Shown here: positions 1 to 64,000 of the stretch, piece after piece | How positions within the stretch are numbered: the stretch's first letter is position 1 | Layout of the letters: each line of letters starts with the position of its first letter | Source: Bombilactobacillus mellifer | GTDB lineage: Bacteria > Bacillota > Bacilli > Lactobacillales > Lactobacillaceae | Direction of reading: 5' to 3' | NCBI RefSeq assembly: GCF_000970795.1 | Contig: NZ_KQ034028.1 | Coordinates: 1 to 64,000, forward strand | Length of the DNA: 64,000 nucleotides | Notes under the pieces: model-generated | What the model saw: the letters and a program-made list of their open reading frames with translations, nothing else | Told to the model about the DNA's origin: nothing | Databases searched by the model: none | Program-made: the position numbers and the translations under genes

Positions 1-1353
1 GTGTCGGAGATTACCAATGGTGAGTTAGATTCCTTTTGGGAATTTTTACAAGCAAAATTTAAAGATGAGTTTGCGCCTGTCAGTTATCAAACTTGGATTG
101 AAAGTGCCCATCCCATCAAATATGAGAACCAGAAATTTTTTATTGCCGTTCCATCTTCACTACATAAAGAATACTGGGAACGCAATATCAGCACTAAAGT
201 AGTAGAAGCAGCCTACGAATACGGCAACCAAGAAATTGTGCCTGTGATTTTACTAGAAGCAGATTTACAAAAAGAAAGGAACACCCCCGCTGCGACGGAG
301 CCGACTGCCACGCAAAAATCTCCTCTGGCGGCAGCTCATTTAAATAGTAAATATACTTTTGATTCTTTTGTTACGGGTTCAGGTAATCAAATGGCTCATG
401 CCGCGGCGTTAGTTGTCTCCGAAGAGCCGGGAGAGACTTATAATCCGCTCTTTATATACGGTGGCGTCGGTTTAGGCAAGACCCATTTAATGCAAGCCAT
501 TGGTCACCGGATGCTTGATCGTAATCCGAATGCCAATGTGAAATATATTTCGAGTGAATCATTTGCGAATGATTTTATTAATTCTATCCAAAATCGAACG
601 CAAGAAGAATTTCGCAACGAGTACCGCACGGTTGACTTATTATTAGTTGACGATATTCAATTTTTCGCCGATAAAGAAGGTACCCAAGAAGAGTTTTTCC
701 ATACTTTTAACACTCTTTACAATACTAAAAAACAAATTGTCTTGACTTGTGACCGGCTGCCAAACGAAATTCCGAAATTACAAGAACGTTTAGTGTCACG
801 TTTTAAATGGGGGTTATCCGTGGATATCACCGCACCTGATTTAGAAACTCGAACCGCAATCTTACGCAAAAAAGCCATTGCGGAAAAATTGGAAATTCCA
901 GATGATGCCTTGTCTTACATTGCTAGCCAAATTGATAGTAATGTGCGGGAACTGGAAGGAGCTTTAGTCCGAGTTCAAGCCTTTTCTACCATGAAAAATG
1001 CTGATATCACGATTGGCTTAGCAGCAGAAGCTCTGAAAGATTTAAAAGAATCTAAGCATCAAGCTGGTTTAACTATCCCGCAAATTCAAAATCAGGTAGC
1101 CAAATATTTCAAGATTTCGTTAGATGATCTCAAAGGGCATAAACGTAATAAAAACATTGTGATGCCGCGGCAAATTGCGATGTACTTATCGCGCGAATTA
1201 ACGGATAGTTCTTTACCGAAGATTGGCCAAGAATTTGGTGGTAAGGATCATACAACTGTCTTACATTCCTGCGATAAAATTGCTAAATTATTGGAATCAG
1301 ATTTAAATATTCAACATGATTTAACTAATTTAAAAGCTGCCCTCAAAGATTAG
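1..1353 (+). CDS. dnaA: Chromosomal replication initiator protein DnaA
   Basis: DnaA binds DnaA boxes at oriC and melts the origin as an ATP-dependent filament. The 450-residue product has the usual four-part layout: an N-terminal interaction domain (about 1-85), a variable linker (about 86-110), an AAA+ module and a C-terminal DNA-binding domain. Walker A (GGVGLGKTH) starts near residue 154 and Walker B (LLLVDDIQ) near 213. The DnaA signature with GKDHTTVLHS lies near residue 415. The start is GTG at base 1, which is also the chromosome numbering point, so its promoter lies outside the window. It is followed directly by oriC and dnaN, the standard Firmicutes order. Family assignment is certain. 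Confidence 0.99.
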   Translation: MSEITNGELDSFWEFLQAKFKDEFAPVSYQTWIESAHPIKYENQKFFIAVPSSLHKEYWERNISTKVVEAAYEYGNQEIVPVILLEADLQKERNTPAATEPTATQKSPLAAAHLNSKYTFDSFVTGSGNQMAHAAALVVSEEPGETYNPLFIYGGVGLGKTHLMQAIGHRMLDRNPNANVKYISSESFANDFINSIQNRTQEEFRNEYRTVDLLLVDDIQFFADKEGTQEEFFHTFNTLYNTKKQIVLTCDRLPNEIPKLQERLVSRFKWGLSVDITAPDLETRTAILRKKAIAEKLEIPDDALSYIASQIDSNVRELEGALVRVQAFSTMKNADITIGLAAEALKDLKESKHQAGLTIPQIQNQVAKYFKISLDDLKGHKRNKNIVMPRQIAMYLSRELTDSSLPKIGQEFGGKDHTTVLHSCDKIAKLLESDLNIQHDLTNLKAALKD

Positions 1354-1530
1354 TTTTCCACAGTGGATAAGTTTCAACAAACTAACGACTTTTCCACTGC
1401 AGTTATCAACAAGTTTTGCACTGTTAATTTCGGTTAATTTTACTTAAGATCATGAGTAATCCACAAGATCCACAAGACCTACTACTATTACTACTAAGAA
1501 TTTATTAATTAATAAAGAGGAGACCACGCA
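1354..1530. other. oriC: Replication origin oriC (dnaA-dnaN intergenic)
   Basis: This spacer has the parts of a Gram-positive bipartite-type unwinding region. TTTTCCACA (1354-1362) and a reversed TTATCCACT (1362-1370) form a near-perfect palindrome. Further box-like 9-mers are TTTTCCACT (1390-1398), TTATCAACA (1403-1411), TAATCCACA (1458-1466) and AGATCCACA (1467-1475). The last box is followed by a short linker and then a run of 3-base steps, CTA CTA CTA TTA CTA CTA (about 1479-1496), whose complement reads as DnaA-trios. An AT-rich stretch (about 1497-1516) follows. This order of boxes, trios and AT-rich DNA is the known basal unwinding system of Bacillus. The dnaN ribosome binding site (AAAGAGGAGA) sits at the right edge. 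A dnaN promoter was not assigned. Confidence 0.93.
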
Positions 1531-2670
1531 ATGAAATTCACAATTAATCGCAATCAATTCATTCGGCAAATTTCCAATGTCCAACGTGCAATTTCTACCA
1601 AAAGTACCATCCCGATTTTGACAGGAATGAAATTAGTCTTAACTACCGAAGGCTTAACCGTTACTGGGAGTAATGTCGATTTATCGATTCAAACTTTTAT
1701 TGCGCAAAGTGATTCGGATAATGAATTAACCATTGATTCTCCCGGAGCCATTGTTTTACCGGCACGTTTTTTCATAGAAATTATTAAGAAACTACCGGAA
1801 ACGCAATTTACCTTTGAAATCTTAAATAATAATCAAGTCTTAATTACTTCCGGCATTTCCAAATTTACAATTAATGGTTTAGATGCTAGTGATTATCCAC
1901 ATCTACCGGAAGTCGAAACCAGCGATCAATTAAAGATTACGGCGGAAATTTTAAAGCAACTAGTTAGTGAAACGGTCTTTGCCGCTTCCACACAGGAAAC
2001 GCGCCCCATTCTAACTGGATTACATTTAAAAATTAAAGCTGATCAATTATTAGCTGTGGCTACAGATAGTCATCGATTAGCGCAAAGAATTGTCGAAATC
2101 ACTAATCAAAATCAAAATGAATTTGATTTAGTAGTTCCGGCTAAAAGTTTGATGGAATTAGTGCGTTGTTTTACTGAAAATGAAACCGAAGTGACGATTT
2201 CGATTTCCGAAAATCAGATTCTTTTTGAATTTGGGCAAACCCTCTTTTATTCACGTCTCTTAGAAGGTAATTATCCAGGCACTGATCGCCTCATTCCACA
2301 AGAATCTACGACTCAATTGGAATTCGAAGCGAAAAACTTGTTAGAGTCTGTGGAAAGAGCTTCTTTACTGTCACATGCGAGCCGTAATAATGTGGTGCGG
2401 CTGGAAATTGATACTGCCAACAACAAGGTCACATTAACTGGCAATTCTCCAGAAGTAGGCACGGTGGCGGAAACCATGCAGCCACAAGCGATTAAGGGCG
2501 ATAATTTAGACATCTCTTTTAATCCGGATTATTTAAAGGATGCGCTCAACGCCTTTGGAGAGACACCAATTAGTCTGGAATTTACTTCCGCTTTGCATCC
2601 TTTTACGCTCAAACCTACCACGGACGCTGAAAGTTTTATTCAATTAATAACTCCGATTCGTACTTTTTAA
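1531..2670 (+). CDS. dnaN: DNA polymerase III beta sliding clamp
   Basis: DnaN is the ring-shaped processivity clamp of the replicative polymerase, and a docking site for repair and initiation-control proteins. The 379-residue product has the normal length and begins with the typical MKFTINR strand. Three repeated clamp folds cover about 1-125, 126-250 and 251-379. The C-terminal end QLITPIRTF matches the usual hydrophobic-pocket tail. It has a strong ribosome binding site (AAAGAGGAGA) and ends in its own intrinsic terminator, so it is probably separated from yaaA-recF-gyrBA, which have a promoter of their own. Confidence 0.99.
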   Translation: MKFTINRNQFIRQISNVQRAISTKSTIPILTGMKLVLTTEGLTVTGSNVDLSIQTFIAQSDSDNELTIDSPGAIVLPARFFIEIIKKLPETQFTFEILNNNQVLITSGISKFTINGLDASDYPHLPEVETSDQLKITAEILKQLVSETVFAASTQETRPILTGLHLKIKADQLLAVATDSHRLAQRIVEITNQNQNEFDLVVPAKSLMELVRCFTENETEVTISISENQILFEFGQTLFYSRLLEGNYPGTDRLIPQESTTQLEFEAKNLLESVERASLLSHASRNNVVRLEIDTANNKVTLTGNSPEVGTVAETMQPQAIKGDNLDISFNPDYLKDALNAFGETPISLEFTSALHPFTLKPTTDAESFIQLITPIRTF

Positions 2671-2694
2671 AGTCCCGTCAGGGACTTTTTTTTT
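2669..2694 (+). terminator. Intrinsic terminator after dnaN
   Basis: AAAGTCCC and GGGACTTT form an 8-bp stem around a 4-base loop (GTCA), followed by a run of T. It overlaps the dnaN stop codon. Confidence 0.93.
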
Positions 2695-2767
2695 CGGTCT
2701 CAATGATATTTTTAGATACCAGTATGTTTTATCATTTATAGGTTAAAAACGCTTAAAACGCTTGTAA

Positions 2768-2796
2768 TTGCTTCTCAATCCAAAAAACGGTATAAT
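2768..2796 (+). promoter_or_regulatory. Promoter for yaaA-recF-gyrB-gyrA
   Basis: TTGCTT (2768-2773) and a perfect TATAAT (2791-2796) are separated by 17 bases. The site lies downstream of the dnaN terminator and 34 bases before the yaaA start. Confidence 0.7.
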
Positions 2797-2830
2797 TAAT
2801 TAGTATAAAAGTGTGTTTAAAGGATGTGAA

Positions 2831-3054
2831 ATGAGACTGATGGAGCAAACTATTAAATTGCGTCGGGAATATATAACTTTAACGCAAGCGCTCAAAGAAG
2901 CGGGATGCATCGGAACCGGCGGCCAAGCAAAATGGTTTTTACAAGAACATCCAGTTAAAGTTAATGGTCAACTGGAACAACGACGGGGCAAAAAATTACA
3001 CGCTGGCGATCGAGTGACAGTAACTGCTGAGTTAAGTCTAAATATCAGCAGCTA

Positions 3055-3055
<1 letters not shown>
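2831..3055 (+). CDS. yaaA: S4-domain RNA-binding protein YaaA
   Basis: YaaA is a small S4-like RNA-binding protein found between dnaN and recF in many Firmicutes; its role is not settled, though ribosome assembly has been proposed. The chosen ATG gives 74 residues. The S4 fold is visible in the ITLTQALKEAG helix, the GGQAK turn, and the VNG and AGDRV strands. An in-frame GTG at 2813 would add six residues, but AAAGGA at 2818-2823 is correctly spaced for the ATG at 2831. The stop codon overlaps the recF start as TAATG, which suggests translational coupling. Confidence 0.93.
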
Positions 3056-6116
<3,061 letters not shown>

Positions 6117-6138
6117 GCCAAAAAAGTGAGGTAATTCA

Positions 6139-8616
6139 ATGAGTGAAACTCAAGATCATCGAATTCAAAAAGTTGATCTGACACAAACAATGCGCAGTTC
6201 GTTCCTAGATTATGCGATGAGTGTCATCGTAGCGCGCGCCCTGCCAGATGTGCGCGATGGTCTGAAGCCTGTTCATCGCCGCATTTTGTACGGCATGAAT
6301 GAATTAGGCGTCACACCAGATAAACCTTATAAAAAGTCAGCACGTATTGTAGGTGATGTCATGGGAAAATATCATCCGCACGGTGACGCTGCTATTTATT
6401 CTTCCATGGTCCGGATGGCGCAAAAATTTAGTTACCGTTATGTCTTAGTTGATGGTCACGGAAATTTTGGTTCCGTAGATGGAGATCATGCCGCGGCTAT
6501 GCGGTATACCGAAGCCCGCATGAGCAAAATTGCTACGGAAATGTTGCGCGACATCAATAAAAATACGATCGATTTTATGGATAATTATGATGGCACCGAG
6601 CGCGAACCCGTCGTGCTGCCGGCCCGTTTTCCTAATCTATTAGTTAATGGTGCCACGGGCATTGCGGTCGGGATGACGACCAATATTCCACCACATAATT
6701 TGCGCGAGGTTATTAGCGGGATTCATTTATTAATGAAAAATCCCGAGATTACAGTAGCAGAATTAATGCAGGCAATTCCTGGTCCGGATTTTCCTACCGG
6801 TGGCGTTGTGATGGGGAAGTCCGGCATCCGACAGGCTTATGAAACCGGCCGAGGCAATATTACTTTGCGGGGTAAAGTTGAGATTGAAACTTCCAAAAGT
6901 GGTCGCGAAAAAATTGTAATTACCGAGCTGCCCTATATGGTGAATAAAGCTAATCTGATCAAACGCATTGCACAATTAGCTCATGATCATCGCATTGAAG
7001 GTATTACTAGTTTGATTGATGAATCTGATCGAACGGGTATGCGTATTGCCATTGATATTCGGCGTGATCTCAATGCCGACGTGGTTTTGAATAATCTTTA
7101 TAAATTAACGGATTTACAAACTTCCTTTGGGTTTCACATGGTGGCCATTGTTAAAGGCGCGCCCCAAGTTTTAACTTTAAAAGAAATTTTACAATATTAT
7201 TTAAAACATCAAGAACAAGTTATTACGCGCCGCACCCAATTTGAATTAGACAAAGCTTTAGCGCGAGCCCACATTTTAGAAGGACTGCGTGTGGCCTTGG
7301 ATCATATTGATGCAGTGATTCAAATTATTCGCACTTCGAAGACCGCAGAGATTGCCAAAAGTACGTTAATCACCCGTTATCAACTGTCGGATAAACAAGC
7401 TCAAGCGATCTTAGATATGCGTTTGGTACGATTGACGGGCTTGGAACGCGATAAAATTGAGGCTGAATATCAAGATTTAATGGCAAAAATTGCCGATTAT
7501 CGCGATATTTTAGATCATCAAGAACGAATCGATCAAATTATTTATGAAGAATTATTAGAAATTCAAAAAAAATATGGGGACCAACGCCGCACGGAATTAT
7601 TAGTAGGTGAAGTTCTCAGTTTAGAAGATGAAGATTTAATTGCACAGGAAAATGTGCTCATCGTCTTAACTCACAATGGCTATATTAAGCGGTTGCCAGC
7701 GAGTGATTTCAAAGTCCAAAATCGAGGTGGCCGTGGTATTCGGGGAATGGGGGTAAACGATGATGATTTTATTGAGCGTTTAATTTATACCTCCACCCAC
7801 GACACGCTTTTGTTCTTTACCAATACCGGCAAAATTTATCGTTCCAAAGGTTATGAAATTCCAGAATATAGTCGTAATGCTAAAGGGATCCCGATTATTA
7901 ATTTACTGGGGATTGACACCAAAGAACGCGTACAAGCAGTTGTACATTTGCCACAACAAGAAGATGAATCCCGCAGTGAGCAGCAATTTTTATTCTTTGT
8001 GACAAAGCAGGGTACCGTGAAACGTACGGCCATTAGTGAATTTCAGAATATTCGCAAAAATGGTTTACGCGCCATCACGCTTAAAGACCAAGATTCTTTG
8101 GATAATGTGATGTTGACCAATGGCCAGCAAAATATTCTTATCGGGACTCATTTAGGTTATGCGGTCACGTTTGCAGAAACCACTGTGCGGCAGATGGGTC
8201 GCACTGCTGCCGGGGTGCGTGGCATCCGATTACGCGAGCAGGATTTTGTCGTAGGTTCGGCGATTTTGAAACCGAATAGTGAAGTCTTAGTGATTTCAGA
8301 AAAAGGTTATGGCAAACGAACGCCAGCAGCCGAGTATCCGATTAAAGGTCGCGGCGGCAAGGGGATTAAAACATCTAATATTACCGCTAAAAATGGACCT
8401 TTGGCTGGGATTACGACGGTAGAAGGTCAAGAAGATATTATGATTATCACCGATAAAGGAGTTTTAATTCGGTTTGCAGTCAGTGATGTTTCGCAAACCG
8501 GACGGTCCACTTTAGGAGTTCGGCTGATGAAGACCAATGATGATGCGATTGTTTCTACCATGGCCAAAGTCGAACCGGAAAGCGATAGTGCTACCGACAA
8601 TACTACAAAATATTAA
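6139..8616 (+). CDS. gyrA: DNA gyrase subunit A
   Basis: GyrA is the DNA-cleaving subunit of gyrase. The 825-residue product has the winged-helix and tower domains with catalytic Tyr123 in MRYTEAR. A six-bladed C-terminal beta-pinwheel follows, with a GyrA-box-like QNRGGRG near residue 530. The quinolone-contact helix reads [17 protein letters not shown], with Ala at position 84 and Ser at position 88. Most susceptible Firmicutes have Ser and an acidic residue at these positions, so this variant is unusual. The ribosome binding site is GTGAGG. A double-stem terminator follows the gene, ending the yaaA-gyrA unit. Confidence 0.99.
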
Positions 8617-8625
8617 TAATTTTAC

Positions 8626-8683
8626 AAACTTTGGCGTAATTTTAAATAGCGTTTGAAATTTAAAATGCAACCAAAGTTTTTTT
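8626..8683 (+). terminator. Two-tier intrinsic terminator after gyrA
   Basis: The outer stem AAACTTTGG pairs with CCAAAGTTT (8671-8679) and is followed by T residues. Inside it, ATTTTAAAT pairs with ATTTAAAAT. Together they form one long hairpin with a small internal loop. Confidence 0.85.
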
Positions 8684-8804
8684 AGTGGAATTTATTGGTA
8701 AATGATGATAAACTACTAAGCTGTGGGTATTAGACTATAGATTAGTTAAATACTCCTTGGAATTAATTGTTAATTCCCATCAGTCCAAAAGGAGGTGAGC
8801 AATC
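8684..8804 (+). promoter_or_regulatory. rpsF leader with hairpin (possible S6:S18 autoregulation)
   Basis: The 5' leader of the rpsF-ssb-rpsR operon holds a perfect 8-bp hairpin, GGAATTAA / TTAATTCC around a 3-base loop (8759-8777), just before a strong AAAGGAGGTGA ribosome binding site. Leaders of this operon in many bacteria bind the S6:S18 complex for feedback control. Whether this hairpin matches that motif could not be established by eye. No clear -35/-10 pair was fixed. Confidence 0.4.
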
Positions 8805-9101
8805 ATGGCTCAAACACATTACGAAATCACTTACATCATTAAACCGGATATTTCCGAAGATGATAAAAAAGCTTTGATTGATCGATTTGATCAAATTTTG
8901 AAGGATAATAGTGCCCAAGTGCTGGATTCCAAAGACTGGCAAAAACGGCGTTTTGCCTATGAAATTAATGGTTACAATGAAGGCGTTTATCATGTAGTTA
9001 ATGTGAATGCTGAGAACCAAAGTGCTATTAATGAATTTGATCGGTTGGCTAAAATCGAAGAGAACATTCTTCGTCATATGATTATCAAACGTGAAGATTA
9101 A
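8805..9101 (+). CDS. rpsF: 30S ribosomal protein bS6
   Basis: Protein bS6 binds S18 on the platform of the small ribosomal subunit. The 98-residue product has the ferredoxin-like S6 fold with the typical [10 protein letters not shown] start, the [12 protein letters not shown] core and the RHMIIK strand. It is the first gene of the rpsF-ssb-rpsR operon and is preceded by a near-consensus ribosome binding site. Its stop lies just before a parS-like palindrome. Confidence 0.98.
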
Positions 9102-9102
9102 T

Positions 9103-9118
9103 TGTTTCATGTGAAACA
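9103..9118. other. parS: parS-like ParB/Spo0J binding site
   Basis: TGTTTCATGTGAAACA is a perfect 16-bp palindrome apart from its centre. It differs by one central base from the widely conserved Firmicutes parS form TGTTTCACGTGAAACA. It lies between rpsF and ssb, about 9 kb from oriC, where parS sites are expected. The ParB gene itself is not in the window. Confidence 0.75.
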
Positions 9119-9139
9119 TTTAAAAGGGAGATAGGAAAT

Positions 9140-9622
9140 ATGATTAATCGCAGTGTCTTAGTTGGCCGGCTCACGCGTGACGTTGATTTACGCTATACTG
9201 CTGGCGGAACCGCGGTCGGCAACTTTACAATTGCCGTGGATCGTCAGTTTACCAACAGTAATGGTGAACGGGAAGCCGATTTTATTAACTGTGTAATCTG
9301 GCGGAAAAGTGCGGAGAATTTTGCTAATTTCACCCATAAGGGCTCGTTAGTTGGGATTGATGGCCGGATTCAAACTCGTAATTATGAAAATCAACAAGGA
9401 CAGCGGGTATACGTTACTGAAGTTGTTGTCGACAATTTTGCCTTACTAGAACCCAAGTCCGCTAATGCAAATAATTCTACTAATCCTCAGGCTGCTAATC
9501 CTAATTCTTCTTCCACCGCGAATAATTCCAACCCTACCACGAATGATTCGAAACCAGAGGAAGATCCTTTTGCCGATAATACGGAACCGATTAATATCTC
9601 TGATGATGATCTACCATTTTAA
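9140..9622 (+). CDS. ssb: Single-stranded DNA-binding protein SSB
   Basis: SSB coats single-stranded DNA at forks and recruits repair proteins. The 160-residue product has the OB-fold in residues 1-105 ([14 protein letters not shown] start, [18 protein letters not shown]). A low-complexity Asn/Ser/Thr/Pro linker follows at about 110-150, and the protein ends in the acidic recruitment tip DDDLPF. The ribosome binding site is GGGAG. Its place between rpsF and rpsR matches the Bacillus and Lactobacillus arrangement. Confidence 0.98.
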
Positions 9623-9661
9623 AATGTAACAATAATAAGTAAGAGGAAGGAAGCGATCAGA

Positions 9662-9898
9662 ATGGCTCAACAACGGCGAGGCGGCCGGCGGCGGCGGAAA
9701 GTTGATTTTATTGCTGCCAACCACATTGAATATATTGACTATAAAGATGTTGATTTGTTGAAGCGATTTATTTCGGAACGCGGCAAAATTTTACCGCGGC
9801 GAGTTACTGGAACTAGCGCTAAAAACCAACGTCGGTTAACAGTTGCTATTAAACGGGCTCGAATTATGGGATTATTACCGTTTGTAGCAGAAGATTAA
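9662..9898 (+). CDS. rpsR: 30S ribosomal protein bS18
   Basis: Protein bS18 pairs with S6 on the 30S platform. The 78-residue protein has a basic Arg/Gly N-terminus (RRGGRRRRK) and the conserved [19 protein letters not shown] and ARIMGLLPF segments. It is the last gene of the rpsF operon and is followed by a strong intrinsic terminator. Confidence 0.98.
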
Positions 9899-9914
9899 TC
9901 TATCTGAATTGACT

Positions 9915-9944
9915 AAGCCTGCCATTTGGCAGGCTTTTCTTTTT
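9915..9944 (+). terminator. Intrinsic terminator after rpsR
   Basis: AGCCTGCC pairs with GGCAGGCT around an ATTT loop, followed by TTTTCTTTTT. Confidence 0.93.
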
Positions 9945-9996
9945 ATTGCGGGGGGTAAATGTTAAAATAAAAATAAGTAGCTTTAAAGAGGATAGT

Positions 9997-12015
9997 ATGG
10001 ATAAAAAAAAGAATACATTTACCACTAATAGTCTATTATCAATTGATTTACCATTAAAAATCGGTTTAGGAGTCATTCTAGGGCTGGCTTTGCTGTTAAT
10101 TTTGCTGCAATTGTTTTCTAATGCTTTATTCGCAGGCCTGAGTTTTGTAGTGTTGGCGGCTTTTACCGGGTTAGCTTATTATTCTTTTCGCAGTTTAATT
10201 CAACAAACCAATAAATATTTGTATGATTTATCTTTTCGTGCAGATCGCGGTCAACAAGAGGCCCTAATTAATATTCCCATCGGGATTTTGTTGTATCGCG
10301 ATGATGAAGCCCGGACAATTGAATGGATTAATCCTAAGTTACAGAATTATTTTGGTAAAGAAGATTTAATTGGCATTAGTTTGACTAAAATTAATTCGCA
10401 ATTAACCAAGTTGACCCAAGCGCCACCTAAGCAGACTGATCAACAAGTCATTACGATTAAAGGTGCCCATTTTCAAGCGTTTATCCAGACCAACTTACGG
10501 GTAATTTATTTGTTGGATATTACAACTTATCTGCAAATGCAACAGCAATATGAAGATGGCCGAATCGCAATTGGACAAATTTTTTTAGATAATTACGATG
10601 AATTGACCCAGACCATGGCGGATCGGGATCGTTCCAATTTAAATAATTATTTGACCAATAAATTAAACGATTGGGCGAATTTGCATCAGATGTTTATTAA
10701 ACGTGTGAATGATGATCGTTTTTTGGCAGTTGCCTATGTGAAAAATTTACAACAGATTGAAGCAGAAGGTTTTAAAATTCTAGATACCGTGCGTCAAGAT
10801 ACTTCCCAGCAAAATTTTCCGTTAACTTTAAGTATCGGATTTGCCTATGGTCAAGCTAACTTGGCCCAAATTGCCAGCGAATCCCAAAAGAATTTAGATT
10901 TAGCTTTAGGCCGGGGCGGTGATCAAGTCGTGGTACGGAAAGGCGAAGCACCGGCACATTTTTATGGTGGTAATACCAACCCCATGGAAAAACGAACCCG
11001 AGTGCGGGCACGAATGATTAGTCAAGCTTTACGGGAATTATTTCATCACGTGGATCAACTTTATGTTATGGGTCATCAAAATGCCGATATGGATTCTTTA
11101 GGGGCTTGTTTAGGCATTCATCGCATTGCACAAATGAATGATAAACCCTGTTCGATCGTTATTGATCCGACACATGTGCATACTGATATTCAGCGGTTGT
11201 TAAACTTAATTGCCGCAGATGAGAATCTCAAGGACGATGTTTTGACACCGCAGCAGGCTTTAGAAAAAGCTGGGGAGCATGATATGTTAGTTTTGGTTGA
11301 TGTTTCTAAGCCTTCCTTGTCGATGAGTCCCAAATTATGTAAACGCTTAGCGGACCGCATCGTAATTATTGATCATCACCGCCGGGGAGAAGAATTTCCG
11401 GCTAATCCCATCTTGGCCTATATCGAACCGTATGCGTCGTCGGCTAGTGAATTAGTAACCGAAATGTTAGAATATCAACCGCAAAGTAAACAGTCGCTTT
11501 CTAAATTAGAAGCCACGGCATTATTAGCCGGAATTAGCGTGGATACACATTCGTTTACTATGCGGGCAGGAACGCGAACATTTGATGCGGCTAGTTATTT
11601 ACGTTCCATGGGTGCTGACGGCACAGAAATTCAAAATTTGCTCAAAGAAAATATTGATTCTTATTTGCAACGGAACCAGTTAATTGCCGCCGTAGAAATG
11701 TTGACACCGCATATTGCGATTTGTGCTGGTGCCGAACAACAGATCTATGATCCCGTGGTGGCAGCCCAGGCGGCAGATACTTTATTATCGTTGTCGCACA
11801 TTGAAGCCTCGTTTGTCATAACAAAATCGCAAGAAGATCTAGTGCGCATTTCGGCGCGCAGTCTCGGTAATTTCAATGTCCAGTTAATTATGGAAGAAAT
11901 GGGCGGCGGTGGTCATTTGTCTAATGCCGCTACCCAAATTTCCGGCGCGACTATTGCCCAGGTACACCAAAAATTAATTGCAATTATTCAAAAAAAAGTG
12001 GAAGATAAGAAATAA
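9997..12015 (+). CDS. gdpP: Cyclic-di-AMP phosphodiesterase GdpP
   Basis: GdpP (YybT) hydrolyses c-di-AMP and so controls osmotic balance, potassium uptake and wall stress. The 672-residue product has two N-terminal membrane helices (about 20-70), a PAS-like domain, a degenerate GGDEF domain and a DHH/DHHA1 phosphodiesterase. Catalytic motifs are visible: NADMDSLG (about 362-369), IIDHH (about 457-461) and the DHHA1 GGGGH (636-640). An upstream in-frame TTG at 9946 would add 17 residues, but AAAGAGGA at 9985-9992 fits the ATG at 9997. It precedes rplI, as in other Firmicutes. Confidence 0.96.
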
Positions 12016-12044
12016 CAGTTATTAAGATTCAAAGGAGGTTCCCA

Positions 12045-12497
12045 ATGCGTGTAATTTTTACTCAAGATGTTCGTGGTAAAGGTCAACGTGGTGAAATTAA
12101 AGAAGTGGCGGATGGTTATGCACAGAATTATTTAATTAAAAACGGCAAAGCCAAAGCTGCTACACCGGCAGCCATGAGCAGTTTGAAAGCTCAGCAAAAA
12201 GCAGAACAACGGATGAAAGATGAAGAATTCGCTCAAGCACAAATGATTAAGAACTTTCTCGAAAAAGATGAAACAGTGGTGGAATTAGTCTCCAAGGCGG
12301 GAACCGATAGTCGTTTGTTTGGCTCTATTCCTAGTAAACAGATTGCTCAGGCGTTATCGCAGCAATACCAAATTGATGTAGACAAGCGCAAGATTGTCTT
12401 ACCGGAGCCGTTGAAAACTTTAGGCTACTTTAATATTCCGGTGAAGTTATATCCCGGAGTGGAAGCTACCATTCGAGTTCACGTGCGTGAAAAATAA
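12045..12497 (+). CDS. rplI: 50S ribosomal protein bL9
   Basis: Protein bL9 is an elongated large-subunit protein that helps keep the reading frame. The 150-residue product has the N-terminal RNA-binding domain ([21 protein letters not shown]), a long central helix (about 41-75) and a C-terminal domain with [10 protein letters not shown]. The ribosome binding site is AAAGGAGG. It lies 29 bases after gdpP, probably in the same transcript, and is followed by a strong terminator. Confidence 0.98.
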
Positions 12498-12513
12498 AAC
12501 ACTGGGCTTCCTC

Positions 12514-12553
12514 AAGTTGAAAGCTATCTAAATGATAGATTTCAACTTTTTTT
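12514..12553 (+). terminator. Intrinsic terminator after rplI
   Basis: AAGTTGAAA pairs with TTTCAACTT. An inner CTATC/GATAG stem extends the hairpin, and a run of T follows. Confidence 0.92.
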
Positions 12554-12618
12554 GTAGAATTGAAATGGATTACTGCTTGCTGGAAAAATAGAACAGCGGT
12601 GGCCGATGGAGTAGATGC

Positions 12619-14382
12619 ATGTTTAATCTATTAATTTTATTGACTGAGCGTTTAGGACTTATTATGATTTTGGCTTTTTTGCTGGTCAATATGCGCTTTT
12701 TCCGGAATTTAATTAAGCAGCGCACCAAAAAATCACAAATCTGGCTCACAATCATTTTTTCGCTCTTTGTTATTTTAGCTAATCTCACGGGTGTCGAAAT
12801 TACTAATTCGCATGAAGTCTTTATGCCGGCATTAATTACTAGTTTGACCCAGGCGGATTCCATTGCGAATACGCGTACCTTAGTTATTACAACAGCCAGC
12901 TTGACTGCCGGACCTTATGTGGGGATGATAGTCGGCCTTGTTGGAGGATTGCACCGGGTTCTTTTCAGTAATTTTTCGGACTATTTTTATATTTTTAGTT
13001 CGATTATTATTGGCTTAGTGATTGGTAAAATCAGCGATCATGTAAAGCAGGGCAATTTATATCCCTCTAATGGGTGGGTGATTTTATTAGGGATCACTGC
13101 GGACTTGATTCAAATGGGTTTTATTGACCTATTTCGCGGTTTTGCCTTAGTACGTTTGATTTTTTGGCCGATGGTGATTTTAAATACCATTGGAACTTTT
13201 TTATTTGTCGAAATTTTAAAAACTTACATGTCCAATGAACAGCAATTACGGGCAGTTCAAACCAAAGATGTTTTAGAATTGGCTAATAAAACTTTGCCTT
13301 ACTTTCGCCAAGGCTTAGATATGGATTCCGCGCATCATGTATGTAAAATCATCAAAAACTACACTAATTTTGATGCAGTAGGTTTAACAGATCAGGTAAA
13401 TGTCTTAGCACATGTTGGTGCAGGCAGTGACCATCATATTGCCGGAGAACCGATTTTAACCGATTTATCCAAGTCAGTGATTACTACAGGTCAACGGCGC
13501 ATCGTTTATTCAGCCACGGCCATTGGTTGCCCTCAACCTCATTGTCCTTTAGCAGCGGCGATGGTGGTCCCGCTGGAAGTCAATCATCAAACCATGGGGG
13601 CTTTAAAGGTCTACTTTACCGATGCCCGCAAGCTCACGGTGGTGGAAGAAAATCTCGTCACGGGACTGCAAAATATTTTCTCGGGTCAGTTAGCGATGGG
13701 GTTGGCAGAAGAGCAAGCTAGTCTGGTCACGGAGGCCCAAATTAAAGAATTACAAGTTCAAATTAATCCCCATTTCTTTTTCAATGCGATTAATACCATC
13801 TTAGCGCTGATCCGGATTAATCCGGATAAAGCTCGTCACGCTTTAATGCAACTGAGTATTTTCTTTCGCTCGAGTTTACAAAATGGGCAAGCGACCCAAA
13901 TTACTTTGCAAGCAGAAAAACAACATGTGGATGCTTATATGGATATTGAGGAGTTGCGCTTTCCAAACAGATTTATTTTAACTTATGATCTGCAAATCAA
14001 TGATCAAGTCTTGGTGCCCTCATTTTGTCTACAGATCTTCGTGGAAAATGCGATTAAGCATGCTTTTAAAAAAACGAACCAACCGGGTCATATTAAAATT
14101 TCGGCACGGCCCGTAGCGGATAATCAAGTCCAGATTCAAGTACAAGATGATGGTTGCGGAATGGACGCACAGTTATGTCAACAATTGGGCCAGCAGCCTA
14201 TTAATGAAACAAACGGGACAGGGACGGCTTTGTATAATTTAAATTGCCGTTTACGTAATCTTTATGGCAATCAAAGTACCTTACAAGTGCAATCCAATTC
14301 TGCGGGTAGTACGTTTACCATCGTTTGTCCCATTCAAATTGTGAAGGAGGCCCAACCCTATGCAGATTCTCATCGTGGATGA
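12619..14382 (+). CDS. lytS: LytS-type sensor histidine kinase
   Basis: LytS senses membrane-potential or envelope change and phosphorylates LytR to control the lrgAB murein-hydrolase modulators. The 587-residue protein starts with a 5TMR-LYT membrane domain (about 1-195), followed by a GAF-like domain (about 220-365). The kinase part has the phospho-acceptor His385 in INPHFFFNAIN. A HATPase domain carries FVENAIKHAF, DDGCGMD and a glycine-rich GTGTALYN box. The 3' end overlaps the response regulator gene by 23 bases, which indicates translational coupling. It is inserted between rplI and dnaB, genes that lie closer together in many relatives. Confidence 0.94.
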   Translation: MFNLLILLTERLGLIMILAFLLVNMRFFRNLIKQRTKKSQIWLTIIFSLFVILANLTGVEITNSHEVFMPALITSLTQADSIANTRTLVITTASLTAGPYVGMIVGLVGGLHRVLFSNFSDYFYIFSSIIIGLVIGKISDHVKQGNLYPSNGWVILLGITADLIQMGFIDLFRGFALVRLIFWPMVILNTIGTFLFVEILKTYMSNEQQLRAVQTKDVLELANKTLPYFRQGLDMDSAHHVCKIIKNYTNFDAVGLTDQVNVLAHVGAGSDHHIAGEPILTDLSKSVITTGQRRIVYSATAIGCPQPHCPLAAAMVVPLEVNHQTMGALKVYFTDARKLTVVEENLVTGLQNIFSGQLAMGLAEEQASLVTEAQIKELQVQINPHFFFNAINTILALIRINPDKARHALMQLSIFFRSSLQNGQATQITLQAEKQHVDAYMDIEELRFPNRFILTYDLQINDQVLVPSFCLQIFVENAIKHAFKKTNQPGHIKISARPVADNQVQIQVQDDGCGMDAQLCQQLGQQPINETNGTGTALYNLNCRLRNLYGNQSTLQVQSNSAGSTFTIVCPIQIVKEAQPYADSHRG

Positions 14383-15088
14383 TGAACCGTTGGCACGCTC
14401 AGAATTACAGTACTTAATCGAACGGAGTTCCGCGTTAGCGAATCAACATGTCCAATTAGAACAAAGTGCCAGCATCAAACAGGCCTTGGAATTATTGCTG
14501 CAGAAAAAAAGTGAAATTATTTTTTTAGACATTTCTTTAAATGAAGAATGCGGTTTTGAACTGGCGCACCAATTACAGCAATTAGCCTATACGCCAGCGA
14601 TTATTTTTGCTACCGCTTATGATCAATATGCGTTAGAGGCCTTTAATGTTGATGCTGTCGATTATATTTTGAAACCCTTCGAACAAGCGCGGGTGGATCA
14701 AGCTTTACTGAAAGCCTTAGCCTTTTTAAAATTACAACTAGTGGCGACCACGACGCATTCCGATTTATTAAGTATTGAATTAAGTGATCGCAGTGTGGTG
14801 GTCAAGAAGCAGACAATTATTGCTGCAACGGTTAACAATGGTAATTTAACGATTGCGGTGCCGCAAAAGAGCTATCAAACCAAAAAAACTTTGCATTGGC
14901 TCAAGCAGCAATTAATCAATTATCCGCAGTTTATGCAGGTGCATCGCAGTGCTTTAATCAATTTGGAAGAGATTGTTGAGGTTCAACCCTGGTTTAATCA
15001 AACGGTGTTATTAATCATGAGCAATCATCTAAAAATCCCCGTCGGCCGATCCTATCAAGCCCAATTAAATCAACGGCTGGGACTTTAA
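14360..15088 (+). CDS. lytR: LytTR-family response regulator LytR
   Basis: This is the DNA-binding partner of the upstream LytS-type kinase. The 242-residue protein has a receiver domain (about 1-120) with the acidic pocket DDE near 7-9, the phospho-acceptor Asp57 in IIFLDIS and a conserved Lys in ILKPF. The C-terminal LytTR domain (about 140-242) contains the FMQVHRSALIN motif that contacts DNA. It starts inside the lytS 3' end after GAAGGAGG. LytTR regulators bind two direct repeats on one DNA face, and such a repeat pair lies just upstream of lrgA. Confidence 0.94.
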   Translation: MQILIVDDEPLARSELQYLIERSSALANQHVQLEQSASIKQALELLLQKKSEIIFLDISLNEECGFELAHQLQQLAYTPAIIFATAYDQYALEAFNVDAVDYILKPFEQARVDQALLKALAFLKLQLVATTTHSDLLSIELSDRSVVVKKQTIIAATVNNGNLTIAVPQKSYQTKKTLHWLKQQLINYPQFMQVHRSALINLEEIVEVQPWFNQTVLLIMSNHLKIPVGRSYQAQLNQRLGL

Positions 15089-15119
15089 AAACAGACAGCA
15101 GGGGCTTTTTTAAAGGACG

Positions 15120-15157
15120 ATTTTAAGCACTTCAGCTTCCATTTTAAGTAATTCAGC
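15120..15157 (+). promoter_or_regulatory. LytTR-type direct-repeat operator upstream of lrgA
   Basis: ATTTTAAGCACTTCAGC (15120-15136) is repeated as ATTTTAAGTAATTCAGC (15141-15157), with 15 of 17 positions equal and a period of 21 bases. This spacing is what known LytTR-domain regulators require. The repeats lie about 75 bases upstream of lrgA, before a TATGCT -10-like hexamer near 15190. Confidence 0.7.
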
Positions 15158-15230
15158 GACTGGTGGGAATATTTCTCAACTTTTCTTTTATGCTAAAAGC
15201 GTATTCAGAGAAAGAAGAGGAATAAATGAG

Positions 15231-15680
15231 ATGAAAACACCACAAACTGATAAAAAATCCGCACCGATACTATTTCAAATGATGATTTATGCTGTAATTC
15301 TTTTTGTTGCACAGCTGATTTCGCAAACTTTGCCACCAGCTTTTCCGATCCCCACGCCGGTGATTGGGTTAGTGTTATTGTATCTCTTGTTAACTTGTCG
15401 CATTATTAAAATTGAGTGGGTGGATTCCTTAGCCAACACATTAATTGGCCTAATTGCTTTTTTGTTTGTACCTTCCGGCATTTCTTTAACGGCTAATTTA
15501 AAAATCATGCAAACGGAAGGTTTAAAATTAGTCTTTGTTATTATTTTGTCGACGATTATTCTTTTAGTAGTGACAGCTTATACTGCGCGGGCTTTATTGT
15601 GGTTGAAATCCAAATTGCAGGCACCAGCAAAACCTGTTAAATCGGTCACTTGGAAACAACAAAATGGAGGTCTGCAATAA
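15231..15680 (+). CDS. lrgA: Holin-like antiholin/murein hydrolase regulator LrgA
   Basis: LrgA is a small holin-like membrane protein that, with LrgB, modulates murein hydrolase activity and, in some species, pyruvate uptake. The 149-residue product has a basic N-terminus, four predicted membrane helices (about 16-33, 42-57, 69-85 and 96-120) with the conserved PTPVIGL segment, and a polar tail. It follows the LytTR operator and has an AAGAGGA ribosome binding site. Its stop overlaps the lrgB start. Confidence 0.92.
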   Translation: MKTPQTDKKSAPILFQMMIYAVILFVAQLISQTLPPAFPIPTPVIGLVLLYLLLTCRIIKIEWVDSLANTLIGLIAFLFVPSGISLTANLKIMQTEGLKLVFVIILSTIILLVVTAYTARALLWLKSKLQAPAKPVKSVTWKQQNGGLQ

Positions 15681-16408
15681 TGATGGCATACTTAACGAAT
15701 CCACTGTTTGGCGTCGCCTTATCGTTAGTTTTATTTATCATCGGGCAAGGTCTTTTTAAAATATCCAAGGGCTTTTTCTTATTTCAACCCCTCTTTTTTG
15801 CCATGGTAACCGGCATTTTAGTGTTGGTTGTAATGGCCCATGGCTTCAATATGAGCCCGGCAGCCTTTTATACTAAGGCTTATAAACCGGGGGGAGATTT
15901 GATTTTTTGGTTTTTAACGCCGGCCACGATCGCGTTTGCCGTGCCGCTGTATCAACGTAATGATGTGATCAAGCAGAATTGGGCTATTATTTTATTTAGT
16001 CTATTAATTGGAACGCTGGTTTCACTCTTTATTATTACGGGTCTGGCTAAATTCATCGGTTTAAGTCGTGTAGGGGTAGCTTCGATGTTGAGTCAATCAG
16101 CCACCACGGCGATTGCCTTACCGTTATCCACGGCTGTCGGGGGTAATGCCGCGGTCACGGCAATGGCCTGCATTTTAAATGCCGTTTTGATTTATGCTTT
16201 GGGCAATCAATTTGTGAAATGGTTCCAATTAAGTAAAGATCCGTTAGGAACGGGGTTAGGCTTAGGTACGGCCGGACATACAGTAGGCTCCGCCTTTGCT
16301 TTAAAATTAGGTTCCGTACAAGGGGCCATGGCCGCAGTTGCGGTAGTGATTATCGGCTTGGTCGATAATTTAGTTGTACCGCTTTTTGCCAAAATAATGG
16401 GACTTTAA
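15680..16408 (+). CDS. lrgB: LrgB family membrane protein
   Basis: LrgB works with LrgA in control of autolysis. The 242-residue protein is very hydrophobic with about seven membrane helices and carries the family segments SVTTAIALPLS-like (QSATTAIALPLS) and GTAGHTVGSAFA. An upstream in-frame ATG at 15650 exists inside lrgA, but GGAGG at 15666-15670 fits the ATG at 15680, which shares one base with the lrgA stop. A terminator follows the gene. Confidence 0.93.
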   Translation: MMAYLTNPLFGVALSLVLFIIGQGLFKISKGFFLFQPLFFAMVTGILVLVVMAHGFNMSPAAFYTKAYKPGGDLIFWFLTPATIAFAVPLYQRNDVIKQNWAIILFSLLIGTLVSLFIITGLAKFIGLSRVGVASMLSQSATTAIALPLSTAVGGNAAVTAMACILNAVLIYALGNQFVKWFQLSKDPLGTGLGLGTAGHTVGSAFALKLGSVQGAMAAVAVVIIGLVDNLVVPLFAKIMGL

Positions 16409-16432
16409 AAGCACAAGTTTTTAGTATATATT

Positions 16433-16461
16433 AAAAAAATAGCGGAAGGGCTGTTTTTTTT
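16433..16461 (+). terminator. Intrinsic terminator after lrgB
   Basis: AAAAAATAGC pairs with GCTGTTTTTT, including one G-U pair, around a 6-base loop. It ends in T residues. Confidence 0.75.
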
Positions 16462-16522
16462 ATTGTTCTCAAATTAATGATGTTAGAATGGTCAGTAGCG
16501 TAATTGGTTGGAGGATACTAGG

Positions 16523-17905
16523 ATGAATAATGAGGTTATTCAGCGCATACCACCGAATAATAAGGAAGCGGAACAAGCTGTTTTAGGGTCGATTCTGTTA
16601 CGTCCCACGACAATCGTAGAAGCCATGGAATATTTGGTTCCAAAAGCCTTTTACCAGCATGCCCATCAATTAATCTTTAGTGCCATGATAGAATTAAATG
16701 AACAAGATACAGCAATTGATGTAGTCACCGTCAAAAATATCCTGACTGATAAAAACCAGTTAGATGATATTGGCGGTGTCAGTTATTTAGGCGAATTAGC
16801 CACCGCGGTACCGACAGCGGCTAATATCGTTTATTATGCGCAAATTGTCGCAGAAAAAGCACTGTTACGGCGTTTGATTAATACCGCTACCGACATTGTC
16901 AAGCAAGGCTATGACGCCCCTGATGGGGATGTGAGCGCGGTTTTAGATGCTGCGGAACGCGCTATTATGAATGTTGGTGAGGATCAAAATCATAGTGGCT
17001 TTCAAAAGATTGCCGAAGTTTTAAATACGACAATTGAAAATATTGATCGGTTAGCCCAAGAAGACTCAACCGTGACTGGTTTAGAGACTGGTTATCCCGA
17101 ACTGGATCAAGTGACAGCGGGGTTGCATGCAGATGAATTAATTATTTTAGCGGCGCGACCTGGTGTCGGCAAAACGGCTTTTGCGCTCAATGTAGCTGAA
17201 AATGTGGCCATTCATAATCCGACCACAGTAGCGATCTTTAGTTTAGAAATGGGAGCAGAGCAATTAGCAAGTCGTTTACTGTGTGCAAAAGGCAATGTCG
17301 ATGCGAATCATTTACGGACGGGGAATTTAAACGAAGAAGAGTGGCAAAATTTAATTGTGGCCATGGGCATTTTGTCTAAAACTTCTATCTATATTGACGA
17401 TACTCCGGGGATTAAAATGGCCGAAATTCGGGCGCAATGCCGACGTTTAGCCAAGGAAACCGGCAATCTCGGGCTGGTCATCGTGGATTATTTGCAATTA
17501 ATTGAAGGCAGCGGTCAAGAAAATCGCCAGCAAGAAGTATCAACCATTTCGCGGCAGTTAAAAAAACTCGCCAAAGAATTGCATGTTCCTGTGATTGCTT
17601 TGTCGCAGTTATCGCGGGGAGTAGAACAACGCCAAGATAAGCGTCCGGTTTTATCAGATATTCGTGAATCCGGCTCCATTGAACAAGATGCGGATGTGGT
17701 AGCCTTTTTGTATCGCGAAGATTATTACAATAATGAAGCCAGTGACAGTGAGGAACCTGCCAATGATCAGGATCAAAATGTAGGAGAAGTAGAAGTGATT
17801 ATCGGAAAAAATCGCTCAGGTCCGCGGGGCACCGTTAAATTATTATTTGTCAAATCCTATAATAAATTTGCGGCGCTATCACCTTTACCGGAACCAACTA
17901 GTTAA
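16523..17905 (+). CDS. dnaB: Replicative DNA helicase DnaB
   Basis: This is the hexameric helicase that unwinds DNA ahead of the fork (called DnaC in Bacillus subtilis). The 460-residue product has an N-terminal primase-binding domain (PPNNKEAEQAVLGS start) and a RecA-like C-terminal domain. The motor has Walker A ARPGVGKTAF, Walker B VIVDYLQLI and the SDIRESGSIEQDADVV segment with the arginine finger region. GGAGG at 16510-16514 fits the ATG at 16523; an in-frame ATG at 16508 precedes it. There is no sign of an intein. Confidence 0.98.
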   Translation: MNNEVIQRIPPNNKEAEQAVLGSILLRPTTIVEAMEYLVPKAFYQHAHQLIFSAMIELNEQDTAIDVVTVKNILTDKNQLDDIGGVSYLGELATAVPTAANIVYYAQIVAEKALLRRLINTATDIVKQGYDAPDGDVSAVLDAAERAIMNVGEDQNHSGFQKIAEVLNTTIENIDRLAQEDSTVTGLETGYPELDQVTAGLHADELIILAARPGVGKTAFALNVAENVAIHNPTTVAIFSLEMGAEQLASRLLCAKGNVDANHLRTGNLNEEEWQNLIVAMGILSKTSIYIDDTPGIKMAEIRAQCRRLAKETGNLGLVIVDYLQLIEGSGQENRQQEVSTISRQLKKLAKELHVPVIALSQLSRGVEQRQDKRPVLSDIRESGSIEQDADVVAFLYREDYYNNEASDSEEPANDQDQNVGEVEVIIGKNRSGPRGTVKLLFVKSYNKFAALSPLPEPTS

Positions 17906-18017
17906 GCAGATATGTTCTGAGCAGCAGAGATTATTTTGGGCTTTGCTATTAAGAAGGAGGATTGCTAAACTAGAGATAGATTTCTTAGAAAAATTGAATT
18001 TAAGGGATGATTAGTGA

Positions 18018-19304
18018 ATGACGGGTGTTGTTGTAGTTGGAATGCAATGGGGCGACGAAGGTAAGGGTAAAATTACCGACTTTTTAAGTAAAGGTACAGA
18101 TGTTGTGGCACGTTATCAAGGTGGTGACAATGCCGGACATACGATTGAAGTAAAAGATCGGGAGTATAAAATGCGTTTAGTTCCTTCCGGTATTTTATAT
18201 TCAGATAAATTAACCCTAATTGGCAATGGCGTGGTAGTGAATCCTAAGTCTTTAGTTGAAGAAATTACTAATTTAAAAGCACAAGGTTTGAGTTTCGCTA
18301 ATTTTAAAATTTCCAATCGGGCTCACTTAATTTTGCCTTATCATATTAAATTGGATGGATTACAAGAGCAAAGTAAAGGCAGTGCGAAGATTGGCACGAC
18401 AAATCGCGGGATCGGTCCAGCTTATATGGATAAAGCTGCGCGCGTGGGAATTCGCATGGCTGACTTATTAGAAAAAGATACTTTTGCTGCTAAATTAAAA
18501 GCTAATTTGGAACTGAAGAATCGCCAGTTCACCGCAGTCTATCACAGCACGCCGCTAGACTTTGATGATCTGTTTGAAGAGTATTATCAATATGGACAAG
18601 AATTAAAGCCTTATGTAGTGGATACAGCAAAACTTTTAAATGACCAATTAGCTGCTGGCAAAAATGTTTTGTTTGAAGGTGCCCAAGGAATTATGTTGGA
18701 CATTGATCATGGAACTTATCCGTTTGTGACTTCGTCTAATCCTGCTGGTGGCTACACCGCCGGGGTGGGTGTGGGACCTACTCAAATCCAACGAGTTGTC
18801 GGGGTAGCTAAAGCTTATACTTCGCGGGTTGGCGATGGTCCATTTCCTACTGAGTTAACAGATGCTACCGGAGATTTTATTCGGGATGCCGGTCATGAAT
18901 ATGGCGTAGTTACAAAACGTCCCCGTCGGATAGGCTGGTTGGATGCAGTAGTTTTGCAACATGCTCAACGCGTAGCCGGGGTTAGTGATTTAGCATTAAA
19001 CTGTATTGATGTGTTAAGTGGTTTATCAGAAGTCAAGATTTGTCGGGGCTATCAATTGCCTAATGGTCAAATTATTGATGAATATCCCGCTAGTTTAAAA
19101 ATTTTAGATCAATGTCAGCCTGTTTATGAGACCTTACCGGGCTGGCAAGAAGATATCCGGGGAGTTACCGATATGCAAGCTTGGCCGCAGGCTGCCCGTG
19201 ATTATGTGGCGAAAGTCCAGGAATTAACAGGATTGAATATATTAAGTGTTTCTGTAGGTCCCAACCGTGCGGAAACGATTGTTTTAGATGATGCGTGGCA
19301 TTAA
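18018..19304 (+). CDS. purA: Adenylosuccinate synthetase
   Basis: PurA converts IMP and aspartate to adenylosuccinate with GTP, the first step towards AMP. The 428-residue protein has the full family length, with the active-site [11 protein letters not shown] loop (Asp and Lys catalytic), [18 protein letters not shown] and GVGVGPT motifs, and a C-terminal NILSVSVGP nucleotide-base site. Its ribosome binding site AAGGGA lies at 18001-18006, rather far from the ATG. A separate strong Shine-Dalgarno-like AAGAAGGAGG at 17951-17960 has no matching long reading frame. A terminator follows. Confidence 0.98.
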
Positions 19305-19308
19305 AAAA

Positions 19309-19348
19309 AAGAAGTTACTTGCTGATCGGGCAAGTAGCTCTTTTTTTT
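19309..19348. terminator. Terminator shared by purA and the converging gene
   Basis: AGTTACTTGC pairs with GCAAGTAGCT (one G-U pair) around a short loop. It is flanked by A residues on the left and T residues on the right, so it can work for purA and for the convergent minus-strand gene. Confidence 0.85.
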
Positions 19349-20267
19349 AAGCAGTGGTGGCTTGGGAGTGAATACCATTACGGAAACGGATAAAATGATT
19401 AGTATTACGATCGAAAGTCAAAGTATAAGTTAGTTTCTTTTGGCGATTAATTTGGGTGATAATAAAATTTGTTTCACGTGGAACATCGGTGATTTCATAA
19501 GCGGAAACAGCGCTATTTTTTTGATCACCCATTAAATTAAGCGCATATTGCTTGAAAGCTGCGCCACTAGCCGAATCTAGGCCAATGTTTTGGGCTAGCT
19601 GCTGATATTTGGCCAAAGGTGCGGCTTCTTGATTGTTCAGTCCCGCACTAGCAATACTCAGGTTCATCCGTTCTAAATAACCACTCACTGTGCTAATGCC
19701 GGAATTGCCCAGATGTTTAGTAAAACCAATAAATTTGGGGGGCTTATTGTTTTTGGTTTGGGTTAAGTAGGTGGCTTTTGTGAATTGGTGATGCCGATAG
19801 ATGAGCCGATAACGGTAACTGACAATTTGACGAGTATCATCGTAACGGTTAGCACTCACTACCACATAAGGATCGTGCTGATCTCGGCCAATTAAAATCG
19901 GTGTTACACTATATAAATAGCGATGGGGCTTTTTTTCAACCCGGTGGGCTAATTGTCGATTTTGTTGCGCATTTAAAAAAGTAAGCCGGTTGGTTTTAGG
20001 ATTAACTGTTTCATTAAGGTTGTTTAATTGATTCATCAAGGTTTGATAGTGTGTTGTTGGCTGTTCCTTCAATGTGACAGTTGGGGGTTGTATATTATGC
20101 TTCACCGTTTTGGGATTGACTAATAAGTCAAAGGGCAAAGTACGGGCCGTCAACCAATTGGCAGTGGCGGTCAGGATTGGTTGCCGGTTTACATAGCAAG
20201 TTAGCAGGACAAAGACTATAATAATTAACGTTATTAAACAGCCCCTAGGTTTTCGGGAAAGTTTCAT
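19347..20267 (-). CDS. Membrane-anchored extracytoplasmic protein of unknown function
   Basis: I do not recognise the family. The 306-residue product has a short basic N-terminus, one membrane helix (about 11-28, rich in Ile, Leu and Val) and a long soluble part that should lie outside the cell. No lipobox or LPxTG motif is seen. The soluble part is polar, with Asn/Gln-rich linkers and beta-type segments such as RLIYRHHQF and LTYTLTFDR. A perfect B. subtilis-type parS site lies inside the coding sequence, read as DVPRETN. It is divergent from another membrane-anchored unknown gene beside a penicillin-binding protein, so a wall-related role is a guess only. Confidence 0.8.
   Translation of the reverse strand: MKLSRKPRGCLITLIIIVFVLLTCYVNRQPILTATANWLTARTLPFDLLVNPKTVKHNIQPPTVTLKEQPTTHYQTLMNQLNNLNETVNPKTNRLTFLNAQQNRQLAHRVEKKPHRYLYSVTPILIGRDQHDPYVVVSANRYDDTRQIVSYRYRLIYRHHQFTKATYLTQTKNNKPPKFIGFTKHLGNSGISTVSGYLERMNLSIASAGLNNQEAAPLAKYQQLAQNIGLDSASGAAFKQYALNLMGDQKNSAVSAYEITDVPRETNFIITQINRQKKLTYTLTFDRNTNHFIRFRNGIHSQATTA
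19470..19485. other. parS: parS site (ParB/Spo0J binding)
   Basis: TGTTTCACGTGGAACA is the exact reverse complement of the B. subtilis parS form TGTTCCACGTGAAACA. It lies inside a coding sequence, as many parS sites do, about 19.5 kb to the right of oriC. Confidence 0.85.
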
Positions 20268-20341
20268 ATTCTACCTCGCAGATTTTGTATTATATAATAG
20301 TTGTAATAACAACGGGAAATAATTAAAGAGGATTAGTCCTA

Positions 20342-21607
20342 ATGAAACTCAAGAACCGGTTTATCCTTATTTTAAGACGCAGTGCCTACACCATAGTGAT
20401 TATTGCAATTTTTTTGCTGGTGGGTAGTGTGGTACATGTGAGCGCGAATGTAGCCACGCAAAAATTTATCAATTCGCAATATCAAAACAAGCAACAAGGA
20501 GCCCTGATAACTAATGCGCAACTAACGCGTATCCAACACTTACAAAATTGGTCCCAAAAAGATCGCTGGGCATTAGTTTTTAATCAGCGGACTCAAAAGG
20601 GCCTGACGCGATTATTATTTTTAGCCCATAATCGCCAGCAAAACGATCAGACTATTCGACGTTATTATGATGGTCGATTTTATTATGCAAATCAAGTTAA
20701 CACCACGAAGTTAGATCAAACTGATAATCGCTTACTCTTAGAGCGTAATCAAACGATCTATCAGCGTCAAAAAAATCACTTAGATCAGATTCGAATTTGG
20801 TATGATCAAACGCAAGATGCAGTAAAATTTTTGCGTCCTCTTTTGCGCACCTATCATCAGGAAACCTTGACATTGTCTTTTGAACAGGTTTCTCAAGCTA
20901 ATGCCTATTATAAACTAATTAAAAATCGACGGCTAAAACAAACTTGGCAACCGCAGGTGGCAGATTTAACCAAAACCTTTCGTCAACAACAAAAAAATCA
21001 GGATGCGACGAAACGGGCCCAAGAAAAAGCAGAACTGGCAGCTCTTAAAAATGCGCCTTTGAGTCAAAGTTATACGCCGGCCAAAGTTACTATTTTAGAT
21101 AGTTTTAAAGCAATGGATCAAGCTAGTCAGGATTTGATGAATAACCATGTTAATGCGACCAACGTGCTTTTTTATGCCTCCGCACAAAAAACTTTAACCT
21201 TAATGCAGCGCAAGGGTGATCGTTATACGGCTGCTTCAGCAGCGATGGCAGTCCAAGCTAGTTCGATTGCTAGTGGGAGTTATAAAATTGCTAAAGTAGT
21301 GACTAATCCGCCGAGCACTGCGGGAATAGTAACGCAACCAGGTCAAGATAATTTTGGGCAATATGTAGCTGATGCAACTAATATAAGTTCTGAAACGAAT
21401 ACAGAAACAGATTTTAATCAGGCACGCCCGATTTTCTGGCTCAAAAACAATCCCGCTTTTCAAACAGCGATTCTCTTTAATAATGGATCGACTTTAGGCT
21501 TTATTGTTGCAGGCAGTACATTAAATAATACAATTACCATTAGTAGTGGCGATTTATTATCACTCATTAGTTCGGTAAACGATGGCATTACCTTATATGT
21601 CAGTTAA
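20342..21607 (+). CDS. Membrane-anchored protein of unknown function upstream of PBP
   Basis: I do not recognise the family. The 421-residue product has a basic N-terminus, one membrane helix (about 15-34, TIVIIAIFLLVGSVV) and a large outer part. Residues about 45-230 are polar, rich in Gln, Lys and Arg, and partly helical. Residues about 300-421 are rich in Ser, Thr, Asn and Ala and look like extended beta structure. The ribosome binding site is AAAGAGG. The gene ends ten bases before a class A penicillin-binding protein gene, so the two are probably cotranscribed and may act together in wall synthesis. Confidence 0.82.
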   Translation: MKLKNRFILILRRSAYTIVIIAIFLLVGSVVHVSANVATQKFINSQYQNKQQGALITNAQLTRIQHLQNWSQKDRWALVFNQRTQKGLTRLLFLAHNRQQNDQTIRRYYDGRFYYANQVNTTKLDQTDNRLLLERNQTIYQRQKNHLDQIRIWYDQTQDAVKFLRPLLRTYHQETLTLSFEQVSQANAYYKLIKNRRLKQTWQPQVADLTKTFRQQQKNQDATKRAQEKAELAALKNAPLSQSYTPAKVTILDSFKAMDQASQDLMNNHVNATNVLFYASAQKTLTLMQRKGDRYTAASAAMAVQASSIASGSYKIAKVVTNPPSTAGIVTQPGQDNFGQYVADATNISSETNTETDFNQARPIFWLKNNPAFQTAILFNNGSTLGFIVAGSTLNNTITISSGDLLSLISSVNDGITLYVS

Positions 21608-21616
21608 GGAGTCAAC

Positions 21617-24274
21617 ATGACCAATAACTTCCGTCATTGGTGGCATAATTTTTTACAACACCCTCTACGAAAACTCATCAAATATTGTGGCTGGCTTTGC
21701 CTTCTTGTGGGGCTCATTTGGGGCGGCTGGAAACTGCACCAAGGCGTTAATGCGCTCAAAAAAGATATTACCGATGGTTATTTAATCAGTGACACAGTCT
21801 CTAAGCAAACTTTCTATCCTAAGCAACCGACAGTAATTAAGGATAATCAAGGCAAAGTCATGAAGAAGTTAACTCATAGTCAAGCTAACTACATTTCGTT
21901 TACAAAGATTAAACCCATTGTGCGCCAAGGAATGGTGGCCAGTGAGGACCGTCGTTTTTATCAACATCATGGTGTTGATCTTTATGGAGTTTTACGAGCC
22001 ATGGTGCAGTTGGTGTTGCGCCGCCAGATCCAGGGTGGTTCGACTTTAACGCAGCAACTAGTTAAAAATGTGATTCTCAAAGATCAAAGTCAAAATTTTC
22101 ATCGAAAAATTAAAGAAATGGTCGTTGCCCAGAGTTTAGAGAAAAAGTTCACCAAACAGCAGATTTTAGAATTTTATCTCAATGATGTGTATTTGGGTCA
22201 CGGGTGTTATGGCATTGGCAGCGCCGCCCGTTATTATTTTTCCAAACCCCAATCACGTTTGAATTATAGTGAGGCTGCTCTATTAATTGGAATTCCTAAT
22301 AATCAAATTCTTTACGATCCGGTCACACATCCGCAAACAGCTCGGAACCGCCGCAATACCATTTTGTATACTTGGAAACAGCAAAAATTGATTACTGCGG
22401 CTCAATTTACGAAGTATTCCCAACAACCGTTAAATTTAAAAATTCATAATTTTCAATATGATAATGATATTTCTCATGATTATGCTTTAAATTATGCAGT
22501 CTCGAACGCGGTCAAGCAATTAATGGCCGTACATGGCTTTGAAATGCAGTATTTGTTTGCGGATGATCAAGCCAAAACTAACTATAAAAATCAGTATACC
22601 CAAGCTTATGAAAAGTATTATGGGGAATTGTTAAAGGGTGGCTTTATCATTCAAACCACTATTAATCGTGATTTGCAGCAAAAAGTGGTCGCTGCTGTGC
22701 AAGCTCAGTACACTAAATATCAAACTCGCGATGCTGATGGGAAATTAGAACCGCAAGTGGCCAGTACGATCGTTGATAATCGTAGTGGCGATGTGTTGGC
22801 TTTAGTTGGGGGCCGGACGACTGACGGTGATCAGTTAAATCGAGCAATTGATGCTTTTCGACAACCAGGATCGACAGCTAAGCCGATTATTGCTTACGCA
22901 CCGGCTTTTGAGCGGGGATATTTCCCGCAAAGTAAAGTTATTGATGGGCCGATTGCTAATGTCCATAACTGGTATTCCGGCTATCGGGGAGCGGTCACTT
23001 TACGAACGGCTTTGGCAGATTCCATTAATACTGTTGCTTTTAAATTAGCGGCAAACGATAAAGACTATTCCTTTTATAATGATCTCGGCAAGATGGAATT
23101 TTCCGGATTATATCCTGCTGACAAAAACCCCATCACAGCAGTGGGGGGCTTTACTAAAGGGGTCACGACGACCGAAATGGCAGCTGCCTATAGTTCTTTT
23201 GCACGGTCAGGGCGTTTTGTGTCACCAAGTAATTTGCGGAGTATTTACGATACTGTCAATAATCGCTGGCTTTATCAAAATACGCATCTGAAAACCGAAG
23301 TTTATTCCAAAAATGCCAGTTATATGATGATTAATGCGATGCAAAGCGTGGTTAATTCCGGTTCCGGTAAAGGAGCGCGGCTAGATAATTATCCGTATGT
23401 CGCTGGAAAAACTGGAACGACCGATAACAATAATGATAGTTATTTTGTCGGCATGACCCCCAGCTTTACCATTGCTAATTGGACCGGGTATGATCACCAA
23501 ACTTCTTTAACCGCCGAAGAATTGCAGTTACCAATCAAAACGTTTAAAGCCGAAGGACAATTATTAGTGGATTACCTCAAAGAAGCCAAAACTGATTTTC
23601 CGATGCCGAATACGATCCGGCGTGAAGGGGATTATTTATTTGTCCGTAATAATGCCAATCAAAAAACGGTAGCGCAGATCATTGAACAAAATTATGTTGC
23701 TTTTAACAGTGCCCAAATTAATGCTAATCAGATGCGTTTAAATAATTTAGATTATCGGTTAATTTATCATCTATCCAAAAAACAAGAACGGCAGCGGGAA
23801 AAGCAAGTGGAATTAGCTTTACAACGGTATACCAGTTTGCCTTTCACCCAATTATCGCAATATGATGACAAAGTGGCGGAATTACAAAAAATCCGCTATA
23901 AAAATGAAAATGTCAAACGCATGGCAGCTAAAAATGAGTTCAATAAAACAATCATGCAACTTCAAAGTAAGCTCAACTTAACGCAGGCCAAATTACAGGC
24001 TCAAAAAGAAAATCGACGGTTAGCTAAATTCGAACAGCAAAAGCAACAAATTCAAGCACAACGTGATGCCAAACGGCGTAGTTTGGTAGATCGCTTAATG
24101 CGACAATATTCTACTCAACTACAACGAGTACAAACAGCATATGATAATAACGCCGCAGACAAAGAGCTGCAGCTGCAAAAATTAGAAAATTTAATTAATC
24201 AAATCCGTAGTTATGGAGGCACCGTGGATGATCCGGTTATTACCGTCCATCATAATAAAAACAATGGCAATTAG
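21617..24274 (+). CDS. Class A penicillin-binding protein (bifunctional PBP1A type)
   Basis: This enzyme polymerises and cross-links peptidoglycan on the outer membrane face. The 885-residue protein has a cytoplasmic start, one membrane helix (about 24-43) and a GT51 glycosyltransferase with catalytic Glu110 in EDRRFYQHHGVD and GGSTLTQQLVKN near 140. The transpeptidase has Ser419-Thr-Ala-Lys, SxN at 469-471 and KTG at 598-600. The last 160 residues form a highly charged, predicted coiled-coil tail rich in Lys, Gln and Arg, which is unusual; many homologues end in Gly/Asn/Ser-rich tails instead. It follows an unknown membrane protein gene by ten bases, with AAGGAG as ribosome binding site. Confidence 0.95.
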   Translation: MTNNFRHWWHNFLQHPLRKLIKYCGWLCLLVGLIWGGWKLHQGVNALKKDITDGYLISDTVSKQTFYPKQPTVIKDNQGKVMKKLTHSQANYISFTKIKPIVRQGMVASEDRRFYQHHGVDLYGVLRAMVQLVLRRQIQGGSTLTQQLVKNVILKDQSQNFHRKIKEMVVAQSLEKKFTKQQILEFYLNDVYLGHGCYGIGSAARYYFSKPQSRLNYSEAALLIGIPNNQILYDPVTHPQTARNRRNTILYTWKQQKLITAAQFTKYSQQPLNLKIHNFQYDNDISHDYALNYAVSNAVKQLMAVHGFEMQYLFADDQAKTNYKNQYTQAYEKYYGELLKGGFIIQTTINRDLQQKVVAAVQAQYTKYQTRDADGKLEPQVASTIVDNRSGDVLALVGGRTTDGDQLNRAIDAFRQPGSTAKPIIAYAPAFERGYFPQSKVIDGPIANVHNWYSGYRGAVTLRTALADSINTVAFKLAANDKDYSFYNDLGKMEFSGLYPADKNPITAVGGFTKGVTTTEMAAAYSSFARSGRFVSPSNLRSIYDTVNNRWLYQNTHLKTEVYSKNASYMMINAMQSVVNSGSGKGARLDNYPYVAGKTGTTDNNNDSYFVGMTPSFTIANWTGYDHQTSLTAEELQLPIKTFKAEGQLLVDYLKEAKTDFPMPNTIRREGDYLFVRNNANQKTVAQIIEQNYVAFNSAQINANQMRLNNLDYRLIYHLSKKQERQREKQVELALQRYTSLPFTQLSQYDDKVAELQKIRYKNENVKRMAAKNEFNKTIMQLQSKLNLTQAKLQAQKENRRLAKFEQQKQQIQAQRDAKRRSLVDRLMRQYSTQLQRVQTAYDNNAADKELQLQKLENLINQIRSYGGTVDDPVITVHHNKNNGN

Positions 24275-24337
24275 TGGCTTTATTTCCGAGGAAATATTCC
24301 GCCTACAAATTCAAAAATCAGTAAGCGAGGTAAAGTA

Positions 24338-24754
24338 ATGCAATTAATACGCAAATGGCTGAAAGCGTATTGGACTATTTGGTCATATCTTTTTTTTGGC
24401 GGTTTAACGACTTTAATTAACTTAGTAGTTTTTTATAGTTTATATACTTGGACGCATTGGGTGGGCTATCAAGTCGCAACTTTTTGGGCTTGGTTATTAT
24501 CAGTAATTTTTGCTTATGTAACTAATAAGTTATTCGTGTTCAATTCCCATCAAACGAGTTCCCAAGGTGTTTGGCGTGAACTAGGCTCATTTTTCTTTTT
24601 TCGCATTTTGAGTTATTTATTAGATGTCGTGGTGGTGGCTATCGGGATTGGCTATCTTCATGGAAATAGCTTTTTTGTCAAAATCATTGATAACATCTTA
24701 GTGGTAATCGCTAACTACCTTTTTAGTAAAATATTTATTTTTAAACAAAAATAA
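24338..24754 (+). CDS. GtrA family membrane protein
   Basis: GtrA-like proteins are small four-helix membrane proteins linked to movement of lipid-linked sugars during glycosylation of wall polymers. The 138-residue product has four predicted helices (about 14-36, 43-65, 83-103 and 110-130) and the family signature AYVTNKLFVF after helix two and NYLFSKIFIF at the C-terminus. It lies 63 bases after the PBP gene. No glycosyltransferase gene is adjacent, so its partner is unknown. Confidence 0.9.
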   Translation: MQLIRKWLKAYWTIWSYLFFGGLTTLINLVVFYSLYTWTHWVGYQVATFWAWLLSVIFAYVTNKLFVFNSHQTSSQGVWRELGSFFFFRILSYLLDVVVVAIGIGYLHGNSFFVKIIDNILVVIANYLFSKIFIFKQK

Positions 24755-25346
24755 TCCAGATGCCAATATTTTACGTAGTGACCGGAATTGTTAGTGTTCT
24801 TCCTTGGATAGCACTAAATAAATCAGCGGACATTGATAGTTAATATTGACGTGATTTACACAACGTGGTTTACTAAAAGATAATTAAGGACGTTAAACAA
24901 AGGAGCCTTGCGTAGAAGTTAGTTATATTTGATTCAAAAAAACTGCGTTTGGAGCGGCATGGGTAAGCCAATGAACATTAAACAATAGAATTATTAACAA
25001 ATATCGCTTGGTGAAAGCGGCTGGTGGTGCTTTTATTTTCTTCAGTTGCATTCTAAGTTCTTAGTACAAAATTTTTTATTTATGATTCCTAATATATGTT
25101 TAGTACCAGAACCTAGGATTAGCTAATCTAGTGAACTTAATAATGGTGATTTGAATAAGTCAAAAACTGTCTGCCAAGTTGAAACGTATTGCAATCGACT
25201 ATTTGGAAGCTGTCAGAAATATGCCCGGGACAATACTTTGTTCTAACACCTTAATTGCATTATATCCGGCCTCCAGGCTAGTTTATGTTTTTGGTCGGGC
25301 TGCTCTGTCTGGTGCTGAAACCCAAATTACAAGGAGGATAATCAAG
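24755..25346. other. 592-base gene-poor spacer before the liaF-like gene
   Basis: No gene is assigned here. An open frame from 25179 joins the liaF-like frame, but it has no ribosome binding site, and its first 56 codons do not look like a LiaF N-terminus. There are scattered weak hairpins (for example TTAGTG/CACTAA at about 24787-24815) and no convincing terminator after the gtrA-like gene. It may hold the promoter of the downstream gene, which I could not place. Confidence 0.4.
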
Positions 25347-26084
25347 ATGAGACGCACTTGTGCCAACCTATGGGGGTTGTTTTTTATTGGCGCCGCAATT
25401 TTACTAATTGTAAGTCAATTTACTCCCCTTAAATTTGATGGCGGCCAATTCTTTGGAACAGTTTTATTAGCGGTGATCTTTATTTGGAGTATCGTGAATT
25501 TATCTATTGCGGGGACGGTTTATTCGTTAGCTTTTTTAATTATTATTAATGCTGCCACTTTGAAAATTGGCTTCATTTCGCCTTGGGTGATACTAAGTAT
25601 CGCGCTCCTTTTACAAATTGGCTTAACGATTCTTTTAGCTCCTTGGCGTTGGCAATGGCCTATGTGGCGTCACCGTCATGGCCGTCGTCAAACTACGGGT
25701 TTAGGAGCAGAATCCCGAGGTACAACTGCGAGTTCTTTCATGCACGATTCAGGAATAGTCGATATTAAGGCGCATTTGATGAATTGTGTTCGCTATTTAA
25801 AAAATGTCGATTTACGCCGAGTAAAAGTCAGCGCCTTTATGTCCGGCGTCAAATTATACTTGGAGAATACCGAATTAGAAAATGATGTAGTCATTGATAT
25901 TAATTCTGAGATGAGTAACATTGAACTTTATGTTCCTACGGGCTATCCCATAGTTAATCAATTGGGATTCGTGGGTGGCAATCTTAATTTACCCCGCGAA
26001 GAACCCGTCACTTATACTGATGGTGTGCAAATTATTTTGCAAGGTAATGTCAACTTGGGGAATATCAATTGTCATTATGTTTAA
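25347..26084 (+). CDS. LiaF-like cell-envelope stress protein
   Basis: LiaF-type proteins inhibit LiaS in the LiaFSR cell-envelope stress pathway. The 245-residue product has four membrane helices in residues about 8-110 (LWGLFFIGAAILLIV first). A polar linker (about 112-140) leads to a C-terminal beta-rich LiaF/DUF2154-type domain, with DLRRVKVSAFMSGVKLYL, MSNIELYVP and GNVNLGNINCHYV. AAGGAGG at 25331-25337 decides the ATG at 25347; the frame stays open upstream to 25179. No LiaS or LiaR gene is adjacent, so the kinase partner is either elsewhere or absent. Confidence 0.85.
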   Translation: MRRTCANLWGLFFIGAAILLIVSQFTPLKFDGGQFFGTVLLAVIFIWSIVNLSIAGTVYSLAFLIIINAATLKIGFISPWVILSIALLLQIGLTILLAPWRWQWPMWRHRHGRRQTTGLGAESRGTTASSFMHDSGIVDIKAHLMNCVRYLKNVDLRRVKVSAFMSGVKLYLENTELENDVVIDINSEMSNIELYVPTGYPIVNQLGFVGGNLNLPREEPVTYTDGVQIILQGNVNLGNINCHYV

Positions 26085-26148
26085 ATAAATGATATAGAAC
26101 TTATTGATAATTTTTTTCTTGGAGAATCATTAAAATTTACTAAAATGC

Positions 26149-26176
26149 TTGTATTTTTTCTTAAAACGTCTAAAAT
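26149..26176 (+). promoter_or_regulatory. Promoter of putative small RNA
   Basis: TTGTAT (26149-26154) and TAAAAT (26171-26176) are spaced by 16 bases. Transcription would begin near 26183, just before a structured 150-base region that has its own terminator. Confidence 0.6.
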
Positions 26177-26182
26177 AGCAAA

Positions 26183-26335
26183 CAAGTATTGAGGCCAACT
26201 TCACCTCCGTACTGAGTTGAGAGGACTTTATCAATGGACCACTCCTCTATCTGATGAAGAATGATAGATTGCCTATTTATCGTTGAACCTCTCATGTGAA
26301 ATCCATCCCGTTCTTGGACGAGGGTGGATTTTTTT
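26183..26335 (+). ncRNA. Structured small RNA candidate, family not recognised
   Basis: A self-contained transcription unit of about 150 bases has a promoter, folded body and intrinsic terminator but no convincing reading frame. CAACT (26196-26200) pairs with AGTTG (26215-26219) as a 5' hairpin. TGAGAGG (26218-26224) pairs perfectly with CCTCTCA (26288-26294) to close a multibranch region, and alternative local stems AGAGGA/TCCTCT and CTATC/GATAG lie inside it. The terminator stem AAATCCATCC / GGGTGGATTT (26299-26331) is followed by seven T. It lies about 180 bases before the pyr operon promoter. It could be a trans-acting sRNA or a riboswitch with a short terminated transcript. I could not match it to T-box, SAM, preQ1, 6S or SRP RNA by eye. 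Confidence 0.5.
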
Positions 26336-26510
26336 GTGCTGCATTAATTGGGATGACGACAGTTGGACGCCAGCAGTACAATTCGTAAAAGTATTAGCAA
26401 AAAACTATCAATTGAATAAGAAAAGAGAGAAGTTATAATGTCTATCCTCTGTCACTTCTTGCGATTTTTAACGCATATCGTTTAAAAAAAGCAAAATATT
26501 TAATCTTGAT

Positions 26511-26539
26511 TTGACAAACAAGCTCACTTCCAGTAGAAT
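26511..26539 (+). promoter_or_regulatory. pyr operon promoter
   Basis: A perfect TTGACA (26511-26516) and TAGAAT (26534-26539) are spaced by 17 bases. This is one of the best sigma-A promoters in the window and drives the pyr leader and operon. Confidence 0.85.
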
Positions 26540-26681
26540 GACCATAATTTAAATATTTGAAAGCTAAACCAATTAATTGTTTTCCGTGAGAAACAAATCG
26601 GTTTGCGAGTCTAGTGGAAATGAACTTATAACATCTAGGTTCTTGCGAACAAGTTGGCAAGATCGCTAGATGTTTTTTTGT
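26540..26681 (+). promoter_or_regulatory. pyr operon attenuator leader (PyrR-type candidate)
   Basis: The leader ends in a strong intrinsic terminator before pyrB. AACATCTAG (26630-26638) pairs with CTAGATGTT (26666-26674), the nested TCTTGC pairs with GCAAGA, and T residues follow. Upstream, TTTCC (26581-26585) pairs with GGAAA (26616-26620) around GTGAG, an AAAC/GTTT stem and TTTGCGAG. This resembles the TCC...GTGAG...TTGCAAG pattern of PyrR-binding anti-antiterminators. That would make UMP-bound PyrR stop transcription. The PyrR match is by eye and pyrR is not in this operon; the terminator itself is clear. Confidence 0.65.
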
Positions 26682-26705
26682 GGATTGGAAAAGGGGCATA
26701 TCGCA

Positions 26706-27647
26706 ATGATGCATGATTTAGTCAGCGTAGAACAATTAACACCGGCCGCTGTATCGCATTATGTGCAGTTAGCGCAGGCTTTTAAACAAGGAGCACAGAT
26801 TCAATTGGTCCATCCGGCGTATGCAATGAATCTGTTTTTTGAAAATAGTACGCGGACTCATACCAGTTTTGAAATGGCCGAGCGGCGATTGGGGATTGAA
26901 GTCTTAAGTTTTGTAGCAGACACCAGTTCGGTGACCAAAGGCGAGAGCTTATTAGATACTTTGAAAACAATTCAAGCCATTGGCGTCAATATTGCCGTGA
27001 TTCGTCATTCACAAAATGAGTATTATCAAAAATTATTACAAGCCCAGTTAGATTTAAGTATTGTCAATGCGGGTGACGGCAGTGGACAACATCCCTCGCA
27101 ATCATTATTGGATATGCTAACAATTTTTGAGGAATTTGGACACTTTGCCGACTTGCGCGTCGCCATCGTCGGGGACTTGGCACATTCGCGTGTGGCTCGC
27201 TCTGATGCTCAATTATTGCACAGTTTAGGGGCAAAGTTGTTCTTTGGTGGTCCGCCACAGTGGTTTTTGCAGGATTTAGCGCCCCTAGGGACTTATGTCG
27301 CCGATATCGATCAATTATTGCCCCAAGTGGACGTTTTAATGCTGCTGCGCGTCCAGCATGAACGGTTAAGTACGGCCACGGAAACGAATTTTCAAGAAGA
27401 ACAATATTATCAACGCTATGGTCTGACCCCGCAACGGCTAGCTTTATTACCACCGCAAGCGATTATTATGCATCCAGCACCAGTTAATCGCGGAGTAGAA
27501 ATCAATTCTGCATTGGTGGAAGCCCCACAATCTCGGATTTTTCAACAAATGCACAATGGGATGTACATGCGGATGGCGATTTTAGCCAAGATTTTACAAA
27601 GTCAACAGCTGCTAGCAGCTCCTCAATTGGAGGAATTAATTTGGTGA
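26706..27647 (+). CDS. pyrB: Aspartate carbamoyltransferase catalytic subunit
   Basis: PyrB joins carbamoyl phosphate and aspartate, the first committed step of pyrimidine synthesis. The 313-residue product has the carbamoyl phosphate site FFENSTRTHTSFE, the KGESLLDT loop, DGSGQHPSQSLLD, and HPAPVNRGVE near the C-terminus. AAGGGG at 26691-26696 fits the ATG at 26706 (a second ATG follows at once). The frame stays open upstream into the terminator stem, but that part is leader. No regulatory subunit PyrI is present, as usual in Firmicutes. It overlaps pyrC. Confidence 0.97.
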   Translation: MMHDLVSVEQLTPAAVSHYVQLAQAFKQGAQIQLVHPAYAMNLFFENSTRTHTSFEMAERRLGIEVLSFVADTSSVTKGESLLDTLKTIQAIGVNIAVIRHSQNEYYQKLLQAQLDLSIVNAGDGSGQHPSQSLLDMLTIFEEFGHFADLRVAIVGDLAHSRVARSDAQLLHSLGAKLFFGGPPQWFLQDLAPLGTYVADIDQLLPQVDVLMLLRVQHERLSTATETNFQEEQYYQRYGLTPQRLALLPPQAIIMHPAPVNRGVEINSALVEAPQSRIFQQMHNGMYMRMAILAKILQSQQLLAAPQLEELIW

Positions 27648-28924
27648 AAACAGTATTAAAAAACGGCTATGTTTTAATAGCAGGACAATTACAACGAGCC
27701 GATGTGTTAATTGATGCCGGGATGATTCAAGATATTTCCCCGGAAATACCGGCTTCCCAAAACCAAGTCGTATCGATAGCAGGACAAGTCATTTTACCTG
27801 GATTTGTAGATGTGCATGTACATTTCCGTGAGCCGGGCTATACCGATAAAGAAACTATTGCTACGGGTAGCTTGGCCGCCGCCCATGGGGGATATACGAC
27901 GGTCTTTTCGATGCCTAATGTCCAGCCCGTTCCGGATACCCCGCAACGCTGGTTGCAAATGCAGCAGTTAAATCAGCAAAAAGGGTGCATCCATATTCAG
28001 CAATATGCCAGCATTACTCGTCAACGGACAGGCAACGAATTAGTGGATTTTAAAGCCTTAAAACAAGTTGGTGCTTGCGGCTTTAGTAATGACGGATCCG
28101 GAGTTCAAACAGCCGCGACAATGTATCAGGCGATGCAAGCGGCCGCTCAAGTGCATTTGCCGATTGCAGCACATATTGAAGACGACAGTTTAGCGCACGG
28201 AGGCGTAATGAATGCCGGATTATCAGCGCAAAAGCTGCATTTGCCAGGCATTCCGGCTGTCAGTGAAACTGCGCAATTGGCACGGGATTTAGAATTGGCT
28301 GCCGCAACAGGGGTGCATTATCATGCCTGTCATTTATCAACGGCCGCGAGTGTGGAATTAGTTCGGGCAGCTAAAAAGCGTGGTGTCAATGTTACGGCGG
28401 AGGTCACGCCCCATCATTTATTATTAGACGAATCAATGATTACTACGGATAATCCGTTGTTCAAAATGAATCCACCCTTACGTACCTTGGCCGATCGACA
28501 GGCCCTTTTGAGCGGTTTATTGGATGGTACTATTGATTGCATTGCTACGGATCATGCTCCGCATACAAAACTTGATAAACAGGGATCGATGCTTACAGCG
28601 GCATTTGGTATTACTGGACTGGAGACTAGTTTTGCAGTGTTATACACCTCTTTGGTTCAATCCAATTTATGTTCTTTAGCGCAGTTAGTTAATTGGATGA
28701 GTACCCAACCGGCCCGGATTTTTCATTTAACACAAGCGGGGCGCATAGCCATCGGTGCCCCGGCGGATTTGACAGTAGTGGATTTAAATCATTGGACGAC
28801 GATTACTGCGGCAAACATGTTATCCAAAGGCAAAAATTCACCTTTTATTGGAAGGAAGGTTGCAGCACAAATTAAAGCAACAATGGTTCACGGACAGTGG
28901 GTTTATCAACAGGAGGCAAAGTGA
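27644..28924 (+). CDS. pyrC: Dihydroorotase
   Basis: PyrC closes carbamoyl aspartate to dihydroorotate. The roughly 426-residue zinc amidohydrolase has the metal-binding [16 protein letters not shown] motif near residue 60, further histidines in HYHACHLST and EVTPHHL, and the catalytic Asp in [13 protein letters not shown] at 27629-27633 serves either the GTG at 27644 or a TTG one codon earlier. The start overlaps the pyrB stop and the stop overlaps the carA start (TGATG). Confidence 0.96.
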
Positions 28925-30003
28925 TGCAGCGTTATTTGGTTTTAGAAGATGGTACGATTTATCCCGGTGACGCTTTCGGCGCCCAATGTAGTGCTGTAGG
29001 GGAATTAGTGTTTAATACCGGCATGTCGGGCTATCAAGAATCCATTACAGATCAATCTTATAATGGAGAAATTTTAATGTTTACTTATCCGTTAATTGGC
29101 AATTACGGCATTAATCGTGATGACGATGAATCAATTCAGCCGACTTGTGCAGGTGTCGTAGTGCATGAATTAGCCAGATGTCCCAGTAATTGGCGACAAG
29201 ATCGCACGCTAGATCAATACTTAACTGACCACAATATTCCCGGCATTCAAGGCATCGATACGCGCGCCGTCACACGTCATATTCGGCAAAAAGGAGCTTT
29301 AAAAGCGGCTTTGGTCGATCAAATTACGACAGATACCGTCGCGCAATTACAACAACAAACGCCCGATCGTCATCCAGTTTGGAGCAGTTCAACGAAAAAT
29401 CCTTATCCAGGTCCTGATACCGGCCATAAAGTCGTGGTTATTGATTTTGGTTTAAAATATTCAATTTTACGCGAATTATCACAACGTCATTGTAATTTTA
29501 CCGTGTTACCTGCCACGGCTACCGCGCAGCAAGTATTAGCATTAAATCCGGACGGTGTTTTATTAAGTAATGGTCCCGGCGATCCCAAGGATGTGCCCGC
29601 CGCGCTTGCCATGATTCAAACCATACAAACAAAAATACCTCTATTTGGTATTTGTTTAGGACATCAGTTATTTGCACTAGCCAATGGGGCCGATACATTT
29701 AAATTGAAGTTCGGACATCGGGGATTTAATCATCCGGTTCGCGATTTATTAAGCGGCCGTATTTATTTTACAGCCCAAAACCACGGCTATGCCGTTGACC
29801 GAGAATCGCTCAAGCAGACCAATTTAACGGTAACGCAAGAAGAAATACATGATCACACGGTGGAGGGGTTACAACATCAACAATTTCCGGCCTTTTCTGT
29901 GCAATATCATCCTGATGCTGCTCCCGGGCCGCACGACACGCAATTTTTATTTGATCATTTTATGCAATTAATGGCCAAACAAGCAGAAAGGAAGACAAAT
30001 TAA
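28924..30003 (+). CDS. carA: Carbamoyl-phosphate synthase small subunit
   Basis: CarA (PyrAA) supplies ammonia from glutamine to CarB. The 359-residue product has an N-terminal domain starting [10 protein letters not shown] and a class I glutamine amidotransferase domain. The latter has the nucleophile elbow FGICLGHQ and the His-containing [12 protein letters not shown] segment. AGGAGG at 28911-28916 supports the ATG at 28924, which overlaps the pyrC stop. Its own stop overlaps the carB start (TAATG). Its place inside the pyr operon marks it as the pyrimidine-specific enzyme. Confidence 0.97.
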
Positions 30004-33000
30004 TGCCGCAACGTACAGATATTCAAAAAATAATGGTTATTGGTTCAGGTCCGATTGTTATTGGCCAAGCGGCAGAATTTGATTATTCCGGTACCCAAGC
30101 TTGTTTGGCTTTGAAAGAATTAGGTTATCAAGTAGTTCTGGTGAATTCCAATCCAGCTACGATTATGACCGATAAAGAAATTGCCGATCGTGTTTACATT
30201 GAACCATTGACTTTACAATTTGTAGCCCAAATTTTACGGAAGGAATTACCCCAAGCGATTTTACCCACATTAGGCGGACAGCAAGGGTTGAATATGGCAA
30301 TGGAATTAGCCCATTCGGGAATTCTGTCAGAATTGAATATTGAATTATTGGGTACCAAATTAAGCGCGATTGATCAAGCTGAAGATCGGGAAAAATTTCG
30401 AACCCTGATGCAACAATTAAAAGAGCCTGTCCCGGATTCTGCTGTAGCCACCACTGTTGAAGAAGCGTTAAATTTTGCAGATCAAACAGGATTTCCCGTG
30501 ATTGTACGGCCCGCTTTTACGATGGGCGGTACTGGTGGCGGAATTGCGCACAATGATGCCGAATTGCAAGCCATTGCTGCTAATGGTTTGAGTTTGTCAC
30601 CGGTCCAACAAATCTTAGTGGAACAAAGTATTGCCGGTTTTAAGGAAATTGAATTTGAAGTAATGCGGGATCATGCCGATAATGCCTTAGTCGTATGTAA
30701 TATGGAAAATTTTGATCCGGTTGGGATTCATACCGGTGATTCGATTGTATATGCACCGATTCAAACACTGACTGATCGGGAAGTACAAATGCTGCGTGAT
30801 GCCGCATTAAAAATCATTCGAGCACTACAAATTGAGGGTGGTTGTAACGTCCAGTTAGCTTTAGATCCTAATAGCTATCAATATTACGTCATTGAAGTGA
30901 ATCCGCGCGTGAGTCGTTCAAGTGCTTTAGCTTCCAAAGCTACCGGCTATCCGATTGCCAAAGTAGCCGCAAAAATCGCGGTCGGTTTGACTTTAGATGA
31001 GATTGCCAATCCGGTCACCCAAACCACTTCAGCAGAATTTGAACCGGCATTGGATTATGTAGTTTGTAAAATTCCACGCTGGCCGTTTGATAAATTTACC
31101 CAAGCTGATCGCACTTTGGGCACACAGATGAAAGCGACCGGCGAGGTGATGGCCATCGGGCGCAATCTCGAAGAAGCAACGCTCAAAGCCATTCGTTCGT
31201 TAGAGATTGACTCCCAAGATCTTACTGATGCTCATTTATCATCTTTAACTGCTGCCGAATTAGAACACGGTTTGATACACCCGCAAGATGATCGCTTATT
31301 TTATCTGGGAGAAGCTTTAAAGCGGGGCTATTCTCTGCAGCGTTTAAATCAACTCACGCAAATTAATTTGTTCTTTTTGGATAAATTACTGCATATAGTC
31401 GAAATCGAGCAGCAATTACAAGCACATCCCCAAGATTTAGCAGTTTTAACACAAGCTAAAAAGTATGGTTTTAGTGATGCGAGCGTGGCTCGTTGTTGGC
31501 AGACTTCCAGTGAAAAGATTCGAGAAGTGCGCCAACAACATCAGCTCCAGCCTGTTTATAAAATGGTCGATACTTGTGCGGGAGAATTTGCGGCCGCTAC
31601 GCCATATTTTTACAGCACATATGAGCAGGAAAATGAGAGTCAGCCTAGTTCGCAACCAACGATTGTAGTCCTAGGTTCCGGACCAATTCGAATTGGCCAG
31701 GGAGTGGAATTTGATTATGCGACTGTTCATTGCGTGCAGGCGATTCAACAAGCAGGTTATCAAGCCATTATTATTAATAATAATCCCGAAACGGTTTCGA
31801 CGGATTTTTCCATTTCAGACAAATTATACTTTGAACCCTTAACGGTTGAAGAAGTGTTGAATGTGATTGATTTAGAGCATCCTTTAGGGGTTATTGTGCA
31901 ATTTGGCGGCCAAACAGCGATTAACTTGGCAGCTCCTTTAGCTCAACACGGGGTCAAAATTTTAGGGACTGCTGTCGCAGATGTGAATCGGGCTGAAGAT
32001 CGGGATGAATTTGATCAAGTAATTAAGGCAACGCAGATTCCACAACCACAAGGTCATACGGCTAATGATCCAGCCGGCGCCTTAAAAATTGCGGAGCAGA
32101 TTGGTTATCCGGTGTTGGTTCGTCCAAGTTATGTTCTCGGAGGTCGGGCGATGGAAATTGTCCATCGGGCGGCCGATTTAGAATACTATATGGCTAATGC
32201 CGTGCAAGTTTCACATGAACATCCGGTCTTAATAGATCAGTATTTAGTGGGTCAAGAATGTGAAGTGGATGCGATTTGTGATGGCCAAACTGTGTTAATT
32301 CCCGGTATTTTGGAACATATTGAACGAGCTGGGGTCCATTCAGGGGATTCTATGGCGGTTTATCCTAGTCAAACTTTGTCAGCCAAAGTGCAAGCGCAGA
32401 TTGTCCGCTACACTGAAAAACTGGCCCAAGCCTTACATTGTAAAGGACTTATGAATATTCAATTTGTTATTCAAAAAGAGCAAGCCTATGTCATTGAAGT
32501 CAATCCCCGAGCCAGTCGGACGGTACCTTTTCTCAGTAAAGTGACCAATATTCCGATGGCGCGCGTAGCCACCCGTGTGATTTTAGGAGATAGTTTACAG
32601 GATCAAGGCTATTCTTCCGGGCTTGTACAGGCGGGATCTTTAGTGCATGTTAAAGCTCCGGTATTTTCGTTTACCAAATTAAATCAAGTCGATAGCTTAT
32701 TAGGCCCGGAAATGAAATCGACCGGCGAGGTAATGGGAACCGATCAAACTTTAGCCAAGGCTTTATATAAAGCTTTTGAAGCCACTAAAATTCATGTACC
32801 GCAGCATGGAACCGTATTGTTTACTGTCCGAGATGAAGATAAACGCGAGGCGGTCCAGTTAGCACGCCGTTTTCATGAACTAGGTTATCAATTAGTAGCT
32901 ACGCAAGGGACCGCCCGCACTTTCAAGCAAGCTGGTCTGCGGGTACAACCGGTAGCTAAAATTACGGAAGATACCGGTTTATTAGATCAAATTAAGCAAC

Positions 33001-33176
33001 ATCAAATTCAAGTAGTCATTAATACCATTTCTACTCAAAAAGCTAGTGCTGTCGATGGTGCCCTGATTCGCCAGACGGCGATTGCCCACGCCGTACCTTT
33101 ATTTACCGCTTTAGATACAGTCACCGCCATTTTACAAGTATTAGAGTCACGTTCCTTTGTGACCCAAGCATTATAG
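30003..33176 (+). CDS. carB: Carbamoyl-phosphate synthase large subunit
   Basis: CarB (PyrAB) makes carbamoyl phosphate from bicarbonate, ammonia and two ATP. The 1057-residue protein has two homologous ATP-grasp halves, each with its own GSGPIxIGQ start (about residues 11 and 557) and an FDYSGTQ / FDYATVH segment. A C-terminal MGS-like allosteric domain follows from about 930. The length is normal for the Gram-positive form. It is followed nine bases later by pyrD. Confidence 0.98.
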
Positions 33177-33185
33177 GAGGTTTCG

Positions 33186-34118
33186 ATGAATTCATTAGCT
33201 GTTCAATTACCGCAAATCACTTTAAAAAATCCCGTTATGCCCGCTAGCGGCACTGCAGCTTACGGACGCGAAATGGCGCAACATATGGATCTGAATTGTT
33301 TAGGGGCCTTTGTCATTAAATCTACCACCCAAACACCACGAGCCGGGAATCCACGACCCACGACGGCCCCAACTAGTGCAGGTTGGCTCAATGCGATTGG
33401 CTTGAAAAATCCCGGCATTCAAAGTGTTTGTCACCAACAATTGCCCTGGCTGGCCCAACACTACCCGGATTTACCGATTGTCGGTAGTGTAGCGGGAAGT
33501 ACCTTAGATGAATATGTGACCGTCGCCCAACAACTAGCTGCCGTACCAAATGTGGCGTGGTTAGAGCTGAATATTTCTTGTCCGAATGTGGAGCAAGGAG
33601 GGCTGGCTTTTGGAACTGATCCTAAGATCGTAAAAAAATTAACTCATGCTGTCCAGACAGCCGTTAACAAGCCCGTTTTTGTGAAGCTGACGCCCAATGT
33701 GACCGATATTGTCACGATTGCCCAAGCGGCGGAACAAGGCGGAGCTGCCGGCTTAACTTTAATTAATACATTGACTGGTTTGGGTTTTAATTTGGATACC
33801 CACCAGCCCCTTTTAGCGCACGGCACAGGCGGCTTGTCTGGCAAAGCCATTCATCCCTTGGCAATTCGGATGATTCGGCAAGTACGAACGGTTTCGCGGT
33901 TACCGATTGTTGGTGTCGGAGGCATTTTTTCAGCCGATGATGTTATAGAAATGTTTATTGCTGGTGCGAATGCCGTGCAAGTCGGTTCCGCTAATTATGG
34001 CCAAGCAGATGCTTGTCAACAAATTATTACAGCTTTGCCAGCAGCCTTGAAGCAACACCATCTGACAAGTTTGCAAGCCTTAGCGGATCATATTTTGGCC
34101 ACCGTTGCTCCCGAATAA
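33186..34118 (+). CDS. pyrD: Dihydroorotate dehydrogenase, class 1B-like
   Basis: PyrD oxidises dihydroorotate to orotate with FMN. The 310-residue protein has the NAIGLKNPG segment, the active-site loop NISCPNVEQGGLAFGTDP with the class 1 catalytic Cys, and the FMN phosphate-binding GVGGI and QVGSANY motifs. The loop sequence resembles the class 1B enzyme, which normally works with the iron-sulfur flavoprotein PyrK. No pyrK gene is present in this operon. The ribosome binding site is AGGAGG. A strong terminator ends the operon; pyrE and pyrF are not here. Confidence 0.95.
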   Translation: MNSLAVQLPQITLKNPVMPASGTAAYGREMAQHMDLNCLGAFVIKSTTQTPRAGNPRPTTAPTSAGWLNAIGLKNPGIQSVCHQQLPWLAQHYPDLPIVGSVAGSTLDEYVTVAQQLAAVPNVAWLELNISCPNVEQGGLAFGTDPKIVKKLTHAVQTAVNKPVFVKLTPNVTDIVTIAQAAEQGGAAGLTLINTLTGLGFNLDTHQPLLAHGTGGLSGKAIHPLAIRMIRQVRTVSRLPIVGVGGIFSADDVIEMFIAGANAVQVGSANYGQADACQQIITALPAALKQHHLTSLQALADHILATVAPE

Positions 34119-34131
34119 GTGGTTCATTGTC

Positions 34132-34163
34132 AGCCCCTAAAGTTTAACTTTAGGGGCTTTTTG
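34132..34163 (+). terminator. Terminator of the pyr operon
   Basis: AGCCCCTAAAG pairs perfectly with CTTTAGGGGCT around a TTTAA loop, followed by T residues. Confidence 0.95.
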
Positions 34164-34640
34164 GTCTTAGGAATAATCGGAGGCTCAAAGGTTTACAATT
34201 TTAGAACTTGATTATTATGTTCATGCTTATTGAAGCTGAAACACCGTAATTACGTGCAAGGTCAGCGCAGTTAATATTTTTAAGTGCATTTTATTATAAA
34301 AATTAAACCTATTAGTGTTAATATTAGGCGTAGCTTCTGATTATTATTTAATAAAAAATGTTATATTATTCATGTAAAAAATTTACTATTTTTCATTATT
34401 AAATAAAGAGATTTGTATTTTTTAGCTCAAAGTGCAATAATATTTACTATTATAAAATAAGTATTACTAAAATAATATATTGTAACTATAAATAAGTTTT
34501 TCCATAGTATATTATATTAGTTTGACAAGGACACTAATAAATTAGAAAGGGGTACTTTACTCGTTCAATCAATAATCTCAAAAACCAAAAATGATAATCC
34601 GGGTCAATTAGGTTAGCTAGGGGAAAGGGAGTGTTGATTA
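34164..34640. other. AT-rich spacer with tetR-type operator candidate
   Basis: About 480 bases of strongly AT-rich DNA without a gene separate the pyr operon from a tetR gene. The only clear structure is an inverted repeat, TATTAGT / ACTAATA (34515-34521 and 34533-34539). It encloses TTGACA (34522-34527), so a repressor bound there would cover the -35 element. No clear -10 hexamer was fixed; ATAAAT lies near 34537. Confidence 0.5.
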
Positions 34641-35225
34641 ATGGATAAACGTAATGTTCGTCAGCGGATCATCAACTTAGCTATCAAACAAATTCGAACT
34701 GCGGGTTATCAAAGTATCTCACTGCGTAAATTAATGAGTAAACTGCATTTAACTACAGGTGCATTTTACAAACATTTTCGTAATAAAAGCGAATTGTTTT
34801 ATGCAGTTTTTGATCAAATATCAACGCAAATTTATATTAATATTTATGATCAAGTAGGTGGTTTAGTCGATTCCAATCCCAAAAAAGCCCTGTATGGCGT
34901 GGCGAAAATCTTGTTAGATTACTTTGTGAATGAGCCCTATTTAGTGGATTTTTTTCTGTATAATTCGCAGATTGAAAATGGACACGATTTTTTAAAAGGG
35001 GGTCAAGCAGTAGTTAATATCTTTGATTTAATTCGGCTGATATTAAAAAATTTAATTGAACAATACCAATTGGCAGTAACTATTGAAGAATTATACGTGC
35101 AGGCATGGGCTTTTTTAAATGGCTACGGGATGTTATTACGTAATGGTATAATTACGGTAGAAGATCAACTAATTAAAAAGACCATTACTATGTTAATCAA
35201 GGGTCAAAAAAGCCATCCCGAGTAA
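34641..35225 (+). CDS. TetR/AcrR family transcriptional regulator
   Basis: The 194-residue protein has an N-terminal helix-turn-helix (about 8-55) with ISLRKLMSKLHLTTGAFYKHFRNKSELFYAV, which is the typical TetR recognition region. An all-helical ligand domain follows; the ligand cannot be told. A palindrome in the promoter region suggests autorepression. The next gene on the same strand, 140 bases downstream, encodes a small membrane protein and is the natural candidate target. Confidence 0.88.
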   Translation: MDKRNVRQRIINLAIKQIRTAGYQSISLRKLMSKLHLTTGAFYKHFRNKSELFYAVFDQISTQIYINIYDQVGGLVDSNPKKALYGVAKILLDYFVNEPYLVDFFLYNSQIENGHDFLKGGQAVVNIFDLIRLILKNLIEQYQLAVTIEELYVQAWAFLNGYGMLLRNGIITVEDQLIKKTITMLIKGQKSHPE

Positions 35226-35365
35226 AGCTTCAGCCGCCAATGGCGACAATGATGGCAATAGTACCACAAGAAGGATTTTGGAGTAGTTCCCTAGTGGTCA
35301 AATTCTAGTGTCCACAGCCACTGAAAGAGACTTTGCTGTGTTCATTCATTAGAAGAAGGTCAAAC

Positions 35366-35845
35366 ATGGATATTTTTATTGATTTTTTTGAAGTGCTGGG
35401 AGAATGGTTGTTATTTACTTTTCCTATCTACCAAGGATTAATTGAATTATATGATTATGAGCATTTTTTGGAAGATTTTAGCCAAAGTAGTCAATTATCG
35501 GGTAAAATTTCTCCCTGGTATTGGTTGCTGCCCCCAGTGAAGATTTATTTGGAAAAACAGCGAGCCTTAAAAATCCTCAAACATGTCATTAATGGCGATG
35601 AGAACCAATTTCGGACCGCGATGAGTTTTTTAGATAAAGCGACGGCGTGGTATTTTGTATCTTTAGGTGGCTGGTTAAACTTTGTATCGGCTTTTTATTC
35701 CTGGTCCGAGCATTTGCATTGGCAACATGGCGAAATTATTGTTTTGATTCTGGTACTTTGTGCCACTGCCACCGGTATTTATTTACCGATTTACCGGGTT
35801 GGGGCACATCACCAAAAAGTCATTTTGGAAAAATTTCGCAGATAA
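35366..35845 (+). CDS. Small membrane protein of unknown function
   Basis: I do not recognise the family. The chosen ATG, preceded by AGAAGG, gives 159 residues; an in-frame TTG at 35333 has no clear ribosome binding site. The protein has a hydrophobic N-terminal segment (about 8-30), a polar middle (about 40-95), and one or two hydrophobic helices near residues 95-115 and 123-145. No signal for export or catalytic motif is seen. The position behind a tetR gene suggests a regulated membrane or resistance-linked role, which is inference only. Confidence 0.65.
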   Translation: MDIFIDFFEVLGEWLLFTFPIYQGLIELYDYEHFLEDFSQSSQLSGKISPWYWLLPPVKIYLEKQRALKILKHVINGDENQFRTAMSFLDKATAWYFVSLGGWLNFVSAFYSWSEHLHWQHGEIIVLILVLCATATGIYLPIYRVGAHHQKVILEKFRR

Positions 35846-36246
35846 TGACGAAATCATTTGCAGAACACAATTTCCAAGACAGACTAATAGGGGAGTTGTG
35901 ATACTTTTACGTTCTTTAAGATCGAGGGTTAATTGCTGTTGTGGCAGATTTGGTTGCTGAGCAGCAATTTTTTTGATGGACAGACATTTGATGTGGTGTA
36001 TTAATTGATATCTCAGTTCAAATAGTCGATAGCCCTTGGCAGCGTGGCAGGATTTATGGTCTAGCTGTTTCACATTGCTGCGAACCTTAGGATGGCTGAG
36101 CATGAGCTGCTCCAACTTTTCGCGTTGCGTAACTGGACACTTTTAGACAGCAATTAACCTGCTGAGAAGCTATTTCGATTCTTCCAAGCATCAGGGATGA
36201 AAAAACTTTTCCACAGTGGATAAGTCAGCCGTTTCTTTCTAGATAG
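35846..36246. other. Gene-poor stretch with possible decayed minus-strand coding sequence
   Basis: No intact gene is supported. The minus strand from about 36135 to 35870 reads like a protein fragment (QREKLEQLMLSHPKVRSNV, then a Gln/Lys-rich part), but it has no good start, ribosome binding site or recognised domain. It may be a relic. At 36207-36225 lies an exact copy of the oriC DnaA-box palindrome, annotated separately. Confidence 0.35.
36207..36225. promoter_or_regulatory. Ectopic DnaA-box palindrome identical to oriC
   Basis: TTTTCCACAGTGGATAAGT matches 1354-1372 in oriC at all 19 positions. It holds two inverted DnaA boxes sharing the central A. No DnaA-trios or AT-rich unwinding stretch follow, so it is not an obvious second origin. 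It sits about 20 bases before a decayed hicA gene. Confidence 0.7.
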
Positions 36247-36476
36247 CAACATTTTAAAGAATCACAAAAAGATGTTGATTTTGAAAGTATTACTACTTTA
36301 TGTAAACAGTTTGGTTGTAAAGTTAATAACGCAACCGGTGGATCACATTATTCTATTACACCTCCTGCAATGGAAAGAACCCTAGTAGTGCCATGACACA
36401 AACTTGTAAAAAGCCTTATGTAGTAGATGTCTTAGAATTGATTGATATTATAAGAAAGGACGCTAATAATGAATAA
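36247..36476 (+). pseudogene. Decayed HicA-like toxin gene
   Basis: Two reading frames together encode a HicA-like mRNA interferase. Frame one, from 36247, reads KESQKDVDFESITTLCK, then FGCKV, GGSHYSIT and ERTLVVP, and stops at TGA (36394-36396). A second frame picks up at about 36397 and reads KKPYVVDVLELIDIIRKD, ending at TAA 36474-36476, which overlaps the hicB start. GGSHYSIT carries the conserved Gly-Ser-His of the HicA fold. One frameshift near 36391-36397 explains the break. No start codon is seen, because a TAG lies directly upstream at 36244. The toxin is therefore probably inactive unless recoded. Confidence 0.72.
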
Positions 36477-36828
36477 TCTAGACAAATATATGAATGAGAA
36501 CTATCAATTGAATGTTTTAAAAATCCAGGATGATGGAGATACTTATTATAAGGTCTCTGTACCTGATTTACCTGGATTAACAATATATGTGGATAATTTG
36601 GAGGATATTAAAGATGAATTGGAGGAATCAAAAAGAGAATGGTTTGCTTCTAGATTAGAAGAAAAAAAGAACATTCCATTACCGCATAATTTGAAAAAAA
36701 GTGGACGAATAACTTTGAGAATTCCTAAAAGTTTACATGAAGAACTAGAGAATAAAGCGTCTGAAGAAAATGTAAGTTTAAATAGTTATATAAATCATTT
36801 AATTGAATGCGGCTTAAGAAATTCATAA
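36469..36828 (+). CDS. HicB-like antitoxin
   Basis: HicB neutralises HicA and represses its own operon. The 119-residue product has the HicB RNase-H-like fold (about 15-70, YYKVSVPDLPGLTIYVDNLEDI, then EWFASRLEE). A C-terminal ribbon-helix-helix follows (about 85-117, GRITLRIPKSLHEELENKA and VSLNSYINHLIECGL). The start overlaps the end of the hicA remnant, which is the normal hicAB arrangement, and GAAAGGA is the ribosome binding site. Base composition is AT-richer than in the core genes. It appears intact although its toxin is broken. Confidence 0.85.
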   Translation: MNNLDKYMNENYQLNVLKIQDDGDTYYKVSVPDLPGLTIYVDNLEDIKDELEESKREWFASRLEEKKNIPLPHNLKKSGRITLRIPKSLHEELENKASEENVSLNSYINHLIECGLRNS

Positions 36829-37435
36829 TATGCTCAAGCTCTGTCGTATATTAAAGTTATCGATAATATTGCTAAATCTGGTAAAACTAGTAAATTTGAA
36901 GAGAATAACGTAATTTCATCTGGATCAACAACAATTGGGTTGATAATTTAACTGAAAATTTTAGTAAGGAACTATTATTATGAAAATGTCTATGTTTCTA
37001 AACTTGAATTTCAAATAATTGACGAAGTGAACGAAGATGATAAAAAGAACCTTAAGAAAGAAGATCGTGATGTAAATAAACTTCAATTATCTACTACTAA
37101 AGATAAAGCGAGGCTTATAAAAGTAGCCTATAAATATTTGATAACAACAGAAAAGTTTATTGTTTTGGCTATAGTTAATGAATGCTATTGTTCAAACAGA
37201 CAAACAATACAGTGGATTTATAAGGGAAAATAAAAATGATAAGAATAATAATCACTTAAGGAAAGATCTTGCCGAAATCGTTTTAAGTACTTGGTATTCT
37301 ATGAACGATAAAATTTTTGTTTACTTTGCCTTTTCATCTTCAGAATGTGATTTACCCTCCTTCTTATTACCCCGTATCAAACATATTGACGTAGATGATC
37401 ATAATTTAAACAATAATAAATTTTGGAAGAATTAG
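36829..37435 (+). pseudogene. Decayed gene after hicB, possibly SecB-like chaperone
   Basis: Coding-like segments lie in successive frames. The first is YAQALSYIKVIDNIAKSGKT directly after the hicB stop. The second is WINNNWVDNLTENFSKELLL from 36921 in another frame. The third is ENVYVSKLEFQIIDEVNEDD through KFIVLAIVNE, in the first frame again. The last (about 37190-37433) is in a further frame, with LRKDLAEIVLSTWYSMNDK and DLPSFLLPRI. Together they look like one protein of about 180 residues broken by two or more frameshifts. The FSKELLLENVYVSKLEFQ start and the LPSFLLPRI end recall SecB-like chaperones. Toxin-antitoxin-chaperone modules of the HicAB-SecB kind are known, which makes this plausible but unproven. 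Confidence 0.45.
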
Positions 37436-37455
37436 GAAATTTAAAGTTTATTTTC

Positions 37456-37479
37456 AGCACTCGCAGGAGTGCTTTTTTA
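37456..37479 (+). terminator. Intrinsic terminator after the hicB region
   Basis: AGCACTC pairs with GAGTGCT around GCAG, followed by six T. Confidence 0.9.
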
Positions 37480-37900
37480 ATACTTAAAATCCAATTACAA
37501 GATGGGAAAAACTGGGAAGGCCAATCTTAGTACCAACATAAACAGCCCTATACAGATTGAACTAGCTAGAACCTCATTGAGCATATTGCTCAAGAACATA
37601 ACTTTGTGCTTCATAGAGCTAAGCTAGTCAGTTCATCTGGGATTTGATGCACTGAAGATTTTTACAAACAACTCAACAGCGCAATCGATGCTTTAGTCAT
37701 CGTCTATGCAAGTATTTGCGCTTTTAATTTAAGATAAAAACATAGATTTTCTTATTATTACCACCAAATGTCCTTGAAACTATTTTTGCTGAAAGAAAAT
37801 TTCAGCAAATTTTTTTGTAAAATCACTTGAAAATGGGAGACAATCGTATTAATATTACACATTGTAATTTTAAAGCTACAAGATGAAGGGGTGATTTAAA
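37480..37900. other. Spacer with terminator and tetR operator candidate
   Basis: No gene is supported. A perfect terminator hairpin TTTGCTGAAA / TTTCAGCAAA (37785-37809) with seven T lies before the second tetR gene, although no upstream gene needs it. A 15-bp palindrome ATTACA-CAT-TGTAAT (37854-37868) follows TTGAAA (37827-37832) and TAATAT (37850-37855, 17-base spacing). It therefore overlaps the -10 of the likely tetR promoter and is a good operator candidate. The stretch 37560-37730 has fragments that weakly recall coding DNA but no recognised protein. Confidence 0.55.
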
Positions 37901-38467
37901 ACGAGTAATCAACGTATTAACCGACAGCAGATTATTACCACGGCACAACAAATCTTGTTTGAAGAAGGTTTGAGTAGTTTAACTTTTCAAAACTTGGCCA
38001 AAAAATTAGACGTCCGTTCGCAGTCTTTATATAATCATTTTAAAAATTTGGATGATCTTTTGGGTCAGGTGGGAACTATTTTTATGAATGATCTATATCA
38101 ATTAGTAGTCGAAGGACTCGTTGGTTTATCTGGCAAGGCGGCTTTTAAAAAATACGCTGAAATTGCTCATGATTACTTCGAGAGTCAAGGCCGCATGGTG
38201 GAATTAGTCTATGATGTGCATAATTTTGCACACGATAGTAGTTTTTATCAGGCCATGGCGCGGGTCTTAGATTTACTCAATAAATTAGTTGCCAGTGTCA
38301 AATTGCAACGAATGCATAATGATGCCTATGTACAAACCCTCATTAGTTCAGTTCTGGGCTTTACTTTAATCGAAATTATGGGTTTTTTGCCCACCGATCC
38401 CAAACAGCGCCAACGGGAATTTGAAGAATTACTCACTTTGCAACTGAGTGAGATTCAGGAACAATAA
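37901..38467 (+). CDS. TetR family regulator with apparent ACG start
   Basis: A TetR-type repressor, most likely of the downstream yhgE gene. The full helix-turn-helix needs the segment starting at 37901, giving 188 residues: SNQRINRQQIITTAQQILFEEG, then LTFQNLAKKLDVRSQSLYNHF. In this frame there is no ATG, GTG or TTG between the upstream stop (TGA 37892-37894) and TTG at 37955. That TTG has no ribosome binding site and would remove the first helix. AAGGGG (37886-37891) is well spaced for ACG at 37901, so a mutated ATG or a rare ACG start is likely. The ligand is unknown. Confidence 0.75.
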   Translation, partial: TSNQRINRQQIITTAQQILFEEGLSSLTFQNLAKKLDVRSQSLYNHFKNLDDLLGQVGTIFMNDLYQLVVEGLVGLSGKAAFKKYAEIAHDYFESQGRMVELVYDVHNFAHDSSFYQAMARVLDLLNKLVASVKLQRMHNDAYVQTLISSVLGFTLIEIMGFLPTDPKQRQREFEELLTLQLSEIQEQ

Positions 38468-38495
38468 AACTTATTCAGGGAGATCTGGATTTAAT

Positions 38496-40910
38496 ATGAT
38501 TAAGAACGAGTGGAAATTCATTGGACGGAATAAATTAATTTTATTATCAGTCATTGTGATGACAATTATTCCGTTTTTGTATTCAATTTTCTTCTTAAAA
38601 TCAGTTTGGGATCCATATGGTGATACTAAAGAACTTCCCATTGCCGTGGTCAATGAAGATCAGCCAGTCAAATATGCTGGTCACACGTTAAATGTGGGAG
38701 ATCAGACCATTGACAAACTCAAAAATAATAAGCAATTAGGTTGGCGTTTCGTTTCGAAAACGCGTGCACGACAAGGGTTGAAAGATAAAGAGTATTACAC
38801 TATTATTACGATTCCTAAAGATTTTTCGAAAAATGCCACAACAGTTTTATCTAAGCATCCCAAGAAGATGGAATTGAAATATGAAACCAATGACTCTTTG
38901 AATTATATCGGAGAAGTCATTAGTGGCATTGGGGTCAGCAGTTTAGATAAACAAATTCGAACAGCTGTAACGAATGCTTATGCCAGTGCAATGTTTCAGG
39001 CCTTGAAAATAGTGGGCAAAGGCATGGATAAAGCTGCTAAGGGAGCTAATCAACTAGATAGCGGCACAGTTACTTTAAATGATGGTTTAAATCAATATAC
39101 AGCAGCCGTATCGCAGGTGAATAACGGAGTCCAGACGCTCAATGTTAAAGTGACACCGATGGTCAATGGTTTAAATCAATTACAGCAAAGTACCGCTCCT
39201 TTAGCTACAGGTATCGGCCAGCTGTATAATGGTTCCGGCCAATTAAGCGCCGGTTTACAACAATTGCAGCAAGCTGTAGCCGCCAGCAATTCTGGCGACC
39301 AACAAGCTCTGTTGCAACAATTGACCGCTGCTTTGCCTCAGATTAATGCAGGCTTGCAGCAGTTAAATAGTCAATTGCAAGGACAACAGTTTGATTTTAG
39401 TGCGATTAATGGCTTGAAAAATCAATTAGGCAATGTCGGCACGCAGGCAACTACGATTGGCGACAATTTGACGCAAGCCGGCCAGACTTTGCAATCCTTG
39501 CAAAATAGTGGTAGTCAAACCATGGATACGCAAGCCATGACAAGTCAAATGATGCAAGCCATTAATGACAATTTAGGGGCGGATAATCAATTAACCCCGC
39601 AACAACAAGCAGTAGTGCAAGGGGTCGTGGCTCAAAGCTTGAATCAAGCTAGTGACCAAGGTAAGCAACAAACAGCTCAGGTGCAAACGGCTTTGGCCAG
39701 TGTCGGTAAAAATATTCAAGCAGCAGGTACTGCCGATGCTCAAATTGGCGAGACCTTAACCAATGTGCAAAAGCAAACTGCTAATTTAAACTTAAATAGT
39801 ATTCAAGGTCAATTGCAGCAACTACAAGGAGCGGTAGCTCAATTATCGCAAGCATCTAATGTAGCTTTACCGGGAGCCACAAGTGCTATTACGCAATTAT
39901 CAGGGGGCGTCTCCAGTATTCAAGGTGCTTTGAATGGTACCAGCACACAACCTGGCTTAGTTGGGGGTGCCAGTCAATTAACCTCTAGTTTAGGACAGTT
40001 AAATGCCGCCGTACCAACTTTGACTGGCGGTATCAATCAATTAGCTGCCGGTGGTAGTCAATTAACCGGTGGTATTAATCAATTAGCCGCCGGTACAGCG
40101 CAGTTAGACAGCAAGTCTGGCGAGCTACTAGCTGGTAGTCAAAAATTGAACCAAGGAACTAATCAATTAAGTCAATCCTTAACTGATGGTGCCCAGACTG
40201 TCAATGGGATCAAGATCAGTCCTAAGAATTTAGCAATGTTTGCCGCTCCAACTAAACAAAAGCATACCTCATATAGTCATGTGCCTAATTATGGGCATGC
40301 TTTAGCACCTTATGTATTGTCAGTTGCCTTATATGTGGGCTGTATTGTCTTCAACTTTGCTTATCCGATCCGTAAAGTTTCCGAAGCCGGCAAATCCGCG
40401 ACCGCCTGGTTCTGGAGTAAAGTGGTGGTCGGAACCGTTGTAGCGATTGCTATGGGTGTCTTAGAGGCTAGTTTAATCATGGTCGGCGGTTTAACAGTTG
40501 ATCATGTGGGACAATTTTATCTCACGGCCATCAGTTTTGCCTTGTGCTCGATGTTCATTATTATGTTCTTGTCAATGGCACTGGACAATCCGGGACGTTT
40601 CATTGCCATGGTCTTATTGATGTTACAATTAGGTGGTTCCGGCGGAACCTTCCCAATGGAAGTGACCAATCATTTCTTTAACGTAATTCATCCTTATCTG
40701 CCAATGACGTATTCTATTTTAAGTTTCCGGCAAGCTATTACTTCCGGTTTGGGGACCAGCACCGTTACTAGTTCGATAGCGATCTTACTTTTAACCACGT
40801 TGGGTTCCTTAATCTTATTGTGGATCACAATGCAGGTCTTGCAAAAAATTCATTTAATGGGAGTTTCCCAATTAGATGACAATCAAAAACTACAAGAAGT
40901 AGCAGAATAA
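38496..40910 (+). CDS. YhgE/Pip family membrane protein
   Basis: YhgE/Pip proteins are ABC-2-like membrane proteins; the founding Pip protein is a phage receptor in Lactococcus, and others are linked to secretion and drug efflux. The 804-residue product has one N-terminal membrane helix (about 13-35) and a very long outer region of Gln, Asn and Ala-rich repeats. Five or more C-terminal helices start at about 610. The outer part has tandem GGINQLAAG units with a 42-base DNA period near 40026-40094. GGGAG and the ATG at 38496 are preferred over an in-frame ATG at 38448 inside tetR. The tetR-yhgE pairing suggests repression by the neighbour. Confidence 0.9.
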   Translation: MIKNEWKFIGRNKLILLSVIVMTIIPFLYSIFFLKSVWDPYGDTKELPIAVVNEDQPVKYAGHTLNVGDQTIDKLKNNKQLGWRFVSKTRARQGLKDKEYYTIITIPKDFSKNATTVLSKHPKKMELKYETNDSLNYIGEVISGIGVSSLDKQIRTAVTNAYASAMFQALKIVGKGMDKAAKGANQLDSGTVTLNDGLNQYTAAVSQVNNGVQTLNVKVTPMVNGLNQLQQSTAPLATGIGQLYNGSGQLSAGLQQLQQAVAASNSGDQQALLQQLTAALPQINAGLQQLNSQLQGQQFDFSAINGLKNQLGNVGTQATTIGDNLTQAGQTLQSLQNSGSQTMDTQAMTSQMMQAINDNLGADNQLTPQQQAVVQGVVAQSLNQASDQGKQQTAQVQTALASVGKNIQAAGTADAQIGETLTNVQKQTANLNLNSIQGQLQQLQGAVAQLSQASNVALPGATSAITQLSGGVSSIQGALNGTSTQPGLVGGASQLTSSLGQLNAAVPTLTGGINQLAAGGSQLTGGINQLAAGTAQLDSKSGELLAGSQKLNQGTNQLSQSLTDGAQTVNGIKISPKNLAMFAAPTKQKHTSYSHVPNYGHALAPYVLSVALYVGCIVFNFAYPIRKVSEAGKSATAWFWSKVVVGTVVAIAMGVLEASLIMVGGLTVDHVGQFYLTAISFALCSMFIIMFLSMALDNPGRFIAMVLLMLQLGGSGGTFPMEVTNHFFNVIHPYLPMTYSILSFRQAITSGLGTSTVTSSIAILLLTTLGSLILLWITMQVLQKIHLMGVSQLDDNQKLQEVAE

Positions 40911-40921
40911 GGTAATCCTTG

Positions 40922-40948
40922 ATAGGCGGCTTAGAAGCCGCCTATTTT
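40922..40948 (+). terminator. Terminator after yhgE
   Basis: ATAGGCGGCTT pairs with AAGCCGCCTAT with a very short loop. The T run is short (TTTT). Confidence 0.7.
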
Positions 40949-41013
40949 GATCTCATAAATGCGAACTTTTTGTTGTAACCAACCCTAGCTTTCAAGTAGA
41001 ACTGTTGTAATTT

Positions 41014-41056
41014 AAAAACCCGCAACTGAGCTTTTTCATGCCAGTTGCGGGTTTGT
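41014..41056 (-). terminator. Terminator of the permease operon
   Basis: CAGTTGCGGGTTT (41042-41054) pairs with AAACCCGCAACTG (41016-41028) across a 13-base loop. On the minus strand it is followed by TTTTT, so it ends the operon of the amino acid permease. Confidence 0.88.
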
Positions 41057-41073
41057 GATTTTTACTATATGGT

Positions 41074-42366
41074 TTAAACTTTCGAAGAATGATGAGTCAG
41101 TTTCATAATGAAGTAAACCGGAACACCGATTAATAAAGCTCCTAAACCAATGAGAAGTTGGGTGTGGTCCACTTGAATTAATAGCCATAAACTCACTAAA
41201 ATAGCCACAATGGGAATGACTGGTCCCCAAGGTAAATTAAAATCTTCAGGCCGACGTTTTTTAGTTTTGGCAAATACCAATACAGCTAAACAAGTAGGGA
41301 TATATTGGGCAAAACGAGAAATGGCACTGATTTGAGCGAGAAATCCAAAAGTCCCCGACCAGGCAATTAATAAGGTAATCACCATGCCTACTAAAATAGA
41401 AACCCAAGGGGCGTTAACACGGTTACGTTTGCCTAAAATAGGTGGCATAATACCAGATTCTGCCAAAGCCACACCCGAACGCGGGGTAATGTAACTGGAA
41501 GCGACTAACAGTCCGCCCGTAGAAAGTAAAGTCCCCGCAGCCACTAAGGCATTACCGAAACCGCCGGCAATTTGTGCAAACGCCATTTGAATTGGAGCCG
41601 GTGATTGCGCAAGTTTGCTGCCTAAAATTCCGGTGCTCACAATTTGAATCAAAATATAAAAAGTAGTAACACATAACATCACCACCAGTAATGCTTTAGG
41701 TAGATTTTTTCGAGCATTTGTCATATCTCCGGCAGCCACCGACAAACCTTCGAAGCCGGTAAAGGCATAAAACATCACCAGAGCGGCTTTCGCAAAGGAA
41801 CCCGATTGATAATGTCCATGAGGGAAAAGTGGAGTAAAGTTACCACCCTTAATGAAAAAGATACCAATTGCAACGAATAATACCAGAGGAATTAATTTCG
41901 AAACCGTAATCACATCAATCACAATTTTGGAAGTATGCGTGCCAGCAATATTCATTAAAGCCAACCCGATAATTAAAATTGAGACAATCAAAACTTTATA
42001 AGGAGCCAAATTAGGGAAAGTGGCTACCAAAGCAGTTTGAAAAGCCACCGCCATCGTCGCTTCGGCAATTATACGGACTGCCCAAGTAATAAAGCCGACT
42101 TCAAAGCCGATGAACTCACCAAATGCGTCCTGAGCATATAAGTAAGGTCCGCCATCGCGATCAAAGTAATTAGCGGCTTGGGCAAAACACATTGCGATAC
42201 TGACTACTAAGAGACCATCAAAGATTAATACAAAAATGCTGGCCGTTCCCATTAATTTAGCAGCTTGATTGGGTAATAGAAAAATCCCCGAACCAATAAT
42301 GCCGTTAATTCCTAATAAAATAATACTCCAAAATCCTAATTGATTTTTTGCTTTTTCTTCAACCAT
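41074..42366 (-). CDS. APC superfamily amino acid permease
   Basis: This is an amino acid or amine transporter of the APC superfamily. The 430-residue protein has 12 predicted membrane helices. The helix-one unwound motif GINGIIGSGIFLLP near residue 20 binds substrate carboxyl and amino groups, and FEGLSVAAGDM follows in helix six. The gene lies 27 bases after a gamma-glutamyl hydrolase-like gene on the same strand, so gamma-glutamyl amines, GABA or glutamate are reasonable substrates, but the sequence does not prove this. Confidence 0.9.
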   Translation of the reverse strand: MVEEKAKNQLGFWSIILLGINGIIGSGIFLLPNQAAKLMGTASIFVLIFDGLLVVSIAMCFAQAANYFDRDGGPYLYAQDAFGEFIGFEVGFITWAVRIIAEATMAVAFQTALVATFPNLAPYKVLIVSILIIGLALMNIAGTHTSKIVIDVITVSKLIPLVLFVAIGIFFIKGGNFTPLFPHGHYQSGSFAKAALVMFYAFTGFEGLSVAAGDMTNARKNLPKALLVVMLCVTTFYILIQIVSTGILGSKLAQSPAPIQMAFAQIAGGFGNALVAAGTLLSTGGLLVASSYITPRSGVALAESGIMPPILGKRNRVNAPWVSILVGMVITLLIAWSGTFGFLAQISAISRFAQYIPTCLAVLVFAKTKKRRPEDFNLPWGPVIPIVAILVSLWLLIQVDHTQLLIGLGALLIGVPVYFIMKLTHHSSKV

Positions 42367-42393
42367 TTTATTCTCCCCTAAGATCCAGATTAA

Positions 42394-43131
42394 TTATGCT
42401 TGCGCTTGTTGTACTAATTGAGCGAACAGCTCTAATTGCTCGGGATGCTCGGGCCACATGTTTTCGGGGTGCCATTGGACACCAATAATCGGTACCTCTG
42501 AGGTACTTTCGACTGCTTCAATGACGCCATCGTATGCGGTGGCAGTTACTTTTAATCCTGGTGCTACTTGGTTGATAGCTTGATGATGCCGCGAATTGAC
42601 GTAAGCTTGGGTGCCAAATATTTGAGCCAAAGCGCACTCCGGTTGGATTTTAATATGATGAGTGGGATATTGACCCGGTGCGGCTTGGGCATGGCGAATC
42701 GTGGATTGGGGATTTTGGGCCGCTAAATCTTGATATAAAGTTCCCCCTAAAGCCACATTTAAAATTTGGATGCCCCGGCAAATAGCTAAAATCGGTTTCT
42801 GAGCTGCGATAGTGGCTTTAATTAAAGCCAATTCGAAAAGATCTTTCGGATAAGTCGCCCGGCCCATTTGGGGAATAGGTTCTTCGTGATACAAGGTGGG
42901 ATCGACATCTGGCCCCCCTGGTAAAATCAGACCATCAAAAGTAGCAACAGCTGCCTGGGCCAGTGTGTCTGATAAAGAATCATCTTCGGGGAACGGTAAA
43001 ATAATCGGCACCCCTCCGGTTTTGACAATGGCATTTTTAATCATATTGGGCGCCATATCGGCGTTCCTTAAATTAATAATGGCGGAAGGTTCCACTAAGG
43101 AGTCGCCCGTCATGGCAATAATTGGACGCAT
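42394..43131 (-). CDS. Class I glutamine amidotransferase-like gamma-glutamyl hydrolase (peptidase C26)
   Basis: Members of this family hydrolyse gamma-glutamyl bonds, for example PuuD acting on gamma-glutamyl-GABA. The 245-residue protein has the GPDVDP segment, the nucleophile Cys118 in LAICRGIQILN, a conserved SRHHQA segment, and the catalytic His in GVQWHPE near the C-terminus. It lacks a synthetase domain, so it acts as a stand-alone hydrolase. It is the first gene of a two-gene operon with an APC permease. A strong promoter lies upstream. Confidence 0.88.
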   Translation of the reverse strand: MRPIIAMTGDSLVEPSAIINLRNADMAPNMIKNAIVKTGGVPIILPFPEDDSLSDTLAQAAVATFDGLILPGGPDVDPTLYHEEPIPQMGRATYPKDLFELALIKATIAAQKPILAICRGIQILNVALGGTLYQDLAAQNPQSTIRHAQAAPGQYPTHHIKIQPECALAQIFGTQAYVNSRHHQAINQVAPGLKVTATAYDGVIEAVESTSEVPIIGVQWHPENMWPEHPEQLELFAQLVQQAQA

Positions 43132-43158
43132 ATAGTAACCTCACTTTTTGTTTTTTTA

Positions 43159-43187
43159 ATTTTAATGTTATTTTAATTTACTGTCAA
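43159..43187 (-). promoter_or_regulatory. Promoter of the hydrolase-permease operon
   Basis: On the minus strand, TTGACA (43187-43182) and TAAAAT (43164-43159) are spaced by 17 bases. It is close to a consensus sigma-A promoter. Confidence 0.8.
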
Positions 43188-43240
43188 TTTTCTGCTTGTG
43201 GAATACTGCACATAGAGGCCCAATCAGGAACTACAAACAA

Positions 43241-43933
43241 TTATGGTTTTTCAATATCTTTAGCAATTTGTTGCAACCCCACTTCAATATCGTATAGTTT
43301 TTGGGAATAATCTTTCAATTTAGCCGTATGTGCCGCGGCACGTTCATGATTGGCAAAGTTTTTATAATGTAATTTATGCTCTAAACTGGACCACATATCC
43401 ATGCCAATGGTCCGGACTTGTACTTCTACGGGAATTTCTTTATGCGTGTTATCTGCCAAAAAGACGGGCACAGTCACTACAATATGCACACTGCGATAAC
43501 CATTGGGTTTAGGATGGTTGATATAATCTTTGCGTTGGAGTAATTTGATGTCGTCTTGCTGTATTAAAGTTTGCACTACTTGATAAATATCATCCAAATA
43601 GTTAGTAATTACCCGGATTCCCGCAATATCAAGGACATTTTTATTAATACTCTCAATAGTAAAGTCCCAGCCTTTGCGAGTTAATTTTTCAAATAAACTG
43701 CTGGGACTTTTGATACGTTCTTCAATTAAGTGAATTGGGTTATGCTGGTGAGCGATCGAATATTCGTCATCTAAATTTTCCAATTTTGTACCAATTTCTT
43801 TGATGGCGGCCCGGCGTAAGAGATATAAATGCATTAAGGCTTTGAAATCTTGTAAATTAGCTTGTAAGTCGGAATCGCGTAACTGATTTTCCATCTGGTG
43901 AATATTAAATAAATTGTTGCGTTCTAAAATCAT
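43241..43933 (-). CDS. Small alarmone synthetase (RelP/RelQ-type GTP pyrophosphokinase)
   Basis: Small alarmone synthetases make (p)ppGpp from ATP and GTP or GDP without a hydrolase domain. The 230-residue product has the RelA/SpoT synthetase core. RIKSPSSLFEKLTRKG gives the substrate-binding Arg/Lys patch, DIAGIRVI is the metal site, and KPNGYRSVHIVV and EVQVRTIGMDMWSSLEHKL complete the active site. AGGAGGT fits the ATG at 43933; the open frame continues 21 codons upstream. Distinction between RelP and RelQ types was not attempted. It stands alone. Confidence 0.92.
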   Translation of the reverse strand: MILERNNLFNIHQMENQLRDSDLQANLQDFKALMHLYLLRRAAIKEIGTKLENLDDEYSIAHQHNPIHLIEERIKSPSSLFEKLTRKGWDFTIESINKNVLDIAGIRVITNYLDDIYQVVQTLIQQDDIKLLQRKDYINHPKPNGYRSVHIVVTVPVFLADNTHKEIPVEVQVRTIGMDMWSSLEHKLHYKNFANHERAAAHTAKLKDYSQKLYDIEVGLQQIAKDIEKP

Positions 43934-44030
43934 AATGTACCTCCTAGTGAACGGTGATTTTCTATATGAATTCTCGCTCAATTGCGATTTGCACAAACGT
44001 TGGGGCGATTGCCGGATTAATTATTGCTAT

Positions 44031-44064
44031 AAAAACAACCACTTCTAACGAATTAGAAGCGGTT
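44031..44064 (-). terminator. Minus-strand intrinsic terminator
   Basis: AACCGCTTCTAA pairs with TTAGAAGTGGTT (one G-U pair) around a 4-base loop, and GTTTTT follows on the minus strand. It lies 17 bases after the 24-codon frame and may also end thiMDE transcripts. Confidence 0.85.
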
Positions 44065-44080
44065 CTGATGTGGTTGAAAT

Positions 44081-44155
44081 TTAAGACCAAGAATTTATAG
44101 GCAAATTATTAAAAACGGATAAACTGTAAGGCATTAGTGGTAGAGATAATAGCAT
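44081..44155 (-). CDS. Possible 24-residue peptide or relic of a type I toxin
   Basis: On the minus strand TATAAT (44188-44183) is followed by AGGAGGTG (44175-44168), a 24-codon frame from ATG 44155 (MLLSLPLMPYSLSVFNNLPI start) and a terminator 17 bases after the stop. The peptide is hydrophobic at its start. The layout (short leader, strong ribosome binding site, small frame, stem-loop) is like type I holin-like toxins of lactobacilli. However, the ATG is 12 bases from the ribosome binding site and I cannot match the peptide to a family. It may be a broken copy. Confidence 0.3.
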   Translation of the reverse strand: MLLSLPLMPYSLSVFNNLPINSWS

Positions 44156-44314
44156 CTTACTATTAAGCACCTCCTGAGCCTTATTATATAGAACTTACCG
44201 TTATAAAGAAACTCACTGACGTTGCAGAGCACGGCGGAGGCTGGGGGTGTCCCATTCAAATTTTCAAACAATGCGGCCGGAGAGAAAAAACCGACATCAA
44301 GCCTCGTAGATGTA

Positions 44315-44977
44315 CTAGTTGGCAGGTACTTGCCAAGGCGTTTGAAGCATCTGTTGGACAGTGGCTGGATAATCTGAACTTTGGGCCAACATGGAAATAA
44401 CGGCACTGCCGGCAGCCTTGGTGGCAGCAATGGCTGGTAAGTCTCCACTCGTAATGCCACCAATAGCCACCACTGGGCGATGGGCGGTTTGGACTAATTG
44501 CTGTAAGCCATTTAAACCAATCACCGGGTTAGCATCGGCCTTGGATTGCGTAGCAAAAACGGGGCCACAACCATAATAAGCAATGCCTGCAATCTGATTG
44601 GCGGCTTGCACTTCGGTGAGATTGGAGCAAGAATAACCAATAAACATTTGGGAGCCTACTTTGTCAATGACTTCTTGGATAGCAGTATCGTTTTGCCCGA
44701 GGTGAAGTCCATCTGCTTGCAGCGTTTGAGCTAATTGCACATCATCGTCGACAATGAAAGGAACTTGGGCTTTTTGACATAATTCTCGTAATTGCGCTGC
44801 CACTTGCGCTCGTTGATCCATATTATAAGAAGAGTGGGGACCTTTATCGCGAAATTGATAGGCAGTGATACCGGCCGCCAGAGCTTGTTGAACCACTTTA
44901 ACTAAATCCAAACCGGGCACATCTTGACTGCCACAAATAAAATAAGCTTGTAAAATCCGGGGATTAAATTTCTGCAT
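44315..44977 (-). CDS. thiE: Thiamine-phosphate synthase
   Basis: ThiE joins HMP pyrophosphate and thiazole phosphate to thiamine phosphate. The 220-residue TIM barrel has AYQFRDKGPH near residue 40 with the diphosphate-binding Arg and Lys, FIVDDDVQLA, DGLHLGQND and VAIGGIT near the C-terminus. Its start overlaps the end of thiD by 14 bases. It is the last gene of the TPP-riboswitch-controlled thiMDE salvage operon. Confidence 0.97.
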   Translation of the reverse strand: MQKFNPRILQAYFICGSQDVPGLDLVKVVQQALAAGITAYQFRDKGPHSSYNMDQRAQVAAQLRELCQKAQVPFIVDDDVQLAQTLQADGLHLGQNDTAIQEVIDKVGSQMFIGYSCSNLTEVQAANQIAGIAYYGCGPVFATQSKADANPVIGLNGLQQLVQTAHRPVVAIGGITSGDLPAIAATKAAGSAVISMLAQSSDYPATVQQMLQTPWQVPAN

Positions 44978-45797
44978 GCGTCAGACCTTCTTTCTGGCCC
45001 GCCCAATGATTCAGCGGTCCGTGACCATGTCCTACTTGAATCGTATGTTTAATGGCGGCGGTGACATATTGTTTGCCGCAGCGAATGGCAGTAGTTAAAT
45101 CATGGCCTTGTGCCAATTCAGCGACAATACAGGCTGAAAGAGTGTCCCCGGTACCATGAGTCCGATTCGTGTCTACGCGCGGGGCCTCTAACCAAAAGTC
45201 GGAGCCATCTGCCAGTAAGACATAATCTTGCACTTGTTGTGCCAGATGATGTCCGCCTTTAATTAAAACATTTTGGGCGCCTAATTCTTGGAGCTGGTGG
45301 GCAGCTTGTTGGATATTTTTTTGGGTAGTGATTTTTTGATTAGTTAGTTGCTCAGCTTCTGGGAGATTGGGGGTAATTAAGGTAGCTAAGGGCAGTAATT
45401 GTTGTTGAACGGTTTGAATGGCATCAGGATCTAACAGCACGGCACCGCCTTTAGCCACCATTACGGGATCTACAATGACCGGTCCCCAATTATATTTTTT
45501 TAAATTAGCAACGACCCAGCGGACATGCTGAGCATCACCCAACATGCCGGTTTTACAGGCACGAATATGCAAGTCGTCTGCTAAAGCAGCAAATTGATCA
45601 TCAATCATGGCTTTAGGTAGCATGAACGAATTTTGGACGCCTAAAGTATTCTGGGCAGTGACAGCTACGACCACCGCTGTACCAAAGACATGGCGCGCTT
45701 GAAAAGTCTTCAAATCAGCCATAATCCCGGCCCCACCACCTGAGTCGGTTCCGGCAATAGTTAAGACTTGCGGGAAACTATTGATTTCATTATCCAT
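44964..45797 (-). CDS. thiD: Hydroxymethylpyrimidine/phosphomethylpyrimidine kinase
   Basis: ThiD phosphorylates HMP twice to give HMP pyrophosphate. The 277-residue ribokinase-like protein starts with VLTIAGTDSGGGAGI, has the VVAVTAQNTLG segment and VDPVMVAKGG, and carries the catalytic anion-hole motif THGTGDT (GTGD) near residue 213. It lies four bases downstream of thiM and overlaps thiE. Confidence 0.97.
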   Translation of the reverse strand: MDNEINSFPQVLTIAGTDSGGGAGIMADLKTFQARHVFGTAVVVAVTAQNTLGVQNSFMLPKAMIDDQFAALADDLHIRACKTGMLGDAQHVRWVVANLKKYNWGPVIVDPVMVAKGGAVLLDPDAIQTVQQQLLPLATLITPNLPEAEQLTNQKITTQKNIQQAAHQLQELGAQNVLIKGGHHLAQQVQDYVLLADGSDFWLEAPRVDTNRTHGTGDTLSACIVAELAQGHDLTTAIRCGKQYVTAAIKHTIQVGHGHGPLNHWAGQKEGLTHAEI

Positions 45798-45801
45798 AAA
45801 A

Positions 45802-46605
45802 TTAGCTCCTTACTTCTTGAAAATCCGCCATTTGTTGCAGTTCTTCTACTTGAATTTGATATAATTGATCCAAAAAAGCAGGAAGAAAACTACCCGGTCC
45901 GCAATCGGGCTGGTGTTGCATCACTAATTGCCCGCAAGTACCAAAGGTTAGAGTGGCCATCCGGGCGGCTTCATAATAATCCTCACTCTGAACAGCAGCA
46001 AAGGCTGCGGTGACACTGGACAGCATATCGCCAGAACCGACATGTACAGCAAGCATAGGAGTACCATTATAGATTTCAGTGACTCGTTGACCATCAGTTA
46101 CGATATCAGTAGCACCACTTAAAATTACAACACAGTGAAAGCGTTGGGCGGTTGTTTGCGCGATTTCAATTAAATCGCCAGCTCCTTGACCGGCATCGAT
46201 ACCTTGACTTTGCCAAGCAAAACCACCTAGTGCTGCAATTTCACCGGCGTTTCCCCGAATAATATTGACGTGCATTTCCTGTAGTAATTGTTGTGCGACT
46301 TGTAAACGATAGGCAATTGCTCCCACAGCGACCGGATCTAAAACAACGGGCCGTTGCGCTTGATTAGCAGTTATTCCCATTTGGCGCAAATGGGCAACTT
46401 CTGTTTGGGTAAAAGCCCCTAAATTTAATTGCACTGCTTGAGCAATATCCACCATAGCGGCCGTTTCTTTTATTTCCTGGGACATAATGGGAGAAGCTCC
46501 TAAAGCGTTTAAACCATTAGCCACATCTTGAACAGTGACAAAATTCGAAATGTTCAAAACAACTGGATTTTGTTGTCGTAATTGAGAAAGTAGTTCATAT
46601 TCCAT
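45802..46605 (-). CDS. thiM: Hydroxyethylthiazole kinase
   Basis: ThiM phosphorylates the thiazole alcohol for thiamine salvage. The 267-residue protein has NISNFVTVQDVANGLNALGASP at the substrate site, VLDPVAVGA, IRGNAGEI and the catalytic VGSGDMLSS loop (GSGD) near residue 205. AGAGAGGAT fits the ATG at 46605; the frame is open for eight more codons. First gene of thiMDE, preceded by a TPP riboswitch. With no thiC, thiG or thiO nearby, the operon fits salvage, not full synthesis. Confidence 0.97.
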   Translation of the reverse strand: MEYELLSQLRQQNPVVLNISNFVTVQDVANGLNALGASPIMSQEIKETAAMVDIAQAVQLNLGAFTQTEVAHLRQMGITANQAQRPVVLDPVAVGAIAYRLQVAQQLLQEMHVNIIRGNAGEIAALGGFAWQSQGIDAGQGAGDLIEIAQTTAQRFHCVVILSGATDIVTDGQRVTEIYNGTPMLAVHVGSGDMLSSVTAAFAAVQSEDYYEAARMATLTFGTCGQLVMQHQPDCGPGSFLPAFLDQLYQIQVEELQQMADFQEVRS

Positions 46606-46629
46606 GAGTGATCCTCTCTTTCCAATCAT

Positions 46630-46663
46630 AAAAAAAAACTGTCATCTCTTCGGGGATGACAGT
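46630..46663 (-). terminator. Riboswitch terminator before thiM
   Basis: ACTGTCATC pairs with GATGACAGT (46638-46646 and 46655-46663) and eight T follow on the minus strand. It is the expression platform of the TPP riboswitch. Confidence 0.92.
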
Positions 46664-46672
46664 AGTTATACA

Positions 46673-46753
46673 AACACGTACACGTCCCTCCGCAAGTCTT
46701 AACTTAACAGGTTCAAAGGGTCTTTCTCAGCCGTAAGGCACCCCTCGTGTATT
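46673..46753 (-). promoter_or_regulatory. TPP riboswitch (THI box)
   Basis: On the minus strand the conserved THI-box parts appear in order: GGGGTGCC, then GGCTGAGA, then ACCC and TGAACCTG, closed by a P1 stem (ACACGA / CGTGT). Together with the terminator at 46630-46663 it would stop thiMDE transcription when thiamine pyrophosphate is bound. Confidence 0.95.
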
Positions 46754-46763
46754 ACTTACCTTT

Positions 46764-46792
46764 AGCATACGCTTTCAGCATCCAGAAAGCAA
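46764..46792 (-). promoter_or_regulatory. Promoter of thiMDE
   Basis: On the minus strand, TTGCTT (46792-46787) and TATGCT (46769-46764) are spaced by 17 bases, just upstream of the riboswitch aptamer. Confidence 0.65.
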
Positions 46793-47133
46793 AAAATTCT
46801 GGAAATAGCTCCTACAAATTGGCGGTTCGCCCTCCTAGCGCCAAGACTGCGGGTCCCGAGGTGTAGCTTGCCAACAGCAATTCAAAGATGAAACTCTCGA
46901 GCAAAGTTGACTGCGGGATAATATGTAGCAATTAATTTTCTAATAATGCCATTCTTTTTAGCGAACTCACAGCGTATCCTTTTTGTAAGCGACTCATTGA
47001 TTAACTGAATGGCTTTTAAAATATCCAAGGAAACTAAAAACGCAATTGTTGTTATCAAACAGCAATTGCGCTTTTTTTATCCAATGACAAGCTACCGATC
47101 TCAAGGTTAAATGGTTGTGCTTCTAGGAAGTCA
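46793..47133. other. Spacer between thiM and PTS IIC genes
   Basis: About 340 bases without a supported gene. Apart from the terminator at its left-reading end (47034-47077), only short GC-richer hairpin-like words (about 46820-46860) are seen, and nothing can be assigned to them. Confidence 0.4.
47034..47077. terminator. Terminator of the PTS IIB-IIC operon (can work both ways)
   Basis: CGCAATTG near 47040 pairs with CAATTGCG near 47063-47070, with extra pairs GTT/AAC inside. A T run follows on the plus strand and a shorter one on the minus strand, where it ends the IIC gene. Confidence 0.85.
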
Positions 47134-48390
47134 TTAGACCAATAGTCGATGGATGATACTAATAATGACATTGGGCAGATTATATCCAAAAAAGCCATCT
47201 GTGACCATGCCAGAAACTTTAATACCTGTAGCATGCATCATCGCCGTTGCTTCAGGTGAAAAGACATTGGCTCCGATTTCAGATATCAACAGCATAATTA
47301 CACTGCCAATTATTGTCTTGAATAAATCTCCTTTACAGGCTAAAGAAACCAGCGGAATCATATACACAATACTGGTTAACATGCCCACTGGAAAATAATT
47401 CATATGAGGGATCAAAAAAGCAAATAAAATAGCCACGGGAATCAACAAGACCGAAACGGTGACATTCGTCGGATCACCCAGTGATAAGGCCACATCCATG
47501 CCAATATATAATTTGGAATCCGAACCCACTTTTTTACGCATAAAGGTTTGTGTTGCATCGCCAATTGCCGATAAACCTTCCATCATAACGCTAACCATTT
47601 TGGGAATCAGCACAAGCACAGAACTAATGCCCATCGCAATAGTTAAATCAGTTTGCCATGATTGTTTGGTCATAATGCCTAAAAAAATACCGACAATGAC
47701 CCCGATCACGGCGGGATTACCTAAAAAGCCTAATTTTTTATCGATTTGTCCCATGCTAATGTGAATTTTATTCAACCCCGGAATATGTTCCACCAGCCAA
47801 TTAGTGAATAGTCCAATCGGGTAAGCCAGAATAATATAGGATAAAGTGGTGCAAGTAGTACCCTCTAAACCGTAGTATTTTTCCCATTTGGGGGCCACAA
47901 TCTGCCCCGCAATTAATGAAATGACAGAAAGGCCGACCGTAATAATTAAACCTAACCAAAAACTGCCTGACAGCGCATAGGCCAAGGTCCCCGGGACTAA
48001 AAAGTGAATATAGTTCCAAATGTCAATGTTCATCACCTTGGTGACTTTCGTCATGATCAAAATGAAATTAATTAAGACAATTAATAAAACAGCTAACGCG
48101 GCAAAAGGAACTCCCCAAGAAGCGGCGCCGACCGCTGCCCAACCGACATCGACTGTCGTAAAGCCTTGGCCTAAATGTTTGTAATAAGCCACCGCCGGCC
48201 GGACAGATTTAGTTAATAAATCGATGGTTAATGAGAGGCCTTGAAAACCAATACCGACCAGCAGCCCAGATTTGAAAGCGTTACCAAAACTCATCCGAAA
48301 AATAAGCCCTAGGATCGTGATCACAATAGGCAGCATGACTGCGGCACCAAGATTTAATATATTTTGAATGACATCCAAAATCTCTTTCAT
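47134..48390 (-). CDS. PTS galactitol-family IIC component
   Basis: This is the membrane channel of a galactitol-type (GatC family) phosphotransferase system. The 418-residue protein has about 10-12 hydrophobic helices, with the N-terminal LNLGAAVMLPIVITILGLIFRM helix, the GVPFAALAVL helix and a late DVALSLGDPTNVTVS segment, typical of this family. The IIB gene lies 5 bases upstream. The IIA, dehydrogenases and aldolase are in the divergent operon. The true substrate may not be galactitol, because the pathway enzymes differ. Confidence 0.92.
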   Translation of the reverse strand: MKEILDVIQNILNLGAAVMLPIVITILGLIFRMSFGNAFKSGLLVGIGFQGLSLTIDLLTKSVRPAVAYYKHLGQGFTTVDVGWAAVGAASWGVPFAALAVLLIVLINFILIMTKVTKVMNIDIWNYIHFLVPGTLAYALSGSFWLGLIITVGLSVISLIAGQIVAPKWEKYYGLEGTTCTTLSYIILAYPIGLFTNWLVEHIPGLNKIHISMGQIDKKLGFLGNPAVIGVIVGIFLGIMTKQSWQTDLTIAMGISSVLVLIPKMVSVMMEGLSAIGDATQTFMRKKVGSDSKLYIGMDVALSLGDPTNVTVSVLLIPVAILFAFLIPHMNYFPVGMLTSIVYMIPLVSLACKGDLFKTIIGSVIMLLISEIGANVFSPEATAMMHATGIKVSGMVTDGFFGYNLPNVIISIIHRLLV

Positions 48391-48395
48391 TCAGA

Positions 48396-48707
48396 TCATT
48401 TCCCTTCTTTATTATTGATGTCCGTGATGGTTTGAATAATTTGATTTTCAATAGCGGCGGTGTTAATGCCCGTTAACAATCCGAAAACTTCAATAATCGG
48501 CTTGCTTATGGGACTGGTATATTTAGAAGTCACCAAAATTAAATCCACATCCTTTTCTAAAGAAGGAATTTGCGAAATAGAACTTTTTTGAATGGCATAA
48601 CTAATATTGTGCCGATCCAGAATGGTTTTAACTTTTTCTTGAGCTACTGTGGAAGTGGCAATTCCGCTGCCACAAGCAATGAGGATTTTGATAGGTTGTT
48701 TATGCAT
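48396..48707 (-). CDS. PTS galactitol-type IIB component
   Basis: IIB passes phosphate from IIA to the sugar held by IIC. The 103-residue protein has the P-loop-like active site at its start, ILIACGSGIATS, with phosphorylated Cys12. This fits the lactose/galactitol IIB superfold. It is the first gene of the minus-strand IIB-IIC pair and is divergent from IIA, with a shared 165-base regulatory spacer. Confidence 0.92.
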   Translation of the reverse strand: MHKQPIKILIACGSGIATSTVAQEKVKTILDRHNISYAIQKSSISQIPSLEKDVDLILVTSKYTSPISKPIIEVFGLLTGINTAAIENQIIQTITDINNKEGK

Positions 48708-48740
48708 GATCTTTACTCCTTACGCAATTAATTTAGATTC

Positions 48741-48769
48741 AGTATAGAAAGTCCCCAAACCACTCACAA
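48741..48769 (-). promoter_or_regulatory. Promoter of PTS IIB-IIC
   Basis: On the minus strand, TTGTGA (48769-48764) and TATACT (48746-48741) are spaced by 17 bases. Confidence 0.65.
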
Positions 48770-48773
48770 GCAC

Positions 48774-48794
48774 AAATCTACAAATCTTAGATTT
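48774..48794. promoter_or_regulatory. Inverted-repeat operator between divergent PTS operons
   Basis: AAATCTA and TAGATTT form a perfect 7-bp inverted repeat with a 7-base spacer. It lies just upstream of the IIB promoter (about -41 to -62) and about 15 bases upstream of a TATAAT on the plus strand (48809-48814). This position suits an activator of both operons, and the PRD regulator encoded downstream is the natural candidate. Confidence 0.55.
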
Positions 48795-48872
48795 GAAAAA
48801 CGTTACTTTATAATCAAAATTAGCTTGAATACAATAAATTTATGAAATCTAATAATCCAAAGCAGGTGTTTA

Positions 48873-49343
48873 TTGGTGCAAGCAATAATTGATCCATCTT
48901 TGATATTTACTGATATCAATTTAACAACGCAAACCGACTTGTTTCGGTTTATGGCTGACGTTTTGCAACAAAAAAAGTATATTGAAAAGCCATTTTTGAA
49001 AGCGGTTATCCAGCGGGAAGCGCAGTTTCCTACCGGCATGCAGCTCCAAGGTTGCGGAGTGGCTATCCCGCATACTGATCCACAATTTATTAAAAGAAGT
49101 TTTATTTTTTTCGTCCGGCCACAACAACCATTACTCTTTCATAAAATGGAAGATCCTCAACAAACTTTGAATGTTTCCTTTGTTTTGTTGTTAGGACTGG
49201 ATAATAGTGGCAATCATTTGAAAATTTTACAACGTTTAATGACCATGTTTCAAAAGCAAACTTTAATTCAACAATTGTTAAGTTCTGCCAATAATGCAGC
49301 CATTTGTGATTTGTTAAAAAATAATTTGATAACAACGAATTAG
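48873..49343 (+). CDS. PTS IIA component (fructose/mannitol IIA fold)
   Basis: IIA takes phosphate from HPr. The 156-residue protein has the PTS_EIIA_2 fold with the phosphorylated His67 in GVAIPHTDP. The start is TTG at 48873 or GTG at 48876; GCAGGTG upstream is only a weak ribosome binding site, so the first residues are uncertain. It leads the operon IIA, dehydrogenase, aldolase, regulator, dehydrogenase and faces IIB-IIC across a shared control region. Confidence 0.88.
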   Translation: MVQAIIDPSLIFTDINLTTQTDLFRFMADVLQQKKYIEKPFLKAVIQREAQFPTGMQLQGCGVAIPHTDPQFIKRSFIFFVRPQQPLLFHKMEDPQQTLNVSFVLLLGLDNSGNHLKILQRLMTMFQKQTLIQQLLSSANNAAICDLLKNNLITTN

Positions 49344-49358
49344 AAAGGAAGGTTTTCC

Positions 49359-50420
49359 ATGAAAGCTGGTTTAATGTATGGTCCGAATGACATCAGGATT
49401 GAAGAAATACCTGAACCCTCGATTGACGCAGGTGGTCTGCTATTAAAAGTGGAAGCGGTCGGCTTATGTGGTTCGGATATTAGAAATCTAACGACAGATT
49501 CTTGTGCCGGGAAGTATCCGCATATTTATGGTCATGAAGTGGTGGGCACCGTGACGCAAGTCGGCGCTTTATGTACTAAATTTCAACCTGGACAGCGGTT
49601 ATATGTCTATCCGGGAGTGCCTTGCTTACATTGCCAATACTGTCGGGCTGGTTTGAGTAATTTATGTGCTAATTATCGGACTTATGATCAAACCCAAGGT
49701 GGTTTTGCACAATACATGGCGGTACCTTCCTGGGGAGTGGAAGGACCGAATATTTATCCTATTCCGGATGATGTTCCTTTTGTACAAGCCGTTATGTCCG
49801 AGCCACTGTCCTCGGTGTACGCTTGCCAAGAAAATGTTCAAGTGCGCCTGGGACAAACTGTGGTCATTATTGGCGCCGGCCCGATCGGGTGTTTACATGC
49901 CGAAGTCGCCCGCATGCGAGGGGCGAGTCAGGTGATTATGATTGAACTGAATGAACAGCGGTTGCAAGAATCTCAGGCTTTCGGAGTCACTCACATGATT
50001 AATAGTCAAACCCAAGATCCCATTCAGGCAGTGCATGAATTGACCGATCAGCAGGGAGCAGATGTGGTCATTTCGGCTAATCCCTCGACCAAAGCCCAAA
50101 CCAGTGCGGTTTATTTAGTCAAGCCCAATGGTACTTTAGTGTTCTTTGGCGGTGTTGCTAAAAAGGCCTTAACCCAAATTGATACCAACTATTTACATTA
50201 TCATGGCATTTGGGTTTATGGACATTATGGCGCCAATACACTGCAAGTAAAAAAAGCGTTTGACATGGTGGTTTCCCATCAAATTAACGCTGAGAAATTT
50301 ATTTCCCAGACGATGCCTTTAGATCAGTTAGCTACAGCCATTCATTTAATGAAAACAGGGCAAGCCAATAAGATTGTCTTACAGCCTTGGGCTGATGATA
50401 CCAAAGGAAAAGAGGGATAG
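49359..50420 (+). CDS. Zinc-dependent polyol/alcohol dehydrogenase (GatD/sorbitol dehydrogenase type)
   Basis: This medium-chain dehydrogenase probably oxidises the phosphorylated polyol delivered by the PTS. The 353-residue protein has the catalytic zinc motifs GLCGSDIRN (about 37-45) and GHEVVG, and the structural zinc cluster PCLHCQYCRAGLSNLC. A Rossmann site (VIIGAGPIGCLHA) follows near residue 170. The ribosome binding site is AAAGGAAGG. It is followed three bases later by the aldolase gene. A second dehydrogenase of the same class closes the operon. Confidence 0.9.
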   Translation: MKAGLMYGPNDIRIEEIPEPSIDAGGLLLKVEAVGLCGSDIRNLTTDSCAGKYPHIYGHEVVGTVTQVGALCTKFQPGQRLYVYPGVPCLHCQYCRAGLSNLCANYRTYDQTQGGFAQYMAVPSWGVEGPNIYPIPDDVPFVQAVMSEPLSSVYACQENVQVRLGQTVVIIGAGPIGCLHAEVARMRGASQVIMIELNEQRLQESQAFGVTHMINSQTQDPIQAVHELTDQQGADVVISANPSTKAQTSAVYLVKPNGTLVFFGGVAKKALTQIDTNYLHYHGIWVYGHYGANTLQVKKAFDMVVSHQINAEKFISQTMPLDQLATAIHLMKTGQANKIVLQPWADDTKGKEG

Positions 50421-50422
50421 TT

Positions 50423-51025
50423 ATGAAATATTTAGAAGAAAGAAAAGATCTTTGTCGGATTGCTAAATCCGTTTATGACCGCCAATTAACCAATGCAGTA
50501 GGGGGCAACTTTTCCATCCAGGTAGCAGAGAAGGAATTTTTAGTTTCGGCGACCGGGATGTCCGTGCATAAATTATGGGATATGCAGCCAGAAGACGTTT
50601 TATTAATTGATGATCAAGCCCACATCTTAGAAGGAACTGGCAAATTAACGCGCGAAATTAATATGCATCAACAATTTTATCAGCGCGATCCGCGAATCAA
50701 GGCAGTCATGCATGCTCATCCCAAAGACTTAATGGTCTTTGCTGCTAAGGGTGAAAGTATGCCGGTAGTTACCGAAGCTTTGACTTATTTAGGTGCCGAT
50801 CAGATTCCGTGTTTGCCTTATCAACCGGCTACAACCCAATTATTGGCTGATGAAGTCGGCAAATTTATTCAACAAAGTACCCAACTTACCAATTTAGAAA
50901 TTATGGCCTATGGGGCTATTTTAAATAAACACGGCATTATTATTGGCGGCGCTTCCCTTTATGACTGCAATGAACTCTTAGAAATGATGGAAACTAATGC
51001 GTATTGCGTAAATGTGACACGCTAA
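50423..51025 (+). CDS. Class II aldolase/adducin family protein (fuculose-phosphate aldolase type)
   Basis: Members cleave ketose 1-phosphates to DHAP and an aldehyde, or epimerise pentulose 5-phosphates. The 200-residue product has GGNFSIQ and SATGMSVHKL at the phosphate site. Zinc ligands appear in VMHAHPKD and in NKHGIIIGG, with the catalytic Glu probably in REINMHQQFY. Length fits L-fuculose-1-phosphate aldolase. In a galactitol pathway one would expect tagatose-bisphosphate enzymes instead, so the operon substrate may be another polyol. Confidence 0.88.
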   Translation: MKYLEERKDLCRIAKSVYDRQLTNAVGGNFSIQVAEKEFLVSATGMSVHKLWDMQPEDVLLIDDQAHILEGTGKLTREINMHQQFYQRDPRIKAVMHAHPKDLMVFAAKGESMPVVTEALTYLGADQIPCLPYQPATTQLLADEVGKFIQQSTQLTNLEIMAYGAILNKHGIIIGGASLYDCNELLEMMETNAYCVNVTR

Positions 51026-51063
51026 TAGCAATCCTTAATATTGTTTAAGTAAAGGAGCGGTTT

Positions 51064-53073
51064 ATGAATCGCAAATCAGCAATAATGCTTGAGGAAATGT
51101 TAAGTATGAACGTGGAGACTGTTAATGTTGATACTTTAGCAACCTTGTTGAATTTGAATAAATCTTCCATATACGACTATTTAAAAAGTATTAATATTTT
51201 TTTAAAAGCAGCGCAAATTACCGAGCTGACTTTGAAAGATAGTCTGATTGTGATCCCTAAAAAAGAAAAACAGGCCATTTATGCGGCCATTAAACAAGAT
51301 ACTTATTATTATGCTTATGATAATTCGGAACGGCTATACCTAATTTTTGCTTATCTGAGTGTTTATCCCGTCATGACCATGGCGCAAGTGAGTCAAAAAT
51401 TAGCTGTCAGTCGCAATACGATTATTAAAGATATTCGTCATTTAAAAGTTCAACTACAACAAAAATATGCCACTGATTTAAACATTGTCTCGGAAAAACG
51501 CAAGGGGATTCGTTTACGATATAGCTCCGAAGAAATCATCCGCCATGAGATCAATGAACAATTGCAACAAATTTTGATGAATACTAATAGTCTCTTTTTA
51601 AAAACAGCCGTGCTCAAGATCTACACCGTCAACCAAACGCTCAGTTTACCTATTCTTGTACAAAAAATTAAACAATTGCATCCAAAACAATCCTCCCAAC
51701 TGAACTATACGCAAATTGCGGTAACCGTTTTTGTAACATTAAATCGGGTAGCCAGTCATAAAAACCTTGCAGCTGACTCCTCGCAGCCGGTGTTGAACCA
51801 ACAAATATTGCAGTTAGTGCAAGCCGATTTACATCAGACACAGCTGGCCGTGCCCTTAGCGGAAGAATGCTACTTGGCTAATCAATTGTATCGGTTATAT
51901 TTACAGATCCAACAAACTAATGACACTTATAATAAATCCGAATTATCTGTCATGGTGATTCATTTCTTGAGTGCTGTAGATCAAGATTTAGAAATTGAAA
52001 CGGTACAGGATCAAAAATTAATTGCTGATCTGACAGAACATATTCGCTCTTTTACACAAACGACTAATAGTTTTATCCAACATGTGACCAGTTTTGCGGA
52101 TTTTTATAACGATTACGGCTATGTTTTACAAAGTGTTTATCGCAATAAACAAATCATTGAAGATTTTTTGGGTTTTAAAATTTCTCATTCCTTAGTTTTA
52201 TCCATTACAGTGCATATTGCCTCGTCGTTGTATCGAACTTCCAATGACCGCAATCCGGTCAAAGTGCAGGCGGCAGTTTTAACCACTGTCAGTTATGCCG
52301 AAGCCAAATATATTCGCTTACAAGTCGAAAATATTCATAATTTAGAAATTATTGGGGTTTATACTCTCAAAAAATTAGATGCCCAGGCGCGAGCTTTATT
52401 ACAACAGGTTGATTTAGTCATTTGTACCTTTAATTTTCAGTTGGAAAATACCTTCTGTGTACAAGTATCGCCGACTATCAATATTGAAGATATTGGACTT
52501 GTTAAGTATCACGTTTTAGCCACTTTGATTAAAAAACAAAAGAATCAAAAAATTGAGCGCCACAAACAAGATTACCAATTACTGACTTCCTCAAATCCTT
52601 TTTTACGGTTATTACACCCTGAAAATACTATTTTTACGTCGCAGTTTTTAAATTGGGAAACCGCATATTTAATGATTGGAAAATTGTTACAAAAGCACGC
52701 ATATATTAAGCATTCTTATTGGACAGCGGCGATCAATAATATTGTGAGTTATGGTCCGTATATTGTTTTGCGCGATAATTTAGCGATTGCGCATGCTCAA
52801 AACAACCATTCGGTCTTGGCAGATACGATTGGTTTAGTCTATGCCCAAAAAGGGATTGGTTTTGACTCCAAAAATAAAGTGCAATTTTTACTCTTTGTCG
52901 CTTTGCAATCTGATGATGATTATCTAGCGGTCATTAATGCCATTTTAAATGTATACGATAATTATAATTTTTTTGAAACAATACAAGATACACACAAATA
53001 CCCTTTTTTTAATATGTGGAGGCAATCTTATGAAAGCAGCAGTGCTCGAAGCTTTAAACCAATTTTCAATTAA
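51064..53073 (+). CDS. PRD-containing PTS-linked transcription regulator (BglG/MtlR type)
   Basis: This 669-residue regulator probably senses the PTS state of the operon. It has N-terminal winged-helix segments (about 1-60 and 95-170, MAQVSQKLAVSRNTIIKDI), then PRD-like helical domains (about 190-400). An IIB-like stretch (about 400-470) follows, and a C-terminal IIA-like domain (about 520-650) contains GPYIVLRDNLAIAHA with a candidate phospho-His. This is the layout of DNA-binding activators, not of RNA-binding antiterminators. Its 3' end overlaps the next dehydrogenase gene by 44 bases. The palindrome at 48774-48794 is a possible target. Confidence 0.86.
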   Translation: MNRKSAIMLEEMLSMNVETVNVDTLATLLNLNKSSIYDYLKSINIFLKAAQITELTLKDSLIVIPKKEKQAIYAAIKQDTYYYAYDNSERLYLIFAYLSVYPVMTMAQVSQKLAVSRNTIIKDIRHLKVQLQQKYATDLNIVSEKRKGIRLRYSSEEIIRHEINEQLQQILMNTNSLFLKTAVLKIYTVNQTLSLPILVQKIKQLHPKQSSQLNYTQIAVTVFVTLNRVASHKNLAADSSQPVLNQQILQLVQADLHQTQLAVPLAEECYLANQLYRLYLQIQQTNDTYNKSELSVMVIHFLSAVDQDLEIETVQDQKLIADLTEHIRSFTQTTNSFIQHVTSFADFYNDYGYVLQSVYRNKQIIEDFLGFKISHSLVLSITVHIASSLYRTSNDRNPVKVQAAVLTTVSYAEAKYIRLQVENIHNLEIIGVYTLKKLDAQARALLQQVDLVICTFNFQLENTFCVQVSPTINIEDIGLVKYHVLATLIKKQKNQKIERHKQDYQLLTSSNPFLRLLHPENTIFTSQFLNWETAYLMIGKLLQKHAYIKHSYWTAAINNIVSYGPYIVLRDNLAIAHAQNNHSVLADTIGLVYAQKGIGFDSKNKVQFLLFVALQSDDDYLAVINAILNVYDNYNFFETIQDTHKYPFFNMWRQSYESSSARSFKPIFN

Positions 53074-54088
53074 AGATATTCCTCAGCCCGACATAGGGCC
53101 CCAAGAAGTCCTCGTCAAAGTCATGGCTGCGGGGACTTGCGGCTCGGATAGTCATAAGATGATTCAGGGTTGGAAATATGGTTATCCGGCGATTATGGGC
53201 CATGAATTTGCAGGTCAAATAGTTGCTTTAGGAGCGCAGATTAGTACCTTCAAAGTTGGACAACGGGTCGCCGTGATTCCGTTTAAGCCGTGTTTTCATT
53301 GTTATTATTGCCAAAGTGGTTACTTTCAAATGTGCCCGCACTATTCGATGCTCGGCCAACAAGAACCCGGCGGTTTTGAACAGTATGTGGCAGTACCTGC
53401 CCGGAATGTATTAGATATTGGAACCATGAGCTATGAAGAAGGAGCCTTGATTGAACCCTTGGCAGTAGCAGTGCATGCGCTGCTCAAAGCTCAGCCGCAA
53501 GTGGGGGATACGGCGATTGTTTTTGGTCTGGGCACTATTGGTGACTTAATCGTGCGGTTGCTGCAAGCCAGTGGTGTGACCAATATTATCGGCGTGGATA
53601 TTGATGCGCAAAAATTACAAGCCGGTTTGAACGAAGGTTGTAGTCATGTAGTCAACTCCCGGCAAGAAGATTTAGAAAAACAAATTCAACAATATACCGC
53701 CAATTTAGGTGCGGATATTGTTTTTGAATGTGCGGGTTCGCAAATTACCGAAGAACAAACCCTACTGGTCACCAAACGAGGCGGTAAAATTTTGTATGTA
53801 GGCATTGCCTATGCGGATGTGATGTTGCATCAACGAGCCTTTGAAAATATTTTCCGACATGAATTAACGCTGCATGGCTGCTGGAATTCTTACAGTGCAC
53901 CGTTTCCAGGCAAAGCTTGGAGTGCAGCCATTGCTTTGGTAAATAAACAGACAATTACGCTCCAAGATTTAATCTCGCATAAATTTGCCCTGGATGATAT
54001 TCAAGCTGCGTTTCAAATGATTACAACCCATGCGCAAAGCTACAATAAAGTAATGTTTTATCCGCAAGGACTTCCTTCTACGGACTAA
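53030..54088 (+). CDS. Second zinc-dependent polyol dehydrogenase
   Basis: The 352-residue medium-chain dehydrogenase has GTCGSDSHK and GHEFAGQ for the catalytic zinc and the structural cluster KPCFHCYYCQSGYFQMC. A Rossmann motif VFGLGTIGDL follows. GGAGG at 53018-53022 decides the ATG at 53030, inside the regulator gene; the frame is open upstream to 52949. It is similar in plan to the enzyme at 49359 but clearly diverged, so the two may act at different steps or on different stereoisomers. Confidence 0.9.
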   Translation: MKAAVLEALNQFSIKDIPQPDIGPQEVLVKVMAAGTCGSDSHKMIQGWKYGYPAIMGHEFAGQIVALGAQISTFKVGQRVAVIPFKPCFHCYYCQSGYFQMCPHYSMLGQQEPGGFEQYVAVPARNVLDIGTMSYEEGALIEPLAVAVHALLKAQPQVGDTAIVFGLGTIGDLIVRLLQASGVTNIIGVDIDAQKLQAGLNEGCSHVVNSRQEDLEKQIQQYTANLGADIVFECAGSQITEEQTLLVTKRGGKILYVGIAYADVMLHQRAFENIFRHELTLHGCWNSYSAPFPGKAWSAAIALVNKQTITLQDLISHKFALDDIQAAFQMITTHAQSYNKVMFYPQGLPSTD

Positions 54089-54767
54089 AAGTAAATTCGG
54101 CCTGCGGCTGCCTGGTTAAACCCGAGGGGAGCAGGCTAGCTTTTGGAAACTGAGACAAGTTAACTGTCCAAGTTGTGGCTAGAGGCTCCAGATCAGCATC
54201 ATCGTGGCAGTTATTTTTGCCTAACACTGAGCGCTCACTAGCAACTTTATCTCCAGCCCAGGGTATGAAATAGATTTTTGATTTTTTCCAGGAAAATTAA
54301 TAGCAAAAACACCCCACTGATTTATTAATTGGTACGGGCGTTTTTTGATGTATGAAATTTTTCATTGTGCTACAGACTCTTTAAACCAATATAAAGCCTA
54401 TGAAATCAAGCTATTGTGTATTTTTATAGTGTTTTTTTCTGCTTAGATAATTGAAAAAATTGGGAAAAAAGCGATAAAATATTCAAGCTGAATAGCGGTA
54501 TTTGTAACAATTTCACTTGTGGTCATCATTTCCCAAGTGCCCCTGCTAAATGCAGTTCTCAAGCCATCTCTTTAAGAATAAGAAGAACGCTTCATTGAAT
54601 CTGTATACCGGTTTTGTAACATTTTCTTAACAATGCCGCGAATTTATAACCTGATTTAAACATTCTTGTAACATTGGTCTGATACTATATGTGCTGTTGA
54701 AAGTTAGCAAGGCTTTCATAAACCTCTATTCTAGATTGATAGTTTTTAAAGGAGAGAATTCAACTAT
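54089..54767. other. 679-base spacer before the Apf-like gene
   Basis: No gene is supported. A terminator-like element, AAAACACCC pairing with GGGCGTTTT (about 54306-54346, one mismatch) with six T, probably ends the polyol operon. The right part holds three TGTAAC words (54503, 54615, 54667) and an extended -10 (TGATACTAT, 54680-54688) that belong to the next gene. The left 200 bases show nothing clear. Confidence 0.5.
54615..54688 (+). promoter_or_regulatory. Apf promoter with WalR-like half-sites
   Basis: An extended -10, TGATACTAT (54680-54688), is preceded by TTAAAC-N5-TGTAAC (54656-54672) and TGTAAC-N5-CTTAAC (54615-54631). WalR of Firmicutes binds TGTWAH-N5-TGTWAH repeats and controls wall hydrolases; each repeat here matches fully in only one half. 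The target is a secreted LysM protein, which fits. Confidence 0.45.
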
Positions 54768-55424
54768 ATGAAAATTAAACAGTTAGCAACTGTTGCAGCT
54801 TTAAGTATAATGACCTTTTTCGGTGCTGCCAGTGTTGCTCATGCTGATACTATCTATACGGTTAAATCCGGGGATACCCTATCGGAAATCCTAACAGCAA
54901 CCGGTAAGGGTTTAGGTTCGATGGATCAAGTTGCTGCCGATAATAATATTGCCGATGTCAACTTGATTTATGTAGGTCAAAAGTTAATCTTCAAAGATGA
55001 TGGTCAAGTAGCTGTTGCTACTCCAAGTGAAGTTCAATCAACACCTGAAGCCAACACAGTACAACAAGCTGCAGCCCAAGAAAATACTGCCGCTACCACA
55101 ACAGCTGCCGCTAATCAACCAGCAGCTCCGGCTGCCAACACTACAGCGGCTGCTACGACTGCACCGGCTACCAATTATGCTCCTGCAGCTGATTATCAAG
55201 GTGACGATGCTGCTGCCCGGGAATGGATTGCAGCTCGTGAGTCTGGTGGTTCTTATACTGCTAATAACGGTGCTTACATTGGCAAGTATCAAATGTCTGC
55301 CGCTTATTTAAATGGTGATTATTCACCAGCTAACCAAGACCGGGTAGCTAATAATTATGTTTCTTCTCGTTACGGTTCTTGGACAGCTGCTAAGCAATTT
55401 TGGCAAGCTAATGGCTGGTATTAA
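54768..55424 (+). CDS. Secreted LysM protein, aggregation-promoting-factor (Apf) type
   Basis: Apf-type proteins are abundant lactobacillus wall proteins linked to cell shape, aggregation and peptidoglycan turnover. The 218-residue product has a signal peptide (about 1-27, cleavage after AHA) and one LysM domain (about 29-74, YTVKSGDTLSEIL, then VGQKLIF). A linker rich in Ala, Thr and Pro follows (about 85-145). The C-terminal domain (about 150-218) has AREWIAARESGGSY, GAYIGKYQMS and SRYGSWTAAKQFWQANGWY, a transglycosylase-like Apf signature. It is monocistronic with its own terminator. Confidence 0.92.
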   Translation: MKIKQLATVAALSIMTFFGAASVAHADTIYTVKSGDTLSEILTATGKGLGSMDQVAADNNIADVNLIYVGQKLIFKDDGQVAVATPSEVQSTPEANTVQQAAAQENTAATTTAAANQPAAPAANTTAAATTAPATNYAPAADYQGDDAAAREWIAARESGGSYTANNGAYIGKYQMSAAYLNGDYSPANQDRVANNYVSSRYGSWTAAKQFWQANGWY

Positions 55425-55448
55425 TCCAAAACCAGTTAATTTTTTTAC

Positions 55449-55475
55449 AAGTCGTCTATTAAGACGGCTTTTTTT
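55449..55475 (+). terminator. Terminator after the Apf-like gene
   Basis: AAGTCGTCT pairs with AGACGGCTT (one G-U pair) around ATTA, followed by a T run. Confidence 0.88.
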
Positions 55476-55783
55476 GTATCTTCGATACTTGGCTGCTAGA
55501 AGATTCATCTGGAGTCCAGCCATTCTCAAAAGTTCATCAATCCTTCTAAGTCGGGGGCCTTTTTGGTGGAGGCATAATTAAGGCGATCATTGACATCTTT
55601 GGTGTAAGCGCTTAACCTAATATTGGGAAGGCAGAGAAGTTCACTAAATTCAAAATAAAGTGAGGTAATTTTATAGGCTACAAAAAGTTGTCCAGAATAA
55701 TATAGTTTTTGAAGGATAGTTCGTCGTAGTTTACGGTCTTGGAGTTACATGCGTAAAGACCATTTCAGTGAAGGAGCAAAGCT
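55476..55783. other. Spacer with possible cre site before the sugar-acid operon
   Basis: No gene is seen. TGTAAGCGCTTAAC (55603-55616) is close to a catabolite-responsive element, with a perfect TAAGCGCTTA core. TTGACA lies at 55590-55595, but the matching -10 is poor. A cre here would place the sugar-acid genes under CcpA. Confidence 0.4.
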
Positions 55784-56677
55784 ATGGAAACAGTAGGAGT
55801 GATTGGTTTAGGCATTATGGGCGGACCCATGGCAAAAAATTTAGTCGCAGGTGGTTTTACAGTCTATGGTTTTGATGTAGCCGAAAAGGCATGTCAGCAG
55901 GCAGCCGCTAATGGGGTGCAATTAGTGCACCAAGCTAGTGATTTAGGGGCGAAGACCCAGTGGATAATTACCATGTTACCTACGGCCCAAATTGTTAACG
56001 ATTCCTTATTTGGAGCAGCAGGGGTGGCTGCTTCTTTACAACCAGGCAGTACCGTGATCGATGAAAGTTCGATTACACCAACCGAGTCACGCGCAATTGC
56101 CCAAAAATTAGCCAAACAACAAGTGCGGTTTTTGGACGCACCGGTAAGCGGCGGCGAAACCGGCGCGCAAGCTGGTAATCTAGCCATCATGGTCGGCGGT
56201 GAAGAATCAGTCTTTAAGGAAGCTTTGCCATTGTTACAAACTGTTGGTGGTGAAGTGACGCGTGTGGGTGATACCGGAGCCGGCACGACGGCTAAATTAG
56301 CCAACCAGGTAATGGTTAACTTAAATATTGCCGCCATGTCGGAAGCATTAGTTTTGGCCAGCAAGGCGGGAATTGATATTGATAAAATGTATCATGCCAT
56401 TCGGAGCGGTCTAGCCGGCAGCAGTGTCTTAGATGCGAAAGTCCCGTTGATTTTAGACCGGCAATTTAAACCCGGCGGTTCCATTAAAATCAACATGAAA
56501 GATCTTACTAACGTCATGAAAACCGCCCACGATTTAGATGTGCCGATGCCTTTATCGAGTGAATTGTTAGAAATTTTCCACTCTTTGAAAGCCCAAGGGC
56601 ATTTGAATGAAGATCATGGGGCAATTGTTAAATATTTTGAACAAATTGCCGGTGTCACCGTTCAACGAGGACAATAA
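55784..56677 (+). CDS. NAD(P)-dependent beta-hydroxyacid dehydrogenase (GarR/LtnD type)
   Basis: The family includes tartronate semialdehyde reductase and L-threonate dehydrogenase. The 297-residue protein has the Rossmann motif GLGIMGGPMAKNL at its start and the substrate-binding DAPVSGGETGA near residue 118. Also present are the catalytic Lys in GAGTTAKLANQ (about 168) and a C-terminal helical domain with KDLTNVMKTA. It overlaps the next gene by one base (TAATG). The neighbours, a four-carbon acid sugar kinase and a GntP permease, favour a threonate-like sugar acid as substrate. Confidence 0.88.
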   Translation: METVGVIGLGIMGGPMAKNLVAGGFTVYGFDVAEKACQQAAANGVQLVHQASDLGAKTQWIITMLPTAQIVNDSLFGAAGVAASLQPGSTVIDESSITPTESRAIAQKLAKQQVRFLDAPVSGGETGAQAGNLAIMVGGEESVFKEALPLLQTVGGEVTRVGDTGAGTTAKLANQVMVNLNIAAMSEALVLASKAGIDIDKMYHAIRSGLAGSSVLDAKVPLILDRQFKPGGSIKINMKDLTNVMKTAHDLDVPMPLSSELLEIFHSLKAQGHLNEDHGAIVKYFEQIAGVTVQRGQ

Positions 56678-58116
56678 TGCATATGACTGATCAAATACAA
56701 AATAAAGAGCAATTACTCCAAAGTCTACCGCCAGAGCATCCGCAAACCGCCCACGCGCTCATTACCCAGGCCTTGAAGCACTTGCATCAAAAAATTGTGG
56801 TTTTAGATGATGATCCGACAGGGACCCAAACCGTCCATGATATCTTTGTCTACACTCATTGGGATCCAGCTACTCTGCGGCAAGCGTTTAACGATTCACA
56901 TCAAATGTTTTATATATTAACGAATTCGCGCAGTTTAACGCCGGCAGAAACTAAAGCCCTGCATACGACCATTGCTCATAATTTAGTGCAGGTTAGCCAG
57001 GAATGCCAACAAGATTTTATTTTAGTGAGTCGCAGCGATTCTACTTTACGGGGTCATTTTCCATTAGAAACAAAAGTTTTGAAGGAAACCATTGAAGCTC
57101 AATCCAATAAGAAGTTTGATGGCGAAATTTTAATGCCTTTCTTCTTAGAGGGCGGGCGTTATACGATTAATGATATTCATTATGTTTTAGATGGTCAGCA
57201 ATTAATTCCCGCAGCGCAAACCGAATTTGCCCACGATCGCCAATTTGGGTACCATTTTTCTAATATGAAAGATTACGTGGCCGAAAAAACTGACGGCCAG
57301 TTTCCGGCTGATCAAGTGCAAAGCATCAGTATTGCCGCGGAACGCCAATACGATTTGAAACCCTTAGTGCATCAGCTGCAACAATTGCAGAATTTTAATA
57401 AATTAATTGTCAATGCGGCCAGTTATGCGGATGCCCAAGTGGCGATTGCCGCTATTGTAGAAGCCATGGCGCAAGGCAAAAACTATCTGTTCCGCACCGC
57501 AGCAGCTTTTACCAAAGTCATTGGTAATATTGCAGATATTCCTTTATTGCAACGGAAGGATATTGCAGATGATCAAGTGACAACCGGCGGCTTGGTGATT
57601 GTCGGCTCGCATGTCCAAAAAACGACGGAGCAATTAAAAGCTTTACTGCAATTACCGAACATTACGGGTATTGAGTTTCATACTCAATTAGTCTTAGATC
57701 CGCCACAAATGGATACCGAATTCCAACGGGTGTTGCAGGCGACCGAAACTGCGTTAAAGGCGGGACACAATGTGGTGGTTTATACCAGCCGGAAGCGCTT
57801 AGAATTACCGGGTAATCAAAAAGATGAAGAATTAAAACTATCTACGAAAATCTCCAGTTATGTCACCAAAATTGTGCAGGAACTGGAATTTAAACCGAGT
57901 TTTATTATTGCCAAGGGTGGGATTACTTCCAGCGATATTGCTACTCAAGGTCTCGGAATTCAAAAAGCGCTGGTGGGCGGACAAGTAGCTCCAGGGATCC
58001 CGGTCTGGATTACGGGATCGGAAACCAAGTTTCCTAATATTGCTTATGTAGTCTTTCCCGGCAATGTTGGCGGAGTACAAACCTTGAAGGATATCGTTCA
58101 ACAACTGTCAAATTAA
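56677..58116 (+). CDS. Four-carbon acid sugar kinase family protein (OtnK/DUF1537 type)
   Basis: These kinases phosphorylate 3-keto or 2-keto acid sugars such as oxidised threonate or erythronate. The 479-residue protein has the sugar-binding N-terminal domain (VLDDDPTGTQTVHDI near 34, SRSDSTLRGHF near 115). The nucleotide-binding C-terminal domain has AKGGITSSDIATQGLGI and FPGNVGG. The ATG overlaps the dehydrogenase stop; a second ATG two codons later is possible. The usual downstream aldolase (OtnC) and isomerase (OtnI) are not adjacent. Confidence 0.88.
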   Translation: MHMTDQIQNKEQLLQSLPPEHPQTAHALITQALKHLHQKIVVLDDDPTGTQTVHDIFVYTHWDPATLRQAFNDSHQMFYILTNSRSLTPAETKALHTTIAHNLVQVSQECQQDFILVSRSDSTLRGHFPLETKVLKETIEAQSNKKFDGEILMPFFLEGGRYTINDIHYVLDGQQLIPAAQTEFAHDRQFGYHFSNMKDYVAEKTDGQFPADQVQSISIAAERQYDLKPLVHQLQQLQNFNKLIVNAASYADAQVAIAAIVEAMAQGKNYLFRTAAAFTKVIGNIADIPLLQRKDIADDQVTTGGLVIVGSHVQKTTEQLKALLQLPNITGIEFHTQLVLDPPQMDTEFQRVLQATETALKAGHNVVVYTSRKRLELPGNQKDEELKLSTKISSYVTKIVQELEFKPSFIIAKGGITSSDIATQGLGIQKALVGGQVAPGIPVWITGSETKFPNIAYVVFPGNVGGVQTLKDIVQQLSN

Positions 58117-58138
58117 GCCCAAGGTAGGAGGACTAACA

Positions 58139-59458
58139 ATGCCGATTTTCATTATTGTTTTAGGCGTACTTTTACTGTTATTTATCATGGTCCAGTTAAA
58201 AGTTAATGCGTTTTTATCTTTAATTTTAACTTCTCTGGTGGTTGGTGTCTTAGAGGGCATGTCGTTAAATAAAACGATTGCCTCCATTGAAAGCGGTTTA
58301 GGTTCTACTCTGGGTTCCTTAGCGTTAGTTTTAGGTTTTGGAGCCATGTTAGGTAAGCTCATGGAAGATTCAGGGGCTGCGCAGCGCATTGCCGAAGTCT
58401 TGACCCAAAAATTCGGTCAAAAGCATATTCAGTGGGCGGCCTTGATTACTGCTTTTATTGTGGGTTTAGCTATGTTTTATGAAACGGGTTTTGTGATTTT
58501 AATCCCGCTAGTGTTTTCCATTGCGCTGGAAGCACAAGTACCGATCTTGTATATTGGTGTACCTGTAGCCACCGCTTTAATTACGATGCATGGCTTAGTG
58601 CCACCGCATCCCGGTCCTGTGACAATTGCGAATATTTTTCATGCTAATTTGGGGATTACCATGATTATTGGTATTACAATTGCGATTCCGGCTATTTTAA
58701 TAGGGGGGTTATTATTTTCCCGCTTGTTACCTAAGGATAAATTGGAAACCCAAATTCCGGAGAAATTATTCAAACCAACTCATTTTACCGATGAACAAAT
58801 GCCTAGTTTTACTGTCAGTATTATGACTGCGGTTATTCCAGTCATTTTGATGGCCCTCTATGCTCTGTGCGAAATGTTTTGGGCGCAGAGTAGTTTAATG
58901 CCCTATATGAAATTTATCGGCAATCCGGCCATTGCATTACTGATCGCGGTGCTCGTGGCGATCTTTACTTTTGGCTTGCGTCGGGGCAAATCCATGAAAG
59001 CGGTGATGGATTCCATTGCCGACTCGATTAGCTCCATTGCGATGATTTTGTTAATTATCGGTGGTGGCGGAGCTTTTAAACAAGTACTCGTCGATAGCCA
59101 TGTCGATACCTTTATTGCAGGCTATATGAACCATTTGAGTTTATCGCCTTTACTGATTGCTTGGCTTTTAGCGGCTGTTTTACGGCTGTCTCTTGGTTCT
59201 GCGACGGTAGCAGGGATGACGGCCGCCGGGATTGTAGCACCATTAATTGCCATGGAGCATGTAAGTCCGGAATTGATGGTCTTGGCCATTGGCGCCGGCA
59301 GCATCACTTTTTCGCATGTGAATGATGCTGGTTTTTGGATTTATAAAGAATATTTTAATTTGAGTATTGGCCGGACTTTACAAACTTGGAGTGTGCTCAC
59401 GTTAATTGTTTCGATCATTGGACTATTGGGAGTTTTGGTATGGAATTTGGTTTTATAA
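58139..59458 (+). CDS. GntP family permease
   Basis: GntP permeases import gluconate and related sugar acids with protons. The 439-residue protein has about 12 hydrophobic helices and family motifs such as GFGAMLGKLMEDSGAAQRIA near residue 65, HGLVPPHPGP near 157, and SHVNDAGFWIYKEYF near the C-terminus. AGGAGG lies before the ATG. It is the last gene of the sugar-acid trio and is followed by a terminator. Confidence 0.93.
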   Translation: MPIFIIVLGVLLLLFIMVQLKVNAFLSLILTSLVVGVLEGMSLNKTIASIESGLGSTLGSLALVLGFGAMLGKLMEDSGAAQRIAEVLTQKFGQKHIQWAALITAFIVGLAMFYETGFVILIPLVFSIALEAQVPILYIGVPVATALITMHGLVPPHPGPVTIANIFHANLGITMIIGITIAIPAILIGGLLFSRLLPKDKLETQIPEKLFKPTHFTDEQMPSFTVSIMTAVIPVILMALYALCEMFWAQSSLMPYMKFIGNPAIALLIAVLVAIFTFGLRRGKSMKAVMDSIADSISSIAMILLIIGGGGAFKQVLVDSHVDTFIAGYMNHLSLSPLLIAWLLAAVLRLSLGSATVAGMTAAGIVAPLIAMEHVSPELMVLAIGAGSITFSHVNDAGFWIYKEYFNLSIGRTLQTWSVLTLIVSIIGLLGVLVWNLVL

Positions 59459-59470
59459 AGAAGAGCTTCG

Positions 59471-59503
59471 GCGACTAATTGAAAGAAAGTTAGTTGCTTT
59501 TTT
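59471..59503 (+). terminator. Terminator after the GntP gene
   Basis: GCGACTAA pairs with TTAGTTGC (one G-U pair), followed by six T. Confidence 0.82.
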
Positions 59504-59542
59504 GCAGTTTAATACTTATGCCCCAAACTAACAGCAGTGTAA

Positions 59543-59588
59543 AGCAGATCAAAAACTCAATCTGGAACCAACGAGTTTTTGATCTGCT
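59543..59588. repeat. Perfect 16-bp inverted repeat between convergent operons
   Basis: AGCAGATCAAAAACTC (59543-59558) and its exact complement GAGTTTTTGATCTGCT (59573-59588) surround a 14-base loop. No T run follows on either side, so it is not a classical terminator. It could be an RNA-stabilising hairpin, a Rho-independent end for the minus-strand operon, or a relic of a small mobile element. The flanking 59589-59755 shows nothing else. Confidence 0.6.
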
Positions 59589-59755
59589 CTTTGATCAAAC
59601 GAAAGTTTGACTTGAATATCACTGATTCTTCATACATAAGCTGGTTGCCAAAATAGCGCACATGTTGTGATGCAAAGAGTCAGCGCGCCATTAGTAATGA
59701 CTGAAAAAAGTTTTCACCGGACTCCAAATAGCTGTGATCTAAAAATTTTAAAAAC

Positions 59756-61210
59756 TTACTTATTTTTGGCAGCAATCAGGTTAGCTAACTGTTCTAATTG
59801 TGGATCTTGTAAGTAATTGTTCAAACTGATAATCGGTAATTGCGGGTGCGCCCGCCGCGTACGTTCTGCCAGATCTTGATGTACGACGACGACGTCACTG
59901 TCTGCTGGTACGTCTTCAATGCGATAGTATTTTACGCTGACATTCGAAACACCTAATTTAGCCAGCCGTTTGCGAAAACTGGTGGCCCCCATAGCGCTAC
60001 TACCCATACCCGCATCACAGGCAAAAGATACTTTGTGAAACTGCTCAATTTGTGTGACATTCACTGGCGTCGTAGTTGCAGATTCAGAAGTAGTGGTTGT
60101 TGATTGTGGGGAGCTTTTCATTTGTTCTAGTTGTTGCTGCGATTTTTCCAATTGATCATCGTCGACGGGCGTTTTATCACGTTTCAAAAGCAAAGCAGCG
60201 ATGAGAAAAGTAACGGTAGTCGCGACAAGCACATCTGCTGTGTTAGCCAGAAAATGACCCTTCGGTGTGAGGGCGATATACGCTAAAATCGAACCAGGAC
60301 TGGGACCGGCCACTAACCCTCCACCTAGTATTTGTCCAGTAATAATCCCAGACATCGCGCCGAAGATCATCGCAATAATCGTAATCGGTTTCATTAATAC
60401 ATAAGGAAAATACATTTCGTGAATACCACCAAAGAAATGAATAATCATGGCCCCCGGTGCGGTACGTTTAGCTGCTTGATGACCAAAAAGCGAAAAAGCC
60501 AACAAGAGTCCTAAACCCGGTCCCGGATTAGACGCCAGCATGAAATATAATGAGTGTCCGAGTTTTAAGGTTTGCTGCATGCCCAAAGGATAATAAATTC
60601 CTTGGTCAATGACGTTATTTAAAAACAAAACTTTGGCGGGCTCATTAATAAGCGCCACTAGCGGCAACATGCCAGTATGCACTAGCCCTTCGACGCCGGC
60701 CTTGACCAGATTGTTAGCCACTTCGATAATGGGGCCAATAAATTGATAATTAATAATCAGATAGACAAAACCGATAATCCCAATGGAAAAACTGTTCACA
60801 ATCATTTCAAAACCCGCCCGAATGCGATTTTCAAAAAAATGATCGATTTGCTTCATAATCCAACCACCGAGCGGTCCAATGATCATAGCGCCCAAAAATT
60901 GGGTAACTTGAGAGCCTACGATGAGGCCCATCGTCCCAATAGCCCCGAGAACACCGCCGCGATGTCCCCCGACCATGCGCCCACCAGTATAGGCTAACAG
61001 TAGGGGCAATAGATATTTGATCGTTGGGTTGACTAATTCATTTAAATTTTTATTTGGGAACCAGCCACTTTTAATAAACATGGCCGTTACTAAGCCCCAC
61101 GCAATGAAAGCGCCGATGTTGGGTAATACCATATTGGTTAAAAAACCACCAAAGGTTTGAATTTTAGCTCGTAAGGAACTGTGCTGTGTTGCAGTCTTCA
61201 TGGTGTTCAC
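59756..61210 (-). CDS. mtlA: PTS mannitol-specific IICB component
   Basis: MtlA transports and phosphorylates mannitol. The 484-residue protein has a IIC membrane domain (about 15-345) with FLTNMVLPNIGAFIAWG, MIHFFGGIHEMYFP (the conserved GGIHE motif) and about eight helices. A charged Gln/Ser linker (about 350-390) leads to a IIB domain with the phosphorylated Cys398 in CDAGMGSSAMG. IIA is encoded separately, six bases upstream, as in other Gram-positive mtl operons. Neighbouring epimerase and isomerase genes leave room for a related hexitol as extra substrate. Confidence 0.93.
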   Translation of the reverse strand: MNTMKTATQHSSLRAKIQTFGGFLTNMVLPNIGAFIAWGLVTAMFIKSGWFPNKNLNELVNPTIKYLLPLLLAYTGGRMVGGHRGGVLGAIGTMGLIVGSQVTQFLGAMIIGPLGGWIMKQIDHFFENRIRAGFEMIVNSFSIGIIGFVYLIINYQFIGPIIEVANNLVKAGVEGLVHTGMLPLVALINEPAKVLFLNNVIDQGIYYPLGMQQTLKLGHSLYFMLASNPGPGLGLLLAFSLFGHQAAKRTAPGAMIIHFFGGIHEMYFPYVLMKPITIIAMIFGAMSGIITGQILGGGLVAGPSPGSILAYIALTPKGHFLANTADVLVATTVTFLIAALLLKRDKTPVDDDQLEKSQQQLEQMKSSPQSTTTTSESATTTPVNVTQIEQFHKVSFACDAGMGSSAMGATSFRKRLAKLGVSNVSVKYYRIEDVPADSDVVVVHQDLAERTRRAHPQLPIISLNNYLQDPQLEQLANLIAAKNK

Positions 61211-61215
61211 CTCGC

Positions 61216-61653
61216 TTAAAATTGTTCGATTAAGTGCAATAAATCTTTTTTATTGGAGACGCTTAAAAGCTGATCTGTCAAAGTGGCATTGCTGAAGAAA
61301 TCCGCTAAGGCCTCAATCAACTGTAAATGAGCAGCATTATTTTCTCCGGCAATAACGAAAATAATTTTGACCGGTGTTTGATGAGGGAAAAACACCGCTT
61401 GGGTGAGTTTTAAAAAACTCATTCCATTTTTTAAACTGCCATTTTCCGGACGGGCATGGGCCATGGCAATTTCCGGTAATAAAATGAAATAATTACCATT
61501 GGTATACACGTTTTGAATAATAGCGTCGATATACTGCGAGTTGATCGTTTGGTTTTGCAATAATGGTTGGGCTGCTAGCTGAATGGCTGCTTGCCAAGTA
61601 GCAACGCTGGGACAAAATTGAATCTGGTGTGCGGTTAAATAATTAGCAATCAT
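61216..61653 (-). CDS. mtlF: PTS mannitol IIA component
   Basis: IIA feeds phosphate to MtlA. The 145-residue protein has the PTS_EIIA_2 fold with the active His66 in LPEIAMAHARPE and the NAAHLQLIEALADFF helix. It starts 11 bases inside the end of mtlD. No regulator MtlR gene appears in the visible part of the operon. Confidence 0.92.
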   Translation of the reverse strand: MIANYLTAHQIQFCPSVATWQAAIQLAAQPLLQNQTINSQYIDAIIQNVYTNGNYFILLPEIAMAHARPENGSLKNGMSFLKLTQAVFFPHQTPVKIIFVIAGENNAAHLQLIEALADFFSNATLTDQLLSVSNKKDLLHLIEQF

Positions 61654-62839
61654 TGTTGACCTCCCGAAGATCTAAAATCTGCTGTGGATCTTGGTAATAT
61701 CTTTGACAAAGCAGCGCAATCTGGTGCGCTGCAGTTGCGGATAATTGCGACACTTCTTGGATGGTAGCTTGATAACCCTGAGCGACAATCTTTTTTTGTA
61801 ATAAAACTGCCTCGGGATCATCAGGATTATTGTATAAATAGGCGCTGGCAATAATTCTTTGCCCGCCGGGATTTGGAAGCTGTAATTGTTGGGTTCGTAA
61901 AAAAGGCCCTACTAAACGATCATTTTTTTGTAATTTTCTAATCGGCGCCCGGCCCACGCGCGTGACTGGATCAGTTAATTGGGGATTTTGATTACGCTGC
62001 ATAGTTTGCGCAGCAAATTGTTGCAGTTGCGGTAAGGATTGCTGATATTGCTGTACAAAATATTGTAAATTCGTCGTAATAAAAGATTGGACCAATTGAT
62101 CAATTTGCGGATTATGCATGGCTTGTTGGATAGTAGAATAGCCTAACAAATAGCCCACATAAGCCAGTGCCGCATGAGAAGCGTTCACGATGTACAGCTT
62201 GCGTTCAATATAAGGTTGGATATTATCAACTAAAACAACATTGTTTTGAGGTAAGGGGACCCCTGGTTGAACGATTGAAGAGTCGATGACCCATTCGTAG
62301 TAGGGTTCCACAGCCGCGATAATTTGATCATTATGATGAAAAGATAAGGCTTGGCGATCAATGGCAGTATTGACAAAGGTGGCATATTGTCGTAACAAGC
62401 TTTGTTCCTCTAACGAGGCGGCTTGATAAACGCACTTTTTTAAATATGTACTGGCATTGATCATATTTTCGTTGGCTAAAATATTGACAGATTTTTGTTT
62501 CTGAGCGCGGTAGACTAGCGCCTCCTTCAATAAGGGGGCAATCTTTTTTAAATTATTCACACCGACAGAAGTAGTAATCAGATCCGCCGCTACTAAAGCT
62601 TCCAGGCTGCTGCGGGGGTACTGCCCACTATCGATAGCGCTTACATTTTTAACCCAAAAAGTAGATTTCTGGCGATCCAGATATTGAATGGGATAGCCGT
62701 TGTTTGTATTAATTTGATCGATAATGGCCCGATTATTATCTAAAAAGGTAATGTCAAAGCCATTCTGGGATAAAATTTGTCCAATAAATCCCCGGCCAAT
62801 GTTGCCGGCTCCAAAATGTACTGCTTTCAAAATTATCAC
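61643..62839 (-). CDS. mtlD: Mannitol-1-phosphate 5-dehydrogenase
   Basis: MtlD oxidises mannitol 1-phosphate to fructose 6-phosphate with NAD. The roughly 398-residue protein starts with the Rossmann motif KAVHFGAGNIGRGFIG and has the conserved NASHAALAYVGYLLG segment with the catalytic region near 225. GTG at 62839 (directly after the previous stop) and TTG at 62830 are both possible starts; GGAGTAGG upstream fits the TTG better, giving MKAVHFGAG. It overlaps the IIA gene. Confidence 0.94.
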   Translation of the reverse strand: MIILKAVHFGAGNIGRGFIGQILSQNGFDITFLDNNRAIIDQINTNNGYPIQYLDRQKSTFWVKNVSAIDSGQYPRSSLEALVAADLITTSVGVNNLKKIAPLLKEALVYRAQKQKSVNILANENMINASTYLKKCVYQAASLEEQSLLRQYATFVNTAIDRQALSFHHNDQIIAAVEPYYEWVIDSSIVQPGVPLPQNNVVLVDNIQPYIERKLYIVNASHAALAYVGYLLGYSTIQQAMHNPQIDQLVQSFITTNLQYFVQQYQQSLPQLQQFAAQTMQRNQNPQLTDPVTRVGRAPIRKLQKNDRLVGPFLRTQQLQLPNPGGQRIIASAYLYNNPDDPEAVLLQKKIVAQGYQATIQEVSQLSATAAHQIALLCQRYYQDPQQILDLREVNNDC

Positions 62840-63400
62840 CTACTCCAAATTGGCATGGTACTGCCACAGATTGTTCATTTGAATATGTTGTTGCTCGATG
62901 ACCATCAAAGCTAAAGTATCCCCCAAGAGCCAGAGACTTTGTTCAAATAGGGAAGTCATCGGTTGAATCGAAGGCACTTCTTGCGGCAAGTTTAATTTGG
63001 TTTGCACTGGAATTTGAATAAATAAATCCGTCCACTGATTCATCGAGCTATGGGGATTAGAACCAATATGAGCGACAGTCGCGTGAAATTGTTTAGCCTT
63101 TTGCGTGATAGCTAATGGGTAAACACTTTCCCCGCTACCAGATCCGACGATTAGTAAATCTTGAGCCGTAATCGCTGGTTCGGTAATGGATCCCACCACG
63201 GTGGTCTGAAAACCTAAATGCGCTAATCTTTTAGCTAGGGCTTCCAGTGCCAATAAGACCCGGCCCACGCCTACAAAAAAGATTCGGTGCGCGGTCGTTA
63301 TTTGAGTATATAATGCTTGCACTTCAGTTTCGGAAATAGCATCTAAAGCTTGTGCTAATTCTTGACTGATTTTTTTTTCGGTAGCGTAATAGGACATCAT
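62840..63400 (-). CDS. SIS-domain protein, 6-phospho-3-hexuloisomerase type
   Basis: Family members convert 3-hexulose 6-phosphate to fructose 6-phosphate. The 186-residue product has a SIS sugar-phosphate isomerase fold with FFVGVGRVLLALEALAKRL, LLIVGSGSGES and PMTSLFEQSLWLLGD, all typical of the hexuloisomerase branch. AGGAGG lies before the paired ATG codons. It ends immediately before mtlD and follows an epimerase gene. Its link to mannitol metabolism is not explained by the known mtl pathway; no 3-hexulose-6-phosphate synthase is seen in the window. Confidence 0.85.
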   Translation of the reverse strand: MMSYYATEKKISQELAQALDAISETEVQALYTQITTAHRIFFVGVGRVLLALEALAKRLAHLGFQTTVVGSITEPAITAQDLLIVGSGSGESVYPLAITQKAKQFHATVAHIGSNPHSSMNQWTDLFIQIPVQTKLNLPQEVPSIQPMTSLFEQSLWLLGDTLALMVIEQQHIQMNNLWQYHANLE

Positions 63401-63403
63401 ACA

Positions 63404-64000
63404 CTAAGCCTCCTGATGTTGAAGTGCCGGGGTGATCGTTTGGACTAGCAATTGTTGACTTTCTGCTAAAGTTTTACCCTTGAGGAAAAGTCCGGTATTG
63501 CCTAAAACCAAATTGTTGGCTCCTGCAGCAATAAGTTGCGGAATAAAATCTAAGGATACCCGACCATCCACTTGGAGTTGGGTCGTCAAATGGTGCTGTT
63601 GAATCAGCTGCGCCATTTCTTGAATTTTAGACAATGCATAGGGAATCCGAGTTTCAGCAGCATCCTGGGCAAAGCCTGGATTAATCAACATTATCGTTAC
63701 TTTTTCAATGTGGTCGAGCACATAATTTAAAACTGATACGGGAGTAGCAGGATTAAGAGCAATGCCGGCTTGCACCCCCTGACTATGAATTAAATTCAAA
63801 TAGTGTTCCACATGCAAACTGCTCTCCCAGTGGAAAGTAATGTTTTGCACTCCAATTTTTAATAATTCTGGGATGAAAAATTCATTGTGGACTGACATGA
63901 GATGAATATCAAAATCAGCATCGGTGATTGCTCGTAAGCGGGCCACCGTATCTAATCCCAAAGGCATACTGGGGGCAAATTGCCCGTCAATGATGTCAAT
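63404..64000 (-). CDS. Ribulose-phosphate 3-epimerase family protein (5' end outside window)
   Basis: This TIM-barrel gene runs off the right edge, so its first part is missing; the visible 198 codons lack only a short N-terminus. It has the metal-binding and catalytic residues of the family: IDIIDGQFAPSMPLG (first Asp), DIHLMS (His), NITFHWES (His), MLINPGFA, and LQVDGRVS (second Asp), with a C-terminal GNTGLF phosphate site. It could be a ribulose- or allulose-6-phosphate epimerase. It lies three bases before the hexuloisomerase gene, so the two are coupled within the mannitol operon. Confidence 0.88.
   Translation of the reverse strand: MDIIDGQFAPSMPLGLDTVARLRAITDADFDIHLMSVHNEFFIPELLKIGVQNITFHWESSLHVEHYLNLIHSQGVQAGIALNPATPVSVLNYVLDHIEKVTIMLINPGFAQDAAETRIPYALSKIQEMAQLIQQHHLTTQLQVDGRVSLDFIPQLIAAGANNLVLGNTGLFLKGKTLAESQQLLVQTITPALQHQEA

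Follow-up and report, generated by a model that had tools for sequence, protein, structure and literature searches.

The spacer and its fold

Within the 64-kb stretch of DNA analysed here (the window), a liaF-like gene (25344–26084, plus strand; LiaF-TM at E 7e-4 and LiaF-like_C at E 2e-3, neither reaching its curated cut-off) is separated from pyrB, which starts at about 26706, by a spacer that carries on its plus strand a folded body (26180–26296) followed by an intrinsic terminator. An earlier note on this DNA placed a structured RNA "between a liaF-like gene and the pyr operon" and saw no gene there. Both statements agree with our results: the spacer runs from 26084 to about 26706, and the small open reading frames that overlap the element have no protein-family (Pfam) match. 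On the other side of the liaF-like gene, about 590 bases (24755–25343) without a clear gene separate it from a gtrA-like gene. B. apium carries a LytTR-type regulator gene at this place, its protein finds no match here, and gene loss or decay is possible on this comparison.

The body begins with a weak 5' hairpin (26185–26213, plus strand; -8.9 kcal/mol alone), present in the MFE/centroid fold; its loop CCAACUUCA (26195–26203) is adjoined by ACCUCC, which resembles the anti-Shine-Dalgarno sequence. It is followed on the same strand by a three-way-junction domain (26218–26294; -25.7 kcal/mol and z -4.6 alone), found in both the MFE and the centroid folds, with a junction nearly free of unpaired bases. 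The perfect 7-bp closing stem described earlier is indeed there: TGAGAGG (26218–26224) and CCTCTCA (26288–26294) are exact complements and pair fully in the centroid fold, while the MFE fold lacks the outermost pair. Inside it, the MFE/centroid fold has two further plus-strand hairpins, one (26226–26259) of 13 bp with one bulge and the loop CCACUCC (26239–26245), the other (26260–26284) of 10 bp with the loop UGCCU (26270–26274). The C-rich loops of the element are unpaired with a probability near 1. The terminator (26298–26335, plus strand) was found by the terminator scan and has a folding energy of -18.2 kcal/mol; the seven T of the earlier description are in place (26329–26335), and the stem is of 15 bp with one bulge (26298–26312/26317–26332).

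Without the terminator, the body folds at -35.7 kcal/mol versus -20.5 +/- 2.9 for dinucleotide shuffles (z = -5.3), and none of the 200 shuffles was as stable; with the terminator, z = -5.25. The complementary strand of the body reaches z = -2.8 only. Taken whole, 26085–26300 shows no unusual structure (z -1.8), and most of the signal lies from about 26180 onwards. The stretch 26180–26336 is a compactly folded, terminator-ended RNA-like sequence, and the structured element is real at the level of sequence. Its fold is significant but not unique, since several other intergenic gaps of the window reach z <= -4.6 in 120-nt windows; fold strength alone is therefore unexceptional. The strongest signal of that intergenic scan lies at 59499–59659 (z -6.9 on the minus strand, -5.8 on the plus strand) and is probably a bidirectional terminator.

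Relatives and known RNA classes

No Rfam family matches the element at the gathering threshold, and up to E 10 there are only chance matches far below that threshold. The Rfam check proposed in the earlier note was thus carried out and returned no known family; together with a fold well beyond shuffles, this bears out the description of a structured RNA of no known class. The window's only Rfam match at the gathering threshold is a TPP riboswitch (46668–46755, minus strand) ahead of thiamine genes. Two classes were suggested by local motifs. CUGAUGA (26251–26257) and a GAA ahead of the closing stem recall the hammerhead ribozyme; we rejected it, as CUGAUGA is mostly base-paired, the junction has no NUH cleavage site and no Rfam hammerhead model matches. 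The T-box was rejected as well: after AGGGTGG in the terminator comes a T run instead of the remainder of a T-box, and there is no Rfam match.

A second copy of the element was sought with BLAST and a one-sequence covariance model in its own genome, six congeners and about 190 other Lactobacillaceae (201 genomes of the family searched), and none was found; such a model is weak and could overlook a homologue that has diverged strongly. Nor was a copy found near pyrB in 80 named lactobacilli, where the best match, in Fructilactobacillus (E = 0.33), is taken as chance. Phage and plasmid collections gave nothing relevant, and where four viral stretches share an exact 19-mer with the element, the match ends within 20 bases. 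The host is a divergent member of Bombilactobacillus, its PyrB being 65–71% identical to those of congeners, and the gene order around liaF and pyrB varies among the congeners examined. As a separate observation, no PyrB orthologue was found in genus genome G003 and G004 has only a 30% carbamoyltransferase match, which suggests that pyrimidine synthesis may have been lost in both.

Another reading takes the element as a chance or neutral fold, an unselected AT-rich spacer that remained when the surroundings of the pyr operon were rearranged and that adjoins a real terminator. Such an origin accords with an element known from one genome only, with the differing liaF/pyrB gene order in congeners and with the strong z-scores of other gaps in the window. 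The z of -5.3 reached without the terminator, unequalled in 200 shuffles, and the strand asymmetry speak against it, and we consider it unlikely.

Pyr leader, 6S RNA and switch

The proximity of pyrB raises the question of pyr control. The pyr promoter and a PyrR-type attenuator (26511–26680, plus strand) are separate from the element and conserved with four congeners that lack it: in these, pyrB is likewise preceded by that promoter (TTGACA...) and by a PyrR-type leader containing the UCCCGUGAGG motif and a terminator, located directly 3' of unrelated upstream genes. Since congeners keep the equivalent of 26511–26680 without the element, the element is no part of pyr control, and its assignment as the PyrR-binding leader of the operon is rejected. 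The leader with its PyrR-type motif is conserved in five Bombilactobacillus genomes, in none of which does it give an Rfam match at the gathering threshold.

The element was also considered as a relocated 6S RNA, because 6S RNA (RF00013) has no match in any of the seven genus genomes. Among 40 relatives searched, 16 passed the RF00013 cut-off and more match below it. In lactic acid bacteria the standard 6S site lies between rarA and uspA, and a terminator usually follows the RNA (PMC8414754). In the seven genus genomes the rarA-uspA interval has no room for 6S, a small membrane open reading frame following directly after rarA; in the element's own genome rarA (C3:1048581–1049828) is not near the element. 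With 20 6S sequences from lactic acid bacteria and related organisms as its basis, a covariance model found no credible match in the seven genomes either; a B. bombi match lies inside a transporter-like coding frame. On these searches, Bombilactobacillus may have lost 6S RNA throughout the genus, or its 6S RNA may have diverged to an extreme degree.

The undetected RNA and the empty usual site would suit a relocation, and the element shares with 6S a similar length and the terminator that usually follows in lactic acid bacteria (PMC8414754). However, its architecture is a three-way junction in the MFE and centroid folds, without the rod shape and large central bubble; the lactic-acid-bacterial model gives 3.6 bits at best across it, RF00013 does not match, the locus is wrong and congeners do not share it. 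We therefore reject the element as 6S RNA; that it is the genus's own 6S moved elsewhere is scarcely credible. Nearly as improbable, in our opinion, is a regulatory RNA of a new structural class, with its compact three-way junction beside a terminator, so far in one Bombilactobacillus lineage, that would possibly replace a function lost with 6S RNA.

The earlier note also proposed that competing pairings would allow a switch. AGAGGA (26220–26225) and TCCTCT (26243–26248) are present as sequence, but when they are forced to pair the energy is -43.1 instead of -53.9 kcal/mol (10.8 worse), and the pairing is absent among suboptimal structures within 4 kcal/mol. At a cost of about 11 kcal/mol a spontaneous switch is unlikely. 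The same result weighs against a cis-regulatory leader (riboswitch or attenuator) left as a relic or orphan by the loss of its downstream gene. An aptamer-like junction followed by a terminator is what such a leader would look like, and a small open frame (26283–26438) runs on past the terminator; yet this frame has no convincing relatives, no Rfam riboswitch matches and no low-energy alternative pairing was found, so that we regard the idea as improbable. Directly downstream there is no co-directional gene to be regulated, the next gene, pyrB, having its own conserved promoter and leader. A degraded gene at 26334–26438 was rejected, as convincing relatives were not found. So was a leader peptide from the ATG at 26234 (MDHSSI) with the Shine-Dalgarno-like AGAGGA upstream, such pairs having a frequency of about 0.1 per 157 nt across the window.

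Possible origin and role of the putative RNA

The near-consensus promoter attributed to the element could not be upheld. The weak candidate on the plus strand (26149–26176, TTGTAT-16-TAAAAT) was not picked up by the promoter scan; its match is 8/12, a level equalled or exceeded in 98.6% of the shuffled versions of 26085–26183, so that a promoter of its own is unsupported. The terminator scan gave no terminator-like site on the plus strand between 26084 and 26298; it is therefore plausible that liaF transcription runs on into the element, and a 3' untranslated region, or an RNA derived from it, is a serious reading. In B. apium a terminator directly follows the liaF-like gene, so one is expected downstream of the liaF-like gene here.

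The element may be no more than the 3' untranslated end of the liaF-like mRNA, long, structured and closed by a terminator; it would guard the transcript end and stop transcription ahead of the pyr operon, and would have no role in trans. The terminator-free interval, the lack of a promoter better than chance and the B. apium arrangement are consistent with this. Against it speaks the concentration of the folding signal from about 26180 (26085–26300 as a whole reaching only z -1.8), a feature not required of a mere tail. We hold this reading to be quite possible, if somewhat less probable than the one that we prefer.

Our tentative preference, at somewhat below an even chance, is a small RNA specific to this lineage and about 150 nt long, either free-standing or processed from the liaF-like mRNA at its 3' end. 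We infer its transcription, stability and mode of action by pairing from the sequence. The RNA would end at the intrinsic terminator near 26335, and its source would be either the weak promoter beside it or a processed liaF-like mRNA; the compact three-way junction and the terminator would make it stable. In favour of this reading are the strand asymmetry of the fold, the strong terminator, the open reading frames free of protein-family matches, the exposed C-rich loops and the separateness from the pyr leader. Against it stand the promoter at chance level, the negative homologue searches, the loop-pairing energies given below and the comparably strong folds in other gaps of the window. Like 3'-UTR-derived sRNAs, it directly follows a same-strand gene, whose terminator it may share; unlike in those, co-transcription and processing are putative here.

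It is common for C-rich loops in Firmicute sRNAs to pair with ribosome-binding sites; S. aureus RsaE and Listeria LhrC are trans-acting examples with C-rich seed motifs. The element resembles them in size range, in its intrinsic terminator and in C-rich loops able to face Shine-Dalgarno sequences. It differs in matching no Rfam sRNA family; its targets and transcription are putative, and the seed motif is a mere resemblance. Its most exposed segments are the C-rich loops CCAACUUCA(CCUCC) and CCACUCC, whose predicted partners are G-rich ribosome-binding regions in mRNAs. For duplexes with 48 start regions of the window, the loops do not clearly surpass shuffled loops in energy: fractions of 0.20, 0.085 and 0.115 of the latter do as well. 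A possible antisense target was rejected; the 18/19 complement falls within the coding sequence of an SbcC/YhaN-like protein (C3:561109) and has E = 0.17.

For the element at 26180–26336 the probable reading is an ordinary small RNA or mRNA tail peculiar to its species; neither a new class nor a switch is demonstrated. The literature searched turned up no studies of non-coding RNA in Bombilactobacillus. If transcribed, the element would be one more orphan small RNA, for a bee-associated (bee-gut) genus. By itself it changes little; the apparent absence of 6S RNA from the genus may matter more, if confirmed.
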